Below, in pieces: positions 1 through 64,000 of a DNA stretch of 64,000 bases. Numbering within the stretch: position 1 is the stretch's first letter; each line of letters opens with the position of its first letter. The stretch covers positions 434,001-498,000 of the forward strand of contig NZ_LIVZ01000004.1 in NCBI RefSeq assembly GCF_001905845.1, in the 5' to 3' direction. Below the pieces are notes generated by a model. It saw only the letters and a program-made list of their open reading frames with translations. It was not told where the DNA came from and made no database searches. The stretch is from Streptomyces sp. TSRI0107. GTDB taxonomy: Bacteria; Actinomycetota; Actinomycetes; Streptomycetales; Streptomycetaceae. The translations under genes were made by a program, and so were the position numbers.

Positions 1-382
1 CGTACGGCCCGTCGGACGCTTCCTCTACGAGCCGGACGGGGCCGTCATCCGCGCGCATCTGGTCGCCGAGGTGGCCGAGGAGGTCGGCGGCGGGCTGCTC
101 GACGCGACCATCGCGTACGTCACGGCGGACGAGCTGCGGCCGACGCCGTACGCATCGGCGTACGAGATCACCGACCATCTGCCCTTCAACGTCAAGAAGC
201 TGAAGGCGCTGCTGCGGGAACGGGAGGTGGGCGTGCTGACCGTGAAGAAGCGCGGCTCGGCGGTCGAGCCGGAGGAGCTGCGCCGCAAGGTCCTGCCCAA
301 GCCGCACGGGCCCGGGTCGGCCACGGTGTTCCTCACCCGGGTCGCGGGCGCGCCGGCCATGCTGCTCGGCCGGCCCGCCTGA
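1..382 (+). CDS. C-terminal part of a class I SAM-dependent methyltransferase with THUMP-like domain (cut by window start)
   Basis: The reading frame is already open at base 2 and ends with TGA at 380-382, so about 126 C-terminal residues are visible and the catalytic Rossmann part lies outside the window. The segment (GRFLYEPDGAVIRAHLV near the start, AYEITDHLPFNVKKLKALL in the middle, KPHGPGSATVFLTRV near the end) is typical of the THUMP-like C-terminal domain of roughly 400-residue Streptomyces methyltransferases that probably act on RNA. The ATG at 71 is internal, because conserved sequence continues upstream of it. It converges on the LCP gene. Family assignment is good; the substrate is unknown. 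Confidence 0.75.
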   Translation, partial: VRPVGRFLYEPDGAVIRAHLVAEVAEEVGGGLLDATIAYVTADELRPTPYASAYEITDHLPFNVKKLKALLREREVGVLTVKKRGSAVEPEELRRKVLPKPHGPGSATVFLTRVAGAPAMLLGRPA

Positions 383-398
383 GCCCTCCGCGCTCGGC

Positions 399-1448
399 TC
401 AGCGCAGCGACTCCCACAGCTCGCCCGCCTCCGGTTCGTCCGCGACGACCCGGTTGCGGTCGGAGGGGGCCGGGACGACCGGCATGGTCACCGTGGTGAC
501 GTCGTCGGCGGACAGGCCGTGCAGGCTCCGCCCCAGGTCGATCAGCTCGCCGAGCGAATCCAGGCCGGTGTCGGTGGTGAGGCTGCCGGTGACCGCGTCG
601 GCGACGTCGTAGAGCCGCGTGGCGTCGGTGAGCAGGCCGAGGGCCGAGATCCGCTCCAGCAGGGCCTTGACCAGGGTGTGCTGGAGCTCTATCCGGCCCA
701 GGTCGCTGCCGTCGCCTATGCCGTGCCGGGTGCGGGCCAGGCCCAGGGCCTGCTCGCCGTCGAGGTGGTGGGTGCCGGCGTCCAGGCGCAGATGGCTCTG
801 CTCGTCGTCGATGTCCTCCTCGGTGGTGACGGTGACCCCGCCGAGGGCGTCGACCAGGTCGGCGAAGCCCGAGAAGTCGATCTCCAGGTAGTGGTCCATG
901 CGGACGCCGGTCAGCGTCTCCACGGTCTTCACCGCGCACACCGGACCGCCCACCGTGTACGCGCTGTTGAACATCGCGCCGTACGTCTCGGCCGACTCGC
1001 CGCCGGATTCCAGCGGGCAGGACGGCCGGGTGACCAGGGTGTCGCGCGGGATGCTCACCACGGTCGCCGCGGTGCGCCCCGCGTCGAGGTGGACGACCAT
1101 CGCCGTGTCGGACCGGGCGCTGCCGCCCTCGCCGCCGCCCAGTTCCCGGTTCTCGGCGCCGTCCCGCGAGTCCGAGCCCAGCACCAGGATGTTCAGGGCG
1201 CCGCTGGGCAGCGGGGAGGCGGAGGCGCCGGCGGACGGGGTGACCAGGGCCCGCGGGGGGCGGTCGTCGCCGAGGGCGCTGTTGATGTCGACGCCGGTGA
1301 TGTTGTCGTCGAGCTGCCAGTAGACCCAGCCGGCCGCTCCGGCGCCCAGCACCAGCAGGGCCGCGAGGGTGAGGCCGGCGGTCTTCAGCAATCCCGACCG
1401 CCGGCCCACTGGTCTGCCCTCGTCCCCTTGTTCGTCAAGTCCCGCCAC
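399..1448 (-). CDS. LytR-CpsA-Psr (LCP) family cell-wall glycopolymer ligase
   Basis: 349 residues with a GTG start at 1448. A short cytoplasmic tail is followed by one membrane segment at about residues 24-46, then an extracellular LCP domain (about 85-230). Recognisable motifs are ILVLGSDSRDG, SDTAMVVHLD, VSIPRDTLV and LARTRHG, which hold the conserved Asp and Arg residues that bind the polyprenyl pyrophosphate head group in this family. LCP enzymes move teichoic acid-like or capsular polymers from lipid carriers to peptidoglycan on the outer face of the membrane. The upstream 77 bases to the xylanase stop are AT-rich; no clear ribosome binding site is seen. The acceptor polymer cannot be told from sequence. 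Confidence 0.9.
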   Translation of the reverse strand: MAGLDEQGDEGRPVGRRSGLLKTAGLTLAALLVLGAGAAGWVYWQLDDNITGVDINSALGDDRPPRALVTPSAGASASPLPSGALNILVLGSDSRDGAENRELGGGEGGSARSDTAMVVHLDAGRTAATVVSIPRDTLVTRPSCPLESGGESAETYGAMFNSAYTVGGPVCAVKTVETLTGVRMDHYLEIDFSGFADLVDALGGVTVTTEEDIDDEQSHLRLDAGTHHLDGEQALGLARTRHGIGDGSDLGRIELQHTLVKALLERISALGLLTDATRLYDVADAVTGSLTTDTGLDSLGELIDLGRSLHGLSADDVTTVTMPVVPAPSDRNRVVADEPEAGELWESLR

Positions 1449-1525
1449 AGACAGGAACGTAAGTCCGAATTATTACGAGCAGGAACGCCAGGCCGCCTTT
1501 TCTTGGGAAAATCTCAGATTCCGCG

Positions 1526-2887
1526 TCAGCCCAGGGTCACCGCGGGCACCGGATTGCTCCCGCTCCATGTGCCGTTGAACCCGAATGTCACCGAACCTCC
1601 GGACGGGACCGTTCCGTTGTAGGACAGGTTCGAGCAACTGACGGCGGTGCCGGACTGGGTGCAGTTCGCGTTCCAGGCCTGGCTGATCCGCTGGCCCGCG
1701 GCGAACGTCCAGTTCGCCTTCCAGGAGGACAGCGCGGCACCGTCGCAGTCGATCCGCACCTGGCCCGTGAACCCGGTGTTCCACTGGTTGACGACGCTGT
1801 ACGTCGCCGTGCACCCGTCGCCGGGGCCGGGCTCCTGACCGGTTCCGCCCAGCGACTCGGCGATGGCGCGGTAAGCCGGCTTCGCCGCCAGGTTCTCGTC
1901 GTACGGCGTCGCCGCGCCGTAGCCGTCGAAGACGTCCGGGACCCAGGAGTCGGCGTCGTTGAAGCCCCAGACGGTGACGCTGGTGCAGCGGTCGACGGCG
2001 AGACAGGCGTTCATGACCGCCTTGTACTCGGCGGCCTGCTGGGTCAGCTTGGCCTCGGTCGCCGGCAGCTGCATCCGGATGTCCAGCTCGGTGATGGCCA
2101 CGTCGACGCCGAGGTCGGCGAAGCGCTGGATGTTCTGCTGCAGGGTGGAGGGGACCTGGCCGAGGATCAGATGCGCCTGGAGGCCGACGCCGTCGATCGG
2201 GACGCCGCGCTCCTTCAGCGACTTGACCAGGTTGTACAGGGCGGTGCTCTTCGCGTTGACGCCCTCGACGTTGTAGTCGTTGATGTAGAGCTCGGCGCCC
2301 GGGTCGGCGGCGCGGGCCCAGGTCAGGGCGTCGGCGATGTAGTCGGTGCCGAGGTTGTCGTACCAGAGGGACTGCCGGTAGGTGCCGTCCTCGTTGAACG
2401 CCTCGTTGACGACGTCCCAGGCGGCGATCTTGCCCTTGTACCGGGTCATCTCGGTGGTGACGTGGTCTTGCAGGATGGTCCGCAGCTCGGCGGGGGTGAA
2501 GGAGCCGTTGGCCAGCCAGCTGGGGTTCTGGCTGTGCCATACGAGGGTGTGACCGCGCACCTGCTGCCCGTTGGCCTGGGCGAAGTTCACGATCTGGTCG
2601 GCCTCGGCCCAGTTGAACGAGCCTCGGCTGGGTTCCACCGCCTCCCACTTCATGGCGTTCTCGGGAGTGACGAAATTGAACTCCCGCGCGGCGATCTCGC
2701 CGCGTGTGCCGGTGAGGTGGGATCCGCCGATGGCGGTGCCGATGACCTTGCCCTTGGCGTCGGCCAGGTCGCGCAACGGCACGTCGGCGGCCTGCGCGAC
2801 AGGAGCGGCGGCGAGCAGGGCGCCGAGAGCGGCGGCGACGCCGGCCACCGCCGACGCCAGGGAGAAGCCGGATCTCAGAGATCTCAT
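1526..2887 (-). CDS. Secreted endo-1,4-beta-xylanase, GH10 plus C-terminal CBM2
   Basis: 453 residues starting at the ATG at 2887, chosen because GGAGG lies 7 bases upstream and a signal peptide follows at once (MRSLRSG, hydrophobic core, cut near AQAAD at about residue 33). The frame stays open upstream but without a signal. The GH10 barrel covers about residues 35-340. The acid/base Glu is in WDVVNEAF and the nucleophile Glu in ITELDIR. A short Gly/Pro linker leads to a CBM2-type cellulose or xylan binding domain of about 95 residues, with paired Cys and exposed Trp residues. It hydrolyses xylan outside the cell to xylo-oligosaccharides, which suits the adjoining importer and GH3 enzyme. 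A perfect 13-base palindrome overlaps its ribosome binding site. Confidence 0.95.
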
Positions 2888-2897
2888 GCGGGTGCCT

Positions 2898-2910
2898 CCG
2901 AAAGTTTCGG
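2898..2910. promoter_or_regulatory. Operator-like palindrome in the xylanase leader
   Basis: CCGAAAGTTTCGG is a perfect 6-1-6 palindrome that overlaps the GGAGG ribosome binding site of the xylanase (2895-2899). It contains the full CGAAANTTTCG core described upstream of Streptomyces xylanase genes. A degenerate copy matching 8 of 11 core positions lies at 2968-2978, next to the putative -35 box. By position it could block transcription elongation or translation start. The adjacent LacI-type protein is the obvious binder; that link is inferred. Confidence 0.7.
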
Positions 2911-2935
2911 TCGTACAACCGATTGGCTGCGGAGG

Positions 2936-2964
2936 AGTGTTGGGTGCGGGAGGCCAGGCGTCAA
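2936..2964 (-). promoter_or_regulatory. Candidate xylanase promoter
   Basis: On the minus strand TTGACG (2959-2964) is followed after 17 bases by AACACT (2936-2941). The -35 box is good and the -10 box is poor. The expected start of transcription near 2929 puts the palindrome at 2898-2910 just downstream of it. Confidence 0.35.
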
Positions 2965-3058
2965 TACGGCAACTTTCAGCCAAGGCGCCGGCACGGGCCG
3001 CGCCGCCCCGCTCAGGCAGCCCCCGGCTCGGCGGCAGCCCCCCGGCTCGGCAGCCGCC

Positions 3059-4114
3059 TCAGCGCCCCACCGGCCCCGCCGTGCTGCTGCGGACCACCAG
3101 GCTCGTGGCCAGTTCCACCCGTGTGGCCGCCGGTGTCGCGTCGTCGCCGCGGCCCAGTTCCAGGACCAGCCGTGCCGCCGCCTCGGCCATCTCGGTCAGG
3201 GGCTGGCGTACGGTCGTCAGGGGTGGGCCCACCCAGCGGGCGACCGGCAGGTCGTCGAAGCCCACCACGCTCAGGTCCTCCGGCACCCGCAGGCCCAGCT
3301 CGCGTGCCGCCTCGTACAGGCCGAGCGCCTGGAGGTCGTTGCCCGCGAAGACGGCGGTCGGGCGGTCCGGGCGGCGCAGGAGTTCGAGGCCCAGCCGGTA
3401 GCCGGACTCGTGGTGGAAGTCCCCGTCCTTGATCAGTGAGGGGTCCACCGGCACCCCGGCGGTCTCCAGCGCCGCCCGGTACCCGTCGATCCGGGCCCGG
3501 CTGCACATCATCCGCGACGGCCCGCTGATCGCCCCGATACGGCGGTGCCCCAGGTCGACGAGGTGCCGGGTGGCGGCGAGGCCGCCCTGCCAGTTCGTCG
3601 CACCGATCGACGGCACGTCGGACCCCGGGTCGCCGGCCGGGTCCATCACCACGAACGGGATCGACCGGCTGGTCAGCAGCGCCCGCTGCGACTCGTCCAG
3701 CTCGGACAGCACCAGGATCACCCCGTGCGGCCGCCGCGCCGCGACCTGGTCGGCCCAGGTCCGGCCGGGGCTGAGCCGTCCCGCGCTCTCGGACAGCACG
3801 ACGCTCAGCCCGGCGTCCCGGGCCACGTTCTCCACGCCCCGGATGACCTCCAGCGCCCAGGCGCTCTCCAGCTCGTGGAAGACGAGGTCGATGAGGGGTG
3901 ACCGGGTCGCCTCGGCCCGGCGGCGCCGGTATCCGTGGGTGCGCAGCAGCTCCTCCACTCGGTTGCGGGTCGCCGGGGCGACGTCCGCCCGCCCGTTGAG
4001 GACCTTCGAAACAGTCGGCGCGGACACGCCCGCCTCGCGGGCGATCTCGGCGAGCGTCGCAGTCTGCGTGGACCGCCGTGCCGTCTGGGTTTGAGCGCGT
4101 TCCGGTGGAGTCAT
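3059..4114 (-). CDS. bxlR: LacI-family transcriptional repressor, probable xylo-oligosaccharide regulator (BxlR-like)
   Basis: 351 residues from the ATG at 4114. The open frame runs much further upstream through the neighbouring gene, but the protein homology begins here. The N-terminal helix-turn-helix ([23 protein letters not shown], about residues 18-40) and hinge are followed by a periplasmic-binding-protein-like sugar sensor (about 70-340) ending in [23 protein letters not shown], the usual LacI/GalR signature. It is divergent from the importer operon and faces away from the xylanase, an arrangement like bxlR-bxlEFGA of other streptomycetes, where the repressor releases DNA on binding xylobiose. 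The symbol rests on this context and has not been checked by search. Confidence 0.85.
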
Positions 4115-4142
4115 GCCCGCGATCGTATCTCTGCGCGACCTC

Positions 4143-4171
4143 TTGACGGACCCCGCGCGGCGCCATAGTTT
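4143..4171 (+). promoter_or_regulatory. Candidate promoter of the xylo-oligosaccharide importer operon
   Basis: TTGACG (4143-4148) is separated by 17 bases from TAGTTT (4166-4171). The transcription start would fall near 4178, inside the first of the two operator-like repeats, and the leader to the ATG at 4268 would be about 90 bases. Confidence 0.5.
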
Positions 4172-4173
4172 CC

Positions 4174-4205
4174 CGGAACATTCGTGATCCAGCTCGAAAC
4201 ATTCG
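4174..4205. promoter_or_regulatory. Two operator-like repeats 21 bases apart
   Basis: CGGAACATTCG (4174-4184) and CGAAACATTCG (4195-4205) are near copies of the CGAAANTTTCG palindrome seen at the xylanase. Their centres (4179 and 4200) are 21 bases, or two helical turns, apart, so two dimers would bind the same DNA face. The first overlaps the predicted transcription start. This fits repression by the divergent LacI-type protein. Confidence 0.6.
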
Positions 4206-4267
4206 CTGAAAACAGTCGCCCGGTCTCGCCCGATCCGGGTGTCCACGCAAGCCGAGAGGTTGCTGCC

Positions 4268-5599
4268 ATGGGGTCCCACACGTCCAACGGCGGACGTTCG
4301 TTCAGCAGACGCTGGGTGCTCGGCGCCGGCGCCACCACCCTGCTCACCACCGGTCTGACAGCCTGCGGCTCCGGCAGCGGCTCCGGCGGCGACGGCGGCA
4401 CGCTCACCGCCTTCGTCTACGGCGACGACGCGGCGAAGGTGCAGCAGGCGGCCGTGGACCGGTTCAACAAGTCGGCCGCCGCCAAGAAGGCGGGCGGCAA
4501 GATCAAGCTGCAGAAGATCCCCGGCTCGGACTACCCCCCCAAGCTGCGCACGGCCATGGGTTCGCCCAGCGCCCCGGACGTGTTCTTCAACTGGGGCGGC
4601 GGCTCGATCAAGCCGTACGTGGAGGCGGACAAGCTCGTCGACCTGACCGACATCATCGAAGGCGACCCGGTCCTGAAGGACGGCTTCCTGCCCTCGGTGC
4701 TCGCGGCCGGCGACCTGAAGGGCCGCCACTACGGCATCCCCATGCGCGGCATGCAGCCCGTGATCCTCTTCTACAACAAGTCCGTGTTCGCCGAGCACAA
4801 GCTGCAGCCGCCCACCACCTGGGACCAGCTGCTCGACGTCAACACCAAGCTCAAGAAGGCGGGCATCACCCCCTTCGCGCTCGGCGGCTCCGACATCTGG
4901 CCGGAACTGATGTGGCTGGAGTACCTGGTCGACCGTCTCGGCGGCCCGGAGGTCTTCCGGCGCATCCAGGACGGCGACGCCGAGGGCTGGGGCGACCCGG
5001 CGGTGCTGAAGGCGGCCGAGATGGTGAGGGAGCTGATCGACGCCGACGCGTTCGGCTCGAAGTTCACCTCGGTGTCGTACGTCAACGGCGGCGCCCCCGC
5101 CGTGTTCGCCAAGGGCAAGGCGGCGATGCACCTGATGGGTTCGTGGGAGTACTCCACGCAGCTCGGCAAGTTCCCCGACTTCGCGAAGAAGCACCTGGGC
5201 TGGGCCGCGTTCCCGAAGATCGAGGGCGGCTCCGGCGACGCCCGCAACGTGGTCGGCAACCCCACCAACTACTGGTCGGTGAACGCCCGTACCGGCAACC
5301 AGGACGCGGCGATCGCCTTCCTGAAGGAGAGCGCGTCCCGCGAGTACGCCAAGGCGCTGGTGGCCAACGGCGACGTACCGACGACCTCGAACGCGGCGCT
5401 GCTGCTGGGCGACGCGCCCAACCCGGAGTACGCCCGCTTCCAGTACCAGATGGTCGAGAGCGCCCCGGCGTTCACCCTGTCCTGGGACCAGGCGCTCGGC
5501 GACGAGCTGGGCACGAGGATGCACACCGAGATCGGCAAGCTGTTCGCGGGGAAGTCGTCGCCGAGCCGGTTCGTGGCGGCCTGCAAGGGGCTGAAGTGA
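4268..5599 (+). CDS. bxlE: ABC importer sugar-binding lipoprotein (BxlE-like)
   Basis: 443 residues. The start at 4268 is supported by GAGAGG 8 bases upstream and an export signal that begins at once: an RR motif at residues 14-15 (SRRWVLG, Tat-like), a hydrophobic stretch and the lipobox LTAC with Cys33. The rest is a family 1 extracellular solute-binding protein ([47 protein letters not shown]). It would capture xylobiose or related oligosaccharides and hand them to the two permeases. The stop overlaps the next start by 4 bases (GTGA), so translation is coupled. The substrate is inferred from the neighbouring xylanase and GH3 genes. Confidence 0.9.
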
Positions 5600-6492
5600 G
5601 CGGCACCACCCCCGTGAAGTCCACGCCGACGCGGACGGCCAAGGCCCGGGCGGGGCGTCCACACGCCGCCTGGGCCCTGCCCGGGGTGCTCTTCTTCGCC
5701 TTCTTCGCGGTCGTCCCGATGGCGCTGGCCTTCTACCTGTCCTTCACCGAGTGGGACGGCCTGGGCGACCCCCGGCCGGTCGGCCTCGACAACTGGCAAA
5801 GGCTGCTCGACGATCCCCGGATCACCCAGTCCCTGTGGCTGACGGTCCTGCTGACGGTGTGCAGCTGGCTCTTCCAGACGGTCGTCTCCCTGCTCCTCGG
5901 CGTCTGGGCGGCCGGCCCGCAGCGCAACCGGGCGGTCCTCTCCGCGATCTTCTTCCTGCCGCTGCTGCTGTCCTCCACGGCGATCGCGGTGCTCTTCTAC
6001 GCCCTGCTCGACCCGAACTTCGGCATCATCCAGAAGGACACCCTGGGCTCGTCGAGCGGCGCGTTCCTGGCGATCGTGTTCGTCGGCGGCTGGCAGTTCA
6101 TGCCGCTGCACACGCTGATCTACCAGGGCGGCGCCCGCCAGATCCCCGCGGTCCTCTACCAGGCGGCGGCCATCGACGGCGCCGGCCGCTACCGCCAGTT
6201 CTTCTCGATCACCCTGCCGCAGCTGCGGCACACCGTCACCACGTCCAGCGTGCTGATCGTCGTCGGTTCGCTGACGTACTTCGAGACGGTCCTGATCCTC
6301 ACCAAGGGCGGCCCCGGCACGGACACGGCGATCCTGCCGTACCTGATGTACGAGGCGGGCTTCAAGACGTACGACTTCGGCTACGCCAGCGCCATCGCCT
6401 CGTTCCTGGTGCTGGCCGCCACCGGTCTGTCCCTGCTGCTGGTCAGGCTGACCGGCTTCGGCAGCATGCGCAGCACCCGCGAAGGGATGTGA
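5596..6492 (+). CDS. bxlF: ABC sugar importer permease 1 (BxlF-like)
   Basis: 298 residues from a GTG that overlaps the stop of the binding-protein gene. The frame is open further upstream but only as an overlap. Six hydrophobic segments are visible, beginning at [23 protein letters not shown] and ending with [20 protein letters not shown]. The cytoplasmic EAA loop ([20 protein letters not shown]), which docks the ATPase, is intact. No ATPase gene lies in the cluster, as is usual for Streptomyces CUT1 importers that share the MsiK ATPase encoded elsewhere. Membrane protein, MalF/UgpA side of the heterodimer. Confidence 0.9.
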
Positions 6493-6496
6493 CGGA

Positions 6497-7399
6497 GTGT
6501 CACACGATACGTTGCCGCGTCCCGCGAAGCTCCGGGAGCCCGCCCGGCAGCCGGCGAGGTCCCCGCGGCGCCGACGGCACTGGACGAAGCGCGCCAACCC
6601 GGTCGCGGGCCTCGGGGCCCTGATCTGGCTGGTGGTCGTCCTCGTCCCGGTCTACGCGATGCTCTCGGCCTCGCTGACCCGGCAGGACCAGTCCCTGACC
6701 GGCAACCCCCTCAAACCGCCGGGCGACCCCACCCTCGACAACTACGGCACCGTCCTGAACAGCGGCTTCGGCCATCTGCTCGCCAACACGGCGATCGCCG
6801 CGATCGCCGTCGTCGGCCTCGTCCTCGTGCTGGCGGTGCCGCTGGCGTACGTGGCGGTCCGCACCCGCGACCGCTGGTCCGGGGCCGCGTTCCGGCTGTT
6901 CCTGCTGGGCGTGGCGATCCCGGCGCAGGCGGTCGTCGTCCCGCTGTACCTGCTGATCGCCAAGCTGGGCCTGTACGACACCCTGCCCGCCGTGATCCTG
7001 CCGACGGCGGCGTTCGCGATGCCCGTCTCGGTGCTGATCCTCACCGGCACCCTGCGGGACATCTCGGAGGAGCTGTACGAGGCGATGGCCCTGGACGGTG
7101 CCTCCTCGCTGCGGATGCTGTTCCAGTTGGTCATCCCGCTGGCCAAGGGCGGCATCAGCACCGTGGTGATCTACTCCGCGCTCCAGGCCTGGAACGGTTT
7201 CCTCTTCCCGCTGATCTTCACCCAGTCGGACGGCCCCCGGGTCCTCACCCTCGGACTCTTCAACTACGTCAGCCAGTTCGGGGTCGACGTCCCCGCGCTG
7301 CTCGCCTCGGTCGTCCTCTCCGGCATCCCCATCTTCGCCGTGTACCTGGTGGCCCGCCGCGCCCTCGTCAGCGGCCTGATGGGAGTGGGCGGCAAGTGA
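6497..7399 (+). CDS. bxlG: ABC sugar importer permease 2 (BxlG-like)
   Basis: 300 residues from a GTG 5 bases after the previous stop. It starts with a basic, Pro-rich cytoplasmic tail, then six membrane segments. The EAA loop is present as YEAMALDGASSLRMLFQLVI, and the C-terminus (LVARRALVSGLMGVGGK) is typical of the MalG/UgpE-type CUT1 permease. It pairs with the preceding permease to form the channel. It is part of one operon with no intergenic signals. Confidence 0.9.
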   Translation: MSHDTLPRPAKLREPARQPARSPRRRRHWTKRANPVAGLGALIWLVVVLVPVYAMLSASLTRQDQSLTGNPLKPPGDPTLDNYGTVLNSGFGHLLANTAIAAIAVVGLVLVLAVPLAYVAVRTRDRWSGAAFRLFLLGVAIPAQAVVVPLYLLIAKLGLYDTLPAVILPTAAFAMPVSVLILTGTLRDISEELYEAMALDGASSLRMLFQLVIPLAKGGISTVVIYSALQAWNGFLFPLIFTQSDGPRVLTLGLFNYVSQFGVDVPALLASVVLSGIPIFAVYLVARRALVSGLMGVGGK

Positions 7400-7437
7400 A
7401 CCCGGCCCGCGCATCCGCCCTTACCGACAGGAGTTCC

Positions 7438-9750
7438 ATGACCAGCCCCTGGCGTGACCCCGCCCTGCCCACCGCCGCCCGCGTCGAGGACCTGCTCGCA
7501 CGGATGACCCTGGAGGAGAAGACGGCTCAGCTGTACGGCGTGTGGGTGGGCGCGGCCACGGACGGCGCCGGTGTCGCACCCCACCAGCACGACATGACCG
7601 TCGACTCCTCCGAGGAGGGATGGGCCGAGCTGATCACCCACGGCCTCGGCCAGCTCACCCGCCCCTTCGGCACCGCCCCCGTCGACCCGGAGGCCGGTGC
7701 CCGCTCCCTGGCCGGCGCGCAGCGCCGGATCGCCGAGGCCGGCCGGTTCGGCATCCCGGCGCTGGCCCACGAGGAGTGCCTGGCGGGCTTCACCGCGTGG
7801 GGCGCGACGGCGTACCCGGTGCCGCTGGCCTGGGGCGCCGCCTTCGACCCGGCGCTGGTGGAGGAGATGGCCCGGCACATCGGCCGTGACCTGCGCTCGG
7901 TCGGCGTCCACCAGGGCCTCGCCCCGGTCCTGGACGTCGTACGGGATCTGCGCTGGGGCCGGGTGGAGGAGACCATCGGCGAGGACCCGTACCTGGTCGG
8001 CACGGTCGGCGCCGCCTATGTGCGGGGCCTGGAGTCGGCCGGGATCGTGGCCACGCTGAAGCACTTCGCCGGGTACGCGTCCTCGGCGGGCGCGCGCAAC
8101 CTGGCCCCGGTACGGGCCGGGGTCCGGGAGTTCGCGGACGTGACCCTGCCGCCGTTCGAGCACGCGCTGCGCGAGGGCGGGGCGCGCTCGGTGATGGCCG
8201 CGTACACCGAGACGGACGGCGTGCCCGCCTCGGCGGACCCCGGGCTGCTCACCGAACTCCTGCGCGACCGGTGGGGCTTCACCGGCACGGTGGTCGCCGA
8301 CTACTTCGCCGTCGGCTTCCTGCAGAGCCTGCACCGCGTCGCCGGCTCGGACGCCGAGGCGGCGCACGCCGCGCTCGCGGCGGGCATCGACGTGGAGCTG
8401 CCGACGGTGAAGTGCTACGGCAAGCCGCTGCTGGAGGCGGTCCGGGCGGGCGAGGTCCCCGAGGAACTCGTCGACCGCGCCGTGCGCCGGGTGCTGACCC
8501 AGAAGTGCGAGCTGGGCCTGCTCGACGAGGACTGGACGCCCGAGCCGGCCGGGCCCATCGACCTGGACTCGGCGGCGAACCGCGCCCTGGCCCGCCGCCT
8601 GGCGGAGGAGTCGGTGGTGCTGCTGTCCGACCCGGACGGCCTGCTGCCGCTGCCGCCGGACACCCGGATCGCGGTGGTCGGCCCGCGCGCCGACGACCCG
8701 CTGGCCATGCTGGGCTGCTACTCCTTCCCCTCCCATGTGGGCGCCCACCACCCGGAGATCCCGATGGGCATCGAGATCCCGACCCTGCTCCAGGCCCTGC
8801 GCGCCGAACTCCCCGACGCCAAGGTGACCCACGCACGGGGCTGCGACACCTCCGACCCGGACACCTCCGGCTTCGAGGAGGCGGTGGCCCGGGCCGCGGA
8901 GGCCGACGTCTGCGTGGCCGTGCTCGGCGACCGGGCGGGCCTGTTCGGGCGCGGCACCTCCGGCGAGGGCTGCGACGCCCTGGACCTCGCGCTTCCCGGA
9001 GTGCAGGGCGAACTGCTGGACGCCCTGGTCGCGACGGGCGTCCCGGTGGTCCTGGTCCTGCTCACCGGCCGCCCCTACGCGCTCGGCCGCTGGGACGGAC
9101 GGCTCGGCGCGGCCGTCCAGGCCTTCTTCCCCGGCGAGGAGGGCGGCCCGGCGCTGGCGGGCGTCCTGTCGGGCCGGGTGAACCCGTCCGGCCGGCTCCC
9201 GGTGAGCGTGCCCCGCGACCCGGGCGGCCAGCCGTGGACGTACCTCCAGCCGCCACTGGGCCTCGCGGGCGAGGTCAGCAACCTCGACCCGACGCCGCTG
9301 TACCCCTTCGGCCACGGCCGCTCGTACACGACGTTCGCCTGGGAGGACGTCACCGGCGGCAGCCCGGAGATCGGCACGGACGGCTCGTACGACCTGTCCG
9401 TCACCGTCCGCAACACCGGTGACCGGGCGGGCGCGGAGGTCGTCCAGCTCTATCTGCACGACCCGGTCGCCCGCGTCACCCGCCCGGACATGCGGCTCGT
9501 CGGCTACCAGCGCCTGGCCCTGGAGCCCGGCGAGGCGGCCCGCGTGACGTTCCGCTTCCCCGCCGACCTCTCCGCGTTCACCGACCGCACCGGCCGCCGC
9601 GTGGTCGAACCGGGTGCCCTCCAGCTCCGGCTGGCGGCGTCCAGCGCGGACGTACGGCACACGGCGTTCCTGACCCTGACCGGGCCGGAACGGGTGCTGG
9701 GGCCGGAGCGGCGACTGCGCTGCGAGACGGAGGTGCACCGGCTGGATTGA
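7438..9750 (+). CDS. bxlA: GH3 beta-xylosidase or beta-glucosidase (BxlA-like), cytoplasmic
   Basis: 770 residues. The ATG at 7438 is preferred over the GTG at 7396, which overlaps the permease stop, because GACAGGAG lies directly upstream. No signal peptide, so it should act on imported sugar. Domains in order: N-terminal GH3 barrel (about 20-340) with HEECLAGF and KHFAGYASSAGARN, the nucleophile Asp in GTVVADYFAV, a C-terminal GH3 alpha/beta sandwich (about 390-600), and a fibronectin-III-like end domain with YPFGHGRSYTTF. The length and gene order match BxlA, which releases xylose from xylobiose. Beta-glucosidase or arabinofuranosidase activity cannot be ruled out. Confidence 0.9.
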   Translation: MTSPWRDPALPTAARVEDLLARMTLEEKTAQLYGVWVGAATDGAGVAPHQHDMTVDSSEEGWAELITHGLGQLTRPFGTAPVDPEAGARSLAGAQRRIAEAGRFGIPALAHEECLAGFTAWGATAYPVPLAWGAAFDPALVEEMARHIGRDLRSVGVHQGLAPVLDVVRDLRWGRVEETIGEDPYLVGTVGAAYVRGLESAGIVATLKHFAGYASSAGARNLAPVRAGVREFADVTLPPFEHALREGGARSVMAAYTETDGVPASADPGLLTELLRDRWGFTGTVVADYFAVGFLQSLHRVAGSDAEAAHAALAAGIDVELPTVKCYGKPLLEAVRAGEVPEELVDRAVRRVLTQKCELGLLDEDWTPEPAGPIDLDSAANRALARRLAEESVVLLSDPDGLLPLPPDTRIAVVGPRADDPLAMLGCYSFPSHVGAHHPEIPMGIEIPTLLQALRAELPDAKVTHARGCDTSDPDTSGFEEAVARAAEADVCVAVLGDRAGLFGRGTSGEGCDALDLALPGVQGELLDALVATGVPVVLVLLTGRPYALGRWDGRLGAAVQAFFPGEEGGPALAGVLSGRVNPSGRLPVSVPRDPGGQPWTYLQPPLGLAGEVSNLDPTPLYPFGHGRSYTTFAWEDVTGGSPEIGTDGSYDLSVTVRNTGDRAGAEVVQLYLHDPVARVTRPDMRLVGYQRLALEPGEAARVTFRFPADLSAFTDRTGRRVVEPGALQLRLAASSADVRHTAFLTLTGPERVLGPERRLRCETEVHRLD

Positions 9751-9853
9751 CGCGTTCATATCCAACGCGCAGCGGGCATCGCGGGCGAGCCGGTGGACCG
9801 GGGCCGGATGCGGAACCGGTCGCTGGGCCGGCTGCCGGGGGTCTGAGCGGCGG

Positions 9854-10120
9854 TCAGCCGGCGGGGGCGACGCCGACCGACTCGAACCGCCAGCGGTGCA
9901 CCGCGCGGGTGACCAGCTCACCGGTCGGTTCCGGCAGCTCGGGCAGTTCGGCGTCGTAGCCGGCGTCCCACCAGGTGACGACGAGCACCCGGTCCTGCGG
10001 GGCGCGGAAGGTCTCCCGCCGCAGCGGGGCGGGGGTCAGCTCCTGGGCGCGGGCCCAGGCGAGCAGTTCCCCGCCCTTGCCGGGGACCGCCCGCGCCTCC
10101 CACATCAACGCGACCGTCAC
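9854..10120 (-). CDS. Small protein of unknown function, possibly a dimeric alpha-beta barrel (ABM-like)
   Basis: 88 residues starting at a GTG at 10120 that overlaps the tsaD stop by 4 bases (GTGA), so it is translated with tsaD. The sequence ([42 protein letters not shown]) has the strand-helix-strand rhythm and aromatic residues of small monooxygenase-like ferredoxin-fold proteins. No catalytic motif can be assigned. The 103 bases beyond its stop, up to the GH3 gene, hold no gene, only a possible C-terminal scrap on the other strand (9763-9846). Confidence 0.7.
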
Positions 10121-11208
10121 GAGTACAGGTTCTCCTTGCTTACCTCGTGCACGTGGTCGTGGTCGTGCCCGGGGACGTGCGGGTCCGTCACCGGCAGGGA
10201 CGAGTCCGCCGACAGGTCCCAGCTGGACGCGGCCCGGTTGCGGGCGACCATCTCGGCGCCCAGCGCGGCCACCATCGCGCCGTTGTCCGTGCACAGCTTG
10301 GGGCGCGGCACGCGCAGCCGGATCCCGGCCGCCTCGCACCGCTCCTGGGCGAGCGCCCGCAGCCGGGAGTTGGCGGCCACCCCGCCGCCGATCATCAGGT
10401 GGTCGACGCCCTCGTCCTTGCAGGCCCGCACGGCCTTGCGGGTGAGCACGTCCACGACCGCCTCCTGGAAGGAGGCCGCCACGTCGCGCACCGGCACCTC
10501 CTCGCCCGCCGCCCGCTTGGCCTCGATCCAGCGGGCCACGGCGGTCTTCAGACCGGAGAAGGAGAAGTCGTAGGCGGGGTCGCGCGGCCCGGTGAGCCCG
10601 CGCGGGAAGGCGATCGCCTCCGGGTCGCCCTCGCGGGCGTACCGGTCGATGACCGGGCCGCCGGGGAAGCCGAGGTTCAGCACCCGGGCGATCTTGTCGA
10701 AGGCCTCGCCGGCCGCGTCGTCGATGGTGGCGCCCATCGGGCGGACGTCGGAGGTGATGTCGGAGGAGAGCAGCAGGGACGAGTGTCCGCCGCTCACCAG
10801 CAGCGCCATCGTCGGCTCCGGCAGCGGGCCGTGCTCCAGCTGGTCGACGCAGATGTGGGAGGCGAGGTGGTTGACGCCGTAGAGCGGCTTGCCGAGGGCG
10901 TAGGCGTACGCCTTCGCCGCCGAGACGCCGACCAGGAGCGCGCCCGCGAGGCCCGGACCGGCGGTGACGGCGATGCCGTCCAGGTCCCTGGCGCTGATCC
11001 CGGCGTCCTTCAGGGCGCGGTCGATGGTGGGCACCATCGCCTCCAGGTGGGCGCGGGAGGCGACCTCGGGGACGACACCGCCGAAACGGGCGTGCTCGTC
11101 GACGCTGGAGGCGACGGCGTCGGCGAGCAGAGTGGTGCCGCGGACGATGCCGACGCCGGTCTCGTCGCAGGAGGTCTCGATACCGAGGACGAGGGGTTCG
11201 TCAGCCAT
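10117..11208 (-). CDS. tsaD: tRNA N6-threonylcarbamoyladenosine (t6A) synthase subunit TsaD
   Basis: 363 residues. TsaD transfers the threonylcarbamoyl group from TC-AMP to A37 of ANN-decoding tRNAs, working with TsaB and TsaE, whose genes are close by. The ASKHA/Kae1 fold is clear: [11 protein letters not shown] at the N-terminus, [15 protein letters not shown], the metal-binding pair of His in [20 protein letters not shown] and the late [11 protein letters not shown] nucleotide motif. A C-terminal His/Asp-rich tail ([10 protein letters not shown]) is an extra. Its start overlaps the rimI stop by 8 bases. Confidence 0.97.
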
Positions 11209-11746
11209 TGCTCTGGGTTCCTTCTTCGGTTTCGGTGCCCGCGGCCGGGCCGCTGTCAGGCGCTGTGGTCAGGCGCATCACGAGGGCGTCCACGTTGCCG
11301 GGCTGGTAGTAGCCGCGCCGGAAGCCGATGGGTTCGAAGCCGAAGCGCTCGTACAGCTTCTGCGCGCGGACGTTGTCCACCCGGCACTCCAGCATCACCT
11401 CGGCGCACTCGAACGCGGTGGCGGCCCGCAGCAGTTCGGTGAGCAGCCGGGCGCCGAGGCCGGTGCCCCACTGGTCGCGGGCGACGGCGATGGTCTGGAT
11501 GTCGCCGATGTCACCGGCGGAGGCGAGTCCGGCGTAGCCGACGATCCGGCTGCCGCCCTGCTCCGTCTCCTCCTCGGCGACGACGTACCGCCGGGTGGCC
11601 CCGGGCCCGCGGGCATGGGCCAGTTCGGACCAGAACATGCCCCGCGACCAGGCGTCCTCGGGGAAGAGGTCCCGCTCCAGTTCGAGTACGGGGTCGATGT
11701 CCCACCAGCGCATCTCGCGCAGTCGGGGGGTCTCGGTGCCGGTCAC
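11201..11746 (-). CDS. rimI: Ribosomal-protein-alanine N-acetyltransferase RimI
   Basis: 181 residues from a GTG overlapping the tsaB stop by 4 bases. It is a GNAT fold protein: [25 protein letters not shown] at the start, the acetyl-CoA binding motif (Q/R-x-x-G-x-G/A) as [13 protein letters not shown], and [25 protein letters not shown] in motif B. RimI acetylates the N-terminal Ala of ribosomal protein S18 and perhaps other proteins. It lies between tsaB and tsaD, the usual bacterial arrangement. The acidic C-terminal tail of about 20 residues is not conserved. Confidence 0.95.
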
Positions 11747-12396
11747 TTGGGGGTGACCACCTTGTAGTTCTTGGGGACCTGGGCGTCGGGCCGGCGCAGG
11801 TACAGCGGCCGGGGTGCGGGCAGCTCCTCCCCCGCGGCCAGCCTGCGGGCGGCCAGGGAGGCGAGCGCCGCGGCGGAGACGTGCTCGGGCTCGTGCGCGC
11901 TGGGGAAGGTGTCCGGGTACAGCAGCGCCCCGGCGCCGACCGCGGGCAGGCCCTGGACCTGCTCGGCGATGTCGGCGGGGCGGTCCACCGCCGGGTCGGT
12001 GACCCGGGTGTGGGAGTCCGCGTACCGCGCCCAGTAGACCTCCTTGCGCCGGGCGTCGGTCGCCACGACGAAGGCGCCTTCGAGGTCGGTGGCGTAGGCG
12101 AGGCCGTCGAGCGTGCACAGGCCGTGCACGGGGACGCCGAGGGCGAGCCCGAAGGTGTCGGCGGTCATCAGGCCGACGCGCAGCCCGGTGTACGGACCGG
12201 GCCCGGTCCCTACGACGATGCCGGTCACGGCGTCGAGCGCGAGCCCCGCCTGGCCGAGCACACGGTCGACGGCGGGCAGCAGCAACTCACCGTGCCGTCG
12301 CGCGTCCACCTGGCTGGACGAGGCGATGACATCCGTTCCGTCGTGCAGGGCGACGGTGACGGCGGGCGTGGCGGTATCCAGAGCGAGCAAGAGCAC
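11743..12396 (-). CDS. tsaB: t6A biosynthesis scaffold protein TsaB
   Basis: 217 residues from a GTG at 12396. TsaB is an inactive paralogue of TsaD that forms the platform for TsaD and TsaE. The family start LLLALDTATPAVTVAL, the HGELLLPAVDRVL segment and GTGPGPYTGLRVGLMTA are all present. First gene of the coupled set tsaB-rimI-tsaD-small protein. The promoter should lie in 12397-12517, shared with the divergent gene at 12518. Confidence 0.95.
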   Translation of the reverse strand: MLLLALDTATPAVTVALHDGTDVIASSSQVDARRHGELLLPAVDRVLGQAGLALDAVTGIVVGTGPGPYTGLRVGLMTADTFGLALGVPVHGLCTLDGLAYATDLEGAFVVATDARRKEVYWARYADSHTRVTDPAVDRPADIAEQVQGLPAVGAGALLYPDTFPSAHEPEHVSAAALASLAARRLAAGEELPAPRPLYLRRPDAQVPKNYKVVTPK

Positions 12397-12517
12397 GCCA
12401 ACAGCCTACGGCTCCCGGCGGCCCGTGTCGGAAGTCCCGGTTCCCTCACTCACCGACTGCTACCGTCACGTCCCGTTACGGTACGTCTGTGGACATACGA
12501 GGCGGAGGTGGACGCCC

Positions 12518-13072
12518 GTGGCCAGCAGCAGCGCCGGACTCGTGACCGGGCTGACGGCGGCGGCGATCGGGACGGTCGGGTTCCTCGCCTTCCAGGCGGC
12601 GGCGAACGTGCCTCCGGTGCTGGGGAAGCACGCGCGCGGCACCCTCCCGGCGGCGGCGGCTTCGAAGGCGCCCCGCGACGAGCTGAACCCGGCCGCGCTG
12701 CCCGCGGGTTCCGGCCGGGGCAAGCGCGTCGTGTACTCGCTGGACGACGACCGGGTGTGGCTGGTCGGCGCGGACAACAAGGTCCGGCGCACCTTCGAGG
12801 TCACCCCGAGCGAGCTGGACCCGGTGCCCGGCGTGTACGAGGTGACGTCCCGCTCGAACCGCACCACCGGCTCCGACGGCACCCCCATCGAGCACGTCGT
12901 CCGGTTCGCCTCGGTCGACCACGTGACCATCGGCTTCAGCGCGGCGGTGGACGGCTCCACCCCGCCCCCGGAGCCGGGCACGCTGACCGGCGGCATCCGG
13001 CAGTCCCGTGCCGACGGGAACGCGATGTGGAACTTCGCGACGATCGGCCAGCAGGTCGTCGTCATCCGGTAG
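12518..13072 (+). CDS. Membrane-anchored L,D-transpeptidase-like protein lacking catalytic residues
   Basis: 184 residues from a GTG at 12518, with GGAGG about 9 bases upstream. A short N-terminus leads to a membrane segment (about residues 6-27), then an Ala/Pro-rich stretch. From about residue 68 the sequence (RVVYSLDDDRVWLVGADNKVR, FEVTPSELDPVPGVYEV) resembles the YkuD L,D-transpeptidase fold of actinomycetes. In active members a GFHS motif gives the His and an S-x-GC-V-R motif gives the nucleophile Cys. Here the equivalent places read GFSA and TGGIRQ, so both are missing. It is probably exported and non-enzymatic, perhaps a peptidoglycan-binding or regulatory protein. The family assignment is from pattern recognition. 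Confidence 0.65.
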   Translation: MASSSAGLVTGLTAAAIGTVGFLAFQAAANVPPVLGKHARGTLPAAAASKAPRDELNPAALPAGSGRGKRVVYSLDDDRVWLVGADNKVRRTFEVTPSELDPVPGVYEVTSRSNRTTGSDGTPIEHVVRFASVDHVTIGFSAAVDGSTPPPEPGTLTGGIRQSRADGNAMWNFATIGQQVVVIR

Positions 13073-13077
13073 GGCGA

Positions 13078-13260
13078 CTACGCGGCCTTCCGCTGCCGGG
13101 TCAGCCGTTCGGGTTCCGGCAGGCGGGGCTCGCGGGGCGGGGTCGAGACGGCGGTGGCCGCGGCGCAGGACGCCAGCAGGTCACGCATGGACACCGGCGG
13201 GACCGGGGACAGGGGGGCAGCCGCGCGCGGCGGTGTCTCGTCTCGTTCCGTGGCCGACAT
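13078..13260 (-). CDS. Small Pro/Ala-rich protein of unknown function behind a perfect palindrome
   Basis: 60 residues starting with ATG at 13260, with AGGAGG 6 bases upstream. The core SMRDLLASCAAATAVSTPP sits between a disordered N-terminus and a basic end (RLTRQRKAA). No membrane segment or signal. The strong ribosome binding site and the palindrome at 13288-13311, about 28 bases upstream, argue that it is a real and regulated gene. Similar short proteins seem to recur in Streptomyces at this locus, but I know of no function. Confidence 0.65.
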   Translation of the reverse strand: MSATERDETPPRAAAPLSPVPPVSMRDLLASCAAATAVSTPPREPRLPEPERLTRQRKAA

Positions 13261-13287
13261 GGACGCCTCCTGGGATCTGGGGGCGGA

Positions 13288-13311
13288 CGTAGTTAGGTTG
13301 ACCTAACTACG
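13288..13311. promoter_or_regulatory. Perfect 11-2-11 palindrome, resembling an iron box
   Basis: Two 11-base arms with a two-base centre form a perfect inverted repeat. The inner part reads TTAGGTTGACCTAA. It resembles DtxR/DmdR-type iron boxes (TTAGGTTAG-type half-sites) but is even-centred and its half-sites are closer together than in the usual 19-base site. It lies just upstream of the 60-residue protein gene, where a repressor would block its promoter. Confidence 0.6.
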
Positions 13312-13428
13312 GACGGGATACCATGTGACCACGCCCGACGGGCCCAGCGCAATATCTTCCCGACGTCCTGTCGGAAACCGTCACCGGGCCTTCGGAAGCC
13401 GTCGTGGGGGGCGGCTCGGAATCACCGC

Positions 13429-13953
13429 TCAGGCGGACAGCGCGCTCAGGTCCGCCGCCGTCCAGCGCTCCCCGATCCCGGTGAACGTCACGTGCCGCAC
13501 CTCGTCGGTGGTGTCGCCCACGGCCCGGTGGATGACGACGTGCAGCCGGTCGTCGGTCAGCTCCTCGACCTTGCCCTCGCCCCACTCCACGACGATCACC
13601 GAATCGGGCAGCGAGACGTCGAGGTCCAGGTCCTCCATCTCGTCCAGCCCGCCGGACAGCCGGTAGGCGTCCACGTGGACGAGCGGCGGGCCGTCGCCGA
13701 GCGAGGGGTGCACCCGGGCGATCACGAACGTCGGGGAGGTGACCGCGCCGCGCACGCCCATCCCCTCGCCCAGTCCGCGGGTCAGCGTGGTCTTGCCGGC
13801 GCCCAGCTCACCGGTGAGCATCACCAGGTCGCCGGCGCGCAGCAGCTTGGCGAGCCGGCGGCCCAGCTCGCGCATCTGGTCGGGGGAGGTGACGGTCAGC
13901 TCGGTCTCAGCCGAGCGCTCAGCCGGGTTGTGCGGTGCCGCTGGTGCTTCCAT
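13429..13953 (-). CDS. tsaE: t6A biosynthesis ATPase TsaE
   Basis: 174 residues from the ATG at 13953; an upstream GTG-type extension is less likely because the family begins near TVTSPDQMRELGRRLA. The P-loop GELGAGKTTLTRGLGEG, switch region GAVTSPTFVIARVH, HVDAYRLSG and VVEWGEG are the TsaE signatures. It binds and hydrolyses ATP to regenerate the TsaBD complex. The start lies inside the last codons of the hydrolase gene (35-base overlap), so it is transcribed with it. Confidence 0.95.
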   Translation of the reverse strand: MEAPAAPHNPAERSAETELTVTSPDQMRELGRRLAKLLRAGDLVMLTGELGAGKTTLTRGLGEGMGVRGAVTSPTFVIARVHPSLGDGPPLVHVDAYRLSGGLDEMEDLDLDVSLPDSVIVVEWGEGKVEELTDDRLHVVIHRAVGDTTDEVRHVTFTGIGERWTAADLSALSA

Positions 13954-15160
13954 AGCCACCCACGGTAGCCCCTGCGGGCACGGCACCCGCGCGGGTGAGC
14001 AGGTCGGCGAGCCGGTCGGTGACCACTTCCGGGTGTTCCAGCATCACCAGATGCCCGGCGTCCGGCACCAGCACCAGCTCGGCGTCCGGCAGCAGATCGG
14101 CGATGACCTCACTGTGCTCGCTGGGCGTCACCAGGTCCCGGACCCCGGCCAGCACCAGCATCGGCAGCTCCGCGAAATGGGCCAGCGCCTGCGTCTTGTC
14201 GTGCTCGGTGAACGCCGGATAGAACTCGGCGACGACGTCGATCGGCGTGCTCTCGATCATCCGCTCGGCGAACCGCTCGACGGCCGGGTCGATGTCCCGG
14301 GACGCGAACGAGTACCGCTTGATGACCCCGGCGAACAGATCGGCGGTCGCCCGCCGCCCCTTCTCCACCAGCTCGGCCCGCTGCCCGAGCGCCTTCAGCA
14401 CCCCGGGGAGCACCCGCCGCACCGCGTTCACCCCGGCCACCGGCAGCCCGAAGTTGACCTCGCCGAGCCCTCCCGACGACGTCCCCACGAGCGCCACCGC
14501 GACCACCCGCTCCCGGACCAGCTCCGGGTACTGGTCGGCCAGCGCCATCACGGTCATCCCGCCCATGGAGTGCCCGACCAGCACGATCGGCCCCTCGGGC
14601 ACGGCCGCGTCGATGACGGCCTTCAGGTCGCGGCCCAGCTGGTCGATGCTGACCGGCACCCCCTCCGTCAGCTGCGCCGCCCCGCGCCCGGACCGCCCGT
14701 GACTGCGCTGGTCCCAGTGCACGGTCCGTACGACGCCCCGCAGCGCGGCCCGCTGGAAGTGCCAGGAGTCCTGGGTCAGGCAGTAGCCGTGGCTGAAGAC
14801 GACGGTGACGGGAGCGGGCGCCTTGCGGCCGAAGAGCCGTCGCCGGCGCGGGCTGACGGCGGCACCCGTGTCGGGCTGGACGTCGTCGACCTCGTAGTAC
14901 AGCTCGGTGCCGTCGTCGGCGTACGCCTTGCCGGGGGTGCCGCGCAGCGCCCCGTACGGCCCGGTCGAGTCGAGGGCGAGCCGGGCCCTGCGGCGCATGC
15001 CGCGTCCGACCGTCATCCGCTCCACGGCGACGCCGGCGGCCGCGCCGGCGGCCAGTACGCCTATCGCGGCGCCCGCGATCCCGGTCGCCCGGCGCCAGCT
15101 CCCGGCCGCCCCCGCGGCGGAGACGACGTCCGCGACGGCCTCCGCGCTGCTCTCGCTCAC
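13919..15160 (-). CDS. Membrane-associated alpha/beta hydrolase
   Basis: 413 residues from a GTG at 15160 with GAGGAG upstream. A membrane segment at about residues 25-46 precedes the alpha/beta hydrolase fold. Visible parts are the oxyanion region VVFSHGYCLTQDSWHFQ, HWDQRSHGRSG, the nucleophile elbow VLVGHSMGGMT, the acid Asp in AGVRDLVTP and the His in VPDAGHLVML. All catalytic residues are present, so it should be an active esterase, lipase or epoxide hydrolase-like enzyme, but the substrate is unknown. It lies between alr and tsaE in what looks like one leftward operon. Confidence 0.85.
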   Translation of the reverse strand: MSESSAEAVADVVSAAGAAGSWRRATGIAGAAIGVLAAGAAAGVAVERMTVGRGMRRRARLALDSTGPYGALRGTPGKAYADDGTELYYEVDDVQPDTGAAVSPRRRRLFGRKAPAPVTVVFSHGYCLTQDSWHFQRAALRGVVRTVHWDQRSHGRSGRGAAQLTEGVPVSIDQLGRDLKAVIDAAVPEGPIVLVGHSMGGMTVMALADQYPELVRERVVAVALVGTSSGGLGEVNFGLPVAGVNAVRRVLPGVLKALGQRAELVEKGRRATADLFAGVIKRYSFASRDIDPAVERFAERMIESTPIDVVAEFYPAFTEHDKTQALAHFAELPMLVLAGVRDLVTPSEHSEVIADLLPDAELVLVPDAGHLVMLEHPEVVTDRLADLLTRAGAVPAGATVGGYGSTSGTAQPG

Positions 15161-15207
15161 GTACCGCTCCTCACGGACTCACGCACTACTGACCGGTCGC
15201 TTATCGA

Positions 15208-16410
15208 TTACCCGTTCCCCGGGCCGTTCACATCGCCGTTCACATCGCCGTCCACGTAGACGCGGGGAACGCGGGTTCCGATGCGGGTGACGATCTCGTA
15301 CGCGATGGTCCCCGCGGCCTGCGCCCAGTCCTCGGCGGTGGGCTCCCCGCGGTCACCCGGCCCGAACAGCACGGCCTCGTCACCGGGCGCGGGCTCGTCA
15401 CCGCCGAGGTCCACGACGAACTGGTCCATCGCGATCCGCCCCGCCACCGTGCGCCACTTGCCGCCGACCAGCACCGGACCGGTCCCCGAGGCGTGCCGCG
15501 GAATGCCGTCCGCGTAACCGAGCGGGACCAGACCGAGAGTGGTGTCCCCGGGCGTCGTGTAGTGGTGGCCGTAGCTGACGCCGTGCCCGCCGGGGACGTG
15601 CTTCACCAGGGCCAGCGAGCCCACCAGGGTCATCACCGGGCGCAGTCCGAAGTCGGCGGGGGTGCCGATCTCCGGGCTGGGCGAGACGCCGTAGAGAGCG
15701 ATACCCGTACGGACCAGGTCGAAATGGGTCTCGGGCAGGGTGAGCGTCGCCGGCGAGTTGGCGATGTGCCGCACCTCGGGGCGCACCCCCTGCTCCTCCG
15801 CGTACGCCACCATCTCCCGGAACAGGTTCAACTGCGCGGCGATCGAGGGATGGCCGGGCTCGTCGGCGCAGGCGAAGTGCGACCAGAGCCCGGTGATCCG
15901 CACCAGGCCCTCGCGCTCTGCCCGCAGCGCGGCGCCGACCAGCTCCCGCCAGTCGCCGCCGGGCTGGCACCCGTTGCGCCCGAGCCCGGTGTCCGCCTTC
16001 AGCTGCACCCGCGCGGGCCGCCCCGCGAGCCGAGCGGCCTCGGTGACCTCCCGCAGCGCCCACATCCCGCTCACCGACACGTCGACGTCGGCCTCGACGG
16101 CCTCCCGCCACGGTCCGCCCGGCGTCCACAGCCAGCACAGGATCCGCACCTCCGCGGGCACCACCCCGGCCGCGCGCAGCGCCAGCGCCTCCTCGGGCGT
16201 GGCGGTACCCAGCCAGGTCGCCCCCGCCTCGACGGCCGCCCGGGCACACGGCACCGCCCCGTGCCCGTACGCGTCGGACTTCACCACGGCCATCAGAGCC
16301 GCACCGGGAGCATGGCCGCGCAGGGCCCGCACATTGGCGCGCAGCGCGCCCAGATCGATCTCGGCACGAGCGCGCAACGGGGCGGTCGGCAGATGTGCAG
16401 TCGTACTCAT
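15208..16410 (-). CDS. alr: Alanine racemase
   Basis: 400 residues from ATG 16410. PLP-dependent interconversion of L- and D-alanine for peptidoglycan. The PLP Lys is in AVVKSDAYGHG (Lys44), the second catalytic base is the Tyr in HGVSYGHHYTTPG, and GYADGIPR and GRIAMDQFVVD are standard. The last residues contain a duplicated DGDVNGDVNG made by a 12-base direct repeat at 15228-15251, a small non-conserved tail. The frame stays open upstream of 16410, but the conserved start is here. The 217 bases between this gene and the next upstream gene are GC-rich with no clear element. Confidence 0.96.
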   Translation of the reverse strand: MSTTAHLPTAPLRARAEIDLGALRANVRALRGHAPGAALMAVVKSDAYGHGAVPCARAAVEAGATWLGTATPEEALALRAAGVVPAEVRILCWLWTPGGPWREAVEADVDVSVSGMWALREVTEAARLAGRPARVQLKADTGLGRNGCQPGGDWRELVGAALRAEREGLVRITGLWSHFACADEPGHPSIAAQLNLFREMVAYAEEQGVRPEVRHIANSPATLTLPETHFDLVRTGIALYGVSPSPEIGTPADFGLRPVMTLVGSLALVKHVPGGHGVSYGHHYTTPGDTTLGLVPLGYADGIPRHASGTGPVLVGGKWRTVAGRIAMDQFVVDLGGDEPAPGDEAVLFGPGDRGEPTAEDWAQAAGTIAYEIVTRIGTRVPRVYVDGDVNGDVNGPGNG

Positions 16411-16627
16411 CGGGGCCAGTCTCTCAGAGGCCCCCACCGCCCCGGGCGGCCGCACAGGCCAGGCACGACATGGGCGTGTCGCACCAGTCCCGGTGAGCCG
16501 CGGGCATACGTGCCGCCAAGGGCGGCACGGGTGGGCGCGGCGGCACCCCGCCGGCGCCGGGCCGCGCGAACACCCCCCGGCCGGCCCGCACGCCGAGCAC
16601 GAAGCAACCGGCCCCGGCCGACCCAGC

Positions 16628-18064
16628 TCAATCCCCCCTGACCCCCCGCCAAGCCCTGGGCACCGCCTCCGCCACATCCCCCGCCCCCACCGGCGCCCCC
16701 TCCGCCGCGAACCTCCCGGCGAGGCCGTGCAGGTACGCGCCCACGCTGGCCGCGTCGACCGCCGGCAGCCCGGCTGCCAGCAGCGACCCGGCGAGTCCGG
16801 ACAGCACGTCCCCGCTGCCGGCGGTGGCCAGCCAGGCGGTGCCGGTCGGGTTCACCCGCACCACGCCCCGGCCCCCCGCCCCGGCGACCAGCGTCGTCGA
16901 CCCCTTCAGCAGCACGGCCGCCCCGTACCGCCCCGCCAGTTCCCGCACCGCCGACAACCGAGCCCCCTCGACCTCCTCGCGGCTCACCCCGAGCAGCGCG
17001 GCCGCCTCCCCGGCGTGCGGCGTCATCAGGGTGGGTGCGGTACGCGCCCGTACCACCCCGGCGTCGGCCAGCCGCAGCCCGTCCGCGTCGACCAGCACCG
17101 GCACGTCGGCCGCCAGCACCTCCGCGACCGTCCCCGCGTCGTCCCCGGCCCCCGGCCCCACGACCCAGGCCTGTACCCGCCCGGCCCGCTTCGGCCCCGC
17201 GTCGGACACCAGCGTCTCGGGGAAGCGGGCGATGACCGCGTCCCCGGCGGGCCCCACGTACCGCACCGCCCCGGCCCCGCCCCGCAGCGCGCCCGCGACG
17301 GCCAGCACCGCCGCCCCGGGGTACCGGGCCGACCCGGCGGCGACGCCGACGACTCCGCGCCGGTACTTGTCGCTCTCCCCCGCCGGCTCCGGCAGCAGCG
17401 CCGCGACGTCCGCGTGCTGCAACGCCTCCACCTCGGCGTCGGCGGGCAGTTCCAGCCCGATGTCCACGAGCCGTACCGACCCGGCGTACTCCCGCGCCGG
17501 GTCGATCAGCAGCCCCGGCTTGTGCGTCCCGAACGTCACCGTCACATCGGCCCGCAGCGCCGCGCCCCGCACCTCACCGGTGTCCGCGTCGACGCCGCTC
17601 GGCAGGTCGACGGCGACGACGGCGGCCCGGGCCAGCGCGGCGGCCTCGGCGAGCGGTACGGCCTCGGCCCGCAGCCCGCCCTTCCCCCCGATGCCGACGA
17701 TCCCGTCGACGACGAGGTCGGCCCGCTCGATCAGCGCTTCCCCCGCACCGGCCGCCGCGACGGCGCCTCCGGCCCGCCGCAGCGCCGCGAGCCCTCCGGC
17801 GTGCGCCCGCCCCGGCGACAGCAGCACGGCGGTGACACCCGCGCCGCGCCGCGCGAGCCGCGCCCCGGCGTACAGGGCGTCACCCCCGTTGTCACCGCTG
17901 CCCACCAGCAGCACGACCCGGCTGCCGTACACCCGTCCCAGCACCTGCGCGCAGGCGGTGGCGAGTCCGGCCGCCGCCCGCTGCATCAGCGTCCCCTCCG
18001 GCAACCGGGCCATCAGCTCCCGCTCCGCCGCCCTGACCGTCTCCACGCCGTACGCGGTCCGCAT
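16628..18064 (-). CDS. nnrD: Bifunctional NAD(P)H-hydrate epimerase / ADP-dependent dehydratase
   Basis: 478 residues from ATG 18064, with GGGAGAGG upstream. The N-terminal half (about 1-210) is the YjeF_N epimerase domain (LMQRAAAGLA, VVLLVGSGDNGGDALYAGARL, DLPSGVDADTG). The C-terminal half (about 225-478) is the ribokinase-like dehydratase with VVGPGAG, DADGLRL, TPHAGEAAALLG and the C-terminal ATAGSGDVLSGLAGSLLA. Together they repair damaged NADHX and NADPHX. Full length and both active sites present. Confidence 0.95.
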   Translation of the reverse strand: MRTAYGVETVRAAERELMARLPEGTLMQRAAAGLATACAQVLGRVYGSRVVLLVGSGDNGGDALYAGARLARRGAGVTAVLLSPGRAHAGGLAALRRAGGAVAAAGAGEALIERADLVVDGIVGIGGKGGLRAEAVPLAEAAALARAAVVAVDLPSGVDADTGEVRGAALRADVTVTFGTHKPGLLIDPAREYAGSVRLVDIGLELPADAEVEALQHADVAALLPEPAGESDKYRRGVVGVAAGSARYPGAAVLAVAGALRGGAGAVRYVGPAGDAVIARFPETLVSDAGPKRAGRVQAWVVGPGAGDDAGTVAEVLAADVPVLVDADGLRLADAGVVRARTAPTLMTPHAGEAAALLGVSREEVEGARLSAVRELAGRYGAAVLLKGSTTLVAGAGGRGVVRVNPTGTAWLATAGSGDVLSGLAGSLLAAGLPAVDAASVGAYLHGLAGRFAAEGAPVGAGDVAEAVPRAWRGVRGD

Positions 18065-18218
18065 CCGTCCACCTCTCCCGCACCTCGTCGACCACTTGGA
18101 ACCCTGCGGCGAGTACACGGACTTCCGCAACAGCACTCCGGTCGACAGCACGCGGTCGATCCGCTGAACAGCGTCGCCGGTCGCCCCGCGTCACGGGGGC
18201 GACCGGCGACGTAGAGGG

Positions 18219-18741
18219 TCAGTCCTCGCCGAACAGGTCCTCCGCCTGCTCGACCTTCACGGCACGTACGAGCCAGTCGTCGAGGCGGGAGAGATCCGAG
18301 CAGTCGAACAGGCGATCGCGTACGGCGTCGGAGACGGTGAAACCGCGGGCCTGAAGGACACGCAGCACGGCCTCGGCCCTACCCACGGCCCTGCCTTCAG
18401 CCACGCCCTGGGCCTTGCCCGTGGCGATGCCCTTGGCGATGCCCTCGGCCATGCCCTCGGCCTGGCCCTCCAGGTACGTCTCCTCGAAGAGGGTGCCCCT
18501 GCCGGGGAAGTAACTGATGACCATTTTCTCCAGCTCTCTCCACGTCTCCCGGGCCGGAGTGTCCTCCAGGCCGACTTCCAGCAGTTCCGACGAGCGGCTT
18601 CAGTTCCGTGGTGTCGGGGGTGATGGCCTCGATGTTCGCCTTCACGGGCGGCGGCAGGCCCAGCGCCTCGAAGATGGGTGCGAGGACTTCCGGATGGTCC
18701 TGAAAGATCCGGTGGGAGGCCTCGTGGGTGGATGTCACCAT
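18219..18741 (-). pseudogene. Collapsed Rpn/PD-(D/E)XK transposase-like family gene
   Basis: The N-terminal end (MVTSTHEASHRIFQDHPEV from ATG 18741, then EALGLPPPVKANIE and DTTELKPLV) and the C-terminal end (ELLEVGLEDTPARETWREL, then ISYFPGRGTLFEETYLEG, an EG-rich repeat and LDDWLVRAVKVEQAEDLF) belong to a family of about 290 residues found in many copies in Streptomyces. Only about 170 codons remain. The centre, which holds the nuclease core (VEAQGRKD-type motif), is missing, and the two parts meet out of frame near 18590. An open frame from 18524 could still yield a 101-residue EG-repeat protein. The judgement rests on remembered family structure. Confidence 0.7.
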
Positions 18742-18834
18742 GGGCCCGACTCTGCGTTGCCACGCGACGCGAATTCCGGGCAACGGAGATCCGTTCACCC
18801 TTCCGAGGGCCGAAAAAACGTTCCTACCCCGCCC

Positions 18835-19206
18835 TCACCCCTCCGCCACCACCACCGCCGAAGCCACCCCCGCGTCATGGCTGAGGGACACATGCCAGCT
18901 CTGTACGCCGAGTTCCGCCGCGCGGGCCGCCACGGTCCCGGTCACCCGCAGCCGGGGCTGCCCGCTGTCCTCGACGTACACCTCGGCGTCCGTCCAGTGC
19001 AGGCCGGGCGGTGCGCCCAGGGCCTTGGCGACGGCCTCCTTGGCCGCGAAGCGGGCGGCGAGGGAGGCGATGCCGCGGCGCTGGCCGCCGGGCAGCAGCA
19101 ACTCGCTGTCCCGGAAGAGGCGCTGCGCCAGGCCGGGGGTGCGCTCCAGGGCCGCCGCGAAGCGGTCGATCTCGGCGACGTCGATACCGACTCCGATGAT
19201 GCTCAT
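18835..19206 (-). CDS. acpS: Holo-[acyl-carrier-protein] synthase
   Basis: 123 residues from ATG 19206. It moves 4-phosphopantetheine from CoA to the Ser of acyl carrier proteins. [14 protein letters not shown] carries the Mg-binding Asp and [13 protein letters not shown] the catalytic Glu, and [18 protein letters not shown] is the usual end. Standard AcpS length. Divergent from the helical-repeat protein gene at 19341. Confidence 0.95.
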
Positions 19207-19340
19207 GCCGAGCACCCTACGGTCGGACGCCCCCGCTCCGGGCTGCTAGCCTGCGGCGACTTCACACTTCACACGCCGGCGCGCCCTGGGGGGCCAGTTC
19301 GCGCGCCCGGCGTTGTCACGGCACGCCAGGGGGCGGAGGC

Positions 19341-20309
19341 ATGAGCAGGACCACCAGCGGCATACCGGGCGCGGTGCCCGGGACGGGGCCGTACTTCGAC
19401 CCGTACGACACCCTCCCCGAACTCCTCCCGCTGCGCACCGCCGCCCGCGTCGGCGACTGGGCCGCCGTACGGGCGTACTTCGCCTCGCTCGACTCTCCGG
19501 AGAAGGTGACGTACGCCGTCGGTCTGCTCGCCGAGGAGGACGGCGTGGAGGCGATGCTGGAGCGGGTCGCCGCCGAGCATCCGGCGGATCCGCTGCCGCG
19601 CACCCTGCTCGCCGACCGCTATGTCCGCATCGGCTGGGCGATCCGCAGCGATCTGCGCGCCCAGCACGTCTCCCGGGACCAGTTCGCGCAGTTCCACGAC
19701 TGGCTGCGCAAGGCGGAGCAGATCCTCATCGAGGTGTGCGCCCAGCATCCCTGGTACGCCCCCGCCTGGACCGTACGGCTGATCACCGCGCGCGGGCTGC
19801 AGCTCGGCCAGGCCGAGGCCCGCCGCCGCTACGACCGGCTCAGCGCGCACCACCCGCACCACTACCCGGCGCAGACGCAGCTGCTCCAGCAGCTGTGCCC
19901 GAAGTGGAGCGGTTCCTGGGACGCCGCGCACGGCTTCGCCCGCGAGGCCACCACCGCGGCCCCGGACGGTTCGCACACCGGCGCCCTGGTCGCGCTCGCC
20001 CACCTGGAGCGCTGGCTGGACCTGGACGGCGCGGAGGGCACCGCGTACATGCGGGGCGTCCCGGTCCGCGACGACCTGCGGTTCGCGGCGCAGGTCTCCG
20101 TGCTGCACGCGGACTACCGGCCGGGCTGGCACTGGATCGGCGCGCACAGCGCGTTCGCGATGGCCTTCTCCCTCGGCGGCCACTTCGAGGACGCCCACCG
20201 GCACTTCGCGGTCCTCGGCGACCGGGCGAGCGAGTTCCCCTGGTCGTACCTGTCGGATCCGAAGGCCGCGTTCATCAAGTACCGCAAGTCCGCGCTGGCG
20301 ACGTTCTGA
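19341..20309 (+). CDS. Helical-repeat (TPR-like) protein of unknown function
   Basis: 322 residues, ATG at 19341 just after GGGGGCGGAGG. No signal or membrane segment. The sequence is alpha-helical with repeated aromatic and acidic positions (DWAAVRAYFASLDSPEKVTYAV, EAMLERVAAEHPADPLPRTLLADRYV, AFSLGGHFEDAHRHFAVLGDRASEF) and looks like a TPR solenoid, similar to uncharacterised Streptomyces DUF4034-type proteins. Its stop is only 13 bases before the start of the M16-like gene, so the two are very likely partners in one operon. Confidence 0.8.
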   Translation: MSRTTSGIPGAVPGTGPYFDPYDTLPELLPLRTAARVGDWAAVRAYFASLDSPEKVTYAVGLLAEEDGVEAMLERVAAEHPADPLPRTLLADRYVRIGWAIRSDLRAQHVSRDQFAQFHDWLRKAEQILIEVCAQHPWYAPAWTVRLITARGLQLGQAEARRRYDRLSAHHPHHYPAQTQLLQQLCPKWSGSWDAAHGFAREATTAAPDGSHTGALVALAHLERWLDLDGAEGTAYMRGVPVRDDLRFAAQVSVLHADYRPGWHWIGAHSAFAMAFSLGGHFEDAHRHFAVLGDRASEFPWSYLSDPKAAFIKYRKSALATF

Positions 20310-20322
20310 GGGGGCGGCACAC

Positions 20323-22065
20323 ATGACCACCGACATCGCGGGCGGCCTCGACGCCCTCTCCGGCCTGATCTCCCACACCACGACCCACGGCATCCCCACC
20401 CTCCACGCCCCCGCCCAGGGCAGCGAGATCACCGCCGGGCTCTTCTTCCGCGTGGGCCGCGCCGACGAGACCCTCGCCACCAGCGGCATCACCCACCTGG
20501 TCGAGCATCTGGCGCTGCACCGCCTCGGCCTGTCCGACCTGCACTACAACGGCGCAACGGCGAACGCGTACACCCTCTTCCACGTCACCGGCAGCGAGGA
20601 GGAGGTCGTCGCCCATCTGAACGCCGTCTGCGCGGCGCTGCGCGACCTGCCGCTGGACCGGCTGGAGACGGAGAAGGAGATCCTGCGGACGGAGGCCGCC
20701 GGCCGCGGCCAGGGACCCAACTCGCAGATGCCGCTGTGGCGCTACGGCGCCCAGGGCTACGGCCTGTCCAGCTACCGCGAGCTCGGCACCTGGAACCTGA
20801 CCGCCGACCAGGTCCGGCACTGGGCGCAGACCCGGTTCACCCGGGACAACGCGGTGCTGTGGATCACCAGCGAACACGTCCCGGCGGGCCTGGACCTCAC
20901 GCTCCCGGCCGGCACCCGCATCCCGGCCCCGGCGGCGACGAGCGCCCTGCCGGTCACCCCGGCGTACATCCACGGCGACGACGGCCATGTCGTGTTCACC
21001 TCGGTGCTGCGCCGCACCACCGCCGCCTCCGTCTTCGCCGACGTCCTCGGCCGCGCCCTGTTCCAGGACCTGCGCCAGGAGGGCGGCTACTCGTACACGG
21101 CGGAGGCCGACTACAGCCCGCGTGACGCCGGTTTCGCCACGCTCACCGCGTACGCGGACGCGTTGCCGCAGAAGCAGGACGCGGTCGTCGGCGGGTTCGT
21201 CGACACGCTCGCGCGCCTGCGCGCCGGCCGGATCGAGCAGGCGGAGCTGGACGCCGTACGCGCCAAGATCCTGAAGATGTACGACGTGCCGGACCTGGGC
21301 GCCGCCGCGCTGCCGTCGTACGCGCTGAGCCTGCTGCTCGGCCACCGCATCCTCTCCCCGGACCAGCACCGGGCCGAGCTGGAGGCGGTGACGGTGGACG
21401 ATCTGCGCGAGGTGGCCCGGGAGGCCTGGGACGCGGGGCTGCTCCAGGTGCCGGGCCGGGGCGCAGACTGGGCGGGCCTCACGCTGGCCCCGCAGTACTC
21501 CCCGGACGCGGTCACCGGCACCCGGCACGCCTCGCTGGAGGACGAGCGGGTCACCCTGGTCATCGGCGCGGAGGGCGTCAGCCTGCTGACGCCGGGCGGC
21601 CCGGTGACCGTGCGGTACGACGCCTGCGCGGCGATGTCCGTCCGGCCCGACGGGGCGCGCGGCCTCACCGGGCACGACGGCTTCTCCGTGACCGTGGAGC
21701 CCACCCTCTACCGGGGTGTCACCCCGGACCGGATCGCGGCCCTGGACGCGGCGGTCCCGCCGGGCGTGGTGGTCCGCCTCCCCGCCAGGGACCCGGAGGA
21801 CATCCCCCGGCCGAGCGAGCGCCCGAAGGGCTCCGGCCGCGCGCCCGGCGGCCGGAGCAAGGCCGCCTGGGCCTGGCAGACCGGGTTCTGGATCAGCTCG
21901 GCGCTGACCCTCGTGTGGGGTCTGCTGTGCGCCCTGGTCACGCTCGACGAGGCGGGTGCCGCCCGTCCCGAGTGGGACGCGGTGATCGGCATCTGGGCGC
22001 TGGAGCTGCCGCTGCTGTTCGTGACGTGGAAGCTGCTGCGCGAGCCGCGCCGCAGGGCCCGCTGA
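20323..22065 (+). CDS. M16 (insulinase)-like peptidase with C-terminal membrane anchor
   Basis: 580 residues. The zinc motif HxxEH is intact in TSGITHLVEHLALHRLG (about residues 56-72), and a downstream Glu (ETEKEILRTEAAGRG) is in the right place to be the third ligand. QDLRQEGGYSYTAEADYSPRDAGFATLTAYAD is typical of the C-terminal M16 subdomain. After about residue 400 comes a region of mixed strands, then a Gly/Arg-rich linker and two membrane segments (TGFWISSALTLVWGLLCALV and the stretch IWALELPLLFVTWKLL). It may cut small peptides at the inner face of the membrane. The partner is the helical-repeat protein just upstream. Convergent with glmS, only 20 bases away. Confidence 0.8.
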   Translation: MTTDIAGGLDALSGLISHTTTHGIPTLHAPAQGSEITAGLFFRVGRADETLATSGITHLVEHLALHRLGLSDLHYNGATANAYTLFHVTGSEEEVVAHLNAVCAALRDLPLDRLETEKEILRTEAAGRGQGPNSQMPLWRYGAQGYGLSSYRELGTWNLTADQVRHWAQTRFTRDNAVLWITSEHVPAGLDLTLPAGTRIPAPAATSALPVTPAYIHGDDGHVVFTSVLRRTTAASVFADVLGRALFQDLRQEGGYSYTAEADYSPRDAGFATLTAYADALPQKQDAVVGGFVDTLARLRAGRIEQAELDAVRAKILKMYDVPDLGAAALPSYALSLLLGHRILSPDQHRAELEAVTVDDLREVAREAWDAGLLQVPGRGADWAGLTLAPQYSPDAVTGTRHASLEDERVTLVIGAEGVSLLTPGGPVTVRYDACAAMSVRPDGARGLTGHDGFSVTVEPTLYRGVTPDRIAALDAAVPPGVVVRLPARDPEDIPRPSERPKGSGRAPGGRSKAAWAWQTGFWISSALTLVWGLLCALVTLDEAGAARPEWDAVIGIWALELPLLFVTWKLLREPRRRAR

Positions 22066-22085
22066 CGGCGCGGCCCGCCCGGCCG

Positions 22086-23933
22086 CTACTCCACGGTCAC
22101 CGACTTCGCCAGGTTCCGCGGCTGGTCCACCTCGTTGCCGCGGGCCGTGGCCAGCTCGCAGGCGAAGACCTGGAGCGGCACCGTGGCCACCAGGGGCTGG
22201 AGCAGCGTCGGGGTGGCGGGGACGCGGATCAGGTGGTCGGCGTACGGCACGACCGCCTCGTCGCCCTCCTCCGCGATGACGATGGTGCGGGCGCCGCGCG
22301 CGCGGATCTCCTGGATGTTGGAGACGATCTTGTCGTGGAGGACGGACCGGCCGCGCGGTGACGGCACCACCACCACGACCGGCAGGTCCTCCTCGATCAG
22401 CGCGATCGGCCCGTGCTTCAGCTCGCCCGCCGCGAAGCCCTCGGCGTGCATGTAGGCGAGTTCCTTCAGCTTGAGGGCGCCTTCCAGGGCCACCGGGTAG
22501 CCGACGTGCCGGCCCAGGAAGAGCACGGTGTTCTTGTGGGCGAGGCTGCGGGCCAGCGTCCGCACCGGCTCCATGGTCTCCAGGACCCGCTCGACCCCGG
22601 CGGCGATCTTCGACAGTTCCCGGATGACGTCCCGGACCTCGTCGGCCCACTTGGTGCCGCGCACCTGGCCCAGGTACAGGGCGACCAGGTAGCAGGCGAC
22701 CAGCTGGGTCAGGAACGCCTTCGTCGAGGCGACGGCGACCTCGGGCCCGGCGTGCGTGTAGAGCACCGCGTCGGACTCCCGCGGGATCGTCGACCCGTTG
22801 GTGTTGCAGATCGCCAGCACCTTGGCGCCCTGCTCGCGGGCGTGCCGCAGCGCCATCAGGGTGTCCATGGTCTCCCCGGACTGGGAGATCGCGACGACCA
22901 GCGTCTGCGGGTCGAGGATCGGGTCGCGGTAGCGGAACTCGCTGGCCAGCTCGACCTCGCAGGGGATCCGCGTCCAGTGCTCGATGGCGTACTTGGCGAT
23001 CATCCCGGCGTGGAAGGCCGTGCCGCAGGCGATGATGACGACCTTGTCGACCTCCCGCAGCACCCCCGGCGGGATGCGGACCTCGTCCAGCGTCAGCGAG
23101 CCCGCCGCGTCGATGCGTCCGAGCAGGGTGTCGGCGACCGCCTTGGGCTGTTCGGCGATCTCCTTGAGCATGAAGTAGTCGTAGCCGGCCTTCTCGGCGG
23201 CGGACGCGTCCCAGTCGACGTGGTACGAGCGGACGTCGGCGGGGCTGCCGTCGAAGCCGGTCACGGTCACCCCGTCCCGGCGCAGCTCCACCACCTGGTC
23301 CTGGCCCAGCTCGATCGCGGAGCGGGTGTGGGCGATGAACGCGGCGACGTCCGAGGCGAGGAACGCCTCGTCCTCGCCGACGCCGACGACGAGCGGCGAG
23401 TTGCGGCGCGCGCCGACGACCAGGTCGGGCTCGTCGGCGTGCACCGCGACCAGCGTGAACGCGCCTTCGAGCCGCCGGCACACCAGCCGCATCGACTCGG
23501 CGAGGTCGGCGCAGGAGGAGAACTCCTCGGCGAGCAGATGCGCCACGACCTCGGTGTCCGTCTCGGAGGCCAGTTCGTGTCCGCGTTCGGCCAGCTCGGC
23601 CCGCAGGGCGGCGAAGTTCTCGATGATGCCGTTGTGGACGACGGCGACCCGGCCCGCGTTGTCGAGGTGCGGGTGGGCGTTGGCGTCGGTCGGTCCGCCG
23701 TGGGTGGCCCACCGGGTGTGTCCGATGCCGGTGGAGCCGGTCGGCAGCGGTCGCTCCGACAGCTCCTTCTCCAGGTTGACCAGCTTCCCGGCCCGCTTGG
23801 CCGCGGCCAGCCCGCCGTCGGCGAGCACGGCGACACCGGCCGAGTCGTAGCCCCGGTACTCCAGCCGCTTCAGTCCGGCCATCACGACATCGAGCGCCGA
23901 CTGCGCTCCCACGTATCCCACGATTCCGCACAT
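22086..23933 (-). CDS. glmS: Glutamine-fructose-6-phosphate aminotransferase (isomerizing)
   Basis: 615 residues from ATG 23933. First step of UDP-GlcNAc synthesis. Cys2 of MCGIVGYVG is the glutaminase nucleophile. The N-terminal Ntn domain (about 1-230) has RWATHGGPTDANAHPH and HNGIIENFAALRAEL. Two SIS isomerase domains follow (about 290-610), with IACGTAFHAGMIAKYAIE and ending FACELATARGNEVDQPRNLAKSVTVE, the standard C-terminus. glmM lies 3.5 kb away on the same strand. No glmS ribozyme-like structure was recognised in the 154-base upstream region, which it shares with the divergent coaA. Confidence 0.97.
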   Translation of the reverse strand: MCGIVGYVGAQSALDVVMAGLKRLEYRGYDSAGVAVLADGGLAAAKRAGKLVNLEKELSERPLPTGSTGIGHTRWATHGGPTDANAHPHLDNAGRVAVVHNGIIENFAALRAELAERGHELASETDTEVVAHLLAEEFSSCADLAESMRLVCRRLEGAFTLVAVHADEPDLVVGARRNSPLVVGVGEDEAFLASDVAAFIAHTRSAIELGQDQVVELRRDGVTVTGFDGSPADVRSYHVDWDASAAEKAGYDYFMLKEIAEQPKAVADTLLGRIDAAGSLTLDEVRIPPGVLREVDKVVIIACGTAFHAGMIAKYAIEHWTRIPCEVELASEFRYRDPILDPQTLVVAISQSGETMDTLMALRHAREQGAKVLAICNTNGSTIPRESDAVLYTHAGPEVAVASTKAFLTQLVACYLVALYLGQVRGTKWADEVRDVIRELSKIAAGVERVLETMEPVRTLARSLAHKNTVLFLGRHVGYPVALEGALKLKELAYMHAEGFAAGELKHGPIALIEEDLPVVVVVPSPRGRSVLHDKIVSNIQEIRARGARTIVIAEEGDEAVVPYADHLIRVPATPTLLQPLVATVPLQVFACELATARGNEVDQPRNLAKSVTVE

Positions 23934-24087
23934 GAGCGGCAGCCTACGGTCGTTTCACGCTCCGAACCTGCCGTAGCGTGCCCGAATTCGGAAATTCCCA
24001 CGGGGGTACGAGGCCGTCGGAGCGCTCCGGAGCCCCGCGTGACGGATGCCACCCCACCTTCCGTTCGTACTCCCGTAACAATGGACT

Positions 24088-25077
24088 GTGATCTCTCCGG
24101 TCTCCTCGATGCCCCGGAGCGCCCACCGGCCCCGCCCGGAGGCGACTCCCTACGTCGACCTCACCCGCGCCGAGTGGAGCGCGCTGCGTGACAAGACGCC
24201 GCTGCCGCTGACCGCCGAGGAGGTCGAGAAGCTGCGCGGCCTCGGCGACGTCATCGACCTCGACGAGGTGCGGGACATCTACCTGCCGCTGTCCCGGCTC
24301 CTCAACCTCTACGTCGGCGCCACCGACGGCCTGCGCGGCGCGCTGAACACGTTCCTCGGCGAACAGGGCTCCCAGTCCGGCACCCCCTTCGTGATAGGGG
24401 TCGCCGGCTCGGTCGCCGTGGGCAAGTCCACGGTCGCCCGCCTGCTCCAGGCCCTGCTGTCCCGCTGGCCGGAGCACCCGCGCGTGGAGCTGGTCACCAC
24501 GGACGGCTTCCTGCTGCCGACCAAGGAGCTCCAGGCCCGCGGCCTGATGTCGCGGAAAGGTTTCCCCGAGTCCTACGACCGGCGCGCCCTGACCCGTTTC
24601 GTCGCCGACATCAAGGCCGGGAAGGGCGAGGTCGGCGCCCCCGTCTACTCCCACCTCATCTACGACATCGTGCCCGGCGAGCGCCTGGTCGTGCGCCGCC
24701 CCGACATCCTGATCGTCGAGGGCCTGAACGTCCTCCAGCCCGCCCTGCCCGGCAAGGACGGCCGCACCCGGGTCGGCCTCGCCGACTACTTCGACTTCAG
24801 TGTGTACGTCGACGCGCGCACCGAGGACATCGAGCACTGGTACCTCGACCGGTTCCGCAAGCTGCGCGCGACCGCCTTCCAGAACCCCTCCTCCTACTTC
24901 CGCAAGTACACGCAGGTGTCGGAGGAGGAGGCCCTGGACTACGCCCGCACGATGTGGCGCACCATCAACAAGCCCAACCTGGTGGAGAACATCGCCCCCA
25001 CCCGCGGCCGCGCCACCCTCGTCCTGCGCAAGGGACCGGACCACAAGGTGCAGCGCCTGAGCCTGCGAAAGCTGTAA
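24088..25077 (+). CDS. coaA: Type I pantothenate kinase
   Basis: 329 residues from GTG 24088 (an ATG at 24109 is the alternative; neither has a good ribosome binding site, and the longer form fits other Streptomyces CoaA). It phosphorylates pantothenate, the first step of CoA synthesis. P-loop [17 protein letters not shown] (about 104-120), [40 protein letters not shown] and [10 protein letters not shown] are diagnostic. Complete. Confidence 0.95.
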
Positions 25078-25109
25078 GCCCGTCACCGAGGGCTGTTAGA
25101 AAGGGCGGC

Positions 25110-26081
25110 ATGCTGCATCTGCGCCTGATCACGCCGTCCGACCGGACGGACGCCGTGGCCCGCCTGATCGAGGACACGGTCGGAACCACGCACCTGGTCG
25201 TGCTGCCGGGCGCCGCCCGCGACCCGGTCGGCGACGTCGTGCTGTGCGATGTCGCCCGCGAGGCCGCCGACGAACTCATCACGGCACTGAGCCGGCTGGG
25301 GCTCGACGAGTCCGGCTCGATCGCGGTCGAGAACATCGACCTGTCCCTCTCCCAGCGCGCCGAGAAGGCCGAGAAGGACGCCCCCGGCGAGGCCGCGGAC
25401 GCCGTCCTGTGGGAGCACCTCGTGGAGGAGACGCACGAGGAATCGACGCTTTCCGTCACCTACCTCGCGTTCATCACCCTGGCGACGATGATCGCGGCCT
25501 GCGGTGTGGTCCTCGACAACGCGATCCTGATCGTGGGCGCGATGGCGGTGGGCCCGGAGTTCGGACCGCTGGCCGGCGTCTGCACCGCTCTCGTGCAGCG
25601 CCGCCCCCGCCTGGCGCTGCGCTCCCTGGTCGCCCTGCTGGCCGGCTTCGCCGTGGCGATGCTGGTGACGGTCGGCTTCAGCCACTTCATGGACGCCGTC
25701 GACCTGTTCACCGCCGAGGCCCTGGACGCCGAGCGCCCCAACACCAACTTCATCTACCGCCCCGACTGGTTCTCCTTCGTCGTGGCGGTCCTGGCGGGCT
25801 GCGCCGGGACCCTCTCCCTGACCTCGGCGAAGTCCGGCGCCCTGGTCGGCGTCGCCATCTCGGTCACCACGGTCCCGGCCGCGGCCAACGCGGCGGTCGC
25901 CTTCAGCTACAGCGAGTACCGCCAGGCCTGGGGCTCGGCCGAACAGCTCCTGCTGAACCTGGTCGGCATCATGCTCGCCGGCACACTGACCCTCCTGACC
26001 CAGAAGGCTCTGTGGTCGAAGACGACCGGCAGGAAGAACGCCGCTCAGGGGCGCGGGGAACTGCGCGACGAGCCACGGTGA
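25110..26081 (+). CDS. DUF389 family membrane protein
   Basis: 323 residues from ATG 25110 (GAAAGGG upstream). A soluble N-terminal domain of about 110 residues precedes the DUF389 membrane part: SVTYLAFITLATMIAACGVV, AILIVGAMAVGPEFGPLAGVC, a further Ala/Leu-rich helix and a late segment near LLLNLVGIMLAGTLTLL. Members are thought to be multi-span proteins of unknown role, also called the TIGR00341 group. The last codons (QGRGELRDEPR) and the stop lie inside a Streptomyces intergenic repeat (26047-26103), so the natural C-terminus has been changed or extended by it. It follows coaA by 32 bases. Confidence 0.85.
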   Translation: MLHLRLITPSDRTDAVARLIEDTVGTTHLVVLPGAARDPVGDVVLCDVAREAADELITALSRLGLDESGSIAVENIDLSLSQRAEKAEKDAPGEAADAVLWEHLVEETHEESTLSVTYLAFITLATMIAACGVVLDNAILIVGAMAVGPEFGPLAGVCTALVQRRPRLALRSLVALLAGFAVAMLVTVGFSHFMDAVDLFTAEALDAERPNTNFIYRPDWFSFVVAVLAGCAGTLSLTSAKSGALVGVAISVTTVPAAANAAVAFSYSEYRQAWGSAEQLLLNLVGIMLAGTLTLLTQKALWSKTTGRKNAAQGRGELRDEPR

Positions 26082-26103
26082 ACCCGCGGCCCGCAACGCA
26101 CGG
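26047..26103 (+). repeat. Streptomyces intergenic repeat, copy 1
   Basis: Begins AGGGGCGCGGGGAACTGCGC and continues with GACGAGCC and a CCCGC-rich tail. The same opening occurs at 32753, differing at one of the first 21 bases. I know this sequence as a common Streptomyces repeat near gene ends. Here it supplies the last 11 codons and the stop of the DUF389 gene. Confidence 0.65.
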
Positions 26104-26133
26104 AACCCCCGCCCCGAACCCGGCGACGAGGGA

Positions 26134-27492
26134 CTACCCCAGCGCGGACTTCACCGCATCGGCCAGCCGCCCCGCGACGGACTGCGCCTGCTCGATGTCC
26201 GCCGCCTCGACCATCACCCGGACCAGCGGCTCGGTCCCGGAGGGACGCAGCAGCACCCGCCCCGTCGCTCCCAGCTCCCGCTCGGCCTCGGCGACGGCCA
26301 CACCCAGCTCGGCCGAGGTCCCGACCCGGGACCTGTCCACGTCCGGCACATTGATCAGCACCTGCGGCAGCCGCTCCATCACGCCCGCCAGCTCCCGCAG
26401 CGACCGCTTGGTCTCCGCGACCCGGGCGGCCAGCAGGAGCCCGGTCAGCGTGCCGTCGCCGGTGGTGGCGTGGTCGAGGATGATCACATGCCCGGACTGC
26501 TCGCCGCCGAGCGCGAAGCCGTGCTGCTTCATCTCCTCCAGGACGTACCGGTCGCCGACCGCGGTCTGGACGAGCCGGATGCCCGCCTGCTCCATGGCGA
26601 GCTTGAAGCCCAGGTTGGACATGACGGTGGCGACCACGGTGTCGGCCCGCAGCTCGGAGCGCTCCCGCAGGGCGAGGGCCAGCACGGACAGGATCTGGTC
26701 CCCGTCGACCTCCGCACCGGTGTGGTCGACGGCGAGGCACCGGTCGGCGTCCCCGTCGTGGGCGATGCCGAAGTCCGCGCCGTGCTCGACGACCGCGGCC
26801 TTGAGCGGCCCGAGGTGCGTCGACCCGCAGCCGTCGTTGATGTTGAGCCCGTCCGGCTCGGCACCGATGGTGATCACCTCGGCGCCGGCCCGGGTGAACG
26901 CCTCCGGCGACACCCGCGCGGCCGCGCCGTGCGCCTCGTCGAGGACGATCTTCAGCCCGTCGAGCCGGTTGGGCAGCACTGCGAGCAGGTGCTCGACGTA
27001 CTGCTCGGCGCCTTCCTCGTAGTCCCGCACCCGGCCGACGCCGGCCCCGGTGGGCCGGTCCCAGGGCGCGCCGGTGCGGTGCTCCTCGTAGACGGACTCG
27101 ATGCGGTCCTCGATGTCGTCCGGCAGTTTGTGGCCGCCCCGGGCGAAGAACTTGATGCCGTTGTCGGGCATGGCGTTGTGGCTGGCGGAGAGCATGACGC
27201 CCAGGTCGGCGCCGAGGGCGCCGGTGAGGTGGGCCACGGCGGGGGTCGGCAGCACGCCGACGCGCAGTACGTCCACGCCGGCGCTGGCGAGGCCGGCGAC
27301 GACGGCGGCTTCCAGGAACTCCCCGGACGCGCGCGGGTCCCGTCCGACCACCGCCTTGGGCCGGTGACCCTCGAAGGTGCCCGCCTCGGCCAGTACGTGG
27401 GCCGCCGCGACGGACAGTCCGAGCGCCATCTCGGCGGTCAGATCCGCGTTGGCGACACCGCGCACACCGTCCGTGCCGAAGAGTCGTCCCAC
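26134..27492 (-). CDS. glmM: Phosphoglucosamine mutase
   Basis: 452 residues from a GTG with AGGAGG 5 bases upstream. Converts GlcN-6-P to GlcN-1-P for UDP-GlcNAc. The start [15 protein letters not shown], the phosphoserine loop [19 protein letters not shown] (active Ser104), the Mg loop AHDGDADRC and the substrate loop GGEQSGHVI are all present. [15 protein letters not shown] is the phosphate-binding end. It works after GlmS. Confidence 0.97.
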
Positions 27493-27650
27493 TTGTCCTC
27501 CTGAGGAAGCATCAGTTCCGGAAAGCCCCCGCCGGTGCGGCCCGGGCAGGCGGCTCCCGTGATCCCGGGCGAAGCGACACCCTGCCCGGCCATCCGATCA
27601 CACAAGCCTTTGAGCGTCTTGTGCCGTTATACGCCTGTGGTTGTGATAAA

Positions 27651-27692
27651 CGAACGCCCCGGCGGCACAGTGGCGTGCCGCCGGGGCGTTCG
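27651..27692 (-). terminator. Terminator after rpsI
   Basis: A perfect 18-base stem with a 6-base loop lies 23 bases beyond the rpsI stop. On the minus strand the stem is followed by TTTATCAC, a short T-rich tail. It separates rplM-rpsI from glmM. The rest of the 222-base gap holds only the glmM leader and ribosome binding site. Confidence 0.8.
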
Positions 27693-27714
27693 GAGTACGA
27701 GCAGGCAGCTGTGA

Positions 27715-28227
27715 TTAGCGCTTGCTGTACTGCGGAGCCTTGCGGGCCTTCTTCAGACCGGCCTTCTTCCGCTCGACCGCGCGGTCGTCGCGGCGGAGGA
27801 AGCCGGCCTTCTTCAGCGGGCCGCGGTTGTTGTCGACGTCGGCCTCGTTCAGCGCACGGGCGACACCGAGACGGAGCGCACCGGCCTGACCGGAGACACC
27901 GCCACCGGCGATGCGGGCGATGACGTCGTAACGGCCCTCGAGCTCCAGCACCTTGAAGGGCTCGTTGACTTCCTGCTGGTGCACCTTGTTCGGGAAGTAG
28001 TCCTCGAGGGTGCGACCGTTGATCTTCCACTTGCCGGTGCCCGGGACGATCCGGACGCGGGCGATGGCGTTCTTGCGGCGGCCCAGGCCGGCGGCCGGCT
28101 GCGGCTCGCCGAAGCGGGAGGCCAGGGACTCCGAGGTGTACTCGCCCTCGACGGGGACCTCGGACTCGGTGGTGTAGCTGTCGATGTCAAGCTCTTCGAG
28201 CGGCTGCTCGGCAGTGGTCTCGGCCAC
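27715..28227 (-). CDS. rpsI: 30S ribosomal protein S9
   Basis: 170 residues from GTG 28227 with GAGGAG upstream. The first 45 residues are an acidic extension absent from short S9 proteins and common in actinomycetes. The conserved core follows: [40 protein letters not shown], and the basic C-terminal tail ending PQYSKR, whose last Arg reaches the P-site tRNA. Second gene of rplM-rpsI. Confidence 0.97.
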
Positions 28228-28269
28228 GATTCTCCTCAGATTCTCTTCAGTCTTAGGGGGTGGCCGGAC

Positions 28270-28713
28270 TTACTGCGCGACCTGGGTGATCTCGTACGGC
28301 TGCGGCTGCTGCGCGCCGTGCGGGTGCTGGTCACCCTTGTAGACCTTCAGCTTCGAGAGCATCTGACGGCCCAGGGAGTTCTTGGGGAGCATGCCCTTGA
28401 CGGCCTTCTCGATGGCCTTCTCGGGGTTCTTGTCGAGCAGCTCGTCGTAACGGACGGAGCGCAGACCACCCGGGTAGCCGGAGTGGCGGTACGCCATCTT
28501 CTGGGTCCGCTTGTTGCCGGACAGGTGCACCTTGTCGGCGTTGATGATGATGACGAAGTCACCAGCGTCGACGTGCGGCGCGTAGATCGGCTTGTGCTTG
28601 CCCCGGAGGAGGGTCGCGGCAGTGGAGGCGAGACGGCCCAGGACGACGTCCTGAGCGTCAATGACGTGCCACTGGCGCGTCACATCGCCGGGCTTGGGGC
28701 TGTACGTACGCAC
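28270..28713 (-). CDS. rplM: 50S ribosomal protein L13
   Basis: 147 residues from GTG 28713. Binds 23S rRNA early in assembly. [19 protein letters not shown], the [18 protein letters not shown] stretch and [18 protein letters not shown] are the family signatures. Stop is 42 bases before rpsI, with which it forms a two-gene operon driven by the promoter at 28890-28919. Confidence 0.97.
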
Positions 28714-28889
28714 GGTTCGTAGCCTTCGCTTCGAGTGAATGGTCCTGAACAGGTCACCGAAACGATCACGACAGCCCTGACCGCACTGCGGTGACGCAAA
28801 CCGCGTGCTGGTCGCTGGTCATCGGCCCGGTGGACCGGTGTAAGGGCCCGTCCCGTGAGAATGAGCAAGCCAATACACAACGAACATGC

Positions 28890-28919
28890 AGGATACCCGC
28901 GTCGGCCCGGACGGGTCAA
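28890..28919 (-). promoter_or_regulatory. Promoter of rplM-rpsI
   Basis: On the minus strand TTGACC (28914-28919) and TATCCT (28890-28895) are 18 bases apart, a good vegetative (HrdB-type) promoter. The transcript would carry a leader of about 170 bases before the rplM GTG. No other gene lies in the 247 bases between rplM and the glycosyltransferase stop. Confidence 0.65.
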
Positions 28920-28960
28920 AACGCGCGATCACCGGGCGTCGAGCCCGGCGCCTGCACCCC

Positions 28961-30178
28961 TCAGGGTACGCGAGCCGCGCCACCGGACCGCTCCCGTCGC
29001 GGAGTGACGAGACGGCCGGGCGCGCCGTCCGGTCCGTTGCGGACACCGTGCGCGGCGACGGTGGCGGCGAGGACGCAGAGCGTGAGCGCGTCCTTGAAGG
29101 CGCGGCGGCGGGGCGGTTCCAGGTAGGGCAGGGTCAGCGACGGCAGCTGCGGGGCCAGGGCGAGCCAGAACCAGGGACGCCGCGCGACCGACCCCGGGTA
29201 CGGCAGCCCGGCGAGCAGCAGGGGCAGCACGACCACGAGGTAGTGGTCGTACGACGGCCTGGACACCAGGAAAGCGGAGAGCATCAGGCCCGCCGCGGTG
29301 TCCGTCAGCCGCAGCGGGCCGGGGTCGGCCCGGCGCCACCGGCGGTACGCGCACAGCACGCCCACCCCCGCCGCCGCCGCGGCGAGCAGCCCGGCGAGCG
29401 TCGGCGGCACCCCGAGGCGCGGCAGCACGGCGGCCGGGGACGCCTCGTAGAGCCGTACGAATGCGTCGTCGCCGCGCAGCAGGAAGGGCAGGGTGCGGGT
29501 GAGGAAGCCCGCCGGGTCCGGCATCAGCAGTCCGGCCCCGGCCGAGGCCGCCGCGGGGACCAGGAGGGTCGCCGCCAGCGCCGGCCAGCGGCGGGCGAAC
29601 AGGAACAGCAGGGCCATCGGCGCGAGCAGCGGCTTCAGCGCCACCGCCGCGCCGATCACCACGCCCGCCGCCGTCCACCGCCCGCGCGCCGCGAGCAGCA
29701 GCGCCAGCGGCAGGGCCAGTGCGGCGGTGACCGTCCAGTTCGCCAGCGACACCAGATGCGCGAACGGCGCGAACCCGGCCGCGAGCCCGGCCAGCCCCAG
29801 CGCCGCGAACCGGCTGCCCAGCGGGAGGCGGTGCAGCCGCAGCGCGCAGGCCCAGGCACCGGTCAGCAGGGCGATCACCGTCAGCGGCACCAGCACCCGC
29901 AGCCACACCTGGGGCAGCAGGGCCTGCGGGGCGGCCGCGAGCACCGCGCTCGGCAGATAGAGGAAGTGCGGGTCGTCGTACGGGGAGCCGCCGGCCAGCC
30001 AGGTCCGGGCCGCGCGGACGACGATGGCGTTGTCCATGCCGCCGTCCGAGGTCAGCCGTGCCACCCGCACCGCCTGGGCGCCCAGCACGATCGCCGGCAC
30101 CGCCCACAGATGCCAGGTCGCCCGCCGCGCCAGCCACCCGGAGATGTCGTACTTACTGCCGTTTTTGCCGGATTTCAT
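28961..30178 (-). CDS. GT87-like (DUF2029) polyprenyl-sugar-dependent membrane glycosyltransferase
   Basis: 405 residues from ATG 30178 (a GTG at 30187 is possible). Around ten hydrophobic helices are visible. Early features are TSDGGMDNAIVVRAARTWLAG with an acidic Asp in the first outer loop, SPYDDPHFLYLPSAVL and, further on, an ALKPLLAPMALLFLF segment, typical of mannosyltransferases of the GT87/DUF2029 group that use polyprenyl-phosphate sugars outside the membrane. The C-terminal tail is basic. Substrate unknown. It lies upstream of rplM on the same strand but with a promoter in between. Confidence 0.75.
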   Translation of the reverse strand: MKSGKNGSKYDISGWLARRATWHLWAVPAIVLGAQAVRVARLTSDGGMDNAIVVRAARTWLAGGSPYDDPHFLYLPSAVLAAAPQALLPQVWLRVLVPLTVIALLTGAWACALRLHRLPLGSRFAALGLAGLAAGFAPFAHLVSLANWTVTAALALPLALLLAARGRWTAAGVVIGAAVALKPLLAPMALLFLFARRWPALAATLLVPAAASAGAGLLMPDPAGFLTRTLPFLLRGDDAFVRLYEASPAAVLPRLGVPPTLAGLLAAAAAGVGVLCAYRRWRRADPGPLRLTDTAAGLMLSAFLVSRPSYDHYLVVVLPLLLAGLPYPGSVARRPWFWLALAPQLPSLTLPYLEPPRRRAFKDALTLCVLAATVAAHGVRNGPDGAPGRLVTPRRERSGGAARVP

Positions 30179-30252
30179 GCAGGGCACGCTAGGGGCTCCG
30201 GGGCCGCCCGAGGCGGACCAGCACGCCGCCCGGCCCGTCTAAGATGCGCCCC

Positions 30253-31137
30253 ATGAGCTTTGGGCAGGGGGGACCCCAGTCTCAGTGGGATCCCTGGACA
30301 CCGCAATCGCAGCAGCCCTGGAACAGCGGGGCCGACCAGACCCCGGACTGGGCCGCGCTCGCCGAGGCCTCCGAGGCCCGTCACAAGCGGCGCCGCCTGT
30401 TCTTCATCGGCGGCGGCGCGCTGGCCACCGTCGCGATCGGCACGGCCGTGGCGATGGCCGTGGTCTCGGCGAACGGCGACGGCGGGCAGGCGGGCAACCA
30501 GACCTCCCAGCTGCCCGCGACCGCGGACATACCCAGCGAGTCCACCGGCCCGGCGCCCTCCTTCGCCCCCACCAGCGCCCCGCCGCCCCTGGACCCGAAG
30601 GACTTCGTCTCCAGCGCGAAGAAGGACACCGCCCCGCTCAGCCCGGAGATCCTTTTCCCGGGGACCCAGCTGACCATGGGCGACACGGTCTACAAGAAGG
30701 GCCCGACCGCCGACACCAAGAGCTGCGCGTCGGCCGCCCGGCAGACCCTGCCGAAGGTCCTCGACGCCAACGACTGCACCCGTATGCTCCGGGTCACCTA
30801 CACCAAGGACGGCATGGCGGTCACCGTCGGCGTGGCCGTCTTCGACACCGAGGCGCAGGCCGCCAAGGCCAAGACCCAGGCCGACGACAAGAGCATCGTG
30901 AAGTCCCTGAACGGGGGCGGTGTGAAGGCCTTCTGCGAGTCCGCCGTCTGCCGCACCACGACCAACTCCTACGGCCGGTACGCCTACTTCACCATCGCCG
31001 GCTTCACCGACGGCAAGGACGTCACCACCAAGGACACCGAGGTCTTCCAGACCGGCGACGACCTGGCGGAGTTCACCTTCCGCCAGATCCGCCGCCGCGG
31101 CGAGGCCCAGGCGTCCGCCGCCGCGGCCGAGGGATAG
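30253..31137 (+). CDS. Membrane-anchored protein of unknown function
   Basis: 294 residues from ATG 30253. A Gln/Pro-rich cytoplasmic start (MSFGQGGPQSQWDPW), a basic stop-transfer RHKRRRL, and one membrane helix (about 48-70, ending AMAVVSANGD) precede a Pro/Ser/Thr linker and an extracellular domain of about 170 residues with four Cys (KSCAS, NDCTR, AFCES, AVCRT). The domain has no motif I recognise. This architecture is common in Streptomyces for exported proteins of unknown role. Converges on truA. Confidence 0.8.
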   Translation: MSFGQGGPQSQWDPWTPQSQQPWNSGADQTPDWAALAEASEARHKRRRLFFIGGGALATVAIGTAVAMAVVSANGDGGQAGNQTSQLPATADIPSESTGPAPSFAPTSAPPPLDPKDFVSSAKKDTAPLSPEILFPGTQLTMGDTVYKKGPTADTKSCASAARQTLPKVLDANDCTRMLRVTYTKDGMAVTVGVAVFDTEAQAAKAKTQADDKSIVKSLNGGGVKAFCESAVCRTTTNSYGRYAYFTIAGFTDGKDVTTKDTEVFQTGDDLAEFTFRQIRRRGEAQASAAAAEG

Positions 31138-31164
31138 CCCCTCCGCGGCTCCACGCGCCCGGAC

Positions 31165-31196
31165 AGGGCCCCGCGGCGATGTCGCCGCGGGGCCCT
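31165..31196. terminator. Bidirectional terminator-like hairpin between convergent genes
   Basis: A perfect inverted repeat with 15-base arms and a two-base centre lies in the 61 bases between the ends of the membrane protein gene (31137) and truA (31199). No strong T-run on either side, as is usual in high-GC terminators. Confidence 0.7.
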
Positions 31197-31198
31197 CG

Positions 31199-32056
31199 TC
31201 ACATCGCCTTCCCGGCGGTCGTCTCGTCCCGCCGCCGGCGAGCCAGCCGCTGCCGCTCCGCGAGCAGCTCGTCCGCCGGATAGCCGACCTCCTCCAGGGT
31301 CAGCCCGTGCGGCCGGACGACATGCACGGCGCTGTCCCGGACCCGCGCGTCGAGCACCTTCCGCGGCCACTCCACGCCGCGGTGCCCGTCGCCCACGAAC
31401 AGCAGCGCGCCGACCATGGCGCGCACCTGGTTGTGACAGAAGGCGTCGGCGCGGACCTCGATCGCGACGACGCCGTCCGCGCCCCGGCTCACCCCGAAGT
31501 CGAGGATCTCGCGGATCGTCGTGGCGCCCTCGCGCTTCTTCGCGTACGCCGCGAAGTCGTGCTCACCGATCAGGGACTTGGCCGCGGCGTCCATCACGGC
31601 GACGTCCAGCGGCCAGTCGTGCCACAGCACGTGCCCCCGCAGCAGCGGATCCACGCCGCCCGGATTGTCGGTGACCCGGTAGACGTAGCGCCGCCAGATC
31701 GCCGCGAACCGCGCGTCGAAGCCGCTGGGCGCCTCCCGCAGCGCCCACACCCGCACATCCTTCGGCAGCCGCCCCGCCAGCCGCTTGAGCAGCTTCTGCT
31801 TGTGCTCGGCCCAGACCTCCCGGGGCAGGTCCACGTGCGCCACCTGCCCGCGCGCGTGCACCCCGGCGTCGGTGCGTCCGGCGACCGTCAGCTCGTACGT
31901 CTCCCGGGAGCGGGTGACCGTCCGCAGGGCGTCCTCGATCTCCCCCTGCACGGTTCGCTTCCCGCCGGCCTGCTTGGCCCAGCCGTGGAAGTCCGTGCCG
32001 TCGTAGGACACGTCGAGGCGGACACGGACACGGCCGGGCGCTGCTTCTTCACTCAC
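31199..32056 (-). CDS. truA: tRNA pseudouridine(38-40) synthase TruA
   Basis: 285 residues from GTG 32056. The catalytic Asp63 lies in [27 protein letters not shown] at the start and the late [17 protein letters not shown] segment are standard. It modifies U38-U40 in tRNA anticodon stems. Last gene of the ribosomal block. A hairpin at 32082-32113 separates it from rplQ, so its transcription may depend on read-through. Confidence 0.96.
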
Positions 32057-32081
32057 GTACTGATCCTCTCAAAACACAGAA

Positions 32082-32113
32082 GCGGGCCCGCTCCTCGAAA
32101 GGAACGGGCCCGC
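32082..32113 (-). terminator. Terminator-like hairpin between rplQ and truA
   Basis: GCGGGCCCG (32082-32090) pairs with CGGGCCCGC (32105-32113), with extra pairs inside. Read on the minus strand the stem is followed by TTCTGTGTTTT. It would end or weaken transcription of the alpha operon after rplQ. Confidence 0.65.
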
Positions 32114-32141
32114 CAACGCCCTGCGGGCGCGCGAGGAACGC

Positions 32142-32642
32142 TTACGCGTCCTTCGACTCCTCGGCGGGAGCCTCCGCGACCTCGGTCTCGTCGACCTTGG
32201 TCTCCTCGGCCTTGGCCTCGTCGGCCTCCTTGACCGCACGCTTGGTGGCGGCCTCGGCCTCACCCACGGCCTTCTGCTGCACCGTCAGCGCCTCGACCAG
32301 CTCGATGACAGCCATGGGCGCGTTGTCGCCACGGCGGTTACCGATCTTGGTGATGCGGGTGTAGCCACCCGGACGGTTCTCGTAACGCGGGCCGATCTCG
32401 GTGAAGAGCGTGTGGACGATGCTCTTGTCCGTGATGACCTGGAGCACCTGACGGCGGTTGTGAAGGTCGCCCTTCTTCGCCTTGGTGATCAGACGCTCGG
32501 CGTACGGGCGCAGGCGGCGGGCCTTCGCCTCGGTCGTGGTGATCTTGCCGTGCTCGAAGAGGCTCTTCGCGAGGTTCGCGAGCAGCAGCTTCTCGTGCGC
32601 GGCACTGCCGCCCAGACGGGCACCCTTGGTGGGCTTCGGCAT
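32142..32642 (-). CDS. rplQ: 50S ribosomal protein L17
   Basis: 166 residues from ATG 32642, AGGAG about 8 bases upstream. [42 protein letters not shown] and [16 protein letters not shown] are the L17 core, complete by about residue 125. The last 40 residues are a very acidic, Glu/Ala-rich tail, an actinobacterial extension. Follows rpoA after a 181-base gap containing a hairpin and a repeat. Confidence 0.96.
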
Positions 32643-32720
32643 GGTTCTTCTCCTGTGTGTCTGCCCCGGCCGTATCAGGTACCGGGGTCAGTATCCGAGC
32701 AGGCGGTCGCCTGTCGGAGA

Positions 32721-32752
32721 TCCGGAGGCGGCCCTGAAGGGGCGCCTCCGGA
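32721..32752. terminator. Hairpin in the rpoA-rplQ gap
   Basis: TCCGGAGGCG (32721-32730) pairs with its exact complement at 32743-32752, and three more pairs form inside the loop. Between two co-transcribed genes it could attenuate transcription or protect an mRNA end. It directly abuts the repeat at 32753. Confidence 0.5.
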
Positions 32753-32805
32753 AGGGGCGAGGGGAACTGCGCGATCAAGCGCAGCGCACCCGCACCCGCA
32801 AACGG
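32753..32805 (+). repeat. Streptomyces intergenic repeat, copy 2
   Basis: Begins AGGGGCGAGGGGAACTGCGC, matching the copy at 26047 at 20 of the first 21 bases, then diverges but keeps a CCCGCA-rich end. It is on the plus strand, opposite to the ribosomal genes around it, and lies within the rpoA-rplQ gap. Confidence 0.6.
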
Positions 32806-32823
32806 ACCGTCTGGCCCGAGCTC

Positions 32824-33846
32824 TCAGTACTGCTCGGTCTCGACGAACCCGGCATCCGCGTCATCGTCCGCACCGAACGCGTCGGCCGCAGCGGTCGGGT
32901 CGAATCCGGGCGGGCTGTCCTTGAGGGCCAGGCCCATGCCGGCCAGCTTCGCCTTGACCTCGTCGATCGACTTCGCACCGAAGTTGCGGATGTCGAGCAG
33001 GTCCGCCTCGGAACGCGCGACGAGCTCACCCACGGAGTGGATGCCCTCGCGCTTGAGGCAGTTGTACGACCGAACGGTGAGCTCCAGCTCCTCGATCGGC
33101 AGCGCCAGGTCGGCGGCGAGCGCGGCGTCCGTCGGGGACGGACCCATGTCGATGCCCTCGGCGTCGATGTTCAGCTCGCGGGCGAGACCGAACAGCTCGA
33201 CCAGCGTCTTACCGGCGGAGGCCATGGCGTCACGCGGACGCATCGCCTGCTTGGTCTCGACGTCGACGATCAGCTTGTCGAAGTCGGTGCGCTGCTCGAC
33301 ACGCGTGGCCTCGACCTTGTACGTGACCTTGAGCACCGGCGAGTAGATGGAGTCGACCGGGATACGGCCGATCTCCTGGCCGACCTGCTTGTTCTGCACG
33401 GCCGAGACGTAACCGCGGCCGCGCTCGACCGTCAGCTCCATCTCCAGCTTGCCCTTGCCGTTGAGCGTGGCGAGGACCAGGTCGGGGTTGTGCACCTCGA
33501 CACCGGCCGGGGGCGCGATGTCGGCGGCGGTGACCAGACCCGGGCCCTGCTTGCGCAGGTACATCACGACCGGCTCGTCGTGCTCCGAGGAGACGACCAG
33601 CTGCTTGATGTTGAGGATCAGGTCGGTGACGTCCTCCTTGACGCCCGGCACGGTGGTGAACTCGTGCAGGACACCGTCGATCCGGATCGAGGTGACGGCG
33701 GCACCCGGGATCGAGGAGAGGAGGGTACGGCGGAGGGAGTTGCCGAGGGTGTAGCCGAAGCCCGGCTCCAGCGGCTCGATCACGAACCGGGAGCGGAACT
33801 CGTCGACGACCTCTTCGGTCAACGAGGGACGCTGAGCGATCAGCAT
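32824..33846 (-). CDS. rpoA: DNA-directed RNA polymerase subunit alpha
   Basis: 340 residues from ATG 33846. The N-terminal dimerisation domain (about 1-230) has [33 protein letters not shown] and [13 protein letters not shown]. The C-terminal DNA- and activator-binding domain (about 250-320) has [20 protein letters not shown] and [16 protein letters not shown]. Full length. It sits between rpsK and rplQ, as in all actinomycetes. Confidence 0.98.
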
Positions 33847-34002
33847 GTGTGGATCAGATCCTTCAGTCGTGGGCGCCCGCTATTTGACGCCCGACTTGAA
33901 CCGCCCCCGACAAGAAGAGGCGGGTACTGCAAGGGTACGGGCGATACAGCCCTTTCGGAGCCGTACCGCCCGGAACCTCGGTCTGCGCGAAGCAGCCTCG
34001 CG

Positions 34003-34407
34003 TCAGACGCGGCGGCGCTTCGGCGGACGGCAGCCGTTGTGCGGGGTCGGGGTGACGTCCTGGATGGAGCCGACCTCGAGGCCCGTGGCCTGCAGGGAGC
34101 GGATCGCGGTCTCACGACCGGAACCCGGGCCCTTCACGAACACGTCGACCTTGCGCATGCCGTGCTCCTGGGCGCGGCGGGCAGCCGACTCGGCGGCCAT
34201 CTGCGCGGCGAACGGCGTGGACTTCCGGGAGCCCTTGAAGCCGACGTGGCCGGCGGAGGCCCAGGAGATCACGTTGCCGGACGGGTCCGTGATCGAGACG
34301 ATCGTGTTGTTGAACGTGCTCTTGATGTGCGCGTGGCCGTGAGCGACGTTCTTCTTTTCCTTGCGGCGCACCTTCTTGGCAGCGCCCTGACGACCCTTGG
34401 GGGGCAT
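34003..34407 (-). CDS. rpsK: 30S ribosomal protein S11
   Basis: 134 residues from ATG 34407, TAGGAG 7 bases upstream. [40 protein letters not shown] and the C-terminal [17 protein letters not shown] are diagnostic. Lines the platform of the small subunit near the E site. The 156-base gap to rpoA holds no gene. Confidence 0.98.
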
Positions 34408-34471
34408 CTATAACTCCTACGGGAGGTGGTCGGTCCTACAGCGAAGACCGTGGACAGGCGTCCGCTGTGGA

Positions 34472-34852
34472 CTACTTCTTGCCCGGCTTCTTCTTACCGG
34501 CGATGGCGCGACGCGGACCCTTGCGGGTACGGGCGTTGGTGCTGGTGCGCTGACCGCGGACGGGCAGACCGCGACGGTGACGCAGACCCTGGTAGGTACC
34601 GATCTCGACCTTGCGGCGGATGTCGGCCTGGATCTCGCGACGGAGGTCACCCTCGGTCTTGATGTTGTTGTCGACGTACTCGCGGATCGCGACCAGCTGC
34701 TCCTCGGAGAGGTCACGAACACGGGTGTTCGGGTCCACGCCGGTGGCGGCCAGCGTCTGCTGGGAGAGGGTCCGGCCGATGCCGAACACGTAGGTGAGGG
34801 CGATCTCCACGCGCTTTTCGCGCGGGATGTCAACACCGGAAACGCGTGCCAT
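34472..34852 (-). CDS. rpsM: 30S ribosomal protein S13
   Basis: 126 residues from ATG 34852 with GGAG 8 bases upstream. [48 protein letters not shown] and the basic end with many Lys are the S13 signature. Located at the head of the small subunit, contacting L5 and P-site tRNA. Confidence 0.98.
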
Positions 34853-35046
34853 TCAATGGCTCCAGTTGATCTTCGGAGGTCTTCCACAGGACCGGATCCC
34901 AGCCGCCGTACCAGGTACGAACTGGGTCCCCGGCCTCCGAACCGGGGGTGTCAAGCCGAGGGCTTGGGTCCTGCGTATGAACATATTCAGCTCGCGTCGC
35001 GCGAAGTCTCTGCGATCTCGATGCAGAGGGTGTGATCAGGTTGCGA

Positions 35047-35160
35047 TCAGCCCTGGCGCTGCTTGTGGCGCGGGTTCTCGCAGATGATCATGACCCGGCC
35101 GTGACGGCGGATCACCCTGCACTTGTCGCAGATCTTCTTGACGCTCGGCTTGACCTTCAT
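35047..35160 (-). CDS. rpmJ: 50S ribosomal protein L36
   Basis: 37 residues from ATG 35160 to TGA 35047. [20 protein letters not shown] followed by the rest of a zinc ribbon (Cys11, Cys14, Cys27, His33), so this is the zinc-containing type. It lies in the standard place between infA and rpsM. The 194 bases to rpsM contain GC-rich hairpins (for example CCCCGG/CCGGGG near 34930) and no gene. Confidence 0.97.
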
Positions 35161-35231
35161 GGGATGTGAGGTTCTCCGGGTCAGTTGCCGGCGGCCCCGT
35201 GCACAGGGAGAGCACGGGGCTTGGGCAAGAT

Positions 35232-35453
35232 CTACTTGTACCGGTAGACGATCCGGCCACGCGTCAGGTCGTACGGAGACAGCTCCACCACGACCCGGTC
35301 GTCAGGGAGGATGCGGATGTAGTGCATACGCATCTTGCCGCTGATGTGTGCCAGGACCTGGTGGCCGTTCTGGAGCTCGACCTTGAACATGGCGTTCGGC
35401 AGAGACTCGACGACAGTGCCCTCGATCTCGATGGCACCTTGCTTCTTGGCCAC
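35232..35453 (-). CDS. infA: Translation initiation factor IF-1
   Basis: 73 residues from GTG 35453, with AAGGGCG upstream. One OB-fold domain: [40 protein letters not shown]-like stretch, and the end [11 protein letters not shown]. Blocks the A site during initiation. Between map and rpmJ, as usual. Confidence 0.97.
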
Positions 35454-35624
35454 GCTTCGCCCTTCGAATCGACTACCTTGATCGACTCACTGCGAGCGCA
35501 TGCAGACATGCGGGTACACAAGAGCCGACGAGTCAGTCTACGTCAGCGCACCCGGAAACACGAATCGAGGCAGTCTGTCCCACGCCGGAGATCATCATGC
35601 GAGCGGGCCCGTCCGGAGCTGTCG

Positions 35625-36461
35625 TCAGGCGAGCGGGTCCGGCGCCGCCGTCACGCCGTACTCCGCCAGCTTCGCCTTGCCGCCGTCCGGGGCGGTCAGG
35701 ACCAGGGGGCCCTGTTCGGTGAGGGCCACGGAGTGCTCCCAGTGGGAGGACCAGGTGCCGTCGGTCGTGATGACCGTCCAGTCGTCCTCCAGGACCTCCG
35801 TCTTCGGGGTGCCCAGGGAGACCATCGGCTCGATGGCGAGGCAGAAGCCGGGGACCAGCTTGGGGCCCTTGCCGCGGCGGCGGTCGACGTAGTTCAGCAG
35901 GTGCGGGTCCATGTGCATCTCGGTGCCGATGCCGTGGCCGCCGTAGTCCTCGATGATCCCGTAACGGCCGCCGCCCGGCTTCGGCTGGCGGCGGATGTAG
36001 GTCTCGATGGCCCGGGAGATGTCGACGAGCCGGTTGCCCTGCTTCATGGCCGCGATGCCGGCCCACATCGACTCCTCGGTGACCCGGGAGAGCTCGACCA
36101 GCTCCGGGGCGTGACCGGAGCCCACGAACGCCGTGTAGGCGGCGTCACCGTGCCAGCCGTCGACGATCGCGCCGCAGTCGATGGAGATGATGTCCCCGTC
36201 CTTGAGGACGACGTCCTCGGAGGGGATGCCGTGGACGACGACGTCGTTCACGGAGGTGCAGATGGTCGCGGGGAACCCGCCGTAGCCGAGGAAGTTCGAC
36301 TTCGCCCCGTGCTCGGCGAGCACCTTGCGGGCGACCTGGTCGAGATCCCTCGTGGAGGCGCCGGGCACCGCGGCCTCCCGGGTGGCCGCGTGGATGGCTG
36401 CGACGACCAGCCCCGCCGCACGCATCTTGGCGATCTGCTCGGGGGTCTTGATCTGCACCAT
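35625..36461 (-). CDS. map: Type I methionine aminopeptidase
   Basis: 278 residues from ATG 36461 (MVQIKTPEQIAKMRAAGL, the conserved start); a GTG at 36488 would add nine residues without a ribosome binding site. It removes the initiator Met. The dinuclear metal ligands are the two Asp in SIDCGAIVDGWHGDAAYT, the His in GGHGIGTEMHMDP, and the Glu residues in AIEPMVSLG and WSSHWEHSVAL. The 171 bases to infA hold no gene. Confidence 0.96.
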   Translation of the reverse strand: MVQIKTPEQIAKMRAAGLVVAAIHAATREAAVPGASTRDLDQVARKVLAEHGAKSNFLGYGGFPATICTSVNDVVVHGIPSEDVVLKDGDIISIDCGAIVDGWHGDAAYTAFVGSGHAPELVELSRVTEESMWAGIAAMKQGNRLVDISRAIETYIRRQPKPGGGRYGIIEDYGGHGIGTEMHMDPHLLNYVDRRRGKGPKLVPGFCLAIEPMVSLGTPKTEVLEDDWTVITTDGTWSSHWEHSVALTEQGPLVLTAPDGGKAKLAEYGVTAAPDPLA

Positions 36462-36514
36462 GGGGGCCCTGCGCTCTCCGTCACTCACGTCAACCGGTTA
36501 CGTACACAACAGTA

Positions 36515-36546
36515 CGGCCGTGACGCCCCTCGGGGTGCCACGGCCG
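36515..36546. terminator. Hairpin between adk and map
   Basis: CGGCCGTG (36515-36522) pairs with CACGGCCG (36539-36546), with an inner CCCC/GGGG stem. Both genes are read leftward across it. It may attenuate transcription or trim the mRNA. Confidence 0.5.
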
Positions 36547-36561
36547 CTACCGCTCCGACGG

Positions 36562-37224
36562 CTACTGGCCGTCGTCCTCACGCTTCAGCGCCTCCAGGGC
36601 GCGCGCCGTGACCTCGTCCACCGCGCCCATCGCGGAGATGGTGACGACCAGCCCCTGGGCCTTGTAGTAGTCGATGATCGGCTCGGTCTGCGTGTGGTAG
36701 ACCTCGAGCCGCTTGCGCACGGTGTCCTCGGAGTCGTCGTCACGCTGGTAGAGCTCGCCGCCGCAGACGTCGCAGACACCGTCGGTCTTCGGCTTGCTGT
36801 ACGTCACGTGGAAGACGTGGCTGGAGTCCTTGCGGCAGACCCGGCGGCCGGCGATCCGCTTGACGACCTCGTCCTCCGGAGCCTCCAGGTCGAGCACCGC
36901 GTCCAGCTGGATGCCCTCGGTGGTCAGCAGCTCGTCCAGCGCCTCCGCCTGCGAGACGTTGCGCGGGAAGCCGTCCAGGAGGAAGCCGTTCTCGGCGTCC
37001 GGCTGCTCCATGCGGTCCTTCGCCATGGCGATCGTGACCTCGTCCGGCACGAGGTTGCCGGCGTCCATGTAGGACTTCGCGAGCTTGCCGAGCTCCGTCT
37101 GCTGGCTGATGTTGGCGCGGAACAGGTCGCCCGTGGAGATGTGCGGGATCGACAGCTTCTCGGCAAGGCGCGTGGCTTGCGTTCCCTTACCGGCACCCGG
37201 CGGCCCGACGAGGACGATTCGCAT
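36562..37224 (-). CDS. adk: Adenylate kinase
   Basis: 220 residues from ATG 37224, which shares one base with the secY stop (TGATG). P-loop VGPPGAGKGTQATRLAEKL, FLLDGFPRNVSQAEAL and the LID domain from about 125. The LID has Cys residues (RRVCRKDSS, GVCDVCGGEL), so it is of the zinc-binding type. Interconverts ATP, AMP and ADP. Standard position after secY. Confidence 0.97.
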   Translation of the reverse strand: MRIVLVGPPGAGKGTQATRLAEKLSIPHISTGDLFRANISQQTELGKLAKSYMDAGNLVPDEVTIAMAKDRMEQPDAENGFLLDGFPRNVSQAEALDELLTTEGIQLDAVLDLEAPEDEVVKRIAGRRVCRKDSSHVFHVTYSKPKTDGVCDVCGGELYQRDDDSEDTVRKRLEVYHTQTEPIIDYYKAQGLVVTISAMGAVDEVTARALEALKREDDGQ

Positions 37225-38537
37225 CAGCGGAGGAACCCTTCGTAATTGCGCTGCTGGAGCTGGCTCTCGATCTGCTTCACGGTCTCGAGACCGACACCCA
37301 CGATGATCAGGATGCTGGTCCCGCCGAACGGGAAGTTCTGGTTTGCCCCGAAACCAGCCAACGCCATTGTCGGCACGAGAGCGATCAGACCCAGATACAG
37401 CGAACCCGGCCAGGTGATCCGGTTGAGCACGTACGACAGGTACTCAGCGGTCGGTCGGCCAGCCCGGATGCCCGGGATGAAGCCACCATACTTCTTCATG
37501 TTGTCCGCGACTTCCTCGGGGTTGAACGAGATGGCCACGTAGAAGAACGCGAAGAAGACAATCAGGAAGAAGTAGATCGTGATGTGAACCGGCGCCCCGG
37601 TGTCCGCCAGGTTCGCCTGGATCCAGCCGGCCCAGCCAGCAGTGGAGTTGGAGAACTGGACGATCAGCGCGGGGATGTAGAGCAGCGACGACGCGAAGAT
37701 GACCGGAATCACACCGGCCTGGTTCACCTTCAGCGGGATGTACGTCGAGGTACCGCCGTAGGACCGGCGGCCGATCATGCGCTTCGCGTACTGGACCGGG
37801 ATGCGGCGCTGGGCCTGCTCGACGAAGACCACCAGGCCGACCATGAACAGGCCGACGAGGATCACGGTGCCGAACTCGATCCAGCCGTCGGCCAGGGTGC
37901 CCTGCTGCTTGATCGCCCACAGCGCGGACGGGAAGGTCGCGGCGATCGAGATGAACATCAGGATCGACATGCCGTTGCCGATGCCGCGGTCGGTGATCAG
38001 CTCACCCAGCCACATGACGACGGCGGTGCCCGCGGTCATGGTGATGACCATGACGACGGTCGTGAAGATCGAGCGGTCCGGCACGATCTGACCGGCGACC
38101 GAGCAGGTCGGGAAGAGCGAGCCGCTGCGGGCGGTGGCCACCAGACCGGTGCCCTGGAGGATCGCCAGCGCGACCGTCAGGTAGCGGGTGTACTGGGTGA
38201 TCTTGGCCGTACCGGACTGACCCTCCTTCTTGAGGGCTTCCAGGCGCGGGATCACCACGGTCAGCAGCTGCAGAATGATGCTCGCCGTGATGTACGGCAT
38301 GATGCCGAGCGCGAAGATCGTGACCTGCAGGAGCGCGCCACCGCTGAACATGTTGACCAGACCGAAGATGCCCTGGCTGGCATCCGCCTGGTCGATGCAG
38401 GTCTGAACGCTCTTGTAATCGATGCCAGGGATCGGGATGTGTGTGCCGATCCGGTAGAGCACGATGATGCCGAGCGTGAAGAACAGCTTCTTGCGCAGGT
38501 CGGGCGTCTTGAACGCCCGGGCGAACGCGGTGAGCAC
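37224..38537 (-). CDS. secY: Preprotein translocase subunit SecY
   Basis: 437 residues from GTG 38537 with AGGAGG 5 bases upstream. Ten membrane segments, starting near KKLFFTLGIIVLYRIGTHIP. The plug region IFGLVNMFSGGALLQ, RLEALKKEGQSG in a cytoplasmic loop and RPTAEYLSYVLNRITWPG near the end are family marks. Forms the Sec channel with SecE and SecG. Normally secY follows rplO directly; here about 2.4 kb of other DNA lies between them. Confidence 0.97.
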   Translation of the reverse strand: MLTAFARAFKTPDLRKKLFFTLGIIVLYRIGTHIPIPGIDYKSVQTCIDQADASQGIFGLVNMFSGGALLQVTIFALGIMPYITASIILQLLTVVIPRLEALKKEGQSGTAKITQYTRYLTVALAILQGTGLVATARSGSLFPTCSVAGQIVPDRSIFTTVVMVITMTAGTAVVMWLGELITDRGIGNGMSILMFISIAATFPSALWAIKQQGTLADGWIEFGTVILVGLFMVGLVVFVEQAQRRIPVQYAKRMIGRRSYGGTSTYIPLKVNQAGVIPVIFASSLLYIPALIVQFSNSTAGWAGWIQANLADTGAPVHITIYFFLIVFFAFFYVAISFNPEEVADNMKKYGGFIPGIRAGRPTAEYLSYVLNRITWPGSLYLGLIALVPTMALAGFGANQNFPFGGTSILIIVGVGLETVKQIESQLQQRNYEGFLR

Positions 38538-39369
38538 GGTGCCTCCTGCGACCCCCGCGCGTCTGCGTCAAGGGTGACGGTCTTGAGGTTCGACTAATCG
38601 GAACGACTTAGCTAACGGTCAACTGCCGCACAGAGTGCCCCACGCGAAGCACTCAGTAGAAGTAGGCAGTGCAGGTCACCTTACCGGGCACCACGCCCCG
38701 CTAGGAACGACTAGCCGGGGATGCCCTGCCCGCAGGACGCTGCGAGGCCACCAGACCTCACTCGTGCGAACTCGGCGGCGAGGTTGCTGACTACGTCGAC
38801 CCCGCATACACGACGCCGGAGTATAGGGCCTCAGCCTGCTCGTCGAGCCGGTCCGAATCGGGAGCCCACCGAACGCACTGGCTGACGCCCATGGATCCGT
38901 CTCGTCGACTCGCCGCCACGATCACGGCTGTGACATCAGGACCTGCGGTCGCCAACTTCCTCACGGCTCTAGATCACGGGCAGCGATGTGACGTCACAGA
39001 ACCGAGCAGCCTGTGTCTAAGCAGTTCAACCGCACGCTCGAGCGCCGGCCTCAACCAGCCGAGAGTTGGGACCTTGGAACGCAAGGCAGGAACAGCGAGC
39101 CCGCCGACCGACAAATCCGTCGCCACCAGCCGCCATATACAAATTTCCCCCCGACGATCGGTACAAGCACCGCTTGACTGCTGAGGCAATATGAGAACGC
39201 ACACACCCTCAACATTAGGCCATTCATCGCCACGCGTTGGCGAAATATCACCTTGCCAGGCGCAAGCAATGGATCCTAACGTCCTGAATGACCAAACCGA
39301 TCAGTGCATGCAAACTGATCTGATTCGTGCGCGGCAATGCCGCGTATGCAATTCAAGAAGGGGGAATCA
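38538..39369. other. 832-base non-coding stretch between secY and the I36 gene
   Basis: No gene can be supported. The first 350 bases keep high GC and hold the secY leader and a weak possible promoter on the minus strand (TTGACC at 38617-38622, poor -10 near 38594). From about 38880 GC falls. Near the right end lie an inverted repeat (39299-39320) and the short hairpin GCGGCAATGCCGC (39331-39343), just before the I36 gene. Short open frames here have no ribosome binding sites. Confidence 0.6.
39299..39320. promoter_or_regulatory. Perfect 7-8-7 inverted repeat upstream of the I36 gene
   Basis: GATCAGT and ACTGATC are separated by GCATGCAA, which is itself nearly symmetric. It lies 50 bases before the ATG at 39370, in the promoter region, and could be an operator. 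Confidence 0.4.
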
Positions 39370-39789
39370 ATGTCAAAGGCTCGTCTTGCCGCCGGCACTG
39401 CGGCCGCCTTGGCAACTGGGCTTGCCATGGCCATGACGTTCACGTCACCTGCCACCGCCGCTACAGGTGATGGGCGGTGTGAAAGCACAGAAGTCTGCGT
39501 TTATGACGCCTTCGACCAAAAGACGAGTGACGGCTACTACGACCTCAGGGCGGGACACAAGAACTTCCACGGAAAATACTGGTTCCGCGGGGACAACGGG
39601 TACATCGGCGATGACATCAGCTCCGTCAAGGGCGGATCGAACGCTGATTGCGAAGGCTGGACCATATTCCAGGACGTGAACTACAACGGCTACTACTTCC
39701 ACATCCCCAAGGGGGTGGAGTTCAACTTCACGGGGGGCTACGGCCAGATGCACAACGAGGCATCCTCACTCGGCCGGTGGCGCTGCTAG
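39370..39789 (+). CDS. Secreted peptidase inhibitor family I36-like protein
   Basis: 139 residues from ATG 39370 with AGAAGGGGG upstream. A signal peptide (about 1-31, cut after SPATA) precedes a mature domain of about 108 residues. Tyr, Gly and Asn residues and four Cys (GRCES, EVCVY, ADCEG and the final WRC) suggest the beta/gamma-crystallin-like fold of the Streptomyces metalloproteinase inhibitor SMPI. It may protect the cell or its proteins from extracellular metalloproteases. Codon use is less GC-biased than in the ribosomal genes around it. Inhibitory activity is inferred from fold only. Confidence 0.75.
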   Translation: MSKARLAAGTAAALATGLAMAMTFTSPATAATGDGRCESTEVCVYDAFDQKTSDGYYDLRAGHKNFHGKYWFRGDNGYIGDDISSVKGGSNADCEGWTIFQDVNYNGYYFHIPKGVEFNFTGGYGQMHNEASSLGRWRC

Positions 39790-39878
39790 CCCCAGAGGTC
39801 AAGAGCCAAACCGATGAAATGAGTGCCGGCCCTCTGCGGGTCGGCACTCTGGCGTCCCACGAGGCAGTTGGCATAAGA

Positions 39879-40829
39879 ATGAGAGACAGTACTCACCACC
39901 GTATTGGAGTGCTCGCACTGGCCGCAGTGCTGACCGCTTGCTCGACAGGGGAGAGAGGAGAGGAACGGGAGGGAGGTAGCAGTCGGCCCCCACGCGCGAA
40001 CGTCGACGTGCGAACAGGGCACATCGATCGACCGCTCGACAGATACTTCCTCTCACCCCAGGATGTCCTTCTCATCAGGAAAGCGGAAGTCACTCTGATA
40101 AATCGGTGCATGCGTGACCTGGATTATGAGAGTAATCCTATGCCGATACCTCAACTGGAGCCCGACGAGGCGAACCTTTCAGAGTTTCTCGTCATTCCTA
40201 TGGCTGAGGCCAAGGAGACCGGTTACAGAGCTGGCGCACGCAAAGCCTCGACTTCAGAAACAAAGTGGAGTCGCCTGTCCACACGAACGCAACGCGGACT
40301 GGTGACCGGAACTCTGAGAGAGTACAAGGGGCACGCTGTCCCTAATGGCGGCTGCTCGGCACTCGCAAACCAAGCCCTTAGGAAAGGGACTGAATCGCGC
40401 CGAACGTTCAACATCGGCGGTGCATCGGTCACCTATGACGCAACCGCAACACCGGACGGGATCTTCGACTCCGTGATGAGCGCCATGCGGTACTCCGCGG
40501 CCCAAGAGTCGAGCAGCGACAAGAGGGTGACGAGCGTCACCGAAGACTGGTCTTCCTGCATGCAGAGTGCGGGCTTTCAGTACGCCTCTCCGCGTGCAGC
40601 GGTGAACGACAGCCGATGGCCTAAAAGCAATGAGCCGACAAAGCTAGAAATCTCCACTGCCGTAACAGACATGAAGTGCAAGAAAGAGACTTACTACCTG
40701 GACACCGTGGTGGAAGTTCAGTCCGAGTATGAGCGGAAGATCATCGCAGACCAGTCAGCGAACATAAAATCGCTCCAGCGTGACCTGAAGGTATGGCTGT
40801 CCAACAGCAAAGAGGCGCTCGGAGCATAA
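39879..40829 (+). CDS. Putative lipoprotein of unknown function
   Basis: 316 residues from ATG 39879; the ribosome binding site is poor. The N-terminus MRDSTHHRIGVLALAAVLTA is a lipoprotein signal with lipobox LTAC. The mature part is rich in charged residues and has several Cys (NRCMRDLDY, GGCSALAN, SSCMQSAGF, DMKCKKETYY), with a long C-terminal helix (EYERKIIADQSANIKSLQRD). Similar lipoproteins occur in Streptomyces, but I know no function. It uses codons such as ATA, AAT and AAA that are rare in this genome, in keeping with acquired DNA. Shares a bidirectional terminator with rplO. Confidence 0.75.
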   Translation: MRDSTHHRIGVLALAAVLTACSTGERGEEREGGSSRPPRANVDVRTGHIDRPLDRYFLSPQDVLLIRKAEVTLINRCMRDLDYESNPMPIPQLEPDEANLSEFLVIPMAEAKETGYRAGARKASTSETKWSRLSTRTQRGLVTGTLREYKGHAVPNGGCSALANQALRKGTESRRTFNIGGASVTYDATATPDGIFDSVMSAMRYSAAQESSSDKRVTSVTEDWSSCMQSAGFQYASPRAAVNDSRWPKSNEPTKLEISTAVTDMKCKKETYYLDTVVEVQSEYERKIIADQSANIKSLQRDLKVWLSNSKEALGA

Positions 40830-40852
40830 GCGCTTCTCCGGCTGACAAAAGA

Positions 40853-40884
40853 GGTCGCCCCCCGCAGTGATGCGGGGGGCGACC
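40853..40884. terminator. Bidirectional terminator between the lipoprotein gene and rplO
   Basis: A perfect 14-base stem with a GTGA loop. On the plus strand it is followed by CTTTT, on the minus strand by TCTTTT. It would end both the inserted cassette and the rpsJ-rplO transcript. If so, secY and the genes after it need their own promoter. Confidence 0.85.
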
Positions 40885-40906
40885 CTTTTGGTGACTAGCG
40901 AGTAGC

Positions 40907-41362
40907 TCAGACGAGCTCGGTGACCGTGCCGCCGGCGGCGGTGATCTTCTCCTTGGCGGAGCCGGAGACGGCGTCGACCGTCACCTGCAGCGCCACGGAG
41001 ATCTCGCCCTGGCCGAGCACCTTGACGAGGCTGTTCTTGCGAACGGCACCCTTGGCGACCAGACCCTCGACGGTGACCTCGCCACCCTCCGGGTACAGCG
41101 CGGCCAGCTTGTCGAGGTTCACGACCTGGTACTCGGTCTTGAACGGGTTCTTGAAGCCCTTCAGCTTCGGGAGGCGCATGTGGAGCGGCATCTGGCCACC
41201 CTCGAAGCGCTCCGGAACCTGGTAGCGGGCCTTCGTGCCCTTGGTACCACGACCGGCCGTCTTACCCTTCGACGCCTCACCACGACCGACACGGGTCTTG
41301 GCGGTCTTGGCGCCGGGGGCCGGACGGAGGTTGTGGATCTTCAGCGGGTTCTGCTCCGCCAT
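40907..41362 (-). CDS. rplO: 50S ribosomal protein L15
   Basis: 151 residues from ATG 41362, two bases after the rpmD stop. [54 protein letters not shown] and the C-terminal [19 protein letters not shown] are typical. In this genome it is the last gene before the terminator, as secY has been pushed away. Confidence 0.97.
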
Positions 41363-41364
41363 GA

Positions 41365-41547
41365 TCAGTCGACCTCCTCGACCGTCACGAGGTGGCGGAC
41401 GGTGTGCACCATGCCGCGGAACTCGGGGCGGTCCTCCTTGACGACCACGGTGTTGATCCCCTTGAGACCAAGCGACCGCAGGGTGTCACGGTGGTTCTGC
41501 TTGCTGCCGATGTAGGACTTGACCTGCGTGATCTTGAGCTGCGCCAT
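41365..41547 (-). CDS. rpmD: 50S ribosomal protein L30
   Basis: 60 residues from ATG 41547, which follows the rpsE stop by two bases. An upstream extension of the frame is only overlap with rps[21 protein letters not shown] and [19 protein letters not shown] are the L30 fold. Confidence 0.97.
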
Positions 41548-41549
41548 GA

Positions 41550-42155
41550 TTACGCACCCGCCCCGGCACGCGCACGCAGCAGGGCCGCGGGAGCGACGTC
41601 CTCGAGCGGCAGACCACGGCGGGCCGCGATCTCCTCGGGACGCTGCAGGCCCTTCAGGGCCTCCACGGTGGCGTGCACGATGTTGATCGCGTTGTCGGAG
41701 CCGAGCGACTTCGACAGCACGTCGTGGATACCGGCGCACTCGAGCACGGCACGCACCGGACCACCGGCGATAACACCGGTACCCGGGGACGCGGGCTTGA
41801 GCAGCACGACGCCGGCAGCCTTCTCACCCTGGATCGGGTGCGGGATGGTGCCCTGGATCCGGGGGACCTTGAAGAAGTGCTTCTTGGCCTCCTCAACGCC
41901 CTTGGCGATGGCGGCCGGCACCTCCTTGGCCTTGCCGTATCCGACACCCACGGTGCCGTCACCGTCGCCCACCACGACCAGCGCGGTGAAGCTGAAGCGA
42001 CGACCACCCTTCACAACCTTGGCGACGCGGTTGATCGCGACAACGCGCTCAACGTACGCGGTCTTCTCGGCGGCAGCTGCGCCGCCGTCACGGCCCTTCC
42101 GGTCCCGCCGCTCGCCGCCACCGGCACCGCCACCGCGGCGCTGGGGTCCAGCCAT
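41550..42155 (-). CDS. rpsE: 30S ribosomal protein S5
   Basis: 201 residues from ATG 42155. A Gly/Arg-rich N-terminal extension (about 1-35) precedes the double-stranded RNA-binding fold ([40 protein letters not shown]) and the C-terminal [19 protein letters not shown]-type domain with [13 protein letters not shown]. Part of the mRNA entry site; mutations here affect accuracy and spectinomycin response. Confidence 0.97.
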
Positions 42156-42198
42156 TGGAATTACCTCTCTCTGTCTCCGCTAGCTACGGAACCAGGAC

Positions 42199-42579
42199 TC
42201 AGAACTTGAGTCCGGCCTCGCGGGCGGCGTCCGCCAGGGCGGCGATGCGCCCGGCGTACTGGTTACCACCACGGTCGAACACGACAGCCTCGACACCGGC
42301 GGCCTTGGCACGCTCGGCGACCAGGGCGCCGACCTTCTTGGCCTGCGAGGACTTGTCCTCGGCACCGCGGATCGAAGCGTCCAGGGTGGACGCCGACGCC
42401 AGGGTGTGGCCCTTCAGGTCGTCGATCACCTGCGCCACGATGTGGCGGTTGGAGCGGGTCACGACCAGACGGGGACGCTCCGCCGTACCGGAGATCCGCT
42501 TGCGGATCCGGATGTGACGGCGCTTGATCGCGGCGCGCTTGTAGGCGTCGCCCTTCAGGATCTTCTGCCCGTATGCCAT
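42199..42579 (-). CDS. rplR: 50S ribosomal protein L18
   Basis: 126 residues from ATG 42579. [40 protein letters not shown] and [20 protein letters not shown] are the 5S rRNA binding protein signatures. Three bases after the rplF stop; 43 bases before rpsE. Confidence 0.97.
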
Positions 42580-42582
42580 GGC

Positions 42583-43122
42583 TTACTTACCCGCCTTTCC
42601 GACCTTGCGGCGGATGACTTCGCCCTCGTACTTGACGCCCTTGGCCTTGTACGGGTCGGGCTTGCGCAGCTTGCGGATGTTGGCCGCAACCTCGCCGACC
42701 TTCTGCTTGTCGATGCCCTCGACCTGGAAACGAGTCGGGGTCTCCACCTTGAAGGTGATGCCCTCGGGGGCCTCGACCACGATCGGGTGGCTGTAACCGA
42801 GCGCGAACTCGAGGTTGGCGCCCTTGGCGGTCACGCGGTAACCGACACCACTGATCTCGAGCTTCTTCACGTAACCCTGGGTCACGCCGGTGATCATGTT
42901 CGCCACCAGCGTGCGGGACAGGCCGTGCAGGGCCTTGCTCTGACGCTCGTCGTTGGGGCGGGTCACCTGCAGGGTGCCGTCCTCGCCCTTGGCGATGTCG
43001 ATCGGAGCAGCAACGGTGTGGGTCAGCTCGCCCTTGGGGCCCTTGACCTTGACCGTGCGGCCGTCGATGGTGACGTCCACGCCGGCGGGAACCGCGATGG
43101 GGAGCTTGCCGATGCGCGACAT
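42583..43122 (-). CDS. rplF: 50S ribosomal protein L6
   Basis: 179 residues from ATG 43122. Two similar alpha/beta domains: [20 protein letters not shown] in the first, [20 protein letters not shown] in the second, ending [20 protein letters not shown]. Binds near the sarcin-ricin loop. In the standard spc order between rpsH and rplR. Confidence 0.97.
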
Positions 43123-43146
43123 AGCTGTTTCCTCCGTTCCCTTCTG

Positions 43147-43545
43147 CTACCAGACGTAGGCGAGGACTTCCCCACCCACGCCCTTCTTGCCGGCCTGCTT
43201 GTCGGTGAGGAGCCCGTGCGACGTGGAGATGATCGCCACGCCCAGGCCGCCGAGCACCTTCGGCAGGTTGGTGGACTTCGCGTACACCCGGAGACCGGGC
43301 TTGGAGATCCGCTTGATGCCCGCGATGGAGCGCTCACGGTTCGGGCCGAACTTCAGCTCGAGGACGAGGTTCTTGCCGACCTCGGCGTCCTCGACCTTCC
43401 AGCCCGTGATGAAGCCCTCCTGCTGGAGGATCTCCGCGATGTGGGACTTGATCTTGGAGTGCGGCATCGACACCGAGTCGTGGTACGCCGAGTTCGCATT
43501 CCGCAGACGCGTCAGCATGTCTGCGATCGGATCAGTCATGGTCAT
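43147..43545 (-). CDS. rpsH: 30S ribosomal protein S8
   Basis: 132 residues from ATG 43545 (a second ATG two codons later is possible). [37 protein letters not shown] and the end [10 protein letters not shown] are diagnostic. S8 binds 16S rRNA and in other bacteria represses the spc operon mRNA. The 217-base gap to rpsN upstream is large for this operon. Confidence 0.97.
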
Positions 43546-43762
43546 GAATTGGCCTGTGGCCTTTCTCGCCGGGGTTTCCTATATGCGCCATCCCTCTCCC
43601 CGTACTTCTTCAGACGGGACGGGTGCGGCGCGGGGACCTACGGCGTAGTAAGTCGATCCAGGGCGGCAGAGGCCCAACCCTCCTAGCCTAAGGCATGGAA
43701 GGTGCGGGCCTCCGCCGACCCAGTTGCTTACCGAGAGGTCCAGGAATCCCTAAAAGTGGGGA

Positions 43763-43948
43763 TTACCAGGAGCTCTTGGTCACGCCCGGCAGCTCGCCAC
43801 GGTGAGCCATCTCACGAAGGCACACGCGGCAGAGGCCGAACTTGCGGTACACGGAGTGCGGACGGCCGCAGCGCTGGCAGCGGGTGTAGCCACGCACACC
43901 GAACTTGGGCTTGCGAGCAGCCTTAGCGATCAGAGCCTTCTTCGCCAT
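43763..43948 (-). CDS. rpsZ: 30S ribosomal protein S14, type Z (zinc-binding)
   Basis: 61 residues from ATG 43948; an upstream start would add three residues only. [20 protein letters not shown], then [20 protein letters not shown] with two CxxC pairs that bind zinc, and [18 protein letters not shown]. Short, zinc-containing form. A small hairpin (AATCCC/GGGATT, 43745-43764) overlaps its stop codon. Confidence 0.97.
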
Positions 43949-43953
43949 CTCGC

Positions 43954-44511
43954 TCACGCCTCCTTGAACGGGAAGCCGAGGTGACGAAGGAGCGCGCGGC
44001 CCTCAGCGTCGTTGGTCGCCGTGGTGACCACGGTGATGTCCATACCCCGGACACGGTCGATCTTGTCCTGGTCGATCTCGTGGAACATGACCTGCTCCGT
44101 GAGACCGAAGGTGTAGTTGCCACGGCCGTCGAACTGCTTGGGGGACAGGCCGCGGAAGTCGCGGATGCGCGGCAGCGCGAGCGACAGGGTGCGGTCCAGG
44201 AACTCCCACATGCGGTCGCCACGGAGCGTGACGTGGGCACCGATCGGCTGGCCCTCACGCAGCTTGAACTGCGCGATGGACTTGCGGGCCTTGGTGACGG
44301 CCGGCTTCTGACCGGTGATGGTGGTCAGGTCGCGGATCGCGCCCTCGATCAGCTTCGAGTCACGGGCGGCGTCGCCGACACCCATGTTGACCACGATCTT
44401 GACGAGGCCGGGAACCTGCATGACGTTCTCGTACTTGAACTCGTCACGCAGCTTGCCCGCGATCTCCTCGCGGTACTTCTGCTTCAGACGCGGAGTGGTG
44501 GTGGTAGCCAT
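43954..44511 (-). CDS. rplE: 50S ribosomal protein L5
   Basis: 185 residues from ATG 44511, sharing one base with the rplX stop (TGATG). [40 protein letters not shown] and a late [16 protein letters not shown] segment are diagnostic. Binds 5S rRNA with L18 and L25 and touches S13 in the bridge between subunits. Confidence 0.97.
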
Positions 44512-44834
44512 CAGATGTCCTCACCCGTCCGCTTGGCAACGCGGATCTTGTTGCCCTCATCGTCGAAGCGGTAGCCGACACGCGTGACGACCTTCTTGCC
44601 GTCCTTCTCAACGACCAGCTGGACGTTGGAGACGTGGATCGGCGCCTCGGTGGTCACGATGCCGCCGGCCTGGGAACCGCGAGCGGTCGGACCGGCCTTG
44701 GTGTGCTTCTTGACCCGGTTGACACCCTCGACCAGGACGCGGTCCTCGCGGGGGTAGGCCGCGATGACCTTGCCCTGCTTGCCCTTGTCCTTACCGGTGA
44801 TGACCTGGACCAGGTCGCCCTTCTTGATCTTCAT
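44511..44834 (-). CDS. rplX: 50S ribosomal protein L24
   Basis: 107 residues from ATG 44834, two bases after the rplN stop. [20 protein letters not shown] is the KOW motif; [20 protein letters not shown] and the basic end are typical. One of two assembly initiators of the large subunit. Confidence 0.97.
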
Positions 44835-44836
44835 GC

Positions 44837-45205
44837 TTACAGCACCTCCGGCGCGAGCGAGATGATCTTCATGAACTTCTTCTCGCGCAGCTCACGGCCC
44901 ACCGGGCCGAAGATACGGGTGCCGCGAGGGTCGCCGTCGTTCTTCAGAATGACGGCGGCGTTCTCGTCGAAGCGGATGTACGAGCCGTCCGGACGGCGGC
45001 GCTCCTTGACGGTGCGAACGATGACCGCCTTGACGACGTCACCCTTCTTCACGTTGCCACCGGGGATCGCGTCCTTGACGGTGGCGACGATGACGTCACC
45101 GATGCCCGCGTAGCGGCGACCGGAGCCACCGAGCACACGGATGCAAAGGATCTCCTTCGCACCAGTGTTGTCGGCGACACGCAGTCGCGACTCCTGCTGG
45201 ATCAC
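44837..45205 (-). CDS. rplN: 50S ribosomal protein L14
   Basis: 122 residues from GTG 45205. [40 protein letters not shown] and [20 protein letters not shown] are diagnostic. The first gene after a 99-base gap with a strong hairpin (45233-45261). Confidence 0.97.
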
Positions 45206-45232
45206 GTCTATCTCCTGTTTGTCTGCCGGTTC

Positions 45233-45261
45233 CCCGGGGGCCGCCTTGCGAGCGGCCCCCG
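45233..45261. terminator. Hairpin between rpsQ and rplN
   Basis: CCGGGGGCCGC (45233-45243) pairs with GCGGCCCCCGG (45251-45261) around a 7-base loop, and an outer GTTCC/GGAAC can add pairs. It divides the S10-like and spc-like halves of the block, the usual boundary between two operons in other bacteria. Attenuator or processing site. Confidence 0.6.
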
Positions 45262-45304
45262 GAGCCTGGCGGAACTGTCCTGCGAGGGATGCCCCGCAGG
45301 AGAA

Positions 45305-45616
45305 TTACTTGGCCTTCTCGAGGATCTCGACGACGCGCCAGCGCTTCGTCGCGGACAGCGGCCGGGTCTCCATGAGGAGGACGCGGTCGCCGACACCCGC
45401 GGCGTTCTGCTCGTCGTGCGCCTTGAGCTTGTTCGTACGGCGGATGACCTTGCCGTACAGAGCGTGCTTCACGCGGTCCTCGACGGCGACGACGACGGTC
45501 TTGTCCATCTTGTCGCTGACGACAAGGCCCTCACGGGTCTTGCGGAAGCCGCGCGCCTCGCCCGCGGCGGAGCCGCTGGTGCCTGCAGTCTGCTCAGTCA
45601 CGTTGTTCTCGCTCAT
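45305..45616 (-). CDS. rpsQ: 30S ribosomal protein S17
   Basis: 103 residues from ATG 45616, overlapping the rpmC stop by 4 bases (ATGA). The first 20 residues are a Thr/Ala/Gly-rich extension; the OB-fold core follows ([50 protein letters not shown]). Last gene of the S10 half. Confidence 0.97.
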
Positions 45617-45837
45617 GCGTTCTCCACCGTTTCGATGCCCAGCTCGCGCTCGCGCATCAGGGTGTAGATCCGCGCGATGTCCTTACGGACGGCCTTGAGC
45701 CGACCGTGGTTCTCGAGCTGGCCCGTCGCCGCCTGGAAGCGGAGGTTGAACAGCTCTTCCTTGGCCTCGCGGAGCTTCGCCAGAAGCTCCTCGTTGCCCA
45801 GCTCGCGCAGCTCGGACGCCTTGGTACCGGCCGACAT
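45613..45837 (-). CDS. rpmC: 50S ribosomal protein L29
   Basis: 74 residues from ATG 45837, which shares one base with the rplP stop; a GTG one codon upstream is less likely. [20 protein letters not shown] and [20 protein letters not shown] are diagnostic. Near the polypeptide exit, where chaperones dock. Confidence 0.97.
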
Positions 45838-46256
45838 CACGCTTCACCTGCCTCGCGCTTGACGATCCGGCACTTCATCGGCAGCTTGTGCGCGGCACGA
45901 GTCAGCGCCTCACGGGCGATCTTCTCGTTGGGGTACGACAGCTCGAACATGACGCGTCCGGGCTTGACGTTGGCGATCCACCACTCCGGCGAACCCTTAC
46001 CGGAACCCATGCGGGTCTCGGCAGGCTTCTTGGTGAGGGGACGGTCCGGGTAGATGTTGATCCAGACCTTGCCGCCACGCTTGATGTGACGGGTCATGGC
46101 GATACGAGCCGCTTCGATCTGGCGGTTCGTGACGTACGCCGGGGTCAGCGCCTGGATGCCGTACTCGCCGAACGCAACCTGCGTCCCACCCTTGGACATA
46201 CCGTTGCGCTTCGGGTGGTGCTGCTTGCGGTGCTTGACCCTACGGGGGATCAGCAT
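45837..46256 (-). CDS. rplP: 50S ribosomal protein L16
   Basis: 139 residues from ATG 46256. [40 protein letters not shown] and [20 protein letters not shown] are diagnostic. Helps position tRNA in the A site. The [10 protein letters not shown] loop is the target of avilamycin-type resistance changes in other bacteria; no such change is evident. Confidence 0.97.
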
Positions 46257-46261
46257 TTCGG

Positions 46262-47086
46262 TCAGGCCTCCGTTCCGGTGCTCTCAGCCGGAGCGGCGGC
46301 AGCGGGAGCCTCGGCCTTGGGGGCCTCGGCGCCGGCAGCCTGCTGCGGCTTGCGACCGCGCCGCTCGCCACCACGGCCACCACGGGCCGGGCGGTCGGCA
46401 CCGCCACGGGCCGGGCGGTTACCCGCACGGGCCGCAGCGTTCTCGGCGCGGACCTCGGCGATGTTCTTGACGTCGCCCTTGTAGATCCAGACCTTCACAC
46501 CGATGCGGCCGAAGGTCGTCTTGGCCTCGAAGAAGCCGTAGTCCACGTTCGCGCGGAGCGTGTGCAGGGGCACACGGCCCTCGCGGTAGAACTCCGAGCG
46601 GGACATCTCGGCGCCGCCGAGGCGGCCACCGCACTGGATCTTGATGCCCTTGGCGCCCGCCTTCATCGCCGACTGCATGCTCTTGCGCATGGCACGGCGG
46701 AAGGAGACACGGGAGGACAGCTGCTCGGCGACGGCCTGGGCCACCAGCTGAGCGTCCGTCTCCGGGTTCTTGACCTCGAGGATGTTCAGCTGGACCTGCT
46801 TGCCGGTCAGCTTCTCCAGGTCACCGCGGATGCGGTCGGCCTCGGCGCCGCGGCGGCCGATGACGATGCCGGGACGCGCGGTGTGGATGTCGACGCGGAC
46901 GCGGTCACGGGTGCGCTCGATCTCAACCTTCGAGATGCCGGCGCGCTCCATACCGGACGTCATCATCCGACGGATGGCGACGTCTTCCTTGACGTAGTCC
47001 TTGTACAGCTTGTCGGCGTACCACCGGGACTTGAAGTCCGTGGTGACACCGAGCCGGAACCCATGCGGGTTTACCTTCTGGCCCAT
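46262..47086 (-). CDS. rpsC: 30S ribosomal protein S3
   Basis: 274 residues from ATG 47086 sharing one base with the rplV stop (TAATG). The KH domain has [20 protein letters not shown]-type sequence; the C-terminal domain has [20 protein letters not shown]. From about residue 217 the protein ends in an unusual tail: an Arg/Gly-rich part ([20 protein letters not shown]) and then a Pro/Ala/Glu-rich part. Such tails are found in actinobacterial S3; the role is unknown. Confidence 0.97.
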
Positions 47087-47433
47087 TACCGGGTTCCTTC
47101 CTTGCTGGCGACGACCACGGTGATGTGGCTGGTCCGCTTGCGGATCCGGTAGGCACGGCCCTGGGCACGCGGACGGAACCGCTTCAGGGTCGGGCCCTCG
47201 TCGACGTAGGCCTCGGCGATGTAGAGGCTGTCAGCGTCGGTGTGGTCGTAGTTGTGCGCGGCGTTGGCGATGGCGCTGTCGAGCACCTTGCCGACCGGCA
47301 CGGAGGCTGCCTGCGGAGCGAATCGCAGAACAGCCTGGGCCTCCGTGGCGTTCATGCCACGGATGAGGTCCACCACGCGGCGGGCCTTCATGGGCGTGAC
47401 GCGGATGTACCGCGCCTGGGCCCTGGCTTCCAT
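47086..47433 (-). CDS. rplV: 50S ribosomal protein L22
   Basis: 115 residues from ATG 47433. [20 protein letters not shown], the [20 protein letters not shown] loop region and [20 protein letters not shown] are diagnostic. The last stretch is the beta hairpin that lines the exit tunnel and meets macrolides. Confidence 0.97.
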
Positions 47434-47476
47434 GGTTGTCCCTTCAGTTACTTACGTGTCTGAATGCGATCCGCTA

Positions 47477-47758
47477 CTAGCGGCGCTTCGACTTCCGGTC
47501 TTCCTTGACGTGGCCCCGGAAGGTGCGCGTCGGCGAGAACTCGCCGAGCTTGTGGCCGACCATCGACTCGGTGACGAACACCGGGATGTGGGTCTTGCCG
47601 TTGTGCACCGCGAGCGTGTGGCCGAGCATGGCCGGCACGATCATCGAGCGACGGGACCAGGTCTTGATGACGTTCTTGGTGCCCGCTTCGTTCTGGGCGT
47701 CCACCTTCTTCATCAGGTGGTCGTCGACGAAGGGCCCCTTCTTCAAGCTACGAGGCAT
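47477..47758 (-). CDS. rpsS: 30S ribosomal protein S19
   Basis: 93 residues from ATG 47758. [40 protein letters not shown] and [20 protein letters not shown] are diagnostic. At the head of the small subunit, with S13. Short gaps on both sides (12 bases to rplB, 43 to rplV). Confidence 0.97.
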
Positions 47759-47770
47759 CTCAACCCGTCC

Positions 47771-48607
47771 TTAGCGCTTCTTGTTCGTCTTGCGGCGGCG
47801 GACGATGTACTTGTTCGACGCCTTCTTGGGCGAACGAGTACGGCCTTCCTTCTTGCCCCACGGGGAGACCGGGTGGCGGCCACCGGAGGTACGACCCTCA
47901 CCACCACCGTGCGGGTGGTCGACCGGGTTCATGACCACACCACGGACGGTCGGGCGAACGCCCAGCCAGCGCTTACGGCCGGCCTTACCCCAGTTGATGT
48001 TGCTCTGCTCGGCGTTGCCGACCTCGCCGACGGTGGCGCGGCAGCGCACGTCGACCAGGCGGATCTCTCCGGACGGCATGCGGAGGTGGGCGTAGGCGCC
48101 CTCCTTCGCGAGCAGCTGCACGGAGGCACCGGCGGAGCGGGCGAACTTGGCACCGCCACCGGGACGGAGCTCGATCGCGTGGATCGTGGTACCGACCGGG
48201 ATGTTGCGGAGGGCCAGGTTGTTGCCCGGCTTGATGTCGGCCCCGGGACCGTTCTCGACGCGGTCACCCTGCTGCAGGTTGCGCGGGGCGAGGATGTAGC
48301 GCTTCTCGCCGTCGGCGTAGTGCAGCAGCGCGATGCGCGCGGTGCGGTTGGGGTCGTACTCGATGTGCGCGACCTTCGCCGGCACGCCGTCCTTGTCGTG
48401 ACGACGGAAGTCGATCACGCGGTAGGCGCGCTTGTGCCCGCCACCCTGGTGGCGAACGGTCACACGACCGGAATTGTTACGGCCGCCCTTGCTGTGCAGG
48501 GGACGGACCAGCGACTTCTCCGGCGTGGACCGCGTGACCTCGACGAAGTCGGCGACGCTGGAGCCACGGCGGCCCGGCGTAGTCGGCTTGTACTTGCGGA
48601 TTCCCAT
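47771..48607 (-). CDS. rplB: 50S ribosomal protein L2
   Basis: 278 residues from ATG 48607. [39 protein letters not shown] and [20 protein letters not shown] are diagnostic; the last holds the His close to the peptidyl transferase centre. Basic C-terminus ending RRRKTNKKR. Confidence 0.98.
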
Positions 48608-48647
48608 TTCTCAGTCCTCGTCCGATATCGGACGATCCGGACCGCCC

Positions 48648-49067
48648 TTAGGCGGTCGGACCGCCGAAGATGTCGATACGGTCGCCCTCGGCGAGGGTCA
48701 CGATCGCGCGCTTGGTCGCCGCACGCTGGCCGAAGCCGGTACGGGTCCGCTTGCGCTTGCCCTGGCGGTTGATCGTGTTGACCCCGGTGACCTTGACCGA
48801 GAAGACCGCCTGGACGGCCTCCTTGATCTGGGTCTTGTTGGAGCCCGGCGCGACGATGAACGTGTACTTGTTCTCGTCGAGCAGCGCGTAGCTCTTCTCG
48901 GACACGACCGGCTTGATCAGGACGTCACGGGGGTCCGTGTACGCCTTGCTCGCCGGAGTGACGACGGTGTTCTTGCCCTCGGCGGCGTGGCGACGCGCCT
49001 TGGCGACGCGGGCGGCCTTGGCGGCCTTGGCGGCCTTGGAGGCAATGGCGGGGTGACGGATAGCCAT
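48648..49067 (-). CDS. rplW: 50S ribosomal protein L23
   Basis: 139 residues from ATG 49067, sharing one base with the rplD stop (TGATG). An Ala/Lys-rich extension of about 40 residues ([20 protein letters not shown]) precedes the L23 fold ([54 protein letters not shown]). L23 is the docking site for trigger factor and SRP at the tunnel exit. Confidence 0.97.
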
Positions 49068-49723
49068 CAGGCCTCGCTCCCTTCGGTGTCAGCAGCCTTC
49101 GGGCCGGACACGAAGGACTCGAAAGCGGCCTTGGTGAAGACCACGTCGTCGGAGACGAGAACGTCGTACGTGTTCAGCTGGCCCGGCTCCAGGATGTGGA
49201 CCTGGGGCAGGTTGCGGGCGGACAGCCACGCGGCCTCGTCGGCGCGGTCGACGACCAGGAGCAGGTTCTTGCGCTCGCTGATCTTGCCGAACAGGCTCTT
49301 CGCGGCCTTCGTGGAGGGGGTCTCGCCCTCGACCACGCCGGTGACGACGTGGATGCGGTTGTGACGCGCCCGGTCGGTGAGGGCGTGACGCAGAGCGGCA
49401 GCCTTCATCTTCTTCGGGGTGCGCTGCGAGTAGTCGCGCGGCACGGGACCGTGCACGACGCCACCACCGGCGAACTGCGGCGCGCGGGTCGAACCCTGAC
49501 GGGCGCGACCGGTGCCCTTCTGGCGGTACGGCTTCTTGCCGCCACCACGGACCTCGCCACGGGTCTTGGTCTTGTGCGTGCCCTGACGGGCAGCGGCCAG
49601 CTGCGCGACGACGACCTGGTGGATCAGCGGAACGCTGACCTTCTCAACGCCGAAGATCTCCGCGGGGAGCTCGACGGAACCGGCCTTGTCGCCCGCCGGC
49701 GAAAGGATGTCAACAGTGCTCAT
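49067..49723 (-). CDS. rplD: 50S ribosomal protein L4
   Basis: 218 residues from ATG 49723. [40 protein letters not shown] and [19 protein letters not shown] form the long loop in the exit tunnel. In other bacteria L4 also represses the S10 operon through the leader; whether the leader here responds is unknown. Confidence 0.97.
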
Positions 49724-49731
49724 CGGTTACC

Positions 49732-50376
49732 TCAGGCCCCCTTGGCCGCGGTGCGGACCAGGACGAGGCCGCCGTTCGGACCGGGAACCGCGCCCTTGAT
49801 GAGCAGCAGACCCTTCTCCGCGTCAACGGCGTGGACGGTCAGGTTCTGGGTGGTGACCCGCTCGTTGCCCATGCGACCCGCCATGCGGAGGCCCTTGAAC
49901 ACACGGCCCGGGGTGGCGCAGCCACCGATGGAACCGGGGGAGCGGTGCTTGCGCTGGGTGCCGTGACCGGCGCCGAGACCACGGAAGTTGTGGCGCTTCA
50001 TGACACCGGCGAAGCCCTTGCCCTTGCTCTTGCCGGTGACGTCGACCTTCACACCGGCCTCGAACACCTCAGCGGTGATCTCCTGGCCGAGGGTGTACTC
50101 GGAAGCGTCCGTCGTGCGGATCTCCACGAGGTGACGACGCGGGGTGACGTCCGCCTTGGCGAAGTGACCCTTGAGGGGCTTGTTCACCTTGCGCGGGTCG
50201 ATGTCGCCGAAGGCGATCTGGACGGACTCGTAGCCGTCGACGTCGTTCGTGCGGACCTGGGTGACGACGTTGGGGCCGGCCTTGACGACGGTGACCGGAA
50301 CAACACGGTTGTTCTCGTCCCACACCTGCGTCATGCCGAGCTTCTCGCCCAGGATGCCCTTGATCTGCTTAGCCAT
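49732..50376 (-). CDS. rplC: 50S ribosomal protein L3
   Basis: 214 residues from ATG 50376. [40 protein letters not shown] and [20 protein letters not shown] are diagnostic, the last being the loop near the peptidyl transferase centre. One of the two assembly initiators. 17 bases after rpsJ. Confidence 0.97.
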
Positions 50377-50393
50377 CTCTCAGATCACCGGCC

Positions 50394-50702
50394 TCAGAGC
50401 TTGATCTCGATGTCGACACCGGCCGGGAGGTCGAGTCGCATCAGAGAGTCAACGGTCTTGGGGGTGGGGTCGAGGATGTCGATCAGGCGCTTGTGCGTGC
50501 GCATCTCGAAGTGCTCGCGCGAGTCCTTGTACTTGTGCGGCGACTTGATGACGCAGTACACGTTCTTCTCAGTGGGCAGCGGCACCGGGCCCGCGACCGA
50601 CGCACCAGTGCGGGTCACCGTCTCGACGATCTTCTTCGCCGAGGAGTCGATGACCTCGTGGTCGTAGGCCTTGAGCCGGATGCGGATCTTCTGTCCCGCC
50701 AT
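50394..50702 (-). CDS. rpsJ: 30S ribosomal protein S10
   Basis: 102 residues from ATG 50702. [39 protein letters not shown], then [20 protein letters not shown] and the [20 protein letters not shown] end. S10 (NusE) also joins the antitermination complex. First gene of the superoperon, with a leader of about 360 bases. Confidence 0.98.
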
Positions 50703-51118
50703 GGCTACTCAGTAGTCCTGTCTCTCTAACGCTCTGGAACCCGGTGTTCCGTTGCTCTTCTCCGACCCACGCGGTCGGGCGTGTCGCGCTCCCGCTGACA
50801 CAGATGTCCCTTGTTCGAACATCCCTGCGGGGAATGCACACGGCCCTACCGGAACCGCAAGCCGGGGACGAGAAGCCCACCGGGTGCCTGGCCGGTGCCG
50901 CACCGACACTTCCCGGAAGATTCCCGTACGTCCGCCCCTGATCAGGGGCGACGAGTACTGTGGGACTCGCTTCCGGTCCTCCCGGCGGGAGGCGCGCAGC
51001 ATCAACACTCGACCGAGCAACTCGGACAGTCTGCCATAGCAGGCACGGCAGACGCCAATCGAGCCGGGAAGAATACCCCGAGCGTGACGCAGGTCAAACA
51101 CCTGGCAGTCTGACGGTC
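50703..51118 (-). other. S10 superoperon leader and promoter region
   Basis: No protein gene is supported. A good vegetative promoter lies at 51070-51097 on the minus strand, so nearly all of this stretch is 5-prime leader of rpsJ. It contains an 18-base perfect palindrome (50933-50950, CGCCCCTGATCAGGGGCG) and a CCTCCCGCCGGGAGG hairpin at about 50983-50997, and the sequence just before rpsJ is less structured. The right end also carries the start region of the divergent gene at 51119. Confidence 0.6.
51070..51097 (-). promoter_or_regulatory. Promoter of the S10 superoperon
   Basis: On the minus strand TTGACC (51092-51097) is followed after 16 bases by TATTCT (51070-51075). The start of transcription would be near 51063. 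The -35 box is only about 20 bases from the ATG of the divergent gene at 51119. Confidence 0.55.
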
Positions 51119-52321
51119 ATGAGCATGCTTACCCGGCTGTGGTGCGGCACGGCGGTTCTGGGCATCGGAGCCTCCCTCTGGGCCTTCTGGCTGACGTACG
51201 ACGACAGCCGTGACCGCGCGGCGAGCGAGCGGGAGATCGCGCAGGCGTGCGCGGGGCTGGTGTCCGGCGAGGACGTGATGGACCTCCACGGCGGGACGGT
51301 GCGGGCCACGACCGACCGGACCATCGACCTGGAGGCGCCCGCGCCCGGCTGGTGCCGGGTCTACGGCGTGCCGGGACCTGACCGGTCCGACGGCCTGCTG
51401 ACGCTGAGCGTCCGCACGTCGTCCGACGGGGCGCCGCTGCACACGGTGGGGGACGATGGAGCCTCGGAGCCCTTCTTCTACGACTCCGGCGAGCAGGACG
51501 TGACACGGCGTGCCGACCGACCCGAGAGCCGGCCCCTGGGCGAGGGGACGCTCGGTTCGTACACGGACCGGTCCGTCACCGTACGAGCGGACTGCGCCAC
51601 CCCCGGCTCGGGCGACACTCCCGCCCTGCTGACCGTCACCGCGCGCGCCGACTACGACGACGTCTCCGGCGGGGACCTCTCCCGGCTGGCGTCCCTCGCT
51701 CACGGGGCCGCGGAGCGGGCCGCCACGGCGCTGGACTGCGAGACCGACCTCCCTGCCCTCCCGGACCGGCTGGACCCGCCGTCCCGGACCCTTCGCGCGG
51801 CGGACACCGCGAAGGGCTCCTGCGCCTGGTACGGCCCGTACCTCGACCGCGCAGGGCGGAGCCGGCTCCCCGACCGCGCCCTGGGCCTGCCCACCGCGCC
51901 CCGGGCCGCCGAGGAGACCTGCCTGCTGGCCATGAGCCCCGACCGCGCCCGAGCCGTCCGGTGGAGCGGCCCCGAGGACGCGGCCGACTACGGCGACAGC
52001 GCGCTCACCCACTCGCCCTGGTGGATGCGGACGGCCTCGTACTTCGGCGCGGACGCGCGGTCGGTCGGCTACGAGGACTACGGCGGTGACCTGCTCCTCC
52101 TCCGCCCCGGCACCGCCGGCGGCCACGAGAGCGGCATCCTGTGGGCGTCCTCCACCTGCGACGGCGAGCCCGCACTGCACACGCTGACGATCAGCTACAC
52201 CTACGACGGCGTCATCGCGGACCGCCGCGAGGCGCTGTTCGAGGCGTACGTCGCCGACGTCACGGAGCGGCGTGGCTGCACGGAGGTGAAGCTGCCCGGG
52301 GGGAAGGACTACTGGGACTGA
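51119..52321 (+). CDS. Exported or membrane-anchored protein of unknown family
   Basis: 400 residues from ATG 51119 (a second ATG at 51125 is possible). One N-terminal hydrophobic segment (LTRLWCGTAVLGIGASLWAFWLTYD) acts as signal anchor. Then come about 370 residues rich in Asp, Arg, Tyr and Cys (ACAGL, GWCRVYG, RADCATP, LDCETDLP, GSCAWYGPYL, ETCLLAM, STCDGEP, RGCTEVK), consistent with disulfide-linked extracellular domains. The repeated W/C/Y patterns near GWCRVYG and GSCAWYGPYL suggest two copies of a related domain. I do not recognise the family. It lies at the border of the variable region that follows rpsJ in Streptomyces. Confidence 0.75.
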   Translation: MSMLTRLWCGTAVLGIGASLWAFWLTYDDSRDRAASEREIAQACAGLVSGEDVMDLHGGTVRATTDRTIDLEAPAPGWCRVYGVPGPDRSDGLLTLSVRTSSDGAPLHTVGDDGASEPFFYDSGEQDVTRRADRPESRPLGEGTLGSYTDRSVTVRADCATPGSGDTPALLTVTARADYDDVSGGDLSRLASLAHGAAERAATALDCETDLPALPDRLDPPSRTLRAADTAKGSCAWYGPYLDRAGRSRLPDRALGLPTAPRAAEETCLLAMSPDRARAVRWSGPEDAADYGDSALTHSPWWMRTASYFGADARSVGYEDYGGDLLLLRPGTAGGHESGILWASSTCDGEPALHTLTISYTYDGVIADRREALFEAYVADVTERRGCTEVKLPGGKDYWD

Positions 52322-52521
52322 CGGGCGTATGAGAGGAAGCCCGCCCAGGCGGCCGGGGGGAGCGCGAGCTGGGGGCCGCCGAGGCTCTTGGAGTCACGGA
52401 CGTGGATGGCGCGGGGGGTTATGGCGATCTCGACGCAGGAGTCGCCCTCGGGACCGTCGCTGTAGCTGCTCTTGAACCATGCCAGTTCGGGGGTGTCCCC
52501 GGCAGTGGGCTCGCCGATCAT
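52309..52521 (-). CDS. DUF397 small regulatory protein, copy 2
   Basis: 70 residues from ATG 52521, overlapping the stop of the other copy by 4 bases. ELAWFKSSYSDGPEGDSCVE, AIHVRDSKSLGGPQLALP and a Trp near the end (AAWAGFLSYAR) define DUF397. Such proteins, including the BldB-related and WhiJ-cluster ones, are small acidic partners of the adjoining Xre regulators in Streptomyces development and may act as their antitoxin-like or inhibitory partners. Nearly the same as its neighbour. Confidence 0.92.
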   Translation of the reverse strand: MIGEPTAGDTPELAWFKSSYSDGPEGDSCVEIAITPRAIHVRDSKSLGGPQLALPPAAWAGFLSYARQSQ

Positions 52522-52662
52522 GCTTCAGCGTCCCGCGACGCGTAGGTGAGGAAGTCGGTCCACGCTGCTGGGGGGAGCGCGAGCTGGGGGCCGTCGACGT
52601 TCTTGGAGTCACGGACGTGGATGGCGCGGGGGGCTATGGCGATCTCGACGCAGGACTCGCCA
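52355..52662 (-). repeat. Two near-identical direct repeats inside the DUF397 genes
   Basis: Bases 52355-52447 and 52570-52662 are about 90 percent identical with an offset of 215 bases. They encode the core from the CVEIAI region to the ALPPAAW end in both genes. This shows a recent tandem duplication. Confidence 0.8.
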
Positions 52663-52709
52663 TCGGTGCCGCCGCTGTAGCTGCTCTTGAACCAGGCCAG
52701 CTCGGTCAT
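52518..52709 (-). CDS. DUF397 small regulatory protein, copy 1
   Basis: 63 residues from ATG 52709, overlapping the stop of the Xre regulator gene by 4 bases. TELAWFKSSYSGGTDGESCV, IHVRDSKNVDGPQLALPPAA and WTDFLTYASRD match DUF397 closely. It is directly downstream of the regulator, the place of the functional partner in such loci, so this copy is the more likely cognate of the Xre protein. Confidence 0.92.
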   Translation of the reverse strand: MTELAWFKSSYSGGTDGESCVEIAIAPRAIHVRDSKNVDGPQLALPPAAWTDFLTYASRDAEA

Positions 52710-53590
52710 GTCTCTCCCAGCAGTTGCTCGATGAACGCCAGCGACTCCCGAGGTGAGAGCGCCTGAGCCCGGATCGTTCCATACCGCAGCTCGAGGATGC
52801 GCAAGTGCTTGAGATCGTGAGTCGGTCGGCCGTTGAACGCGCCGTCGGAACGACCCACCGCCGTACCGTCCGGGAACTTCAGCAGCTCGATCCTGCCGTC
52901 CAACCCCGGGTGCGGCTCGGAGTTCGTCGGCATGACCTGAAGCGTGACGTTACGCAATCGCCCTGCCTCCAGCAGGCGTTCGAGCTGCTTTCGCCACACC
53001 ATTGTGCCCCCGACCTGCCGCCGGAGCGGCGCCTCTTCCAGGACGAAATGGAGCGATGGCGCCGGGTCGCGCTCGAACACCGACTGCCGGGAAAGCCTCG
53101 CCGCCACCATGCGCTCCACGTCCTCCGGCGAATACGGCGGCTGAGCCGCGCCGATCACCGCTCGCGCGTGGTCCGGCGTCTGCAACAACCCGGCGATGAT
53201 GTTGCACTCGTACACGCCGATCTCGACCGCCTGGGCCTCCATCTTGGCGAGCTCACGCACCTTCTTCGGATACCGGACCTTGGCCACGTCCTCCTTCATC
53301 GCGGCGAGCAAGCCACCCGCCCTCAGCAACTCGTCAGCCCTGTCCAGGAACTCAGGGCGGGGAATCCGCTTCCCGGCCTCGATCTTGTAGACCAGGTCCT
53401 CTCCGTACCCGACGGCCACCGCGAACTCGGCGACCCGCATGCCCACCGCCTCGCGTCGCAGCTTGAGCTGCCGCCCGACGGTGGCGATGACCGCGAGCCC
53501 CCACTCGTCGTCCGGATCCACCTCCCAGCCAGGCTCGTCCGCCTCGCTGATGCCGTTGACCCGCCCCGCGTCACTGTCGACCGCCACCAT
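52706..53590 (-). CDS. Xre-family regulator with DUF5753 domain
   Basis: 294 residues from ATG 53590. The helix-turn-helix is at about residues 36-90 (VGRQLKLRREAVGMRVAEFA, GYGEDLVYKIEAGKRIP). The rest (about 105-290) is a DUF5753 domain: YECNIIAGLLQTPDHARAVI, VAARLSRQSVFERDPAPSLH and ERLLEAGRLRNVTLQVMPTN. These WhiJ/Scr1-like regulators occur in dozens of copies in Streptomyces and work with DUF397 proteins and ATP-binding proteins encoded beside them. Ligand unknown. Confidence 0.93.
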   Translation of the reverse strand: MVAVDSDAGRVNGISEADEPGWEVDPDDEWGLAVIATVGRQLKLRREAVGMRVAEFAVAVGYGEDLVYKIEAGKRIPRPEFLDRADELLRAGGLLAAMKEDVAKVRYPKKVRELAKMEAQAVEIGVYECNIIAGLLQTPDHARAVIGAAQPPYSPEDVERMVAARLSRQSVFERDPAPSLHFVLEEAPLRRQVGGTMVWRKQLERLLEAGRLRNVTLQVMPTNSEPHPGLDGRIELLKFPDGTAVGRSDGAFNGRPTHDLKHLRILELRYGTIRAQALSPRESLAFIEQLLGET

Positions 53591-53745
53591 GCCGCGCCCC
53601 TCCGTCGCCCGTGCTACTTCAACGCCGCACTACCCGCGCCGCCCGAGCCGACAGCTTGGACACGGCCGGACAAGCCCTGGACAGTGACTCTACGTATCGC
53701 CCCTGTCACTCAACACGGTAGGCAAATCCCGCGACGCTGAGTGAC

Positions 53746-54174
53746 GTGAATCAGGAAATCGCCGTCCGCAACTTCAGCCTGCAGCTGTCCCCGACACCGC
53801 GAGGCGCCCGCCTCGCCCGCCTGCTCGCGACAGAGCAATTGCGCGCCTGGGGACTGCCGTTGCACCCGGCGGAGCACATCGTGGCGGAGCTGGCGGCCAA
53901 TGCCGCGACGCATGGCCGCGCCCCCGGCCGGGACTTCCGGCTGCTGCTGTACGTCGTCGACGACACCCTCCGTATCGAGGTGACCGACACGCGTGCCGAC
54001 CGCCTGCCGCGCACCGCCCCAGCCGCGCTCGACGCCGAATCGGGCCGAGGCCTGCTGATCGTGGACGCACTGGCCGACCGCTGGGGAGTCACGCAGGGTC
54101 CGCCTCCGCGCAAGACCGTATGGGCGGAAGTGACGACCGGAGAGACCGGATCGCGGCTCGTCCCGCCCCGGTGA
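53746..54174 (+). CDS. Anti-sigma-factor-like ATP-binding protein (HATPase_c)
   Basis: 142 residues from GTG 53746. The Bergerat ATP fold is clear: N box EHIVAELAANAATHG (Glu and Asn), G1 box VTDTRADRLP, G2 box ESGRGLLIVDALADRWGV. These RsbW/SpoIIAB-like proteins in Streptomyces accompany Xre/DUF397 pairs (abaA- or whiJ-like loci). Divergent from the Xre gene across 155 bases. That gap contains AGTGAC and GTCACT half-sites near 53684-53710 that may be a binding site. Confidence 0.88.
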   Translation: MNQEIAVRNFSLQLSPTPRGARLARLLATEQLRAWGLPLHPAEHIVAELAANAATHGRAPGRDFRLLLYVVDDTLRIEVTDTRADRLPRTAPAALDAESGRGLLIVDALADRWGVTQGPPPRKTVWAEVTTGETGSRLVPPR

Positions 54175-54435
54175 GCCGCAGCCCGGCCCGGCGCGTGATC
54201 AAAGCTTTTCCATGAACGCCTGGGGAGAAGAACCAACCAAACCCCACCCCACCCGACCTCCCCAGGTGCCCCTGTCACCCGGAAGAGTGGCGCTGCCCAA
54301 CTCGGCTGGATCTGCGCCTGATTGGCTGGCATATGCTCGCCGCGGCGACCACAACAGCAGACATGCGACGGCCCCCGGCCGGGACTGGCATCCCGATCGA
54401 GGGCCTGACCACCGAGGAAGTTGGAGGACTTCCCG

Positions 54436-55301
54436 ATGGATACGCAGCACCCTAGCGCGCCCGCGTGCGCACAGCCGCTGAATCCGCGCGGCATCACCCA
54501 CATCAACACCCCGCACACGAACCGCTTCACGGTCGTGGGCAACCACCTGACCCAGCACCGCAGTCTCTCGCTGACCGCGATCGGCCTGGCCGCCCACATC
54601 CAGTCGCTGCCGCCCGGCGCCAGGGTGGACATCAAGACGCTGGCGGCCCGCTTCCCGGAGGGCGAGACCCGCATCGCCGCGGCCCTGCGGGAGCTGGAGG
54701 CCCACGGCTACCTGGCCCGCGTCCGCGAACGCCTCCCCAGCGGCCGCATCGTCACGCACACGGTGTCGTACAACCAGCCGCAGCCCGCGCAGCCCACTCC
54801 CCCACCGCAACGTCGGGAACCCGAACCGGAACCGGAGCCCGAACAGGAACCGGAAGCCGAGGCCGCACCCACACCCCCTGAGAGGCCCCCACTCCCGGAA
54901 CCCGAGTCAGCAGACCTGGACCGTCACCGCGCAACCTCCGCCCTCCTGGCGACCCTCCACCACCAGGACCCGCGTCTGCTCCTCTCCGAGCGCGCGATCC
55001 GCCACCTCGCCCGGCGGTCGCCGCCTGGCTGGAACGCGGCGCCCGCCCGGAGGCCGTACGCCACACCCTGACGGCAAACCTCCCGAGCGAGCCCCTACGC
55101 AACCCGCCGGCCCTACTGGCCCACCGCCTCACCGACCTACTGCCACCCCCGGCCCCCACGGCACCACCCCCCACCGACAGGCCGGCCACCCCTCCCCCCT
55201 TCCACAACTGCGAGGGCTGCGAACGCGCGATCCGCACCCCACACCCAGGCACCTTCTGCCGCGACTGCCGCAACGCGGGCCTCACCACTTCAGCCGCATG
55301 A
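54436..55301 (+). pseudogene. Helix-turn-helix protein gene with a one-base frameshift
   Basis: ATG 54436 has GGAGG 8 bases upstream. The first 190 codons give a winged-helix-type DNA-binding region (FTVVGNHLTQHRSLSLTAIG, DIKTLAARFPEGETRIAAAL, RELEAHGYLARVRERLPSGR) and a Pro/Glu-rich linker. At about 55009-55013 a run of C seems one base short. The frame then stops at 55071, but the -1 frame carries on with VAAWLERGARPEAVRHTLTA, a DLLPPP linker and a Cys ribbon (CEGCERAIRT, FCRDCRNAG), ending at TGA 55299-55301. The joined protein of about 288 residues fits a Streptomyces family. Real mutation or sequencing error. Confidence 0.7.
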
Positions 55302-55826
55302 CAGCGTCTTGACCGTGGCGGGGAAGTACGCGCGCATGAACTTCTCGATGTCCTTGCGGCGCCCTTCATCCGTGATCTTCGCCTCCGGCAGGTGCAGCTC
55401 CAGCGTGAACTGCTTGCTGCGGCCACTCTCGCAGGGCGCCGACACAATCGATCCGTTGGTCCCGACGATCGCCTCTTCTCCCAGTTCCATCGTCCGCCAC
55501 TCCGCGACGTCCGCGAAGATCGAGTCGTAGGGAGACCGTTCGGCCAGCTTCGGGGCGTCCATGGACCAATAAAAGTGCAGCTCCAGGACAGGGCGGCCTT
55601 GGGAGTACCACGTGCACGGGGCGGAGATCTCCTCCTGCCGGTCCACACGGCTGGACTCGACCAGTTCCTCGGTGGACGTGAGAACCGAGCGCGTGAGCTC
55701 AGGCGAGACGCGGGTTCCACACACCGTCCCGGGAATCTGATCGGCTTCCGCGCCGCAGGCCGTAATGGCCATGCCCATGGCCAGCACCAGCGCACTCGCG
55801 ACGCGAGACCGTCCGAAGAACGTCAT
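55290..55826 (-). CDS. Small lipoprotein, paralogue of the next gene upstream
   Basis: 178 residues from ATG 55826 (GGAAG upstream). The signal peptide MTFFGRSRVASALVLAMGMA ends in the lipobox ITAC. The frame is open further upstream, but that part belongs to a decayed gene. The mature part (VCGTRVSPELTRSVLTS, ELHFYWSMDAPKL, PCESGRSKQFTLELHL and the end KFMRAYFPATVKTLSCG) resembles the protein encoded at 56092-56640 along its whole length. Function unknown; DUF3558-like in general look. Overlaps the end of the HTH pseudogene by 12 bases. Confidence 0.8.
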   Translation of the reverse strand: MTFFGRSRVASALVLAMGMAITACGAEADQIPGTVCGTRVSPELTRSVLTSTEELVESSRVDRQEEISAPCTWYSQGRPVLELHFYWSMDAPKLAERSPYDSIFADVAEWRTMELGEEAIVGTNGSIVSAPCESGRSKQFTLELHLPEAKITDEGRRKDIEKFMRAYFPATVKTLSCG

Positions 55827-56063
55827 GCTGCTTGCTTCCGGAGACGTGCAGTCCGATTCGCTGGACGGCCCTCGGGCAGCCTCGACTCCCGGCTTGATCC
55901 CGGCAAGGGTGCCGTCGAGAATCTCCTCCGCCTGGTCGGCGGCTTCCCTCATGTTCACGTTGTTCTGCGGCTTGCCCTCTGGACCGGAGCCGTTTCACGT
56001 TCGGGCCGCAGCCAGTCACAGCAGGCCGACCAGCACGACCGCCGCAATGGTGAGCGGGGTGTG
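55827..56063 (-). pseudogene. Remnant of a Streptomyces lipoprotein gene
   Basis: The main frame reads HTPLTIAAVVLVGLL, a stop, a stretch out of frame, then NGSGPEGKPQNNVNMREAAD and EEILDGTLAGIKPGVEAARG, ending in SSESDC near the next gene. In the second frame the missing part reads VTGCGPNV, a lipobox. Together they form the first 75 residues or so of a known type of Streptomyces lipoprotein. The start codon is lost, the signal is broken by two compensating shifts, and the C-terminal domain is absent. The remaining frame runs into the lipoprotein gene at 55826. Confidence 0.6.
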
Positions 56064-56091
56064 TCGGCCGCTCCCACGGCACGTAGCCCTT

Positions 56092-56640
56092 TCAGTCGCA
56101 CGACAGTGTCCTTACCGTCGCCGGGAAGTACGCGCGCATGAACTTTTCGAGACTCGAACGGTAGGTGTCCGCCGTAGCATTTACCCCCTCGAGCAAAACA
56201 GAGAGGGTGAAATGCGAGCCTCCCTCTGTTTTGCATGAGGTAGTGGCAATCGTTCCACTGTTCCCAACCACTGCACGACCCTCGGAGATTTTCACCCGCT
56301 CAGGAACTTCTAGTTGCGAGACAGAGGACGTCGAATTGGCGACCTTCAGCGGGTCGAGCCGATCGGAATGCCAGGCGAATCGCAACCGGATGGCAGTTTC
56401 ACCATCCGCGGATACCAGGCACCAGGACGAAGGTCTCGGGCTTTCTCGATCGACGTTGTTCTCTTCCGAGACGGCCGCGTCCGGCGGAAGCAGAGGCTTC
56501 AGCAGGTCCGGATCGACCCGTGTCCCGCACAGGGTCTCGGGAAGTGCCTGTTTCTCGTCCCGGCCGGTCAGCCACAAACCGCCGAGGGTGAGAAGTCCGA
56601 CGGCAAGCAAGGGAACAACGATACGCATAACGCGACTCAC
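56092..56640 (-). CDS. Small membrane-anchored protein, paralogue of the 55290 lipoprotein
   Basis: 182 residues from a GTG that overlaps the stop of the 690-residue protein gene (GTGA), so it is translated with it. An N-terminal helix (MRIVVPLLAVGLLTLGGLWL) lacks a lipobox Cys. The outer part shares LCGTRVDPDLLKPLLP, NVDRESPRPSSWC, SEGRAVVGNSGTIATTSC and KFMRAYFPATVRTLSC with the other paralogue. Its tight coupling to the large WXG-like protein suggests the two work together. Function unknown. Confidence 0.82.
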   Translation of the reverse strand: MSRVMRIVVPLLAVGLLTLGGLWLTGRDEKQALPETLCGTRVDPDLLKPLLPPDAAVSEENNVDRESPRPSSWCLVSADGETAIRLRFAWHSDRLDPLKVANSTSSVSQLEVPERVKISEGRAVVGNSGTIATTSCKTEGGSHFTLSVLLEGVNATADTYRSSLEKFMRAYFPATVRTLSCD

Positions 56641-58709
56641 GGTGCCGCCTTAGCCTTGGTGCCAGAAACTCCCTGTGCGTGTGAGATTCCGGACTGCGCA
56701 GCCTGCTCGATCTCGTCTGAGGGGTCGTATTCCGAACCGCTACCGCCCTGTACCTGCTTCCACTCCGTGGCCAGGGCGATCAGTTGCCCATTCCGCTTCT
56801 CGTACTGGGCAATGTTCTGCTCGGCCGCATCGTCGTCAAGCCTCTTCTGCTCATCCGCCAGCCATTGTGCGGTGACATAGTCGAAGCCCTGCTGCACCGG
56901 ACCGGAGACAACGGGAATGTAGCCGATGGCCTCGTCGAACAGCGGTTTGGCCGCAAACTCCGCCGTCTTCGGATCTCCCTGCGCCTGAGCTCGCGCCTCC
57001 TCCAGGAAGCCGACCGTTCTACCCGCTCGGGTCAGCGACTCCTTCGACTCCGACTGACCGGCGTCGTGGATGTTGGCGACCATGGCCTGGTTCAGGCCGC
57101 CGTTGAGCGTGTCGTAAGCGTCCTGGTCCATCGAGACCTGCTTGGTGACTTCGAAGAGGTCGCTCTGGTCCAGTGGGGAACCGGCGATGTCGACGTTGCT
57201 CATCGCCGCGTGCACCGTGCCTCCGTGATTGATGAGGATGTTGGCCATCGGCTGCCGCAGGGACGGCGGGAAGTCGTCCCCGCTGTCCGCGAGGAGGGTG
57301 ATCGCCGACTTGAACACCGCCTCGTTCTGCTTGCTGTGCTCGACGTACTGGGCGTTCTCGTCCGACGGGTCGATCCCCGTCGCCGCCGCCTGAAGCGCCG
57401 CTCCGAAGCCCGCGCGGGTGTCACCGTCCTCCCCGGGGGAGTACGTGCTGGCCTTCGCGCCCTCGTGTTCGTGGAGGGTGACATCCCAGTCACGCTGCTC
57501 CATGAAGTACTTCATCTTGCCCTCGGAGCCGAGATAGCTCGCCGCCGCGTCCGGATCGTGGCTCATGATGCCGAGCATGCCGTCCACCGGGTCGTTGGCG
57601 AACCAGCCGTCGCCCTTCCCGGCGTACTCGTGCTTCAGCTGCCAGATACCCGGGTCCTTCTTCTCCGCCGCGATCATGTCGTCGGTGAGGTCCCCGAGCA
57701 TGTCGGGCGAGTAGCCGTGGCCCTTCTGCATGAGGGTGACGAGGGACTGGTAGCCGAGGGCCTTGTCGAGGCGGGCGCCCTGGGCGTCGGTGCCGTGGCG
57801 TTCGACGCCGGCCTCGCGCATGTCGTCGCGCCAGTCCTCGTACCACTGGGACTTGGTGTCCTTGGTCGCCGAGGCGAGGGCGTTGGCCAGGCCCGTCTCG
57901 ATGGCGGAGTAGTCGCCGGCGCGGTCCCCGCCCCGCACGTGAATGAGGTCGTTCAGCTCGTTCGTGAGTTTGATCATGCCGGTCGCGCCCAGGCCGTCGA
58001 GGATGGTGCGGGAGAAGTGCGGGTCGTCGGCGTTGTCGCGGAAGGTCCGCCTGAGCTCGGCGATCTCCTTGTCGGTGAGGGCGCCGCCCTTGCTGAGCTT
58101 GTTCAGTGCCTTCTCGGCGGCCTGGCCCTCGTACTTCTCGACGTCGTCCTTCGCCTCGCCGTTGAAGCCCTTGCCCCCGGCGACGAGGCTCGAGTCGACC
58201 ACCACGGCCTGGAGGGCGATCTGCACGCCGGCGTCCGCGTCCGTCACGTCCTGGACCGCCTTGTTGATGTGGTCCTGCCAGGACTGGACGGCCTCGCGGT
58301 ACCCGGGGTCGTGGTGGACGGCCCTGCGCTCCGCCTCGGACATCCGCTCGATGTCGAGGCTGACAAAGCCCTGGTCGGAGACTTTCATCCCCGCGTCGAT
58401 GGCCTCCTGCCGCGCGGTCTTCAGCCGGCCGCGCAGCTCGACGAACTGCGTGTGGGCGTCGCGCAGCAGACCGGCGACGGCCTTGGCCTCGGTCTGGGCG
58501 TACTGGAACTGCTGGAGCGTGATGTCGAAGCGGGCGTTGGCCGCGTCGGCGCTGATGCCCGACCAGGTGGGGCCCATGGAGATGCCGTGCACGTCCCGCT
58601 TGTAGGCCTTCTCCTGCTTGGCGAACTCCCCCGCCATGCCGTCCCAGGTCTTCGCGGCGGTGGTGAGCGCGGAGAGGTCGGTGGTCATGATCTCGTGGTA
58701 CGTGGGCAT
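56637..58709 (-). CDS. Large WXG100-like protein (DUF6571-type)
   Basis: 690 residues from ATG 58709 (a second ATG at residue 8). The first 110 residues form a helical hairpin with MGPTWSGISADAANARFDIT, like the WxG turn of type VII secretion substrates. The middle is helical and acidic with repeated Gly-Tyr and Asp motifs (DNADDPHFSRTILDGLGATG, MLGIMSHDPDAAASYLGSEG, FPPSLRQPMANILINHGG). The C-terminal 90 residues (EAIGYIPVVSGPVQQGFDYV) hold a short hydrophobic stretch and a helical tail. No signal peptide. I believe it belongs to the DUF6571 group. It may be a secreted effector or structural partner; no toxin domain is recognised. Confidence 0.75.
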   Translation of the reverse strand: MPTYHEIMTTDLSALTTAAKTWDGMAGEFAKQEKAYKRDVHGISMGPTWSGISADAANARFDITLQQFQYAQTEAKAVAGLLRDAHTQFVELRGRLKTARQEAIDAGMKVSDQGFVSLDIERMSEAERRAVHHDPGYREAVQSWQDHINKAVQDVTDADAGVQIALQAVVVDSSLVAGGKGFNGEAKDDVEKYEGQAAEKALNKLSKGGALTDKEIAELRRTFRDNADDPHFSRTILDGLGATGMIKLTNELNDLIHVRGGDRAGDYSAIETGLANALASATKDTKSQWYEDWRDDMREAGVERHGTDAQGARLDKALGYQSLVTLMQKGHGYSPDMLGDLTDDMIAAEKKDPGIWQLKHEYAGKGDGWFANDPVDGMLGIMSHDPDAAASYLGSEGKMKYFMEQRDWDVTLHEHEGAKASTYSPGEDGDTRAGFGAALQAAATGIDPSDENAQYVEHSKQNEAVFKSAITLLADSGDDFPPSLRQPMANILINHGGTVHAAMSNVDIAGSPLDQSDLFEVTKQVSMDQDAYDTLNGGLNQAMVANIHDAGQSESKESLTRAGRTVGFLEEARAQAQGDPKTAEFAAKPLFDEAIGYIPVVSGPVQQGFDYVTAQWLADEQKRLDDDAAEQNIAQYEKRNGQLIALATEWKQVQGGSGSEYDPSDEIEQAAQSGISHAQGVSGTKAKAAP

Positions 58710-58712
58710 GCC

Positions 58713-59126
58713 TCAGTTCCGCCCCTGCGCGTACGTGTCGAACACCGAGATCTGCCGTGCGGCGCCGCCGGCCGTGAGGTCGGCGCCCTGCAACGTGGTG
58801 TTGGCCTGCCGCAGGGCGTCCTTCTCCGAGCCGAGCCGGTCCATCAGGTTCTTCACCTGGTCACCCCAGGTGCCGTGGGCCTTCTTCAGGGCTCTCGACG
58901 TGTCCCATCCGTCCCCGTCCTTCGCCTCGAACGCCTTGACCGCGCTCGAGGTGTCCTCGTCCGCGTGACGTCCGGCTTTCGCGGTGCCCGGCTCGATGTC
59001 GTCCTCGATCGCCTTGGCCGCGCGCTTCTTCTCGGTGGGCGAGGAGGCCAGGTCCTTGGGCCCGCCGCCCGAGGGACCGGTCGCTCCCTGATCTGCCGGG
59101 AGCTGGTTCAGCCTCATCTCCGTCAT
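58713..59126 (-). CDS. Small WXG100-like partner protein
   Basis: 137 residues from ATG 59126, GGGGAGG about 9 bases upstream. Ends three bases before the large protein. A disordered start (LPADQGATGPSGGGPKDLAS) is followed by helices: KRAAKAIEDDIEPGTAKAGR, ALKKAHGTWGDQVKNLMDRL, GSEKDALRQANTTLQGADL and a final ISVFDTYAQGRN. The HGTWGDQ turn between helices recalls the WxG motif. It probably pairs with the large protein. Confidence 0.75.
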   Translation of the reverse strand: MTEMRLNQLPADQGATGPSGGGPKDLASSPTEKKRAAKAIEDDIEPGTAKAGRHADEDTSSAVKAFEAKDGDGWDTSRALKKAHGTWGDQVKNLMDRLGSEKDALRQANTTLQGADLTAGGAARQISVFDTYAQGRN

Positions 59127-59245
59127 GCGCCATCGCCTCCCCGTTCGCGCCCGCGAGGCCTACACTCAGGCCTCGCGAACACCATCCAACACGGTAGTGA
59201 CGCAACTGCGAAGAGTAATAAGCCGGTCGTCCGGACTCTTATGGG

Positions 59246-60364
59246 CTAACTCCGCGTGACCGTCCCGCACGCCTCCCCGTCGAACACCTCACCGAGAGGC
59301 GTGTCCAGGTCGTACGGGTCGCGGGCCTCCCCGGCCGGCGGGCTGTCGGTCGGGGCGACCGTCGGGAAGGACGGGTGCAGGAAGCCGCCGTCGTTCTCGC
59401 ACGCGACGTTGAAGTACGCCGCGTCGTAGCGCTCCACCAGGAGCTTCCCCGCCGTGACGTCCCAGCGGGCCGGGTCGGACAGGACCATGGTCAGGCCGCG
59501 GCGGACGATGGTGCGGGAGATGCGGTCGGCGCCGGACTCGGCCTTCACCATCGGGTAGACGAAGGTGTAGTCGGCGCGCACCCGGACCTGGCCGGGCTCG
59601 CCGGCCTCGTAGGTCATCCGGCCGCGTACCTTGACGACCTCCCCCACCGGGCGCACCTCGTCCGGGTCGAAGCGCGTGAAGAGGTTGACCGGGTCGTTCT
59701 CGCTGTCCGGCGAGCGCAGGGCCCGGCGTGCGTCCGGCAGCATGTCCGGCTGCTTCGGGTCGAGGAACGAGAGTGCTTTCGTCGGCCGGCCGCCGCGTCG
59801 TACGGCCGGGTCGAGGTTGGACGCGACGAGGAAGTCCTTGGTCTGGCGGAGGGCCTGCTCCACCTGGTCCTTGCTCATGTCGCCGACCGCCTTGGCGGCC
59901 GGGAGTTCGATCGCGTCCGCGCCTTCGGCCCAGGAGCGGGCCGGGGAGCCGCGGAACGGGGAGTCCAGGGTCGGCCCGCCTCCGGTGACGGGTGACGCGG
60001 AAGCGGAAACGCCGGCCTCCGGCTTGTCGTCGCTTGCGCCGGGCAACTGGTCCAGCAGGAGTGAGGGGCGGATCGCGACGACTGCCAGACCCGCGACCAG
60101 CAGTACGCCGAGCACGGCACCCAGTCTGCGTCTGCGGCGGGTGCGGCCGTTCACCTCGTACGATGCCGGGCCCGTCCGCCAGCCCGGCGGCGGGGTGTCG
60201 CCCTGCTCCCGCAGCCGCTGGGTCACCATCCGCGCCCGGGCCGAGGGCTCCTTCGGCGCGGCGGCGCCGCCGCCCTCCGCGGCTTCGCGCAGGAAGGCCT
60301 CCAACTGCTCGTCGGATATGGACGGTTGCTCGTCGGGCTGCTCGGACGGCGGGACGGTGCTCAC
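59246..60364 (-). CDS. Single-pass membrane protein of unknown function, first gene of the WXG-like cassette
   Basis: 372 residues from GTG 60364 with GAGGAA 8 bases upstream; the open frame continues to 60427 without a better start. A Pro/Glu-rich cytoplasmic part (about 1-75) is followed by a basic motif NGRTRRRRRLGAVLG and one membrane helix (about 78-98), then an extracellular domain of about 270 residues (SWAEGADAIELPAAKAVGDM, DQVEQALRQTKDFLVASNLD, RTIVRRGLTMVLSDPARWDV, ACENDGGFLHP). It may be the anchor or a secretion-linked factor for the downstream WXG-like proteins. No enzyme motif. Confidence 0.75.
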   Translation of the reverse strand: MSTVPPSEQPDEQPSISDEQLEAFLREAAEGGGAAAPKEPSARARMVTQRLREQGDTPPPGWRTGPASYEVNGRTRRRRRLGAVLGVLLVAGLAVVAIRPSLLLDQLPGASDDKPEAGVSASASPVTGGGPTLDSPFRGSPARSWAEGADAIELPAAKAVGDMSKDQVEQALRQTKDFLVASNLDPAVRRGGRPTKALSFLDPKQPDMLPDARRALRSPDSENDPVNLFTRFDPDEVRPVGEVVKVRGRMTYEAGEPGQVRVRADYTFVYPMVKAESGADRISRTIVRRGLTMVLSDPARWDVTAGKLLVERYDAAYFNVACENDGGFLHPSFPTVAPTDSPPAGEARDPYDLDTPLGEVFDGEACGTVTRS

Positions 60365-60492
60365 GGGCTCACTTCCTCGGGAGGTCCGGGCGCGGGCGGA
60401 CGGGGTAGCGCCTGATTGCGTGATCAATCATTCCTAAGCCGTGGCCATCGATCACACAAGCCGCCCCGTGATGGGAGCGGCCGGCGTCCGGG

Positions 60493-60791
60493 GTGTATGC
60501 AGGGGTACATCAGGCCGACGCCGAGATGGAGCGCGCGGTGGCGCGGGTCACCGCGACTGGGGCGCTGGGGCTGTGGTTGCGCGAGATGCAGGGCACCTAT
60601 CACATCCTCGGCAAGGTTCCGCGCCGGTTCCTGCGTGCCCATCTGGCGGTCAGCCGGATGATTCGTCGACCAGGGACACGTGGTCGATGGTCGCCCTGAA
60701 GCCGCCGGCGTGGGTGGCGAAGCCGGAGCTCGACGGCGTGGAGTTCCGCAAGCTCACCGGACTGAAGTCGTGGGGCGAGCTGGCCCACTGA
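60493..60791 (+). pseudogene. Possible broken gene, two overlapping frames
   Basis: In the first frame MYAGVHQADAEMERAVARVT, ALGLWLREMQGTYHILGKVP and RRFLRAHLAVSRMI look like a natural protein end. In another frame from about 60655 it goes on DDSSTRDTWSMVALKPPAWV and ELDGVEFRKLTGLKSWGELA, stopping at 60791. The codon bias of both pieces is that of coding DNA. I do not recognise the family. It fills most of the 487-base stretch between the WXG cassette and the cytidylyltransferase; the bases at 60365-60492 and 60792-60851 hold nothing clear. Confidence 0.35.
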
Positions 60792-60851
60792 TCGTCGGGG
60801 GCGGGTGCCCCCGCCTGGGTCGGCCGACTGCCCACCCAGGCGCCCCGGCGG

Positions 60852-61319
60852 CTACCGCCCCAGGAGGTCCAGAGAACTCGACGGGCTCGGGGAACTCCGC
60901 GCGGTCAGGATGTCCAGCGCCTGGCGCAGCAGAGTGCTCGACGTGTGCGCGGTGTACGGGAAGTAGACGACTTCCACGCCGACTTTCGCGAATTCGGCTT
61001 CGAGGGCCTTCCAGATTTCTGTTCCGAGCCAGTCGTCGCCTTTGAAAATGACGTCGAAGCGGACCTCGTTCCAGATCTCGATCTTGTCGTCCACCGTGGC
61101 CACGAAGGTGTCGTCGACGTAGCGCACACTTCGGACGATCTCCAGTCGCTCGGCGAGCGGCACCACGGGCGGTCTGCCCTTCAGGTGCGTGACCAGGTCG
61201 TCGGAGCAGACGCCCGCGACGAGGCGGTCACAGTGTGCCCGAGCCCGGCGCAGGATGTTGAGGTGCCCCACGTGGAAGAGGTCGAAGACCCCCGGCGCGT
61301 AACCGACACGTTCGCCCAT
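60852..61319 (-). CDS. Cytidylyltransferase/adenylyltransferase family protein (TagD-like)
   Basis: 155 residues from ATG 61319, which shares one base with the stop of the gene before it (TGATG). GVFDLFHVGHLNILRRARAH carries the nucleotidyltransferase HxGH motif at residues 16-19. VCSDDLVTHLKGRPPVVPLA and ERLEIVRSVRYVDDTFVATV follow, and the second signature is SSTLLRQALD. Close to glycerol-3-phosphate cytidylyltransferase in length and layout, so it may supply a CDP- or ADP-activated alcohol for a glycopolymer. The true substrate is unknown. Confidence 0.85.
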   Translation of the reverse strand: MGERVGYAPGVFDLFHVGHLNILRRARAHCDRLVAGVCSDDLVTHLKGRPPVVPLAERLEIVRSVRYVDDTFVATVDDKIEIWNEVRFDVIFKGDDWLGTEIWKALEAEFAKVGVEVVYFPYTAHTSSTLLRQALDILTARSSPSPSSSLDLLGR

Positions 61320-62863
61320 CAATGCTCTTCCCTGAGCGGCCCGCCCGTGACCGCGCCCGCGGTCACGGCGAGCGGTGCCGACTTCGGTGACGTGTTGTCG
61401 CCGTCGGTGACGGCGATCGTGTAGCGGTGCCGGGAGCCGGGGGCGACGGTGTCCGTGTAGGTCATCTCGGGGCGGTCCCACAGGGCGGACCGCTGCTTCG
61501 GCGAGGCCACCAGCTCACCGTCCCGGTAGATCAGGTACGTCAGTTCCGCGTCGTCCCGGTCCCATGCGGCCCGCCAGGTGAGCGTGACCCGGCCGGAGCC
61601 GGCCTGCGCGGCCTTGAGGCGGGGTGCCGCTTCCGGTGCCCCGGTGTCGGTTCCGGCCGTGAAGCGCGTCAGGCTCTGCTGCGCCTTGTCGTTGACCTTG
61701 GTGAACTCGCCGCCGGCCCAGAGGATTTCCCCGGCCATCTCCAGCGTGCGGGGCCCCTGCCCCTCGCCCGTGCCCCCGTTGGTGTCGGGGAACCAGTGCA
61801 GGATGTGCTTGTCCGTGACCGACTGGGCCAGGAAGTGCTGCCGGTTGTCGTGCTCGGGGAAGCCGCCCGGGGTCATGCTGCAGTCGTGGGCGTGGGATCC
61901 GCTGTAGAGGACGCCCTTGTAGGGGACCACCGCCTGGGTGGCGCCCCAGCAGGTGTCCTTCCAGAGCATCTTGTCGTCGGACAGGCGGCCGGCGATGCGG
62001 CCGTCGAAGATGCCTGTTCCGAAGCCTTCGGCGCCGACGTAGAAGTTGTTCTCGTCGCGTGCCAGTGACTTCACCACCGACCGGAACGGCAGCCACTCCG
62101 GGTAGGAGCCCACGATCGCGCCGGTCGAGGGGTGCAGGGCGATCAGTGCCCGCTCCTCGGCGCCGTTGACGATGTCGAAGTCACCGCCGACGATGAGCTT
62201 TCCGTGCTCGGGTGCGGCCACGACGGCCCGGACCGGCTTGTCGATGTCCGCCTTGAACGGCAGCAGCGCGCCCTTGGGGTCCAGCTTGGCGAGGTGCCTG
62301 CGGGTCTTGCCGCTGACGGCGGTGAAGTCGCCGCCGAGGTACACCCCGTCGTCGGTGGTCTCGATGGCGCGTACCGTCGCCGACATGGCGGGACGGAAGT
62401 CCCTGCGCAGTGTGCAGCCGGCCGTGTCGAGTGCGGCCGCGCTGGACACGGCGGTGCCGTCGACCCGGCCGAACGATCCGCCGACGTACAGCACCCGGCC
62501 GTCGCGTGACGCCTTGAGCGCCCGTACGGTGTCGCCGGCGCCCGTGAAGGAGTGGGTGCAGGGCAGCAGTTCGCCGGTGACGGCGTCGAACGCGGCGAAG
62601 TTCCTCCGGGCGACCTCCTTCTCACCGGCCGCGGCCCCCGGCGGGCGGACGTTGCCGAAGGTGCCGCCGACGTACACGACGCCGTCGACGTACTCGAGCG
62701 CCCAGACGATGCCGTCCGTCTGCCAGGTCGCCAGCGGGTCGGCGGTCAGGGTGCTTTCGCCGCGTGCCTCCGCGCCGGCAGCCGACGTGAGCGAGGCGGT
62801 CGCGAGGAGGACCACGGCGGTGGCGGTGGTGACGCCCCTGGTCGTGCTTTTTCGCATGCGCAT
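61319..62863 (-). CDS. Secreted beta-propeller protein with C-terminal fibronectin III domain
   Basis: 514 residues from ATG 62863. A signal peptide (about 1-32, cut near SAAGA) precedes a six- or seven-bladed propeller-like region with repeats such as YVDGVVYVGGTFGNV, DGRVLYVGGSFGRVDG, DGVYLGGDFTAVSGK, GKLIVGGDFDIVNG and GEILWAGGEFTKVNDK. From about 410 a fibronectin III domain follows (GSGRVTLTWRAAWDRDDAEL, YLIYRDGELVAS, YTIAVTDGDNTSPKSAPLAV). Streptomyces proteins of this kind are of unknown role, perhaps binding surface polymers. Co-transcribed with the cytidylyltransferase. Confidence 0.82.
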   Translation of the reverse strand: MRMRKSTTRGVTTATAVVLLATASLTSAAGAEARGESTLTADPLATWQTDGIVWALEYVDGVVYVGGTFGNVRPPGAAAGEKEVARRNFAAFDAVTGELLPCTHSFTGAGDTVRALKASRDGRVLYVGGSFGRVDGTAVSSAAALDTAGCTLRRDFRPAMSATVRAIETTDDGVYLGGDFTAVSGKTRRHLAKLDPKGALLPFKADIDKPVRAVVAAPEHGKLIVGGDFDIVNGAEERALIALHPSTGAIVGSYPEWLPFRSVVKSLARDENNFYVGAEGFGTGIFDGRIAGRLSDDKMLWKDTCWGATQAVVPYKGVLYSGSHAHDCSMTPGGFPEHDNRQHFLAQSVTDKHILHWFPDTNGGTGEGQGPRTLEMAGEILWAGGEFTKVNDKAQQSLTRFTAGTDTGAPEAAPRLKAAQAGSGRVTLTWRAAWDRDDAELTYLIYRDGELVASPKQRSALWDRPEMTYTDTVAPGSRHRYTIAVTDGDNTSPKSAPLAVTAGAVTGGPLREEH

Positions 62864-62937
62864 GGAACATCCCGGGGTGCGAGGGGTTACGGGTGGTGAG
62901 AAGGGGGAGGGGTGCGGCGGTCCCGCTCCGGGACGGC

Positions 62938-64000
62938 CTAGGTGGCTCGTTCGCGCAGCACACCTACGAGCTCACGCACGCCCAGCGGGGTGCGAAAACG
63001 CCACAAACTTATACCGAATACACACATTCCCAAGACCATTCCGACGGTGAGGCCGAGGGGTGTGTCGCCTGCCCAGAGCCTGGCGGGGAGGGCGAGGGCC
63101 ACGGTGAGGCAGAGCCCGGCGGCGGTCGCGGCGAGGTACCCGCGGTCGATGGTCGTGAAGCCGGCCCGCCGCACCAGGGCGACCGCGAGGAGGTTCTCCA
63201 CGACGATCGCCGCTCCCCAGGACAGGGCCGCTCCGAGGATTCCCAGGCGGGGCACGGCGAAGAGGCCGACGGACAGCTGTACGGCGAAGGCGGCCCCGGT
63301 GGCCGCCAGGTGCCGTGAGCTCTGGCCGGCCATGAGCAGCACCGTCTGGGCGTTTCCGGACCCGATGTTGACGGCCGAGGCGATGCAGAGGACGGCCAGG
63401 GCCTGCGCCCCCTGTACGAACTCCGGGCCGAAGAGGGCGAGGACCGTGCCGGGGAAACCGGCCAGCAGCACGAAGAACGGCCAGGAGAACAGCACGGTCC
63501 AGCGCGTCGAGATGCGGTGCAGGTGACCCGCCTGCTGCATCTCGCCGAGGGCGAGCAGCCGGCTGATCTGCGGAGCCACGGCTCTCCGGATGGCCTGCTG
63601 GACCAGCATGCCCGCGACGATGACCCGGGTGATGGCCGTGTAGATGCCGGCCTCCTCGCTCGTGGCGAGGCTGGACAGCAGGATGACCCCGATCCACAGC
63701 GCGCTGATGTCGAAGACCGAGGAGATGGCGCGTGGCGCGGAGAAGGCCCAGAATCCCCGCCACGGAACGGCCGTCTCGCCTCCCGCGGCCCCCTTGGCGC
63801 CGCCCCGGTACCGGCGCAGCCACGTCCACGCCGCGAGGGCCCCGGCGAGCGAGGGGATCACCCACGCCGCGGCCAGGCTCAGCACTCCCGGAGCGATCAG
63901 CACGACCGGTACCGCGATCAGTACCCGCAGGACCGGTTTGCCGATCTGCTCGACCCCGATGAAGGGGAGCACGGTGCCGTACCCCTGGCTGGCGCCGAGC
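62938..64000 (-). CDS. Flippase / polysaccharide biosynthesis membrane protein (cut by window end)
   Basis: The frame is open to the last base (LGASQGYGTVLPFIGVEQ at the edge), so at least 353 residues of the C-terminal part are present and the start lies beyond the window. About ten hydrophobic helices remain, with FWAFSAPRAISSVFDISALW, RVIVAGMLVQQAIRRAVAP, ISRLLALGEMQQAGHLHRIS and LGILGAALSWGAAIVVENLL, typical of the MOP family (RfbX/Wzx, MurJ-like). It would turn lipid-linked sugar units across the membrane. Ends 75 bases before the propeller protein start; with the cytidylyltransferase it suggests an exopolysaccharide or teichoic-acid-like cluster. Confidence 0.85.
   Translation of the reverse strand, partial: LGASQGYGTVLPFIGVEQIGKPVLRVLIAVPVVLIAPGVLSLAAAWVIPSLAGALAAWTWLRRYRGGAKGAAGGETAVPWRGFWAFSAPRAISSVFDISALWIGVILLSSLATSEEAGIYTAITRVIVAGMLVQQAIRRAVAPQISRLLALGEMQQAGHLHRISTRWTVLFSWPFFVLLAGFPGTVLALFGPEFVQGAQALAVLCIASAVNIGSGNAQTVLLMAGQSSRHLAATGAAFAVQLSVGLFAVPRLGILGAALSWGAAIVVENLLAVALVRRAGFTTIDRGYLAATAAGLCLTVALALPARLWAGDTPLGLTVGMVLGMCVFGISLWRFRTPLGVRELVGVLRERAT

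Follow-up and report, generated by a model that had tools for sequence, protein, structure and literature searches.

A YkuD-fold protein without the catalytic residues of L,D-transpeptidases, retained beside tsaB and tsaE in streptomycetes and their sister families

Background

LdtMt1 and LdtMt2 of mycobacteria, whose structures have been solved, are active L,D-transpeptidases of the YkuD fold. The 3-3 cross-links made by such enzymes are described as allowing bypass of beta-lactams (PMC6767563), and an Arg residue common among them is reported to face the substrate groove (PMC10653827). In other proteins with this fold, the function has changed: Csd6 and Pgp2 are L,D-carboxypeptidases, and DpaA of E. 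coli is reported to hydrolyse the link between Lpp and peptidoglycan, with Ala145 in the place of the groove Arg (PMC10653827). In other enzyme families, regulation of an active enzyme by a catalytically dead paralogue has been described, for example, by the trypanosome prozyme (PMC5201418). No naturally dead L,D-transpeptidase or otherwise inactive YkuD protein was found in the literature searched, which was represented mostly by listings.

The gene considered here, called gene X, lies in a window of 64,000 nucleotides, the whole stretch of DNA that was analysed, from Streptomyces sp. TSRI0107 (NCBI RefSeq assembly GCF_001905845.1, contig NZ_LIVZ01000004.1, positions 434,001 to 498,000). An earlier note, made from the sequence of this DNA, had read the product as an exported relative of the YkuD L,D-transpeptidases, encoded next to the t6A genes, in which both catalytic residues are replaced and the rest of the domain is kept. 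No description of X as a pseudo-transpeptidase was found in the parts of the literature searched. A term search of the main text of a 2025 review of L,D-transpeptidases (PMC12729407) gave no mention of Streptomyces, and the same kind of search in two papers on the S. coelicolor envelope (PMC6767563, PMC6593405), which name other L,D-transpeptidases, gave none of SCO474x or SCO475x.

Gene X and its predicted protein

Gene X (12518..13072, + strand) specifies 184 amino acids from a GTG start codon, the stop codon being included in these coordinates, and a ribosome-binding site, GGAGG (12504..12508, +), can be read off the DNA 9 bases 5' of the GTG. The protein has three parts: an N-terminal hydrophobic segment, residues 1-29 (12518..12604, +), which is a putative signal peptide or membrane anchor with an AxA-like end at residues 27-29; a variable linker rich in Ala, Pro, and Ser, residues 30-59 (12605..12694, +), in which pLDDT is low and change is fast; and a YkuD-fold domain that lacks the catalytic residues, residues 60-184 (12695..13069, +), delimited by pLDDT and by matches in the PDB. 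The possibility that X is a sequencing error or a pseudogene was considered and ruled out, since the frame is open in all of the matches listed in the genus and family searches.

X matches no Pfam and no NCBIfam family at E values up to 10, and consequently, it would be overlooked in annotation that relies on those models. Its relationship to the YkuD proteins is seen instead through its intact homologues. BLASTP aligns X with one of these, L127, over 139 residues at 43% identity (E 3e-24); L127 scores 59.2 bits against PF03734, which is over the cut-off, and all 10 of the 10 intact homologues given to Pfam exceed the YkuD cut-off. Among the other members without catalytic residues, 5 of the 10 scanned have sub-threshold matches to PF03734, the best at 20.3 bits against a cut-off of 23.4. 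A sequence search of the PDB with X gave no useful match (best E 0.7).

An AlphaFold2 model of X was built from an alignment that held the window protein and 77 of 80 loci from a pattern scan, with 3 loci omitted. The block means of pLDDT are 84-97 from residue 61 onward, and pLDDT is <50 for residues 1-46. In a Foldseek search, the top PDB match to the model is the L,D-transpeptidase 5bmq (E 1.6e-6); 63 chains match at E 0.001, and the best 50 of these are nearly all named L,D-transpeptidase or YkuD. Comparison by VIA gives a Z of 13.7 with 4lpq (rmsd 2.3, 111 residues aligned) and of 13.6 with 5bmq (rmsd 2.7, 121 residues aligned). Structure prediction and comparison with the L,D-transpeptidases of the PDB have thus borne out the YkuD fold that had been proposed for this protein.

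X is probably exported by way of its N-terminal segment. Of 167 sequences, 166 have Ala27 and 110 have Ala at residue 29, as in an AxA-like site with Ala at -3; a helix at residues 20-29 falls in the low-confidence region of the model. Because there are few positive charges before the hydrophobic segment (mean K/R of 0.5 before it and 1.5 after), the topology of X is not certain.

Loss of the catalytic residues

Sequences were placed in the dead or the intact group by taxonomic origin, not by motif. The dead group consists of 223 distinct sequences from the order: the family of the source genome, Streptomycetaceae, contributes 209, and its sister families f47 and f48 contribute 14. The intact group is made up of 56 homologues that lie outside this order. 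The residue counts omit an ordinary L,D-transpeptidase (L285), 35 identical proteins of 314, and homologue hits under 40 bits. All 56 of the matches outside the family were read as sequence, as was part of the matches from the genus, family, and profile searches. It should be noted that 71 of the 223 order sequences came from the pattern scan (80 loci kept, 79 from Streptomyces and 1 from Kitasatospora aureofaciens), and since the pattern required Phe-Ser at the His position, these 71 rows are biased towards Ser at this single position.

All 56 homologues outside the order have both catalytic residues, His and Cys, whereas none of the 223 sequences inside it has either. X reads ...TIGFSAAVDG...TLTGGIRQSRADGNAMWNFATIGQQVVVIR, and at the corresponding stretch, L127 reads IGFHDIP...SHGCIRQKRADAIALWDFAPLGTTVVV. 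Relative to the intact homologues, the His has become Ser at residue 141 (12938..12940, +), and the Cys has become Gly at residue 159 (12992..12994, +). The Arg of the SxGCxR motif, Arg161 of X (12998..13000, +), is kept in 222 of the 223 dead sequences and in 54 of the 56 intact ones. When the pattern-selected rows are left out, the counts are 0 of 152 for His, 0 of 152 for Cys, and 151 of 152 for Arg. The His position is occupied by Ser in 199 of the 209 family sequences (71 of them selected for Ser) and by D, E, or A in all 14 of the sister-family sequences, and 221 of the 223 have G or A at the Cys position. No conserved replacement nucleophile is present at either position in the 223 sequences, and Cys is nearly absent after residue 60 (2 of 193 distinct sequences). 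Both changes that the earlier note had seen, GFSA in place of the His motif and an altered Cys motif, are therefore confirmed against intact L127, and the alignment of orthologues, a check that it had proposed, shows the losses to be conserved in the sequences read from the order. Two outcomes had been named in advance as speaking against its reading, a model unlike YkuD and orthologues that mostly keep the His and Cys; neither occurred.

The further claim that the rest of the domain is kept proved right only in part. The end of the domain and the Arg are retained, but the loop from the His to the Cys position is 17 residues long versus a median of 25 in the intact homologues (range 23-34), and the Pfam YkuD model no longer matches. 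A loop of 17 residues is found in 170 of the 209 family members (median 17, range 8-49), and the loop of the sister families is 16-21 residues (median 19). In genera g118 and g115 of the same family (L082, L083, L089, L090, L091-L093), a longer insert rich in Thr, Pro, and Ser replaces the shortened loop.

Other positions are strongly conserved. A hairpin turn, G118-S-D120-G121 in X (12869..12880, +), is conserved in the dead clade only, as far as the alignment on which this depends can be followed; in the G-x-D-G turn at 118-121, the counts are G 211, D 218, and G 212 of 223, and the intact set is without a dominant residue. V72, W81, and V182 are invariant in all 223 sequences, and P62, G68, R70, Y73, and R161 are each present in 222. 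Arg161 may correspond to the groove-exposed Arg described in PMC10653827. Retention of this Arg would fit the binding of a stem peptide by X, and the shortened loop suggests that such binding has changed.

Distribution and age of the loss

When the class was searched with X, 82 of the 296 genomes gave a match; of these 82, 54 belong to other families and contain 56 matches. X was found in 149 of the 150 genus genomes (the remaining one is 82% complete), in every one of 150 family genomes, which represent 17 genera, and in 14 of 15 genomes of the sister families f47 and f48, where the exception is 81% complete. A search of a plasmid collection gave no match.

When the 214 extractions from the family (duplicates included) are sorted by neighbourhood, 185 have tsaB or tsaE in the stretch fetched, 11 have a CofH-like gene, and 18 have neither. 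In the sister families, tsaB accompanies 14 of 14 loci, and tsaE is also found in 13. No tsa gene was found at any of 55 intact loci within the stretch fetched, about 3 kb on each side or less. Since tsa genes lie beside most of the dead loci and were found beside none of the intact ones, the dead protein and its position among the tsa genes have been linked since the base of the order.

Two matches to X are found in at least 59 of the 150 genomes of the genus; in G088, the second was obtained with a profile that included intact rows. With this profile, the source genome has only two X-type copies. The second of these, L002 (1495-2079, -), is a dead paralogue that is 50% identical to X and adjoins a gene for a CofH-like FO synthase (F420 biosynthesis), a place that is also occupied in L146. 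An assignment of this neighbour as MqnC was wrong, because NCBIfam identifies it as CofH over the cut-off. Likewise, a His in L002 (FSHAVDG) was considered as the catalytic residue and rejected: it lies one residue past the catalytic position, where most sisters have Asn. In genome G533, two dead copies, L096 and L102, are in tandem with no tsa gene detected nearby, and a tsa-locus copy, L078, is present besides.

In a quick tree of 128 rows and 140 columns, with SH-aLRT support, one branch splits all of the intact from all of the dead proteins (support 96). Within the dead proteins, f47 splits first (the rest together at 91), followed by f48 and then by Streptomycetaceae (81). The single f47 sequence L283, in which much of the strand and helix sequence is intact-like although Glu replaces the His and the Cys is missing, looks intermediate between intact and dead; its placement is less sure because it has the longest end branch. 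The 21 sampled copies outside the tsa locus form one clade (94). L092 and L093, for which no tsa gene was detected, cluster with a tsa-locus sequence and lie outside this duplicate clade. The homology and fold of X, the loss, its restriction to a single clade, and the retention of the gene are thus established. Given that the loss is conserved across the order and the gene is kept, a single ancient loss followed by retention, and hence a true pseudoenzyme, is indicated.

Constraint, neighbouring genes, and the upstream region

X is kept by selection, and the constraint on it is real but moderate. Ratios of the NG86 type are inflated in high-GC genomes, and consequently, tsaB and tsaE were used as a yardstick. 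Over 3000 pairs, X has a mean pN/pS of 0.69, compared with 0.34 in tsaB and 0.35 in tsaE; this is roughly double the rate of change of tsaB, hence the moderate grade of constraint. The shifted frames of X, an imperfect neutral control within a coding gene, give 0.99 and 1.46 (up to 1500 pairs). The dN/dS ratio is highest in the linker, residues 31-60 (0.92), and is 0.56 in the domain.

The divergent neighbour of X is tsaB (11743..12396, -; NCBIfam TIGR03725 over the cut-off), and because of this divergence, X is not part of the tsaB operon. On the other side lies tsaE (13429..13986, -; NCBIfam TIGR00150 over the cut-off). The gap between X and tsaE holds a small convergent ORF of 60 amino acids (13078..13260, -), which was detected in many related loci, though not in every one; it begins MSATERDETPPRAAAP..., and its stop codon is 5 bases from that of X. 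The genes rimI and tsaD come after tsaB, and TsaB, TsaD, TsaE, and RimI are all confirmed by NCBIfam. The t6A neighbourhood stressed in the earlier note therefore stands insofar as X adjoins tsaB and tsaE, but the link is weak, as duplicates are found elsewhere.

In S. coelicolor, TsaE is given as SCO4747, TsaB as SCO4750, and TsaD as SCO4752 (PMC4932002). By position, the orthologue of X would be SCO4748 or SCO4749, and is likely the latter, since X adjoins tsaB. In RNA-seq work, SCO4749 is reported to give one of two convergent transcripts that overlap and to be affected significantly when RNase III is lost (PMC3765725); such a pair fits the arrangement in which X faces the 60-amino acid ORF.

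Upstream of X, CTGCTACCGTC (12457..12467, +) is a conserved element like an extended -10 (TGnTAnnnT). Of 164 distinct upstream regions, 129 contain its CTGCTA core, whereas base shuffles, a lenient control in that they ignore relatedness, give an expectation of 1.0. A scan for the sigma-70 consensus around X gave no promoter, and a terminator scan gave no terminator. A second conserved element, AGCCTACGGC (12403-12412), is located in the divergent intergenic region, directly upstream of tsaB. Its opposite strand holds TAGGCT, which may be a -10 for tsaB that lies so near the start that the transcript could be leaderless.

Possible roles of X

Taken together, these results have led to the following model. 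In the ancestor of the order (Streptomycetaceae, f47, and f48), a YkuD L,D-transpeptidase would have settled between tsaE and tsaB. Both catalytic residues, His and Cys, and a portion of the substrate loop would have been lost from this ancestral X, and the dead protein would then have been retained in nearly all of the sampled descendants. Once exported, X would serve to bind or to regulate without catalysis, either in the wall or on the outside of the membrane, and its remodelled groove, with Arg161 kept and the new G-x-D-G turn, might hold the stem peptide of peptidoglycan or a partner enzyme. That X is a pseudoenzyme of the YkuD family is held with high confidence. The combination of a kept fold, lost catalysis, and near-universal retention makes a non-enzymatic job at the cell wall probable; a binding or regulatory module of the envelope has an even or slightly better chance of being correct. 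The peptidoglycan sensor, scaffold, or inhibitor suggested in the earlier note is a hypothetical role, as is any binding of X to peptidoglycan. The model as a whole, from ancestral enzyme to envelope pseudoenzyme, is favoured with reasonable but far from complete confidence. A point against the part assigned to the groove is that shortening of the loop may have destroyed the groove for the stem peptide, and Arg161 may be structural. A more ambitious form, in which X is a core and order-defining component of the streptomycete envelope, fixed before diversification and later duplicated, that reads stem peptides without catalysis or regulates 3-3 cross-linking, is put forward tentatively and has somewhat less than an even chance.

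A sharper form of the same model, and compatible with it, is that X is an antagonist, which would lower 3-3 cross-linking by occupying stem peptides or by pairing with active L,D-transpeptidases. In the source genome, eight matches to Pfam YkuD exceed the cut-off, and SHGC or TAGC motifs occur in seven of them, so that active partners or targets for X probably exist; furthermore, the groove Arg is present in 222 of 223 sequences, and dead regulators of active paralogues have been described elsewhere (PMC5201418). However, contact with any L,D-transpeptidase is purely hypothetical, and the loop deletion alters the groove, so that antagonism is considered unlikely. It is very unlikely that X is still an enzyme whose catalytic residues have migrated or are different. 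Such an enzyme might use the Ser at the His position (199 of 209 in the family, 71 pre-selected) or D120 (218 of 223), but the sister families have D, E, or A at that position in 14 of 14 cases, a Cys after residue 60 occurs in 2 of 193, and neither catalytic position has a conserved substitute nucleophile.

The order tsaE-X-tsaB, which is kept across the order, could instead mean that X works with the t6A genes in tRNA modification or its regulation, its YkuD ancestry being incidental. This is very unlikely indeed: X lies on the strand opposite to the tsa genes and has a conserved upstream element of its own, its N-terminus is hydrophobic, and the duplicate clade is outside the tsa locus. The opposite strand and the duplicates elsewhere make the t6A neighbourhood look like inherited gene order. 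Finally, faster change than in the neighbouring genes and a near-neutral linker might be expected of a decaying relic kept by chance, but the frame is open in every match listed, the gene is nearly universal, domain residues are invariant, and the upstream element is conserved. These observations already contradict decay, which is given next to no weight.

The envelope pseudoenzyme thus remains the preferred reading. X is in this reading a lineage-wide pseudoenzyme within the known L,D-transpeptidase family. That a dead L,D-transpeptidase is nearly universal in the order to which the antibiotic-producing streptomycetes belong suggests that control of the wall has a non-catalytic layer which has been overlooked.

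Comparison with known systems

The closest relatives of X are the intact YkuD proteins of the subfamily represented by L127 and L132, which come from other members of the class. X shares with them the fold, the length of the domain, its start (LPxGSGxGxRVV) and its end (ALWxFAPxGTxVVV), the GF that precedes the His position, and the Arg that follows the Cys position. In contrast to the intact proteins (PF03734), the X clade lacks the His and Cys in 223 of 223 sequences, usually has a shorter loop between these positions, and, in the case of the window protein, is not matched by the Pfam model. LdtMt1 and LdtMt2 are similar in structure (VIA Z of about 11 to 13 over 105-107 residues) but only 12-16% identical in sequence. 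Csd6 and Pgp2 also share the YkuD fold with X (VIA Z of 9.8), and together with DpaA, they join X among YkuD-fold proteins whose function has changed. The catalytic Cys by which the YkuD L,D-carboxypeptidases and amidases (Csd6, DpaA) are defined is absent from X, however, and relative to DpaA the situation is reversed: X is missing the nucleophile and retains the Arg. Although X belongs to a different enzyme family from the prozyme-type pseudoenzymes, and regulation by X is only hypothetical, it resembles them in being a catalytically dead paralogue that has been retained alongside active relatives.
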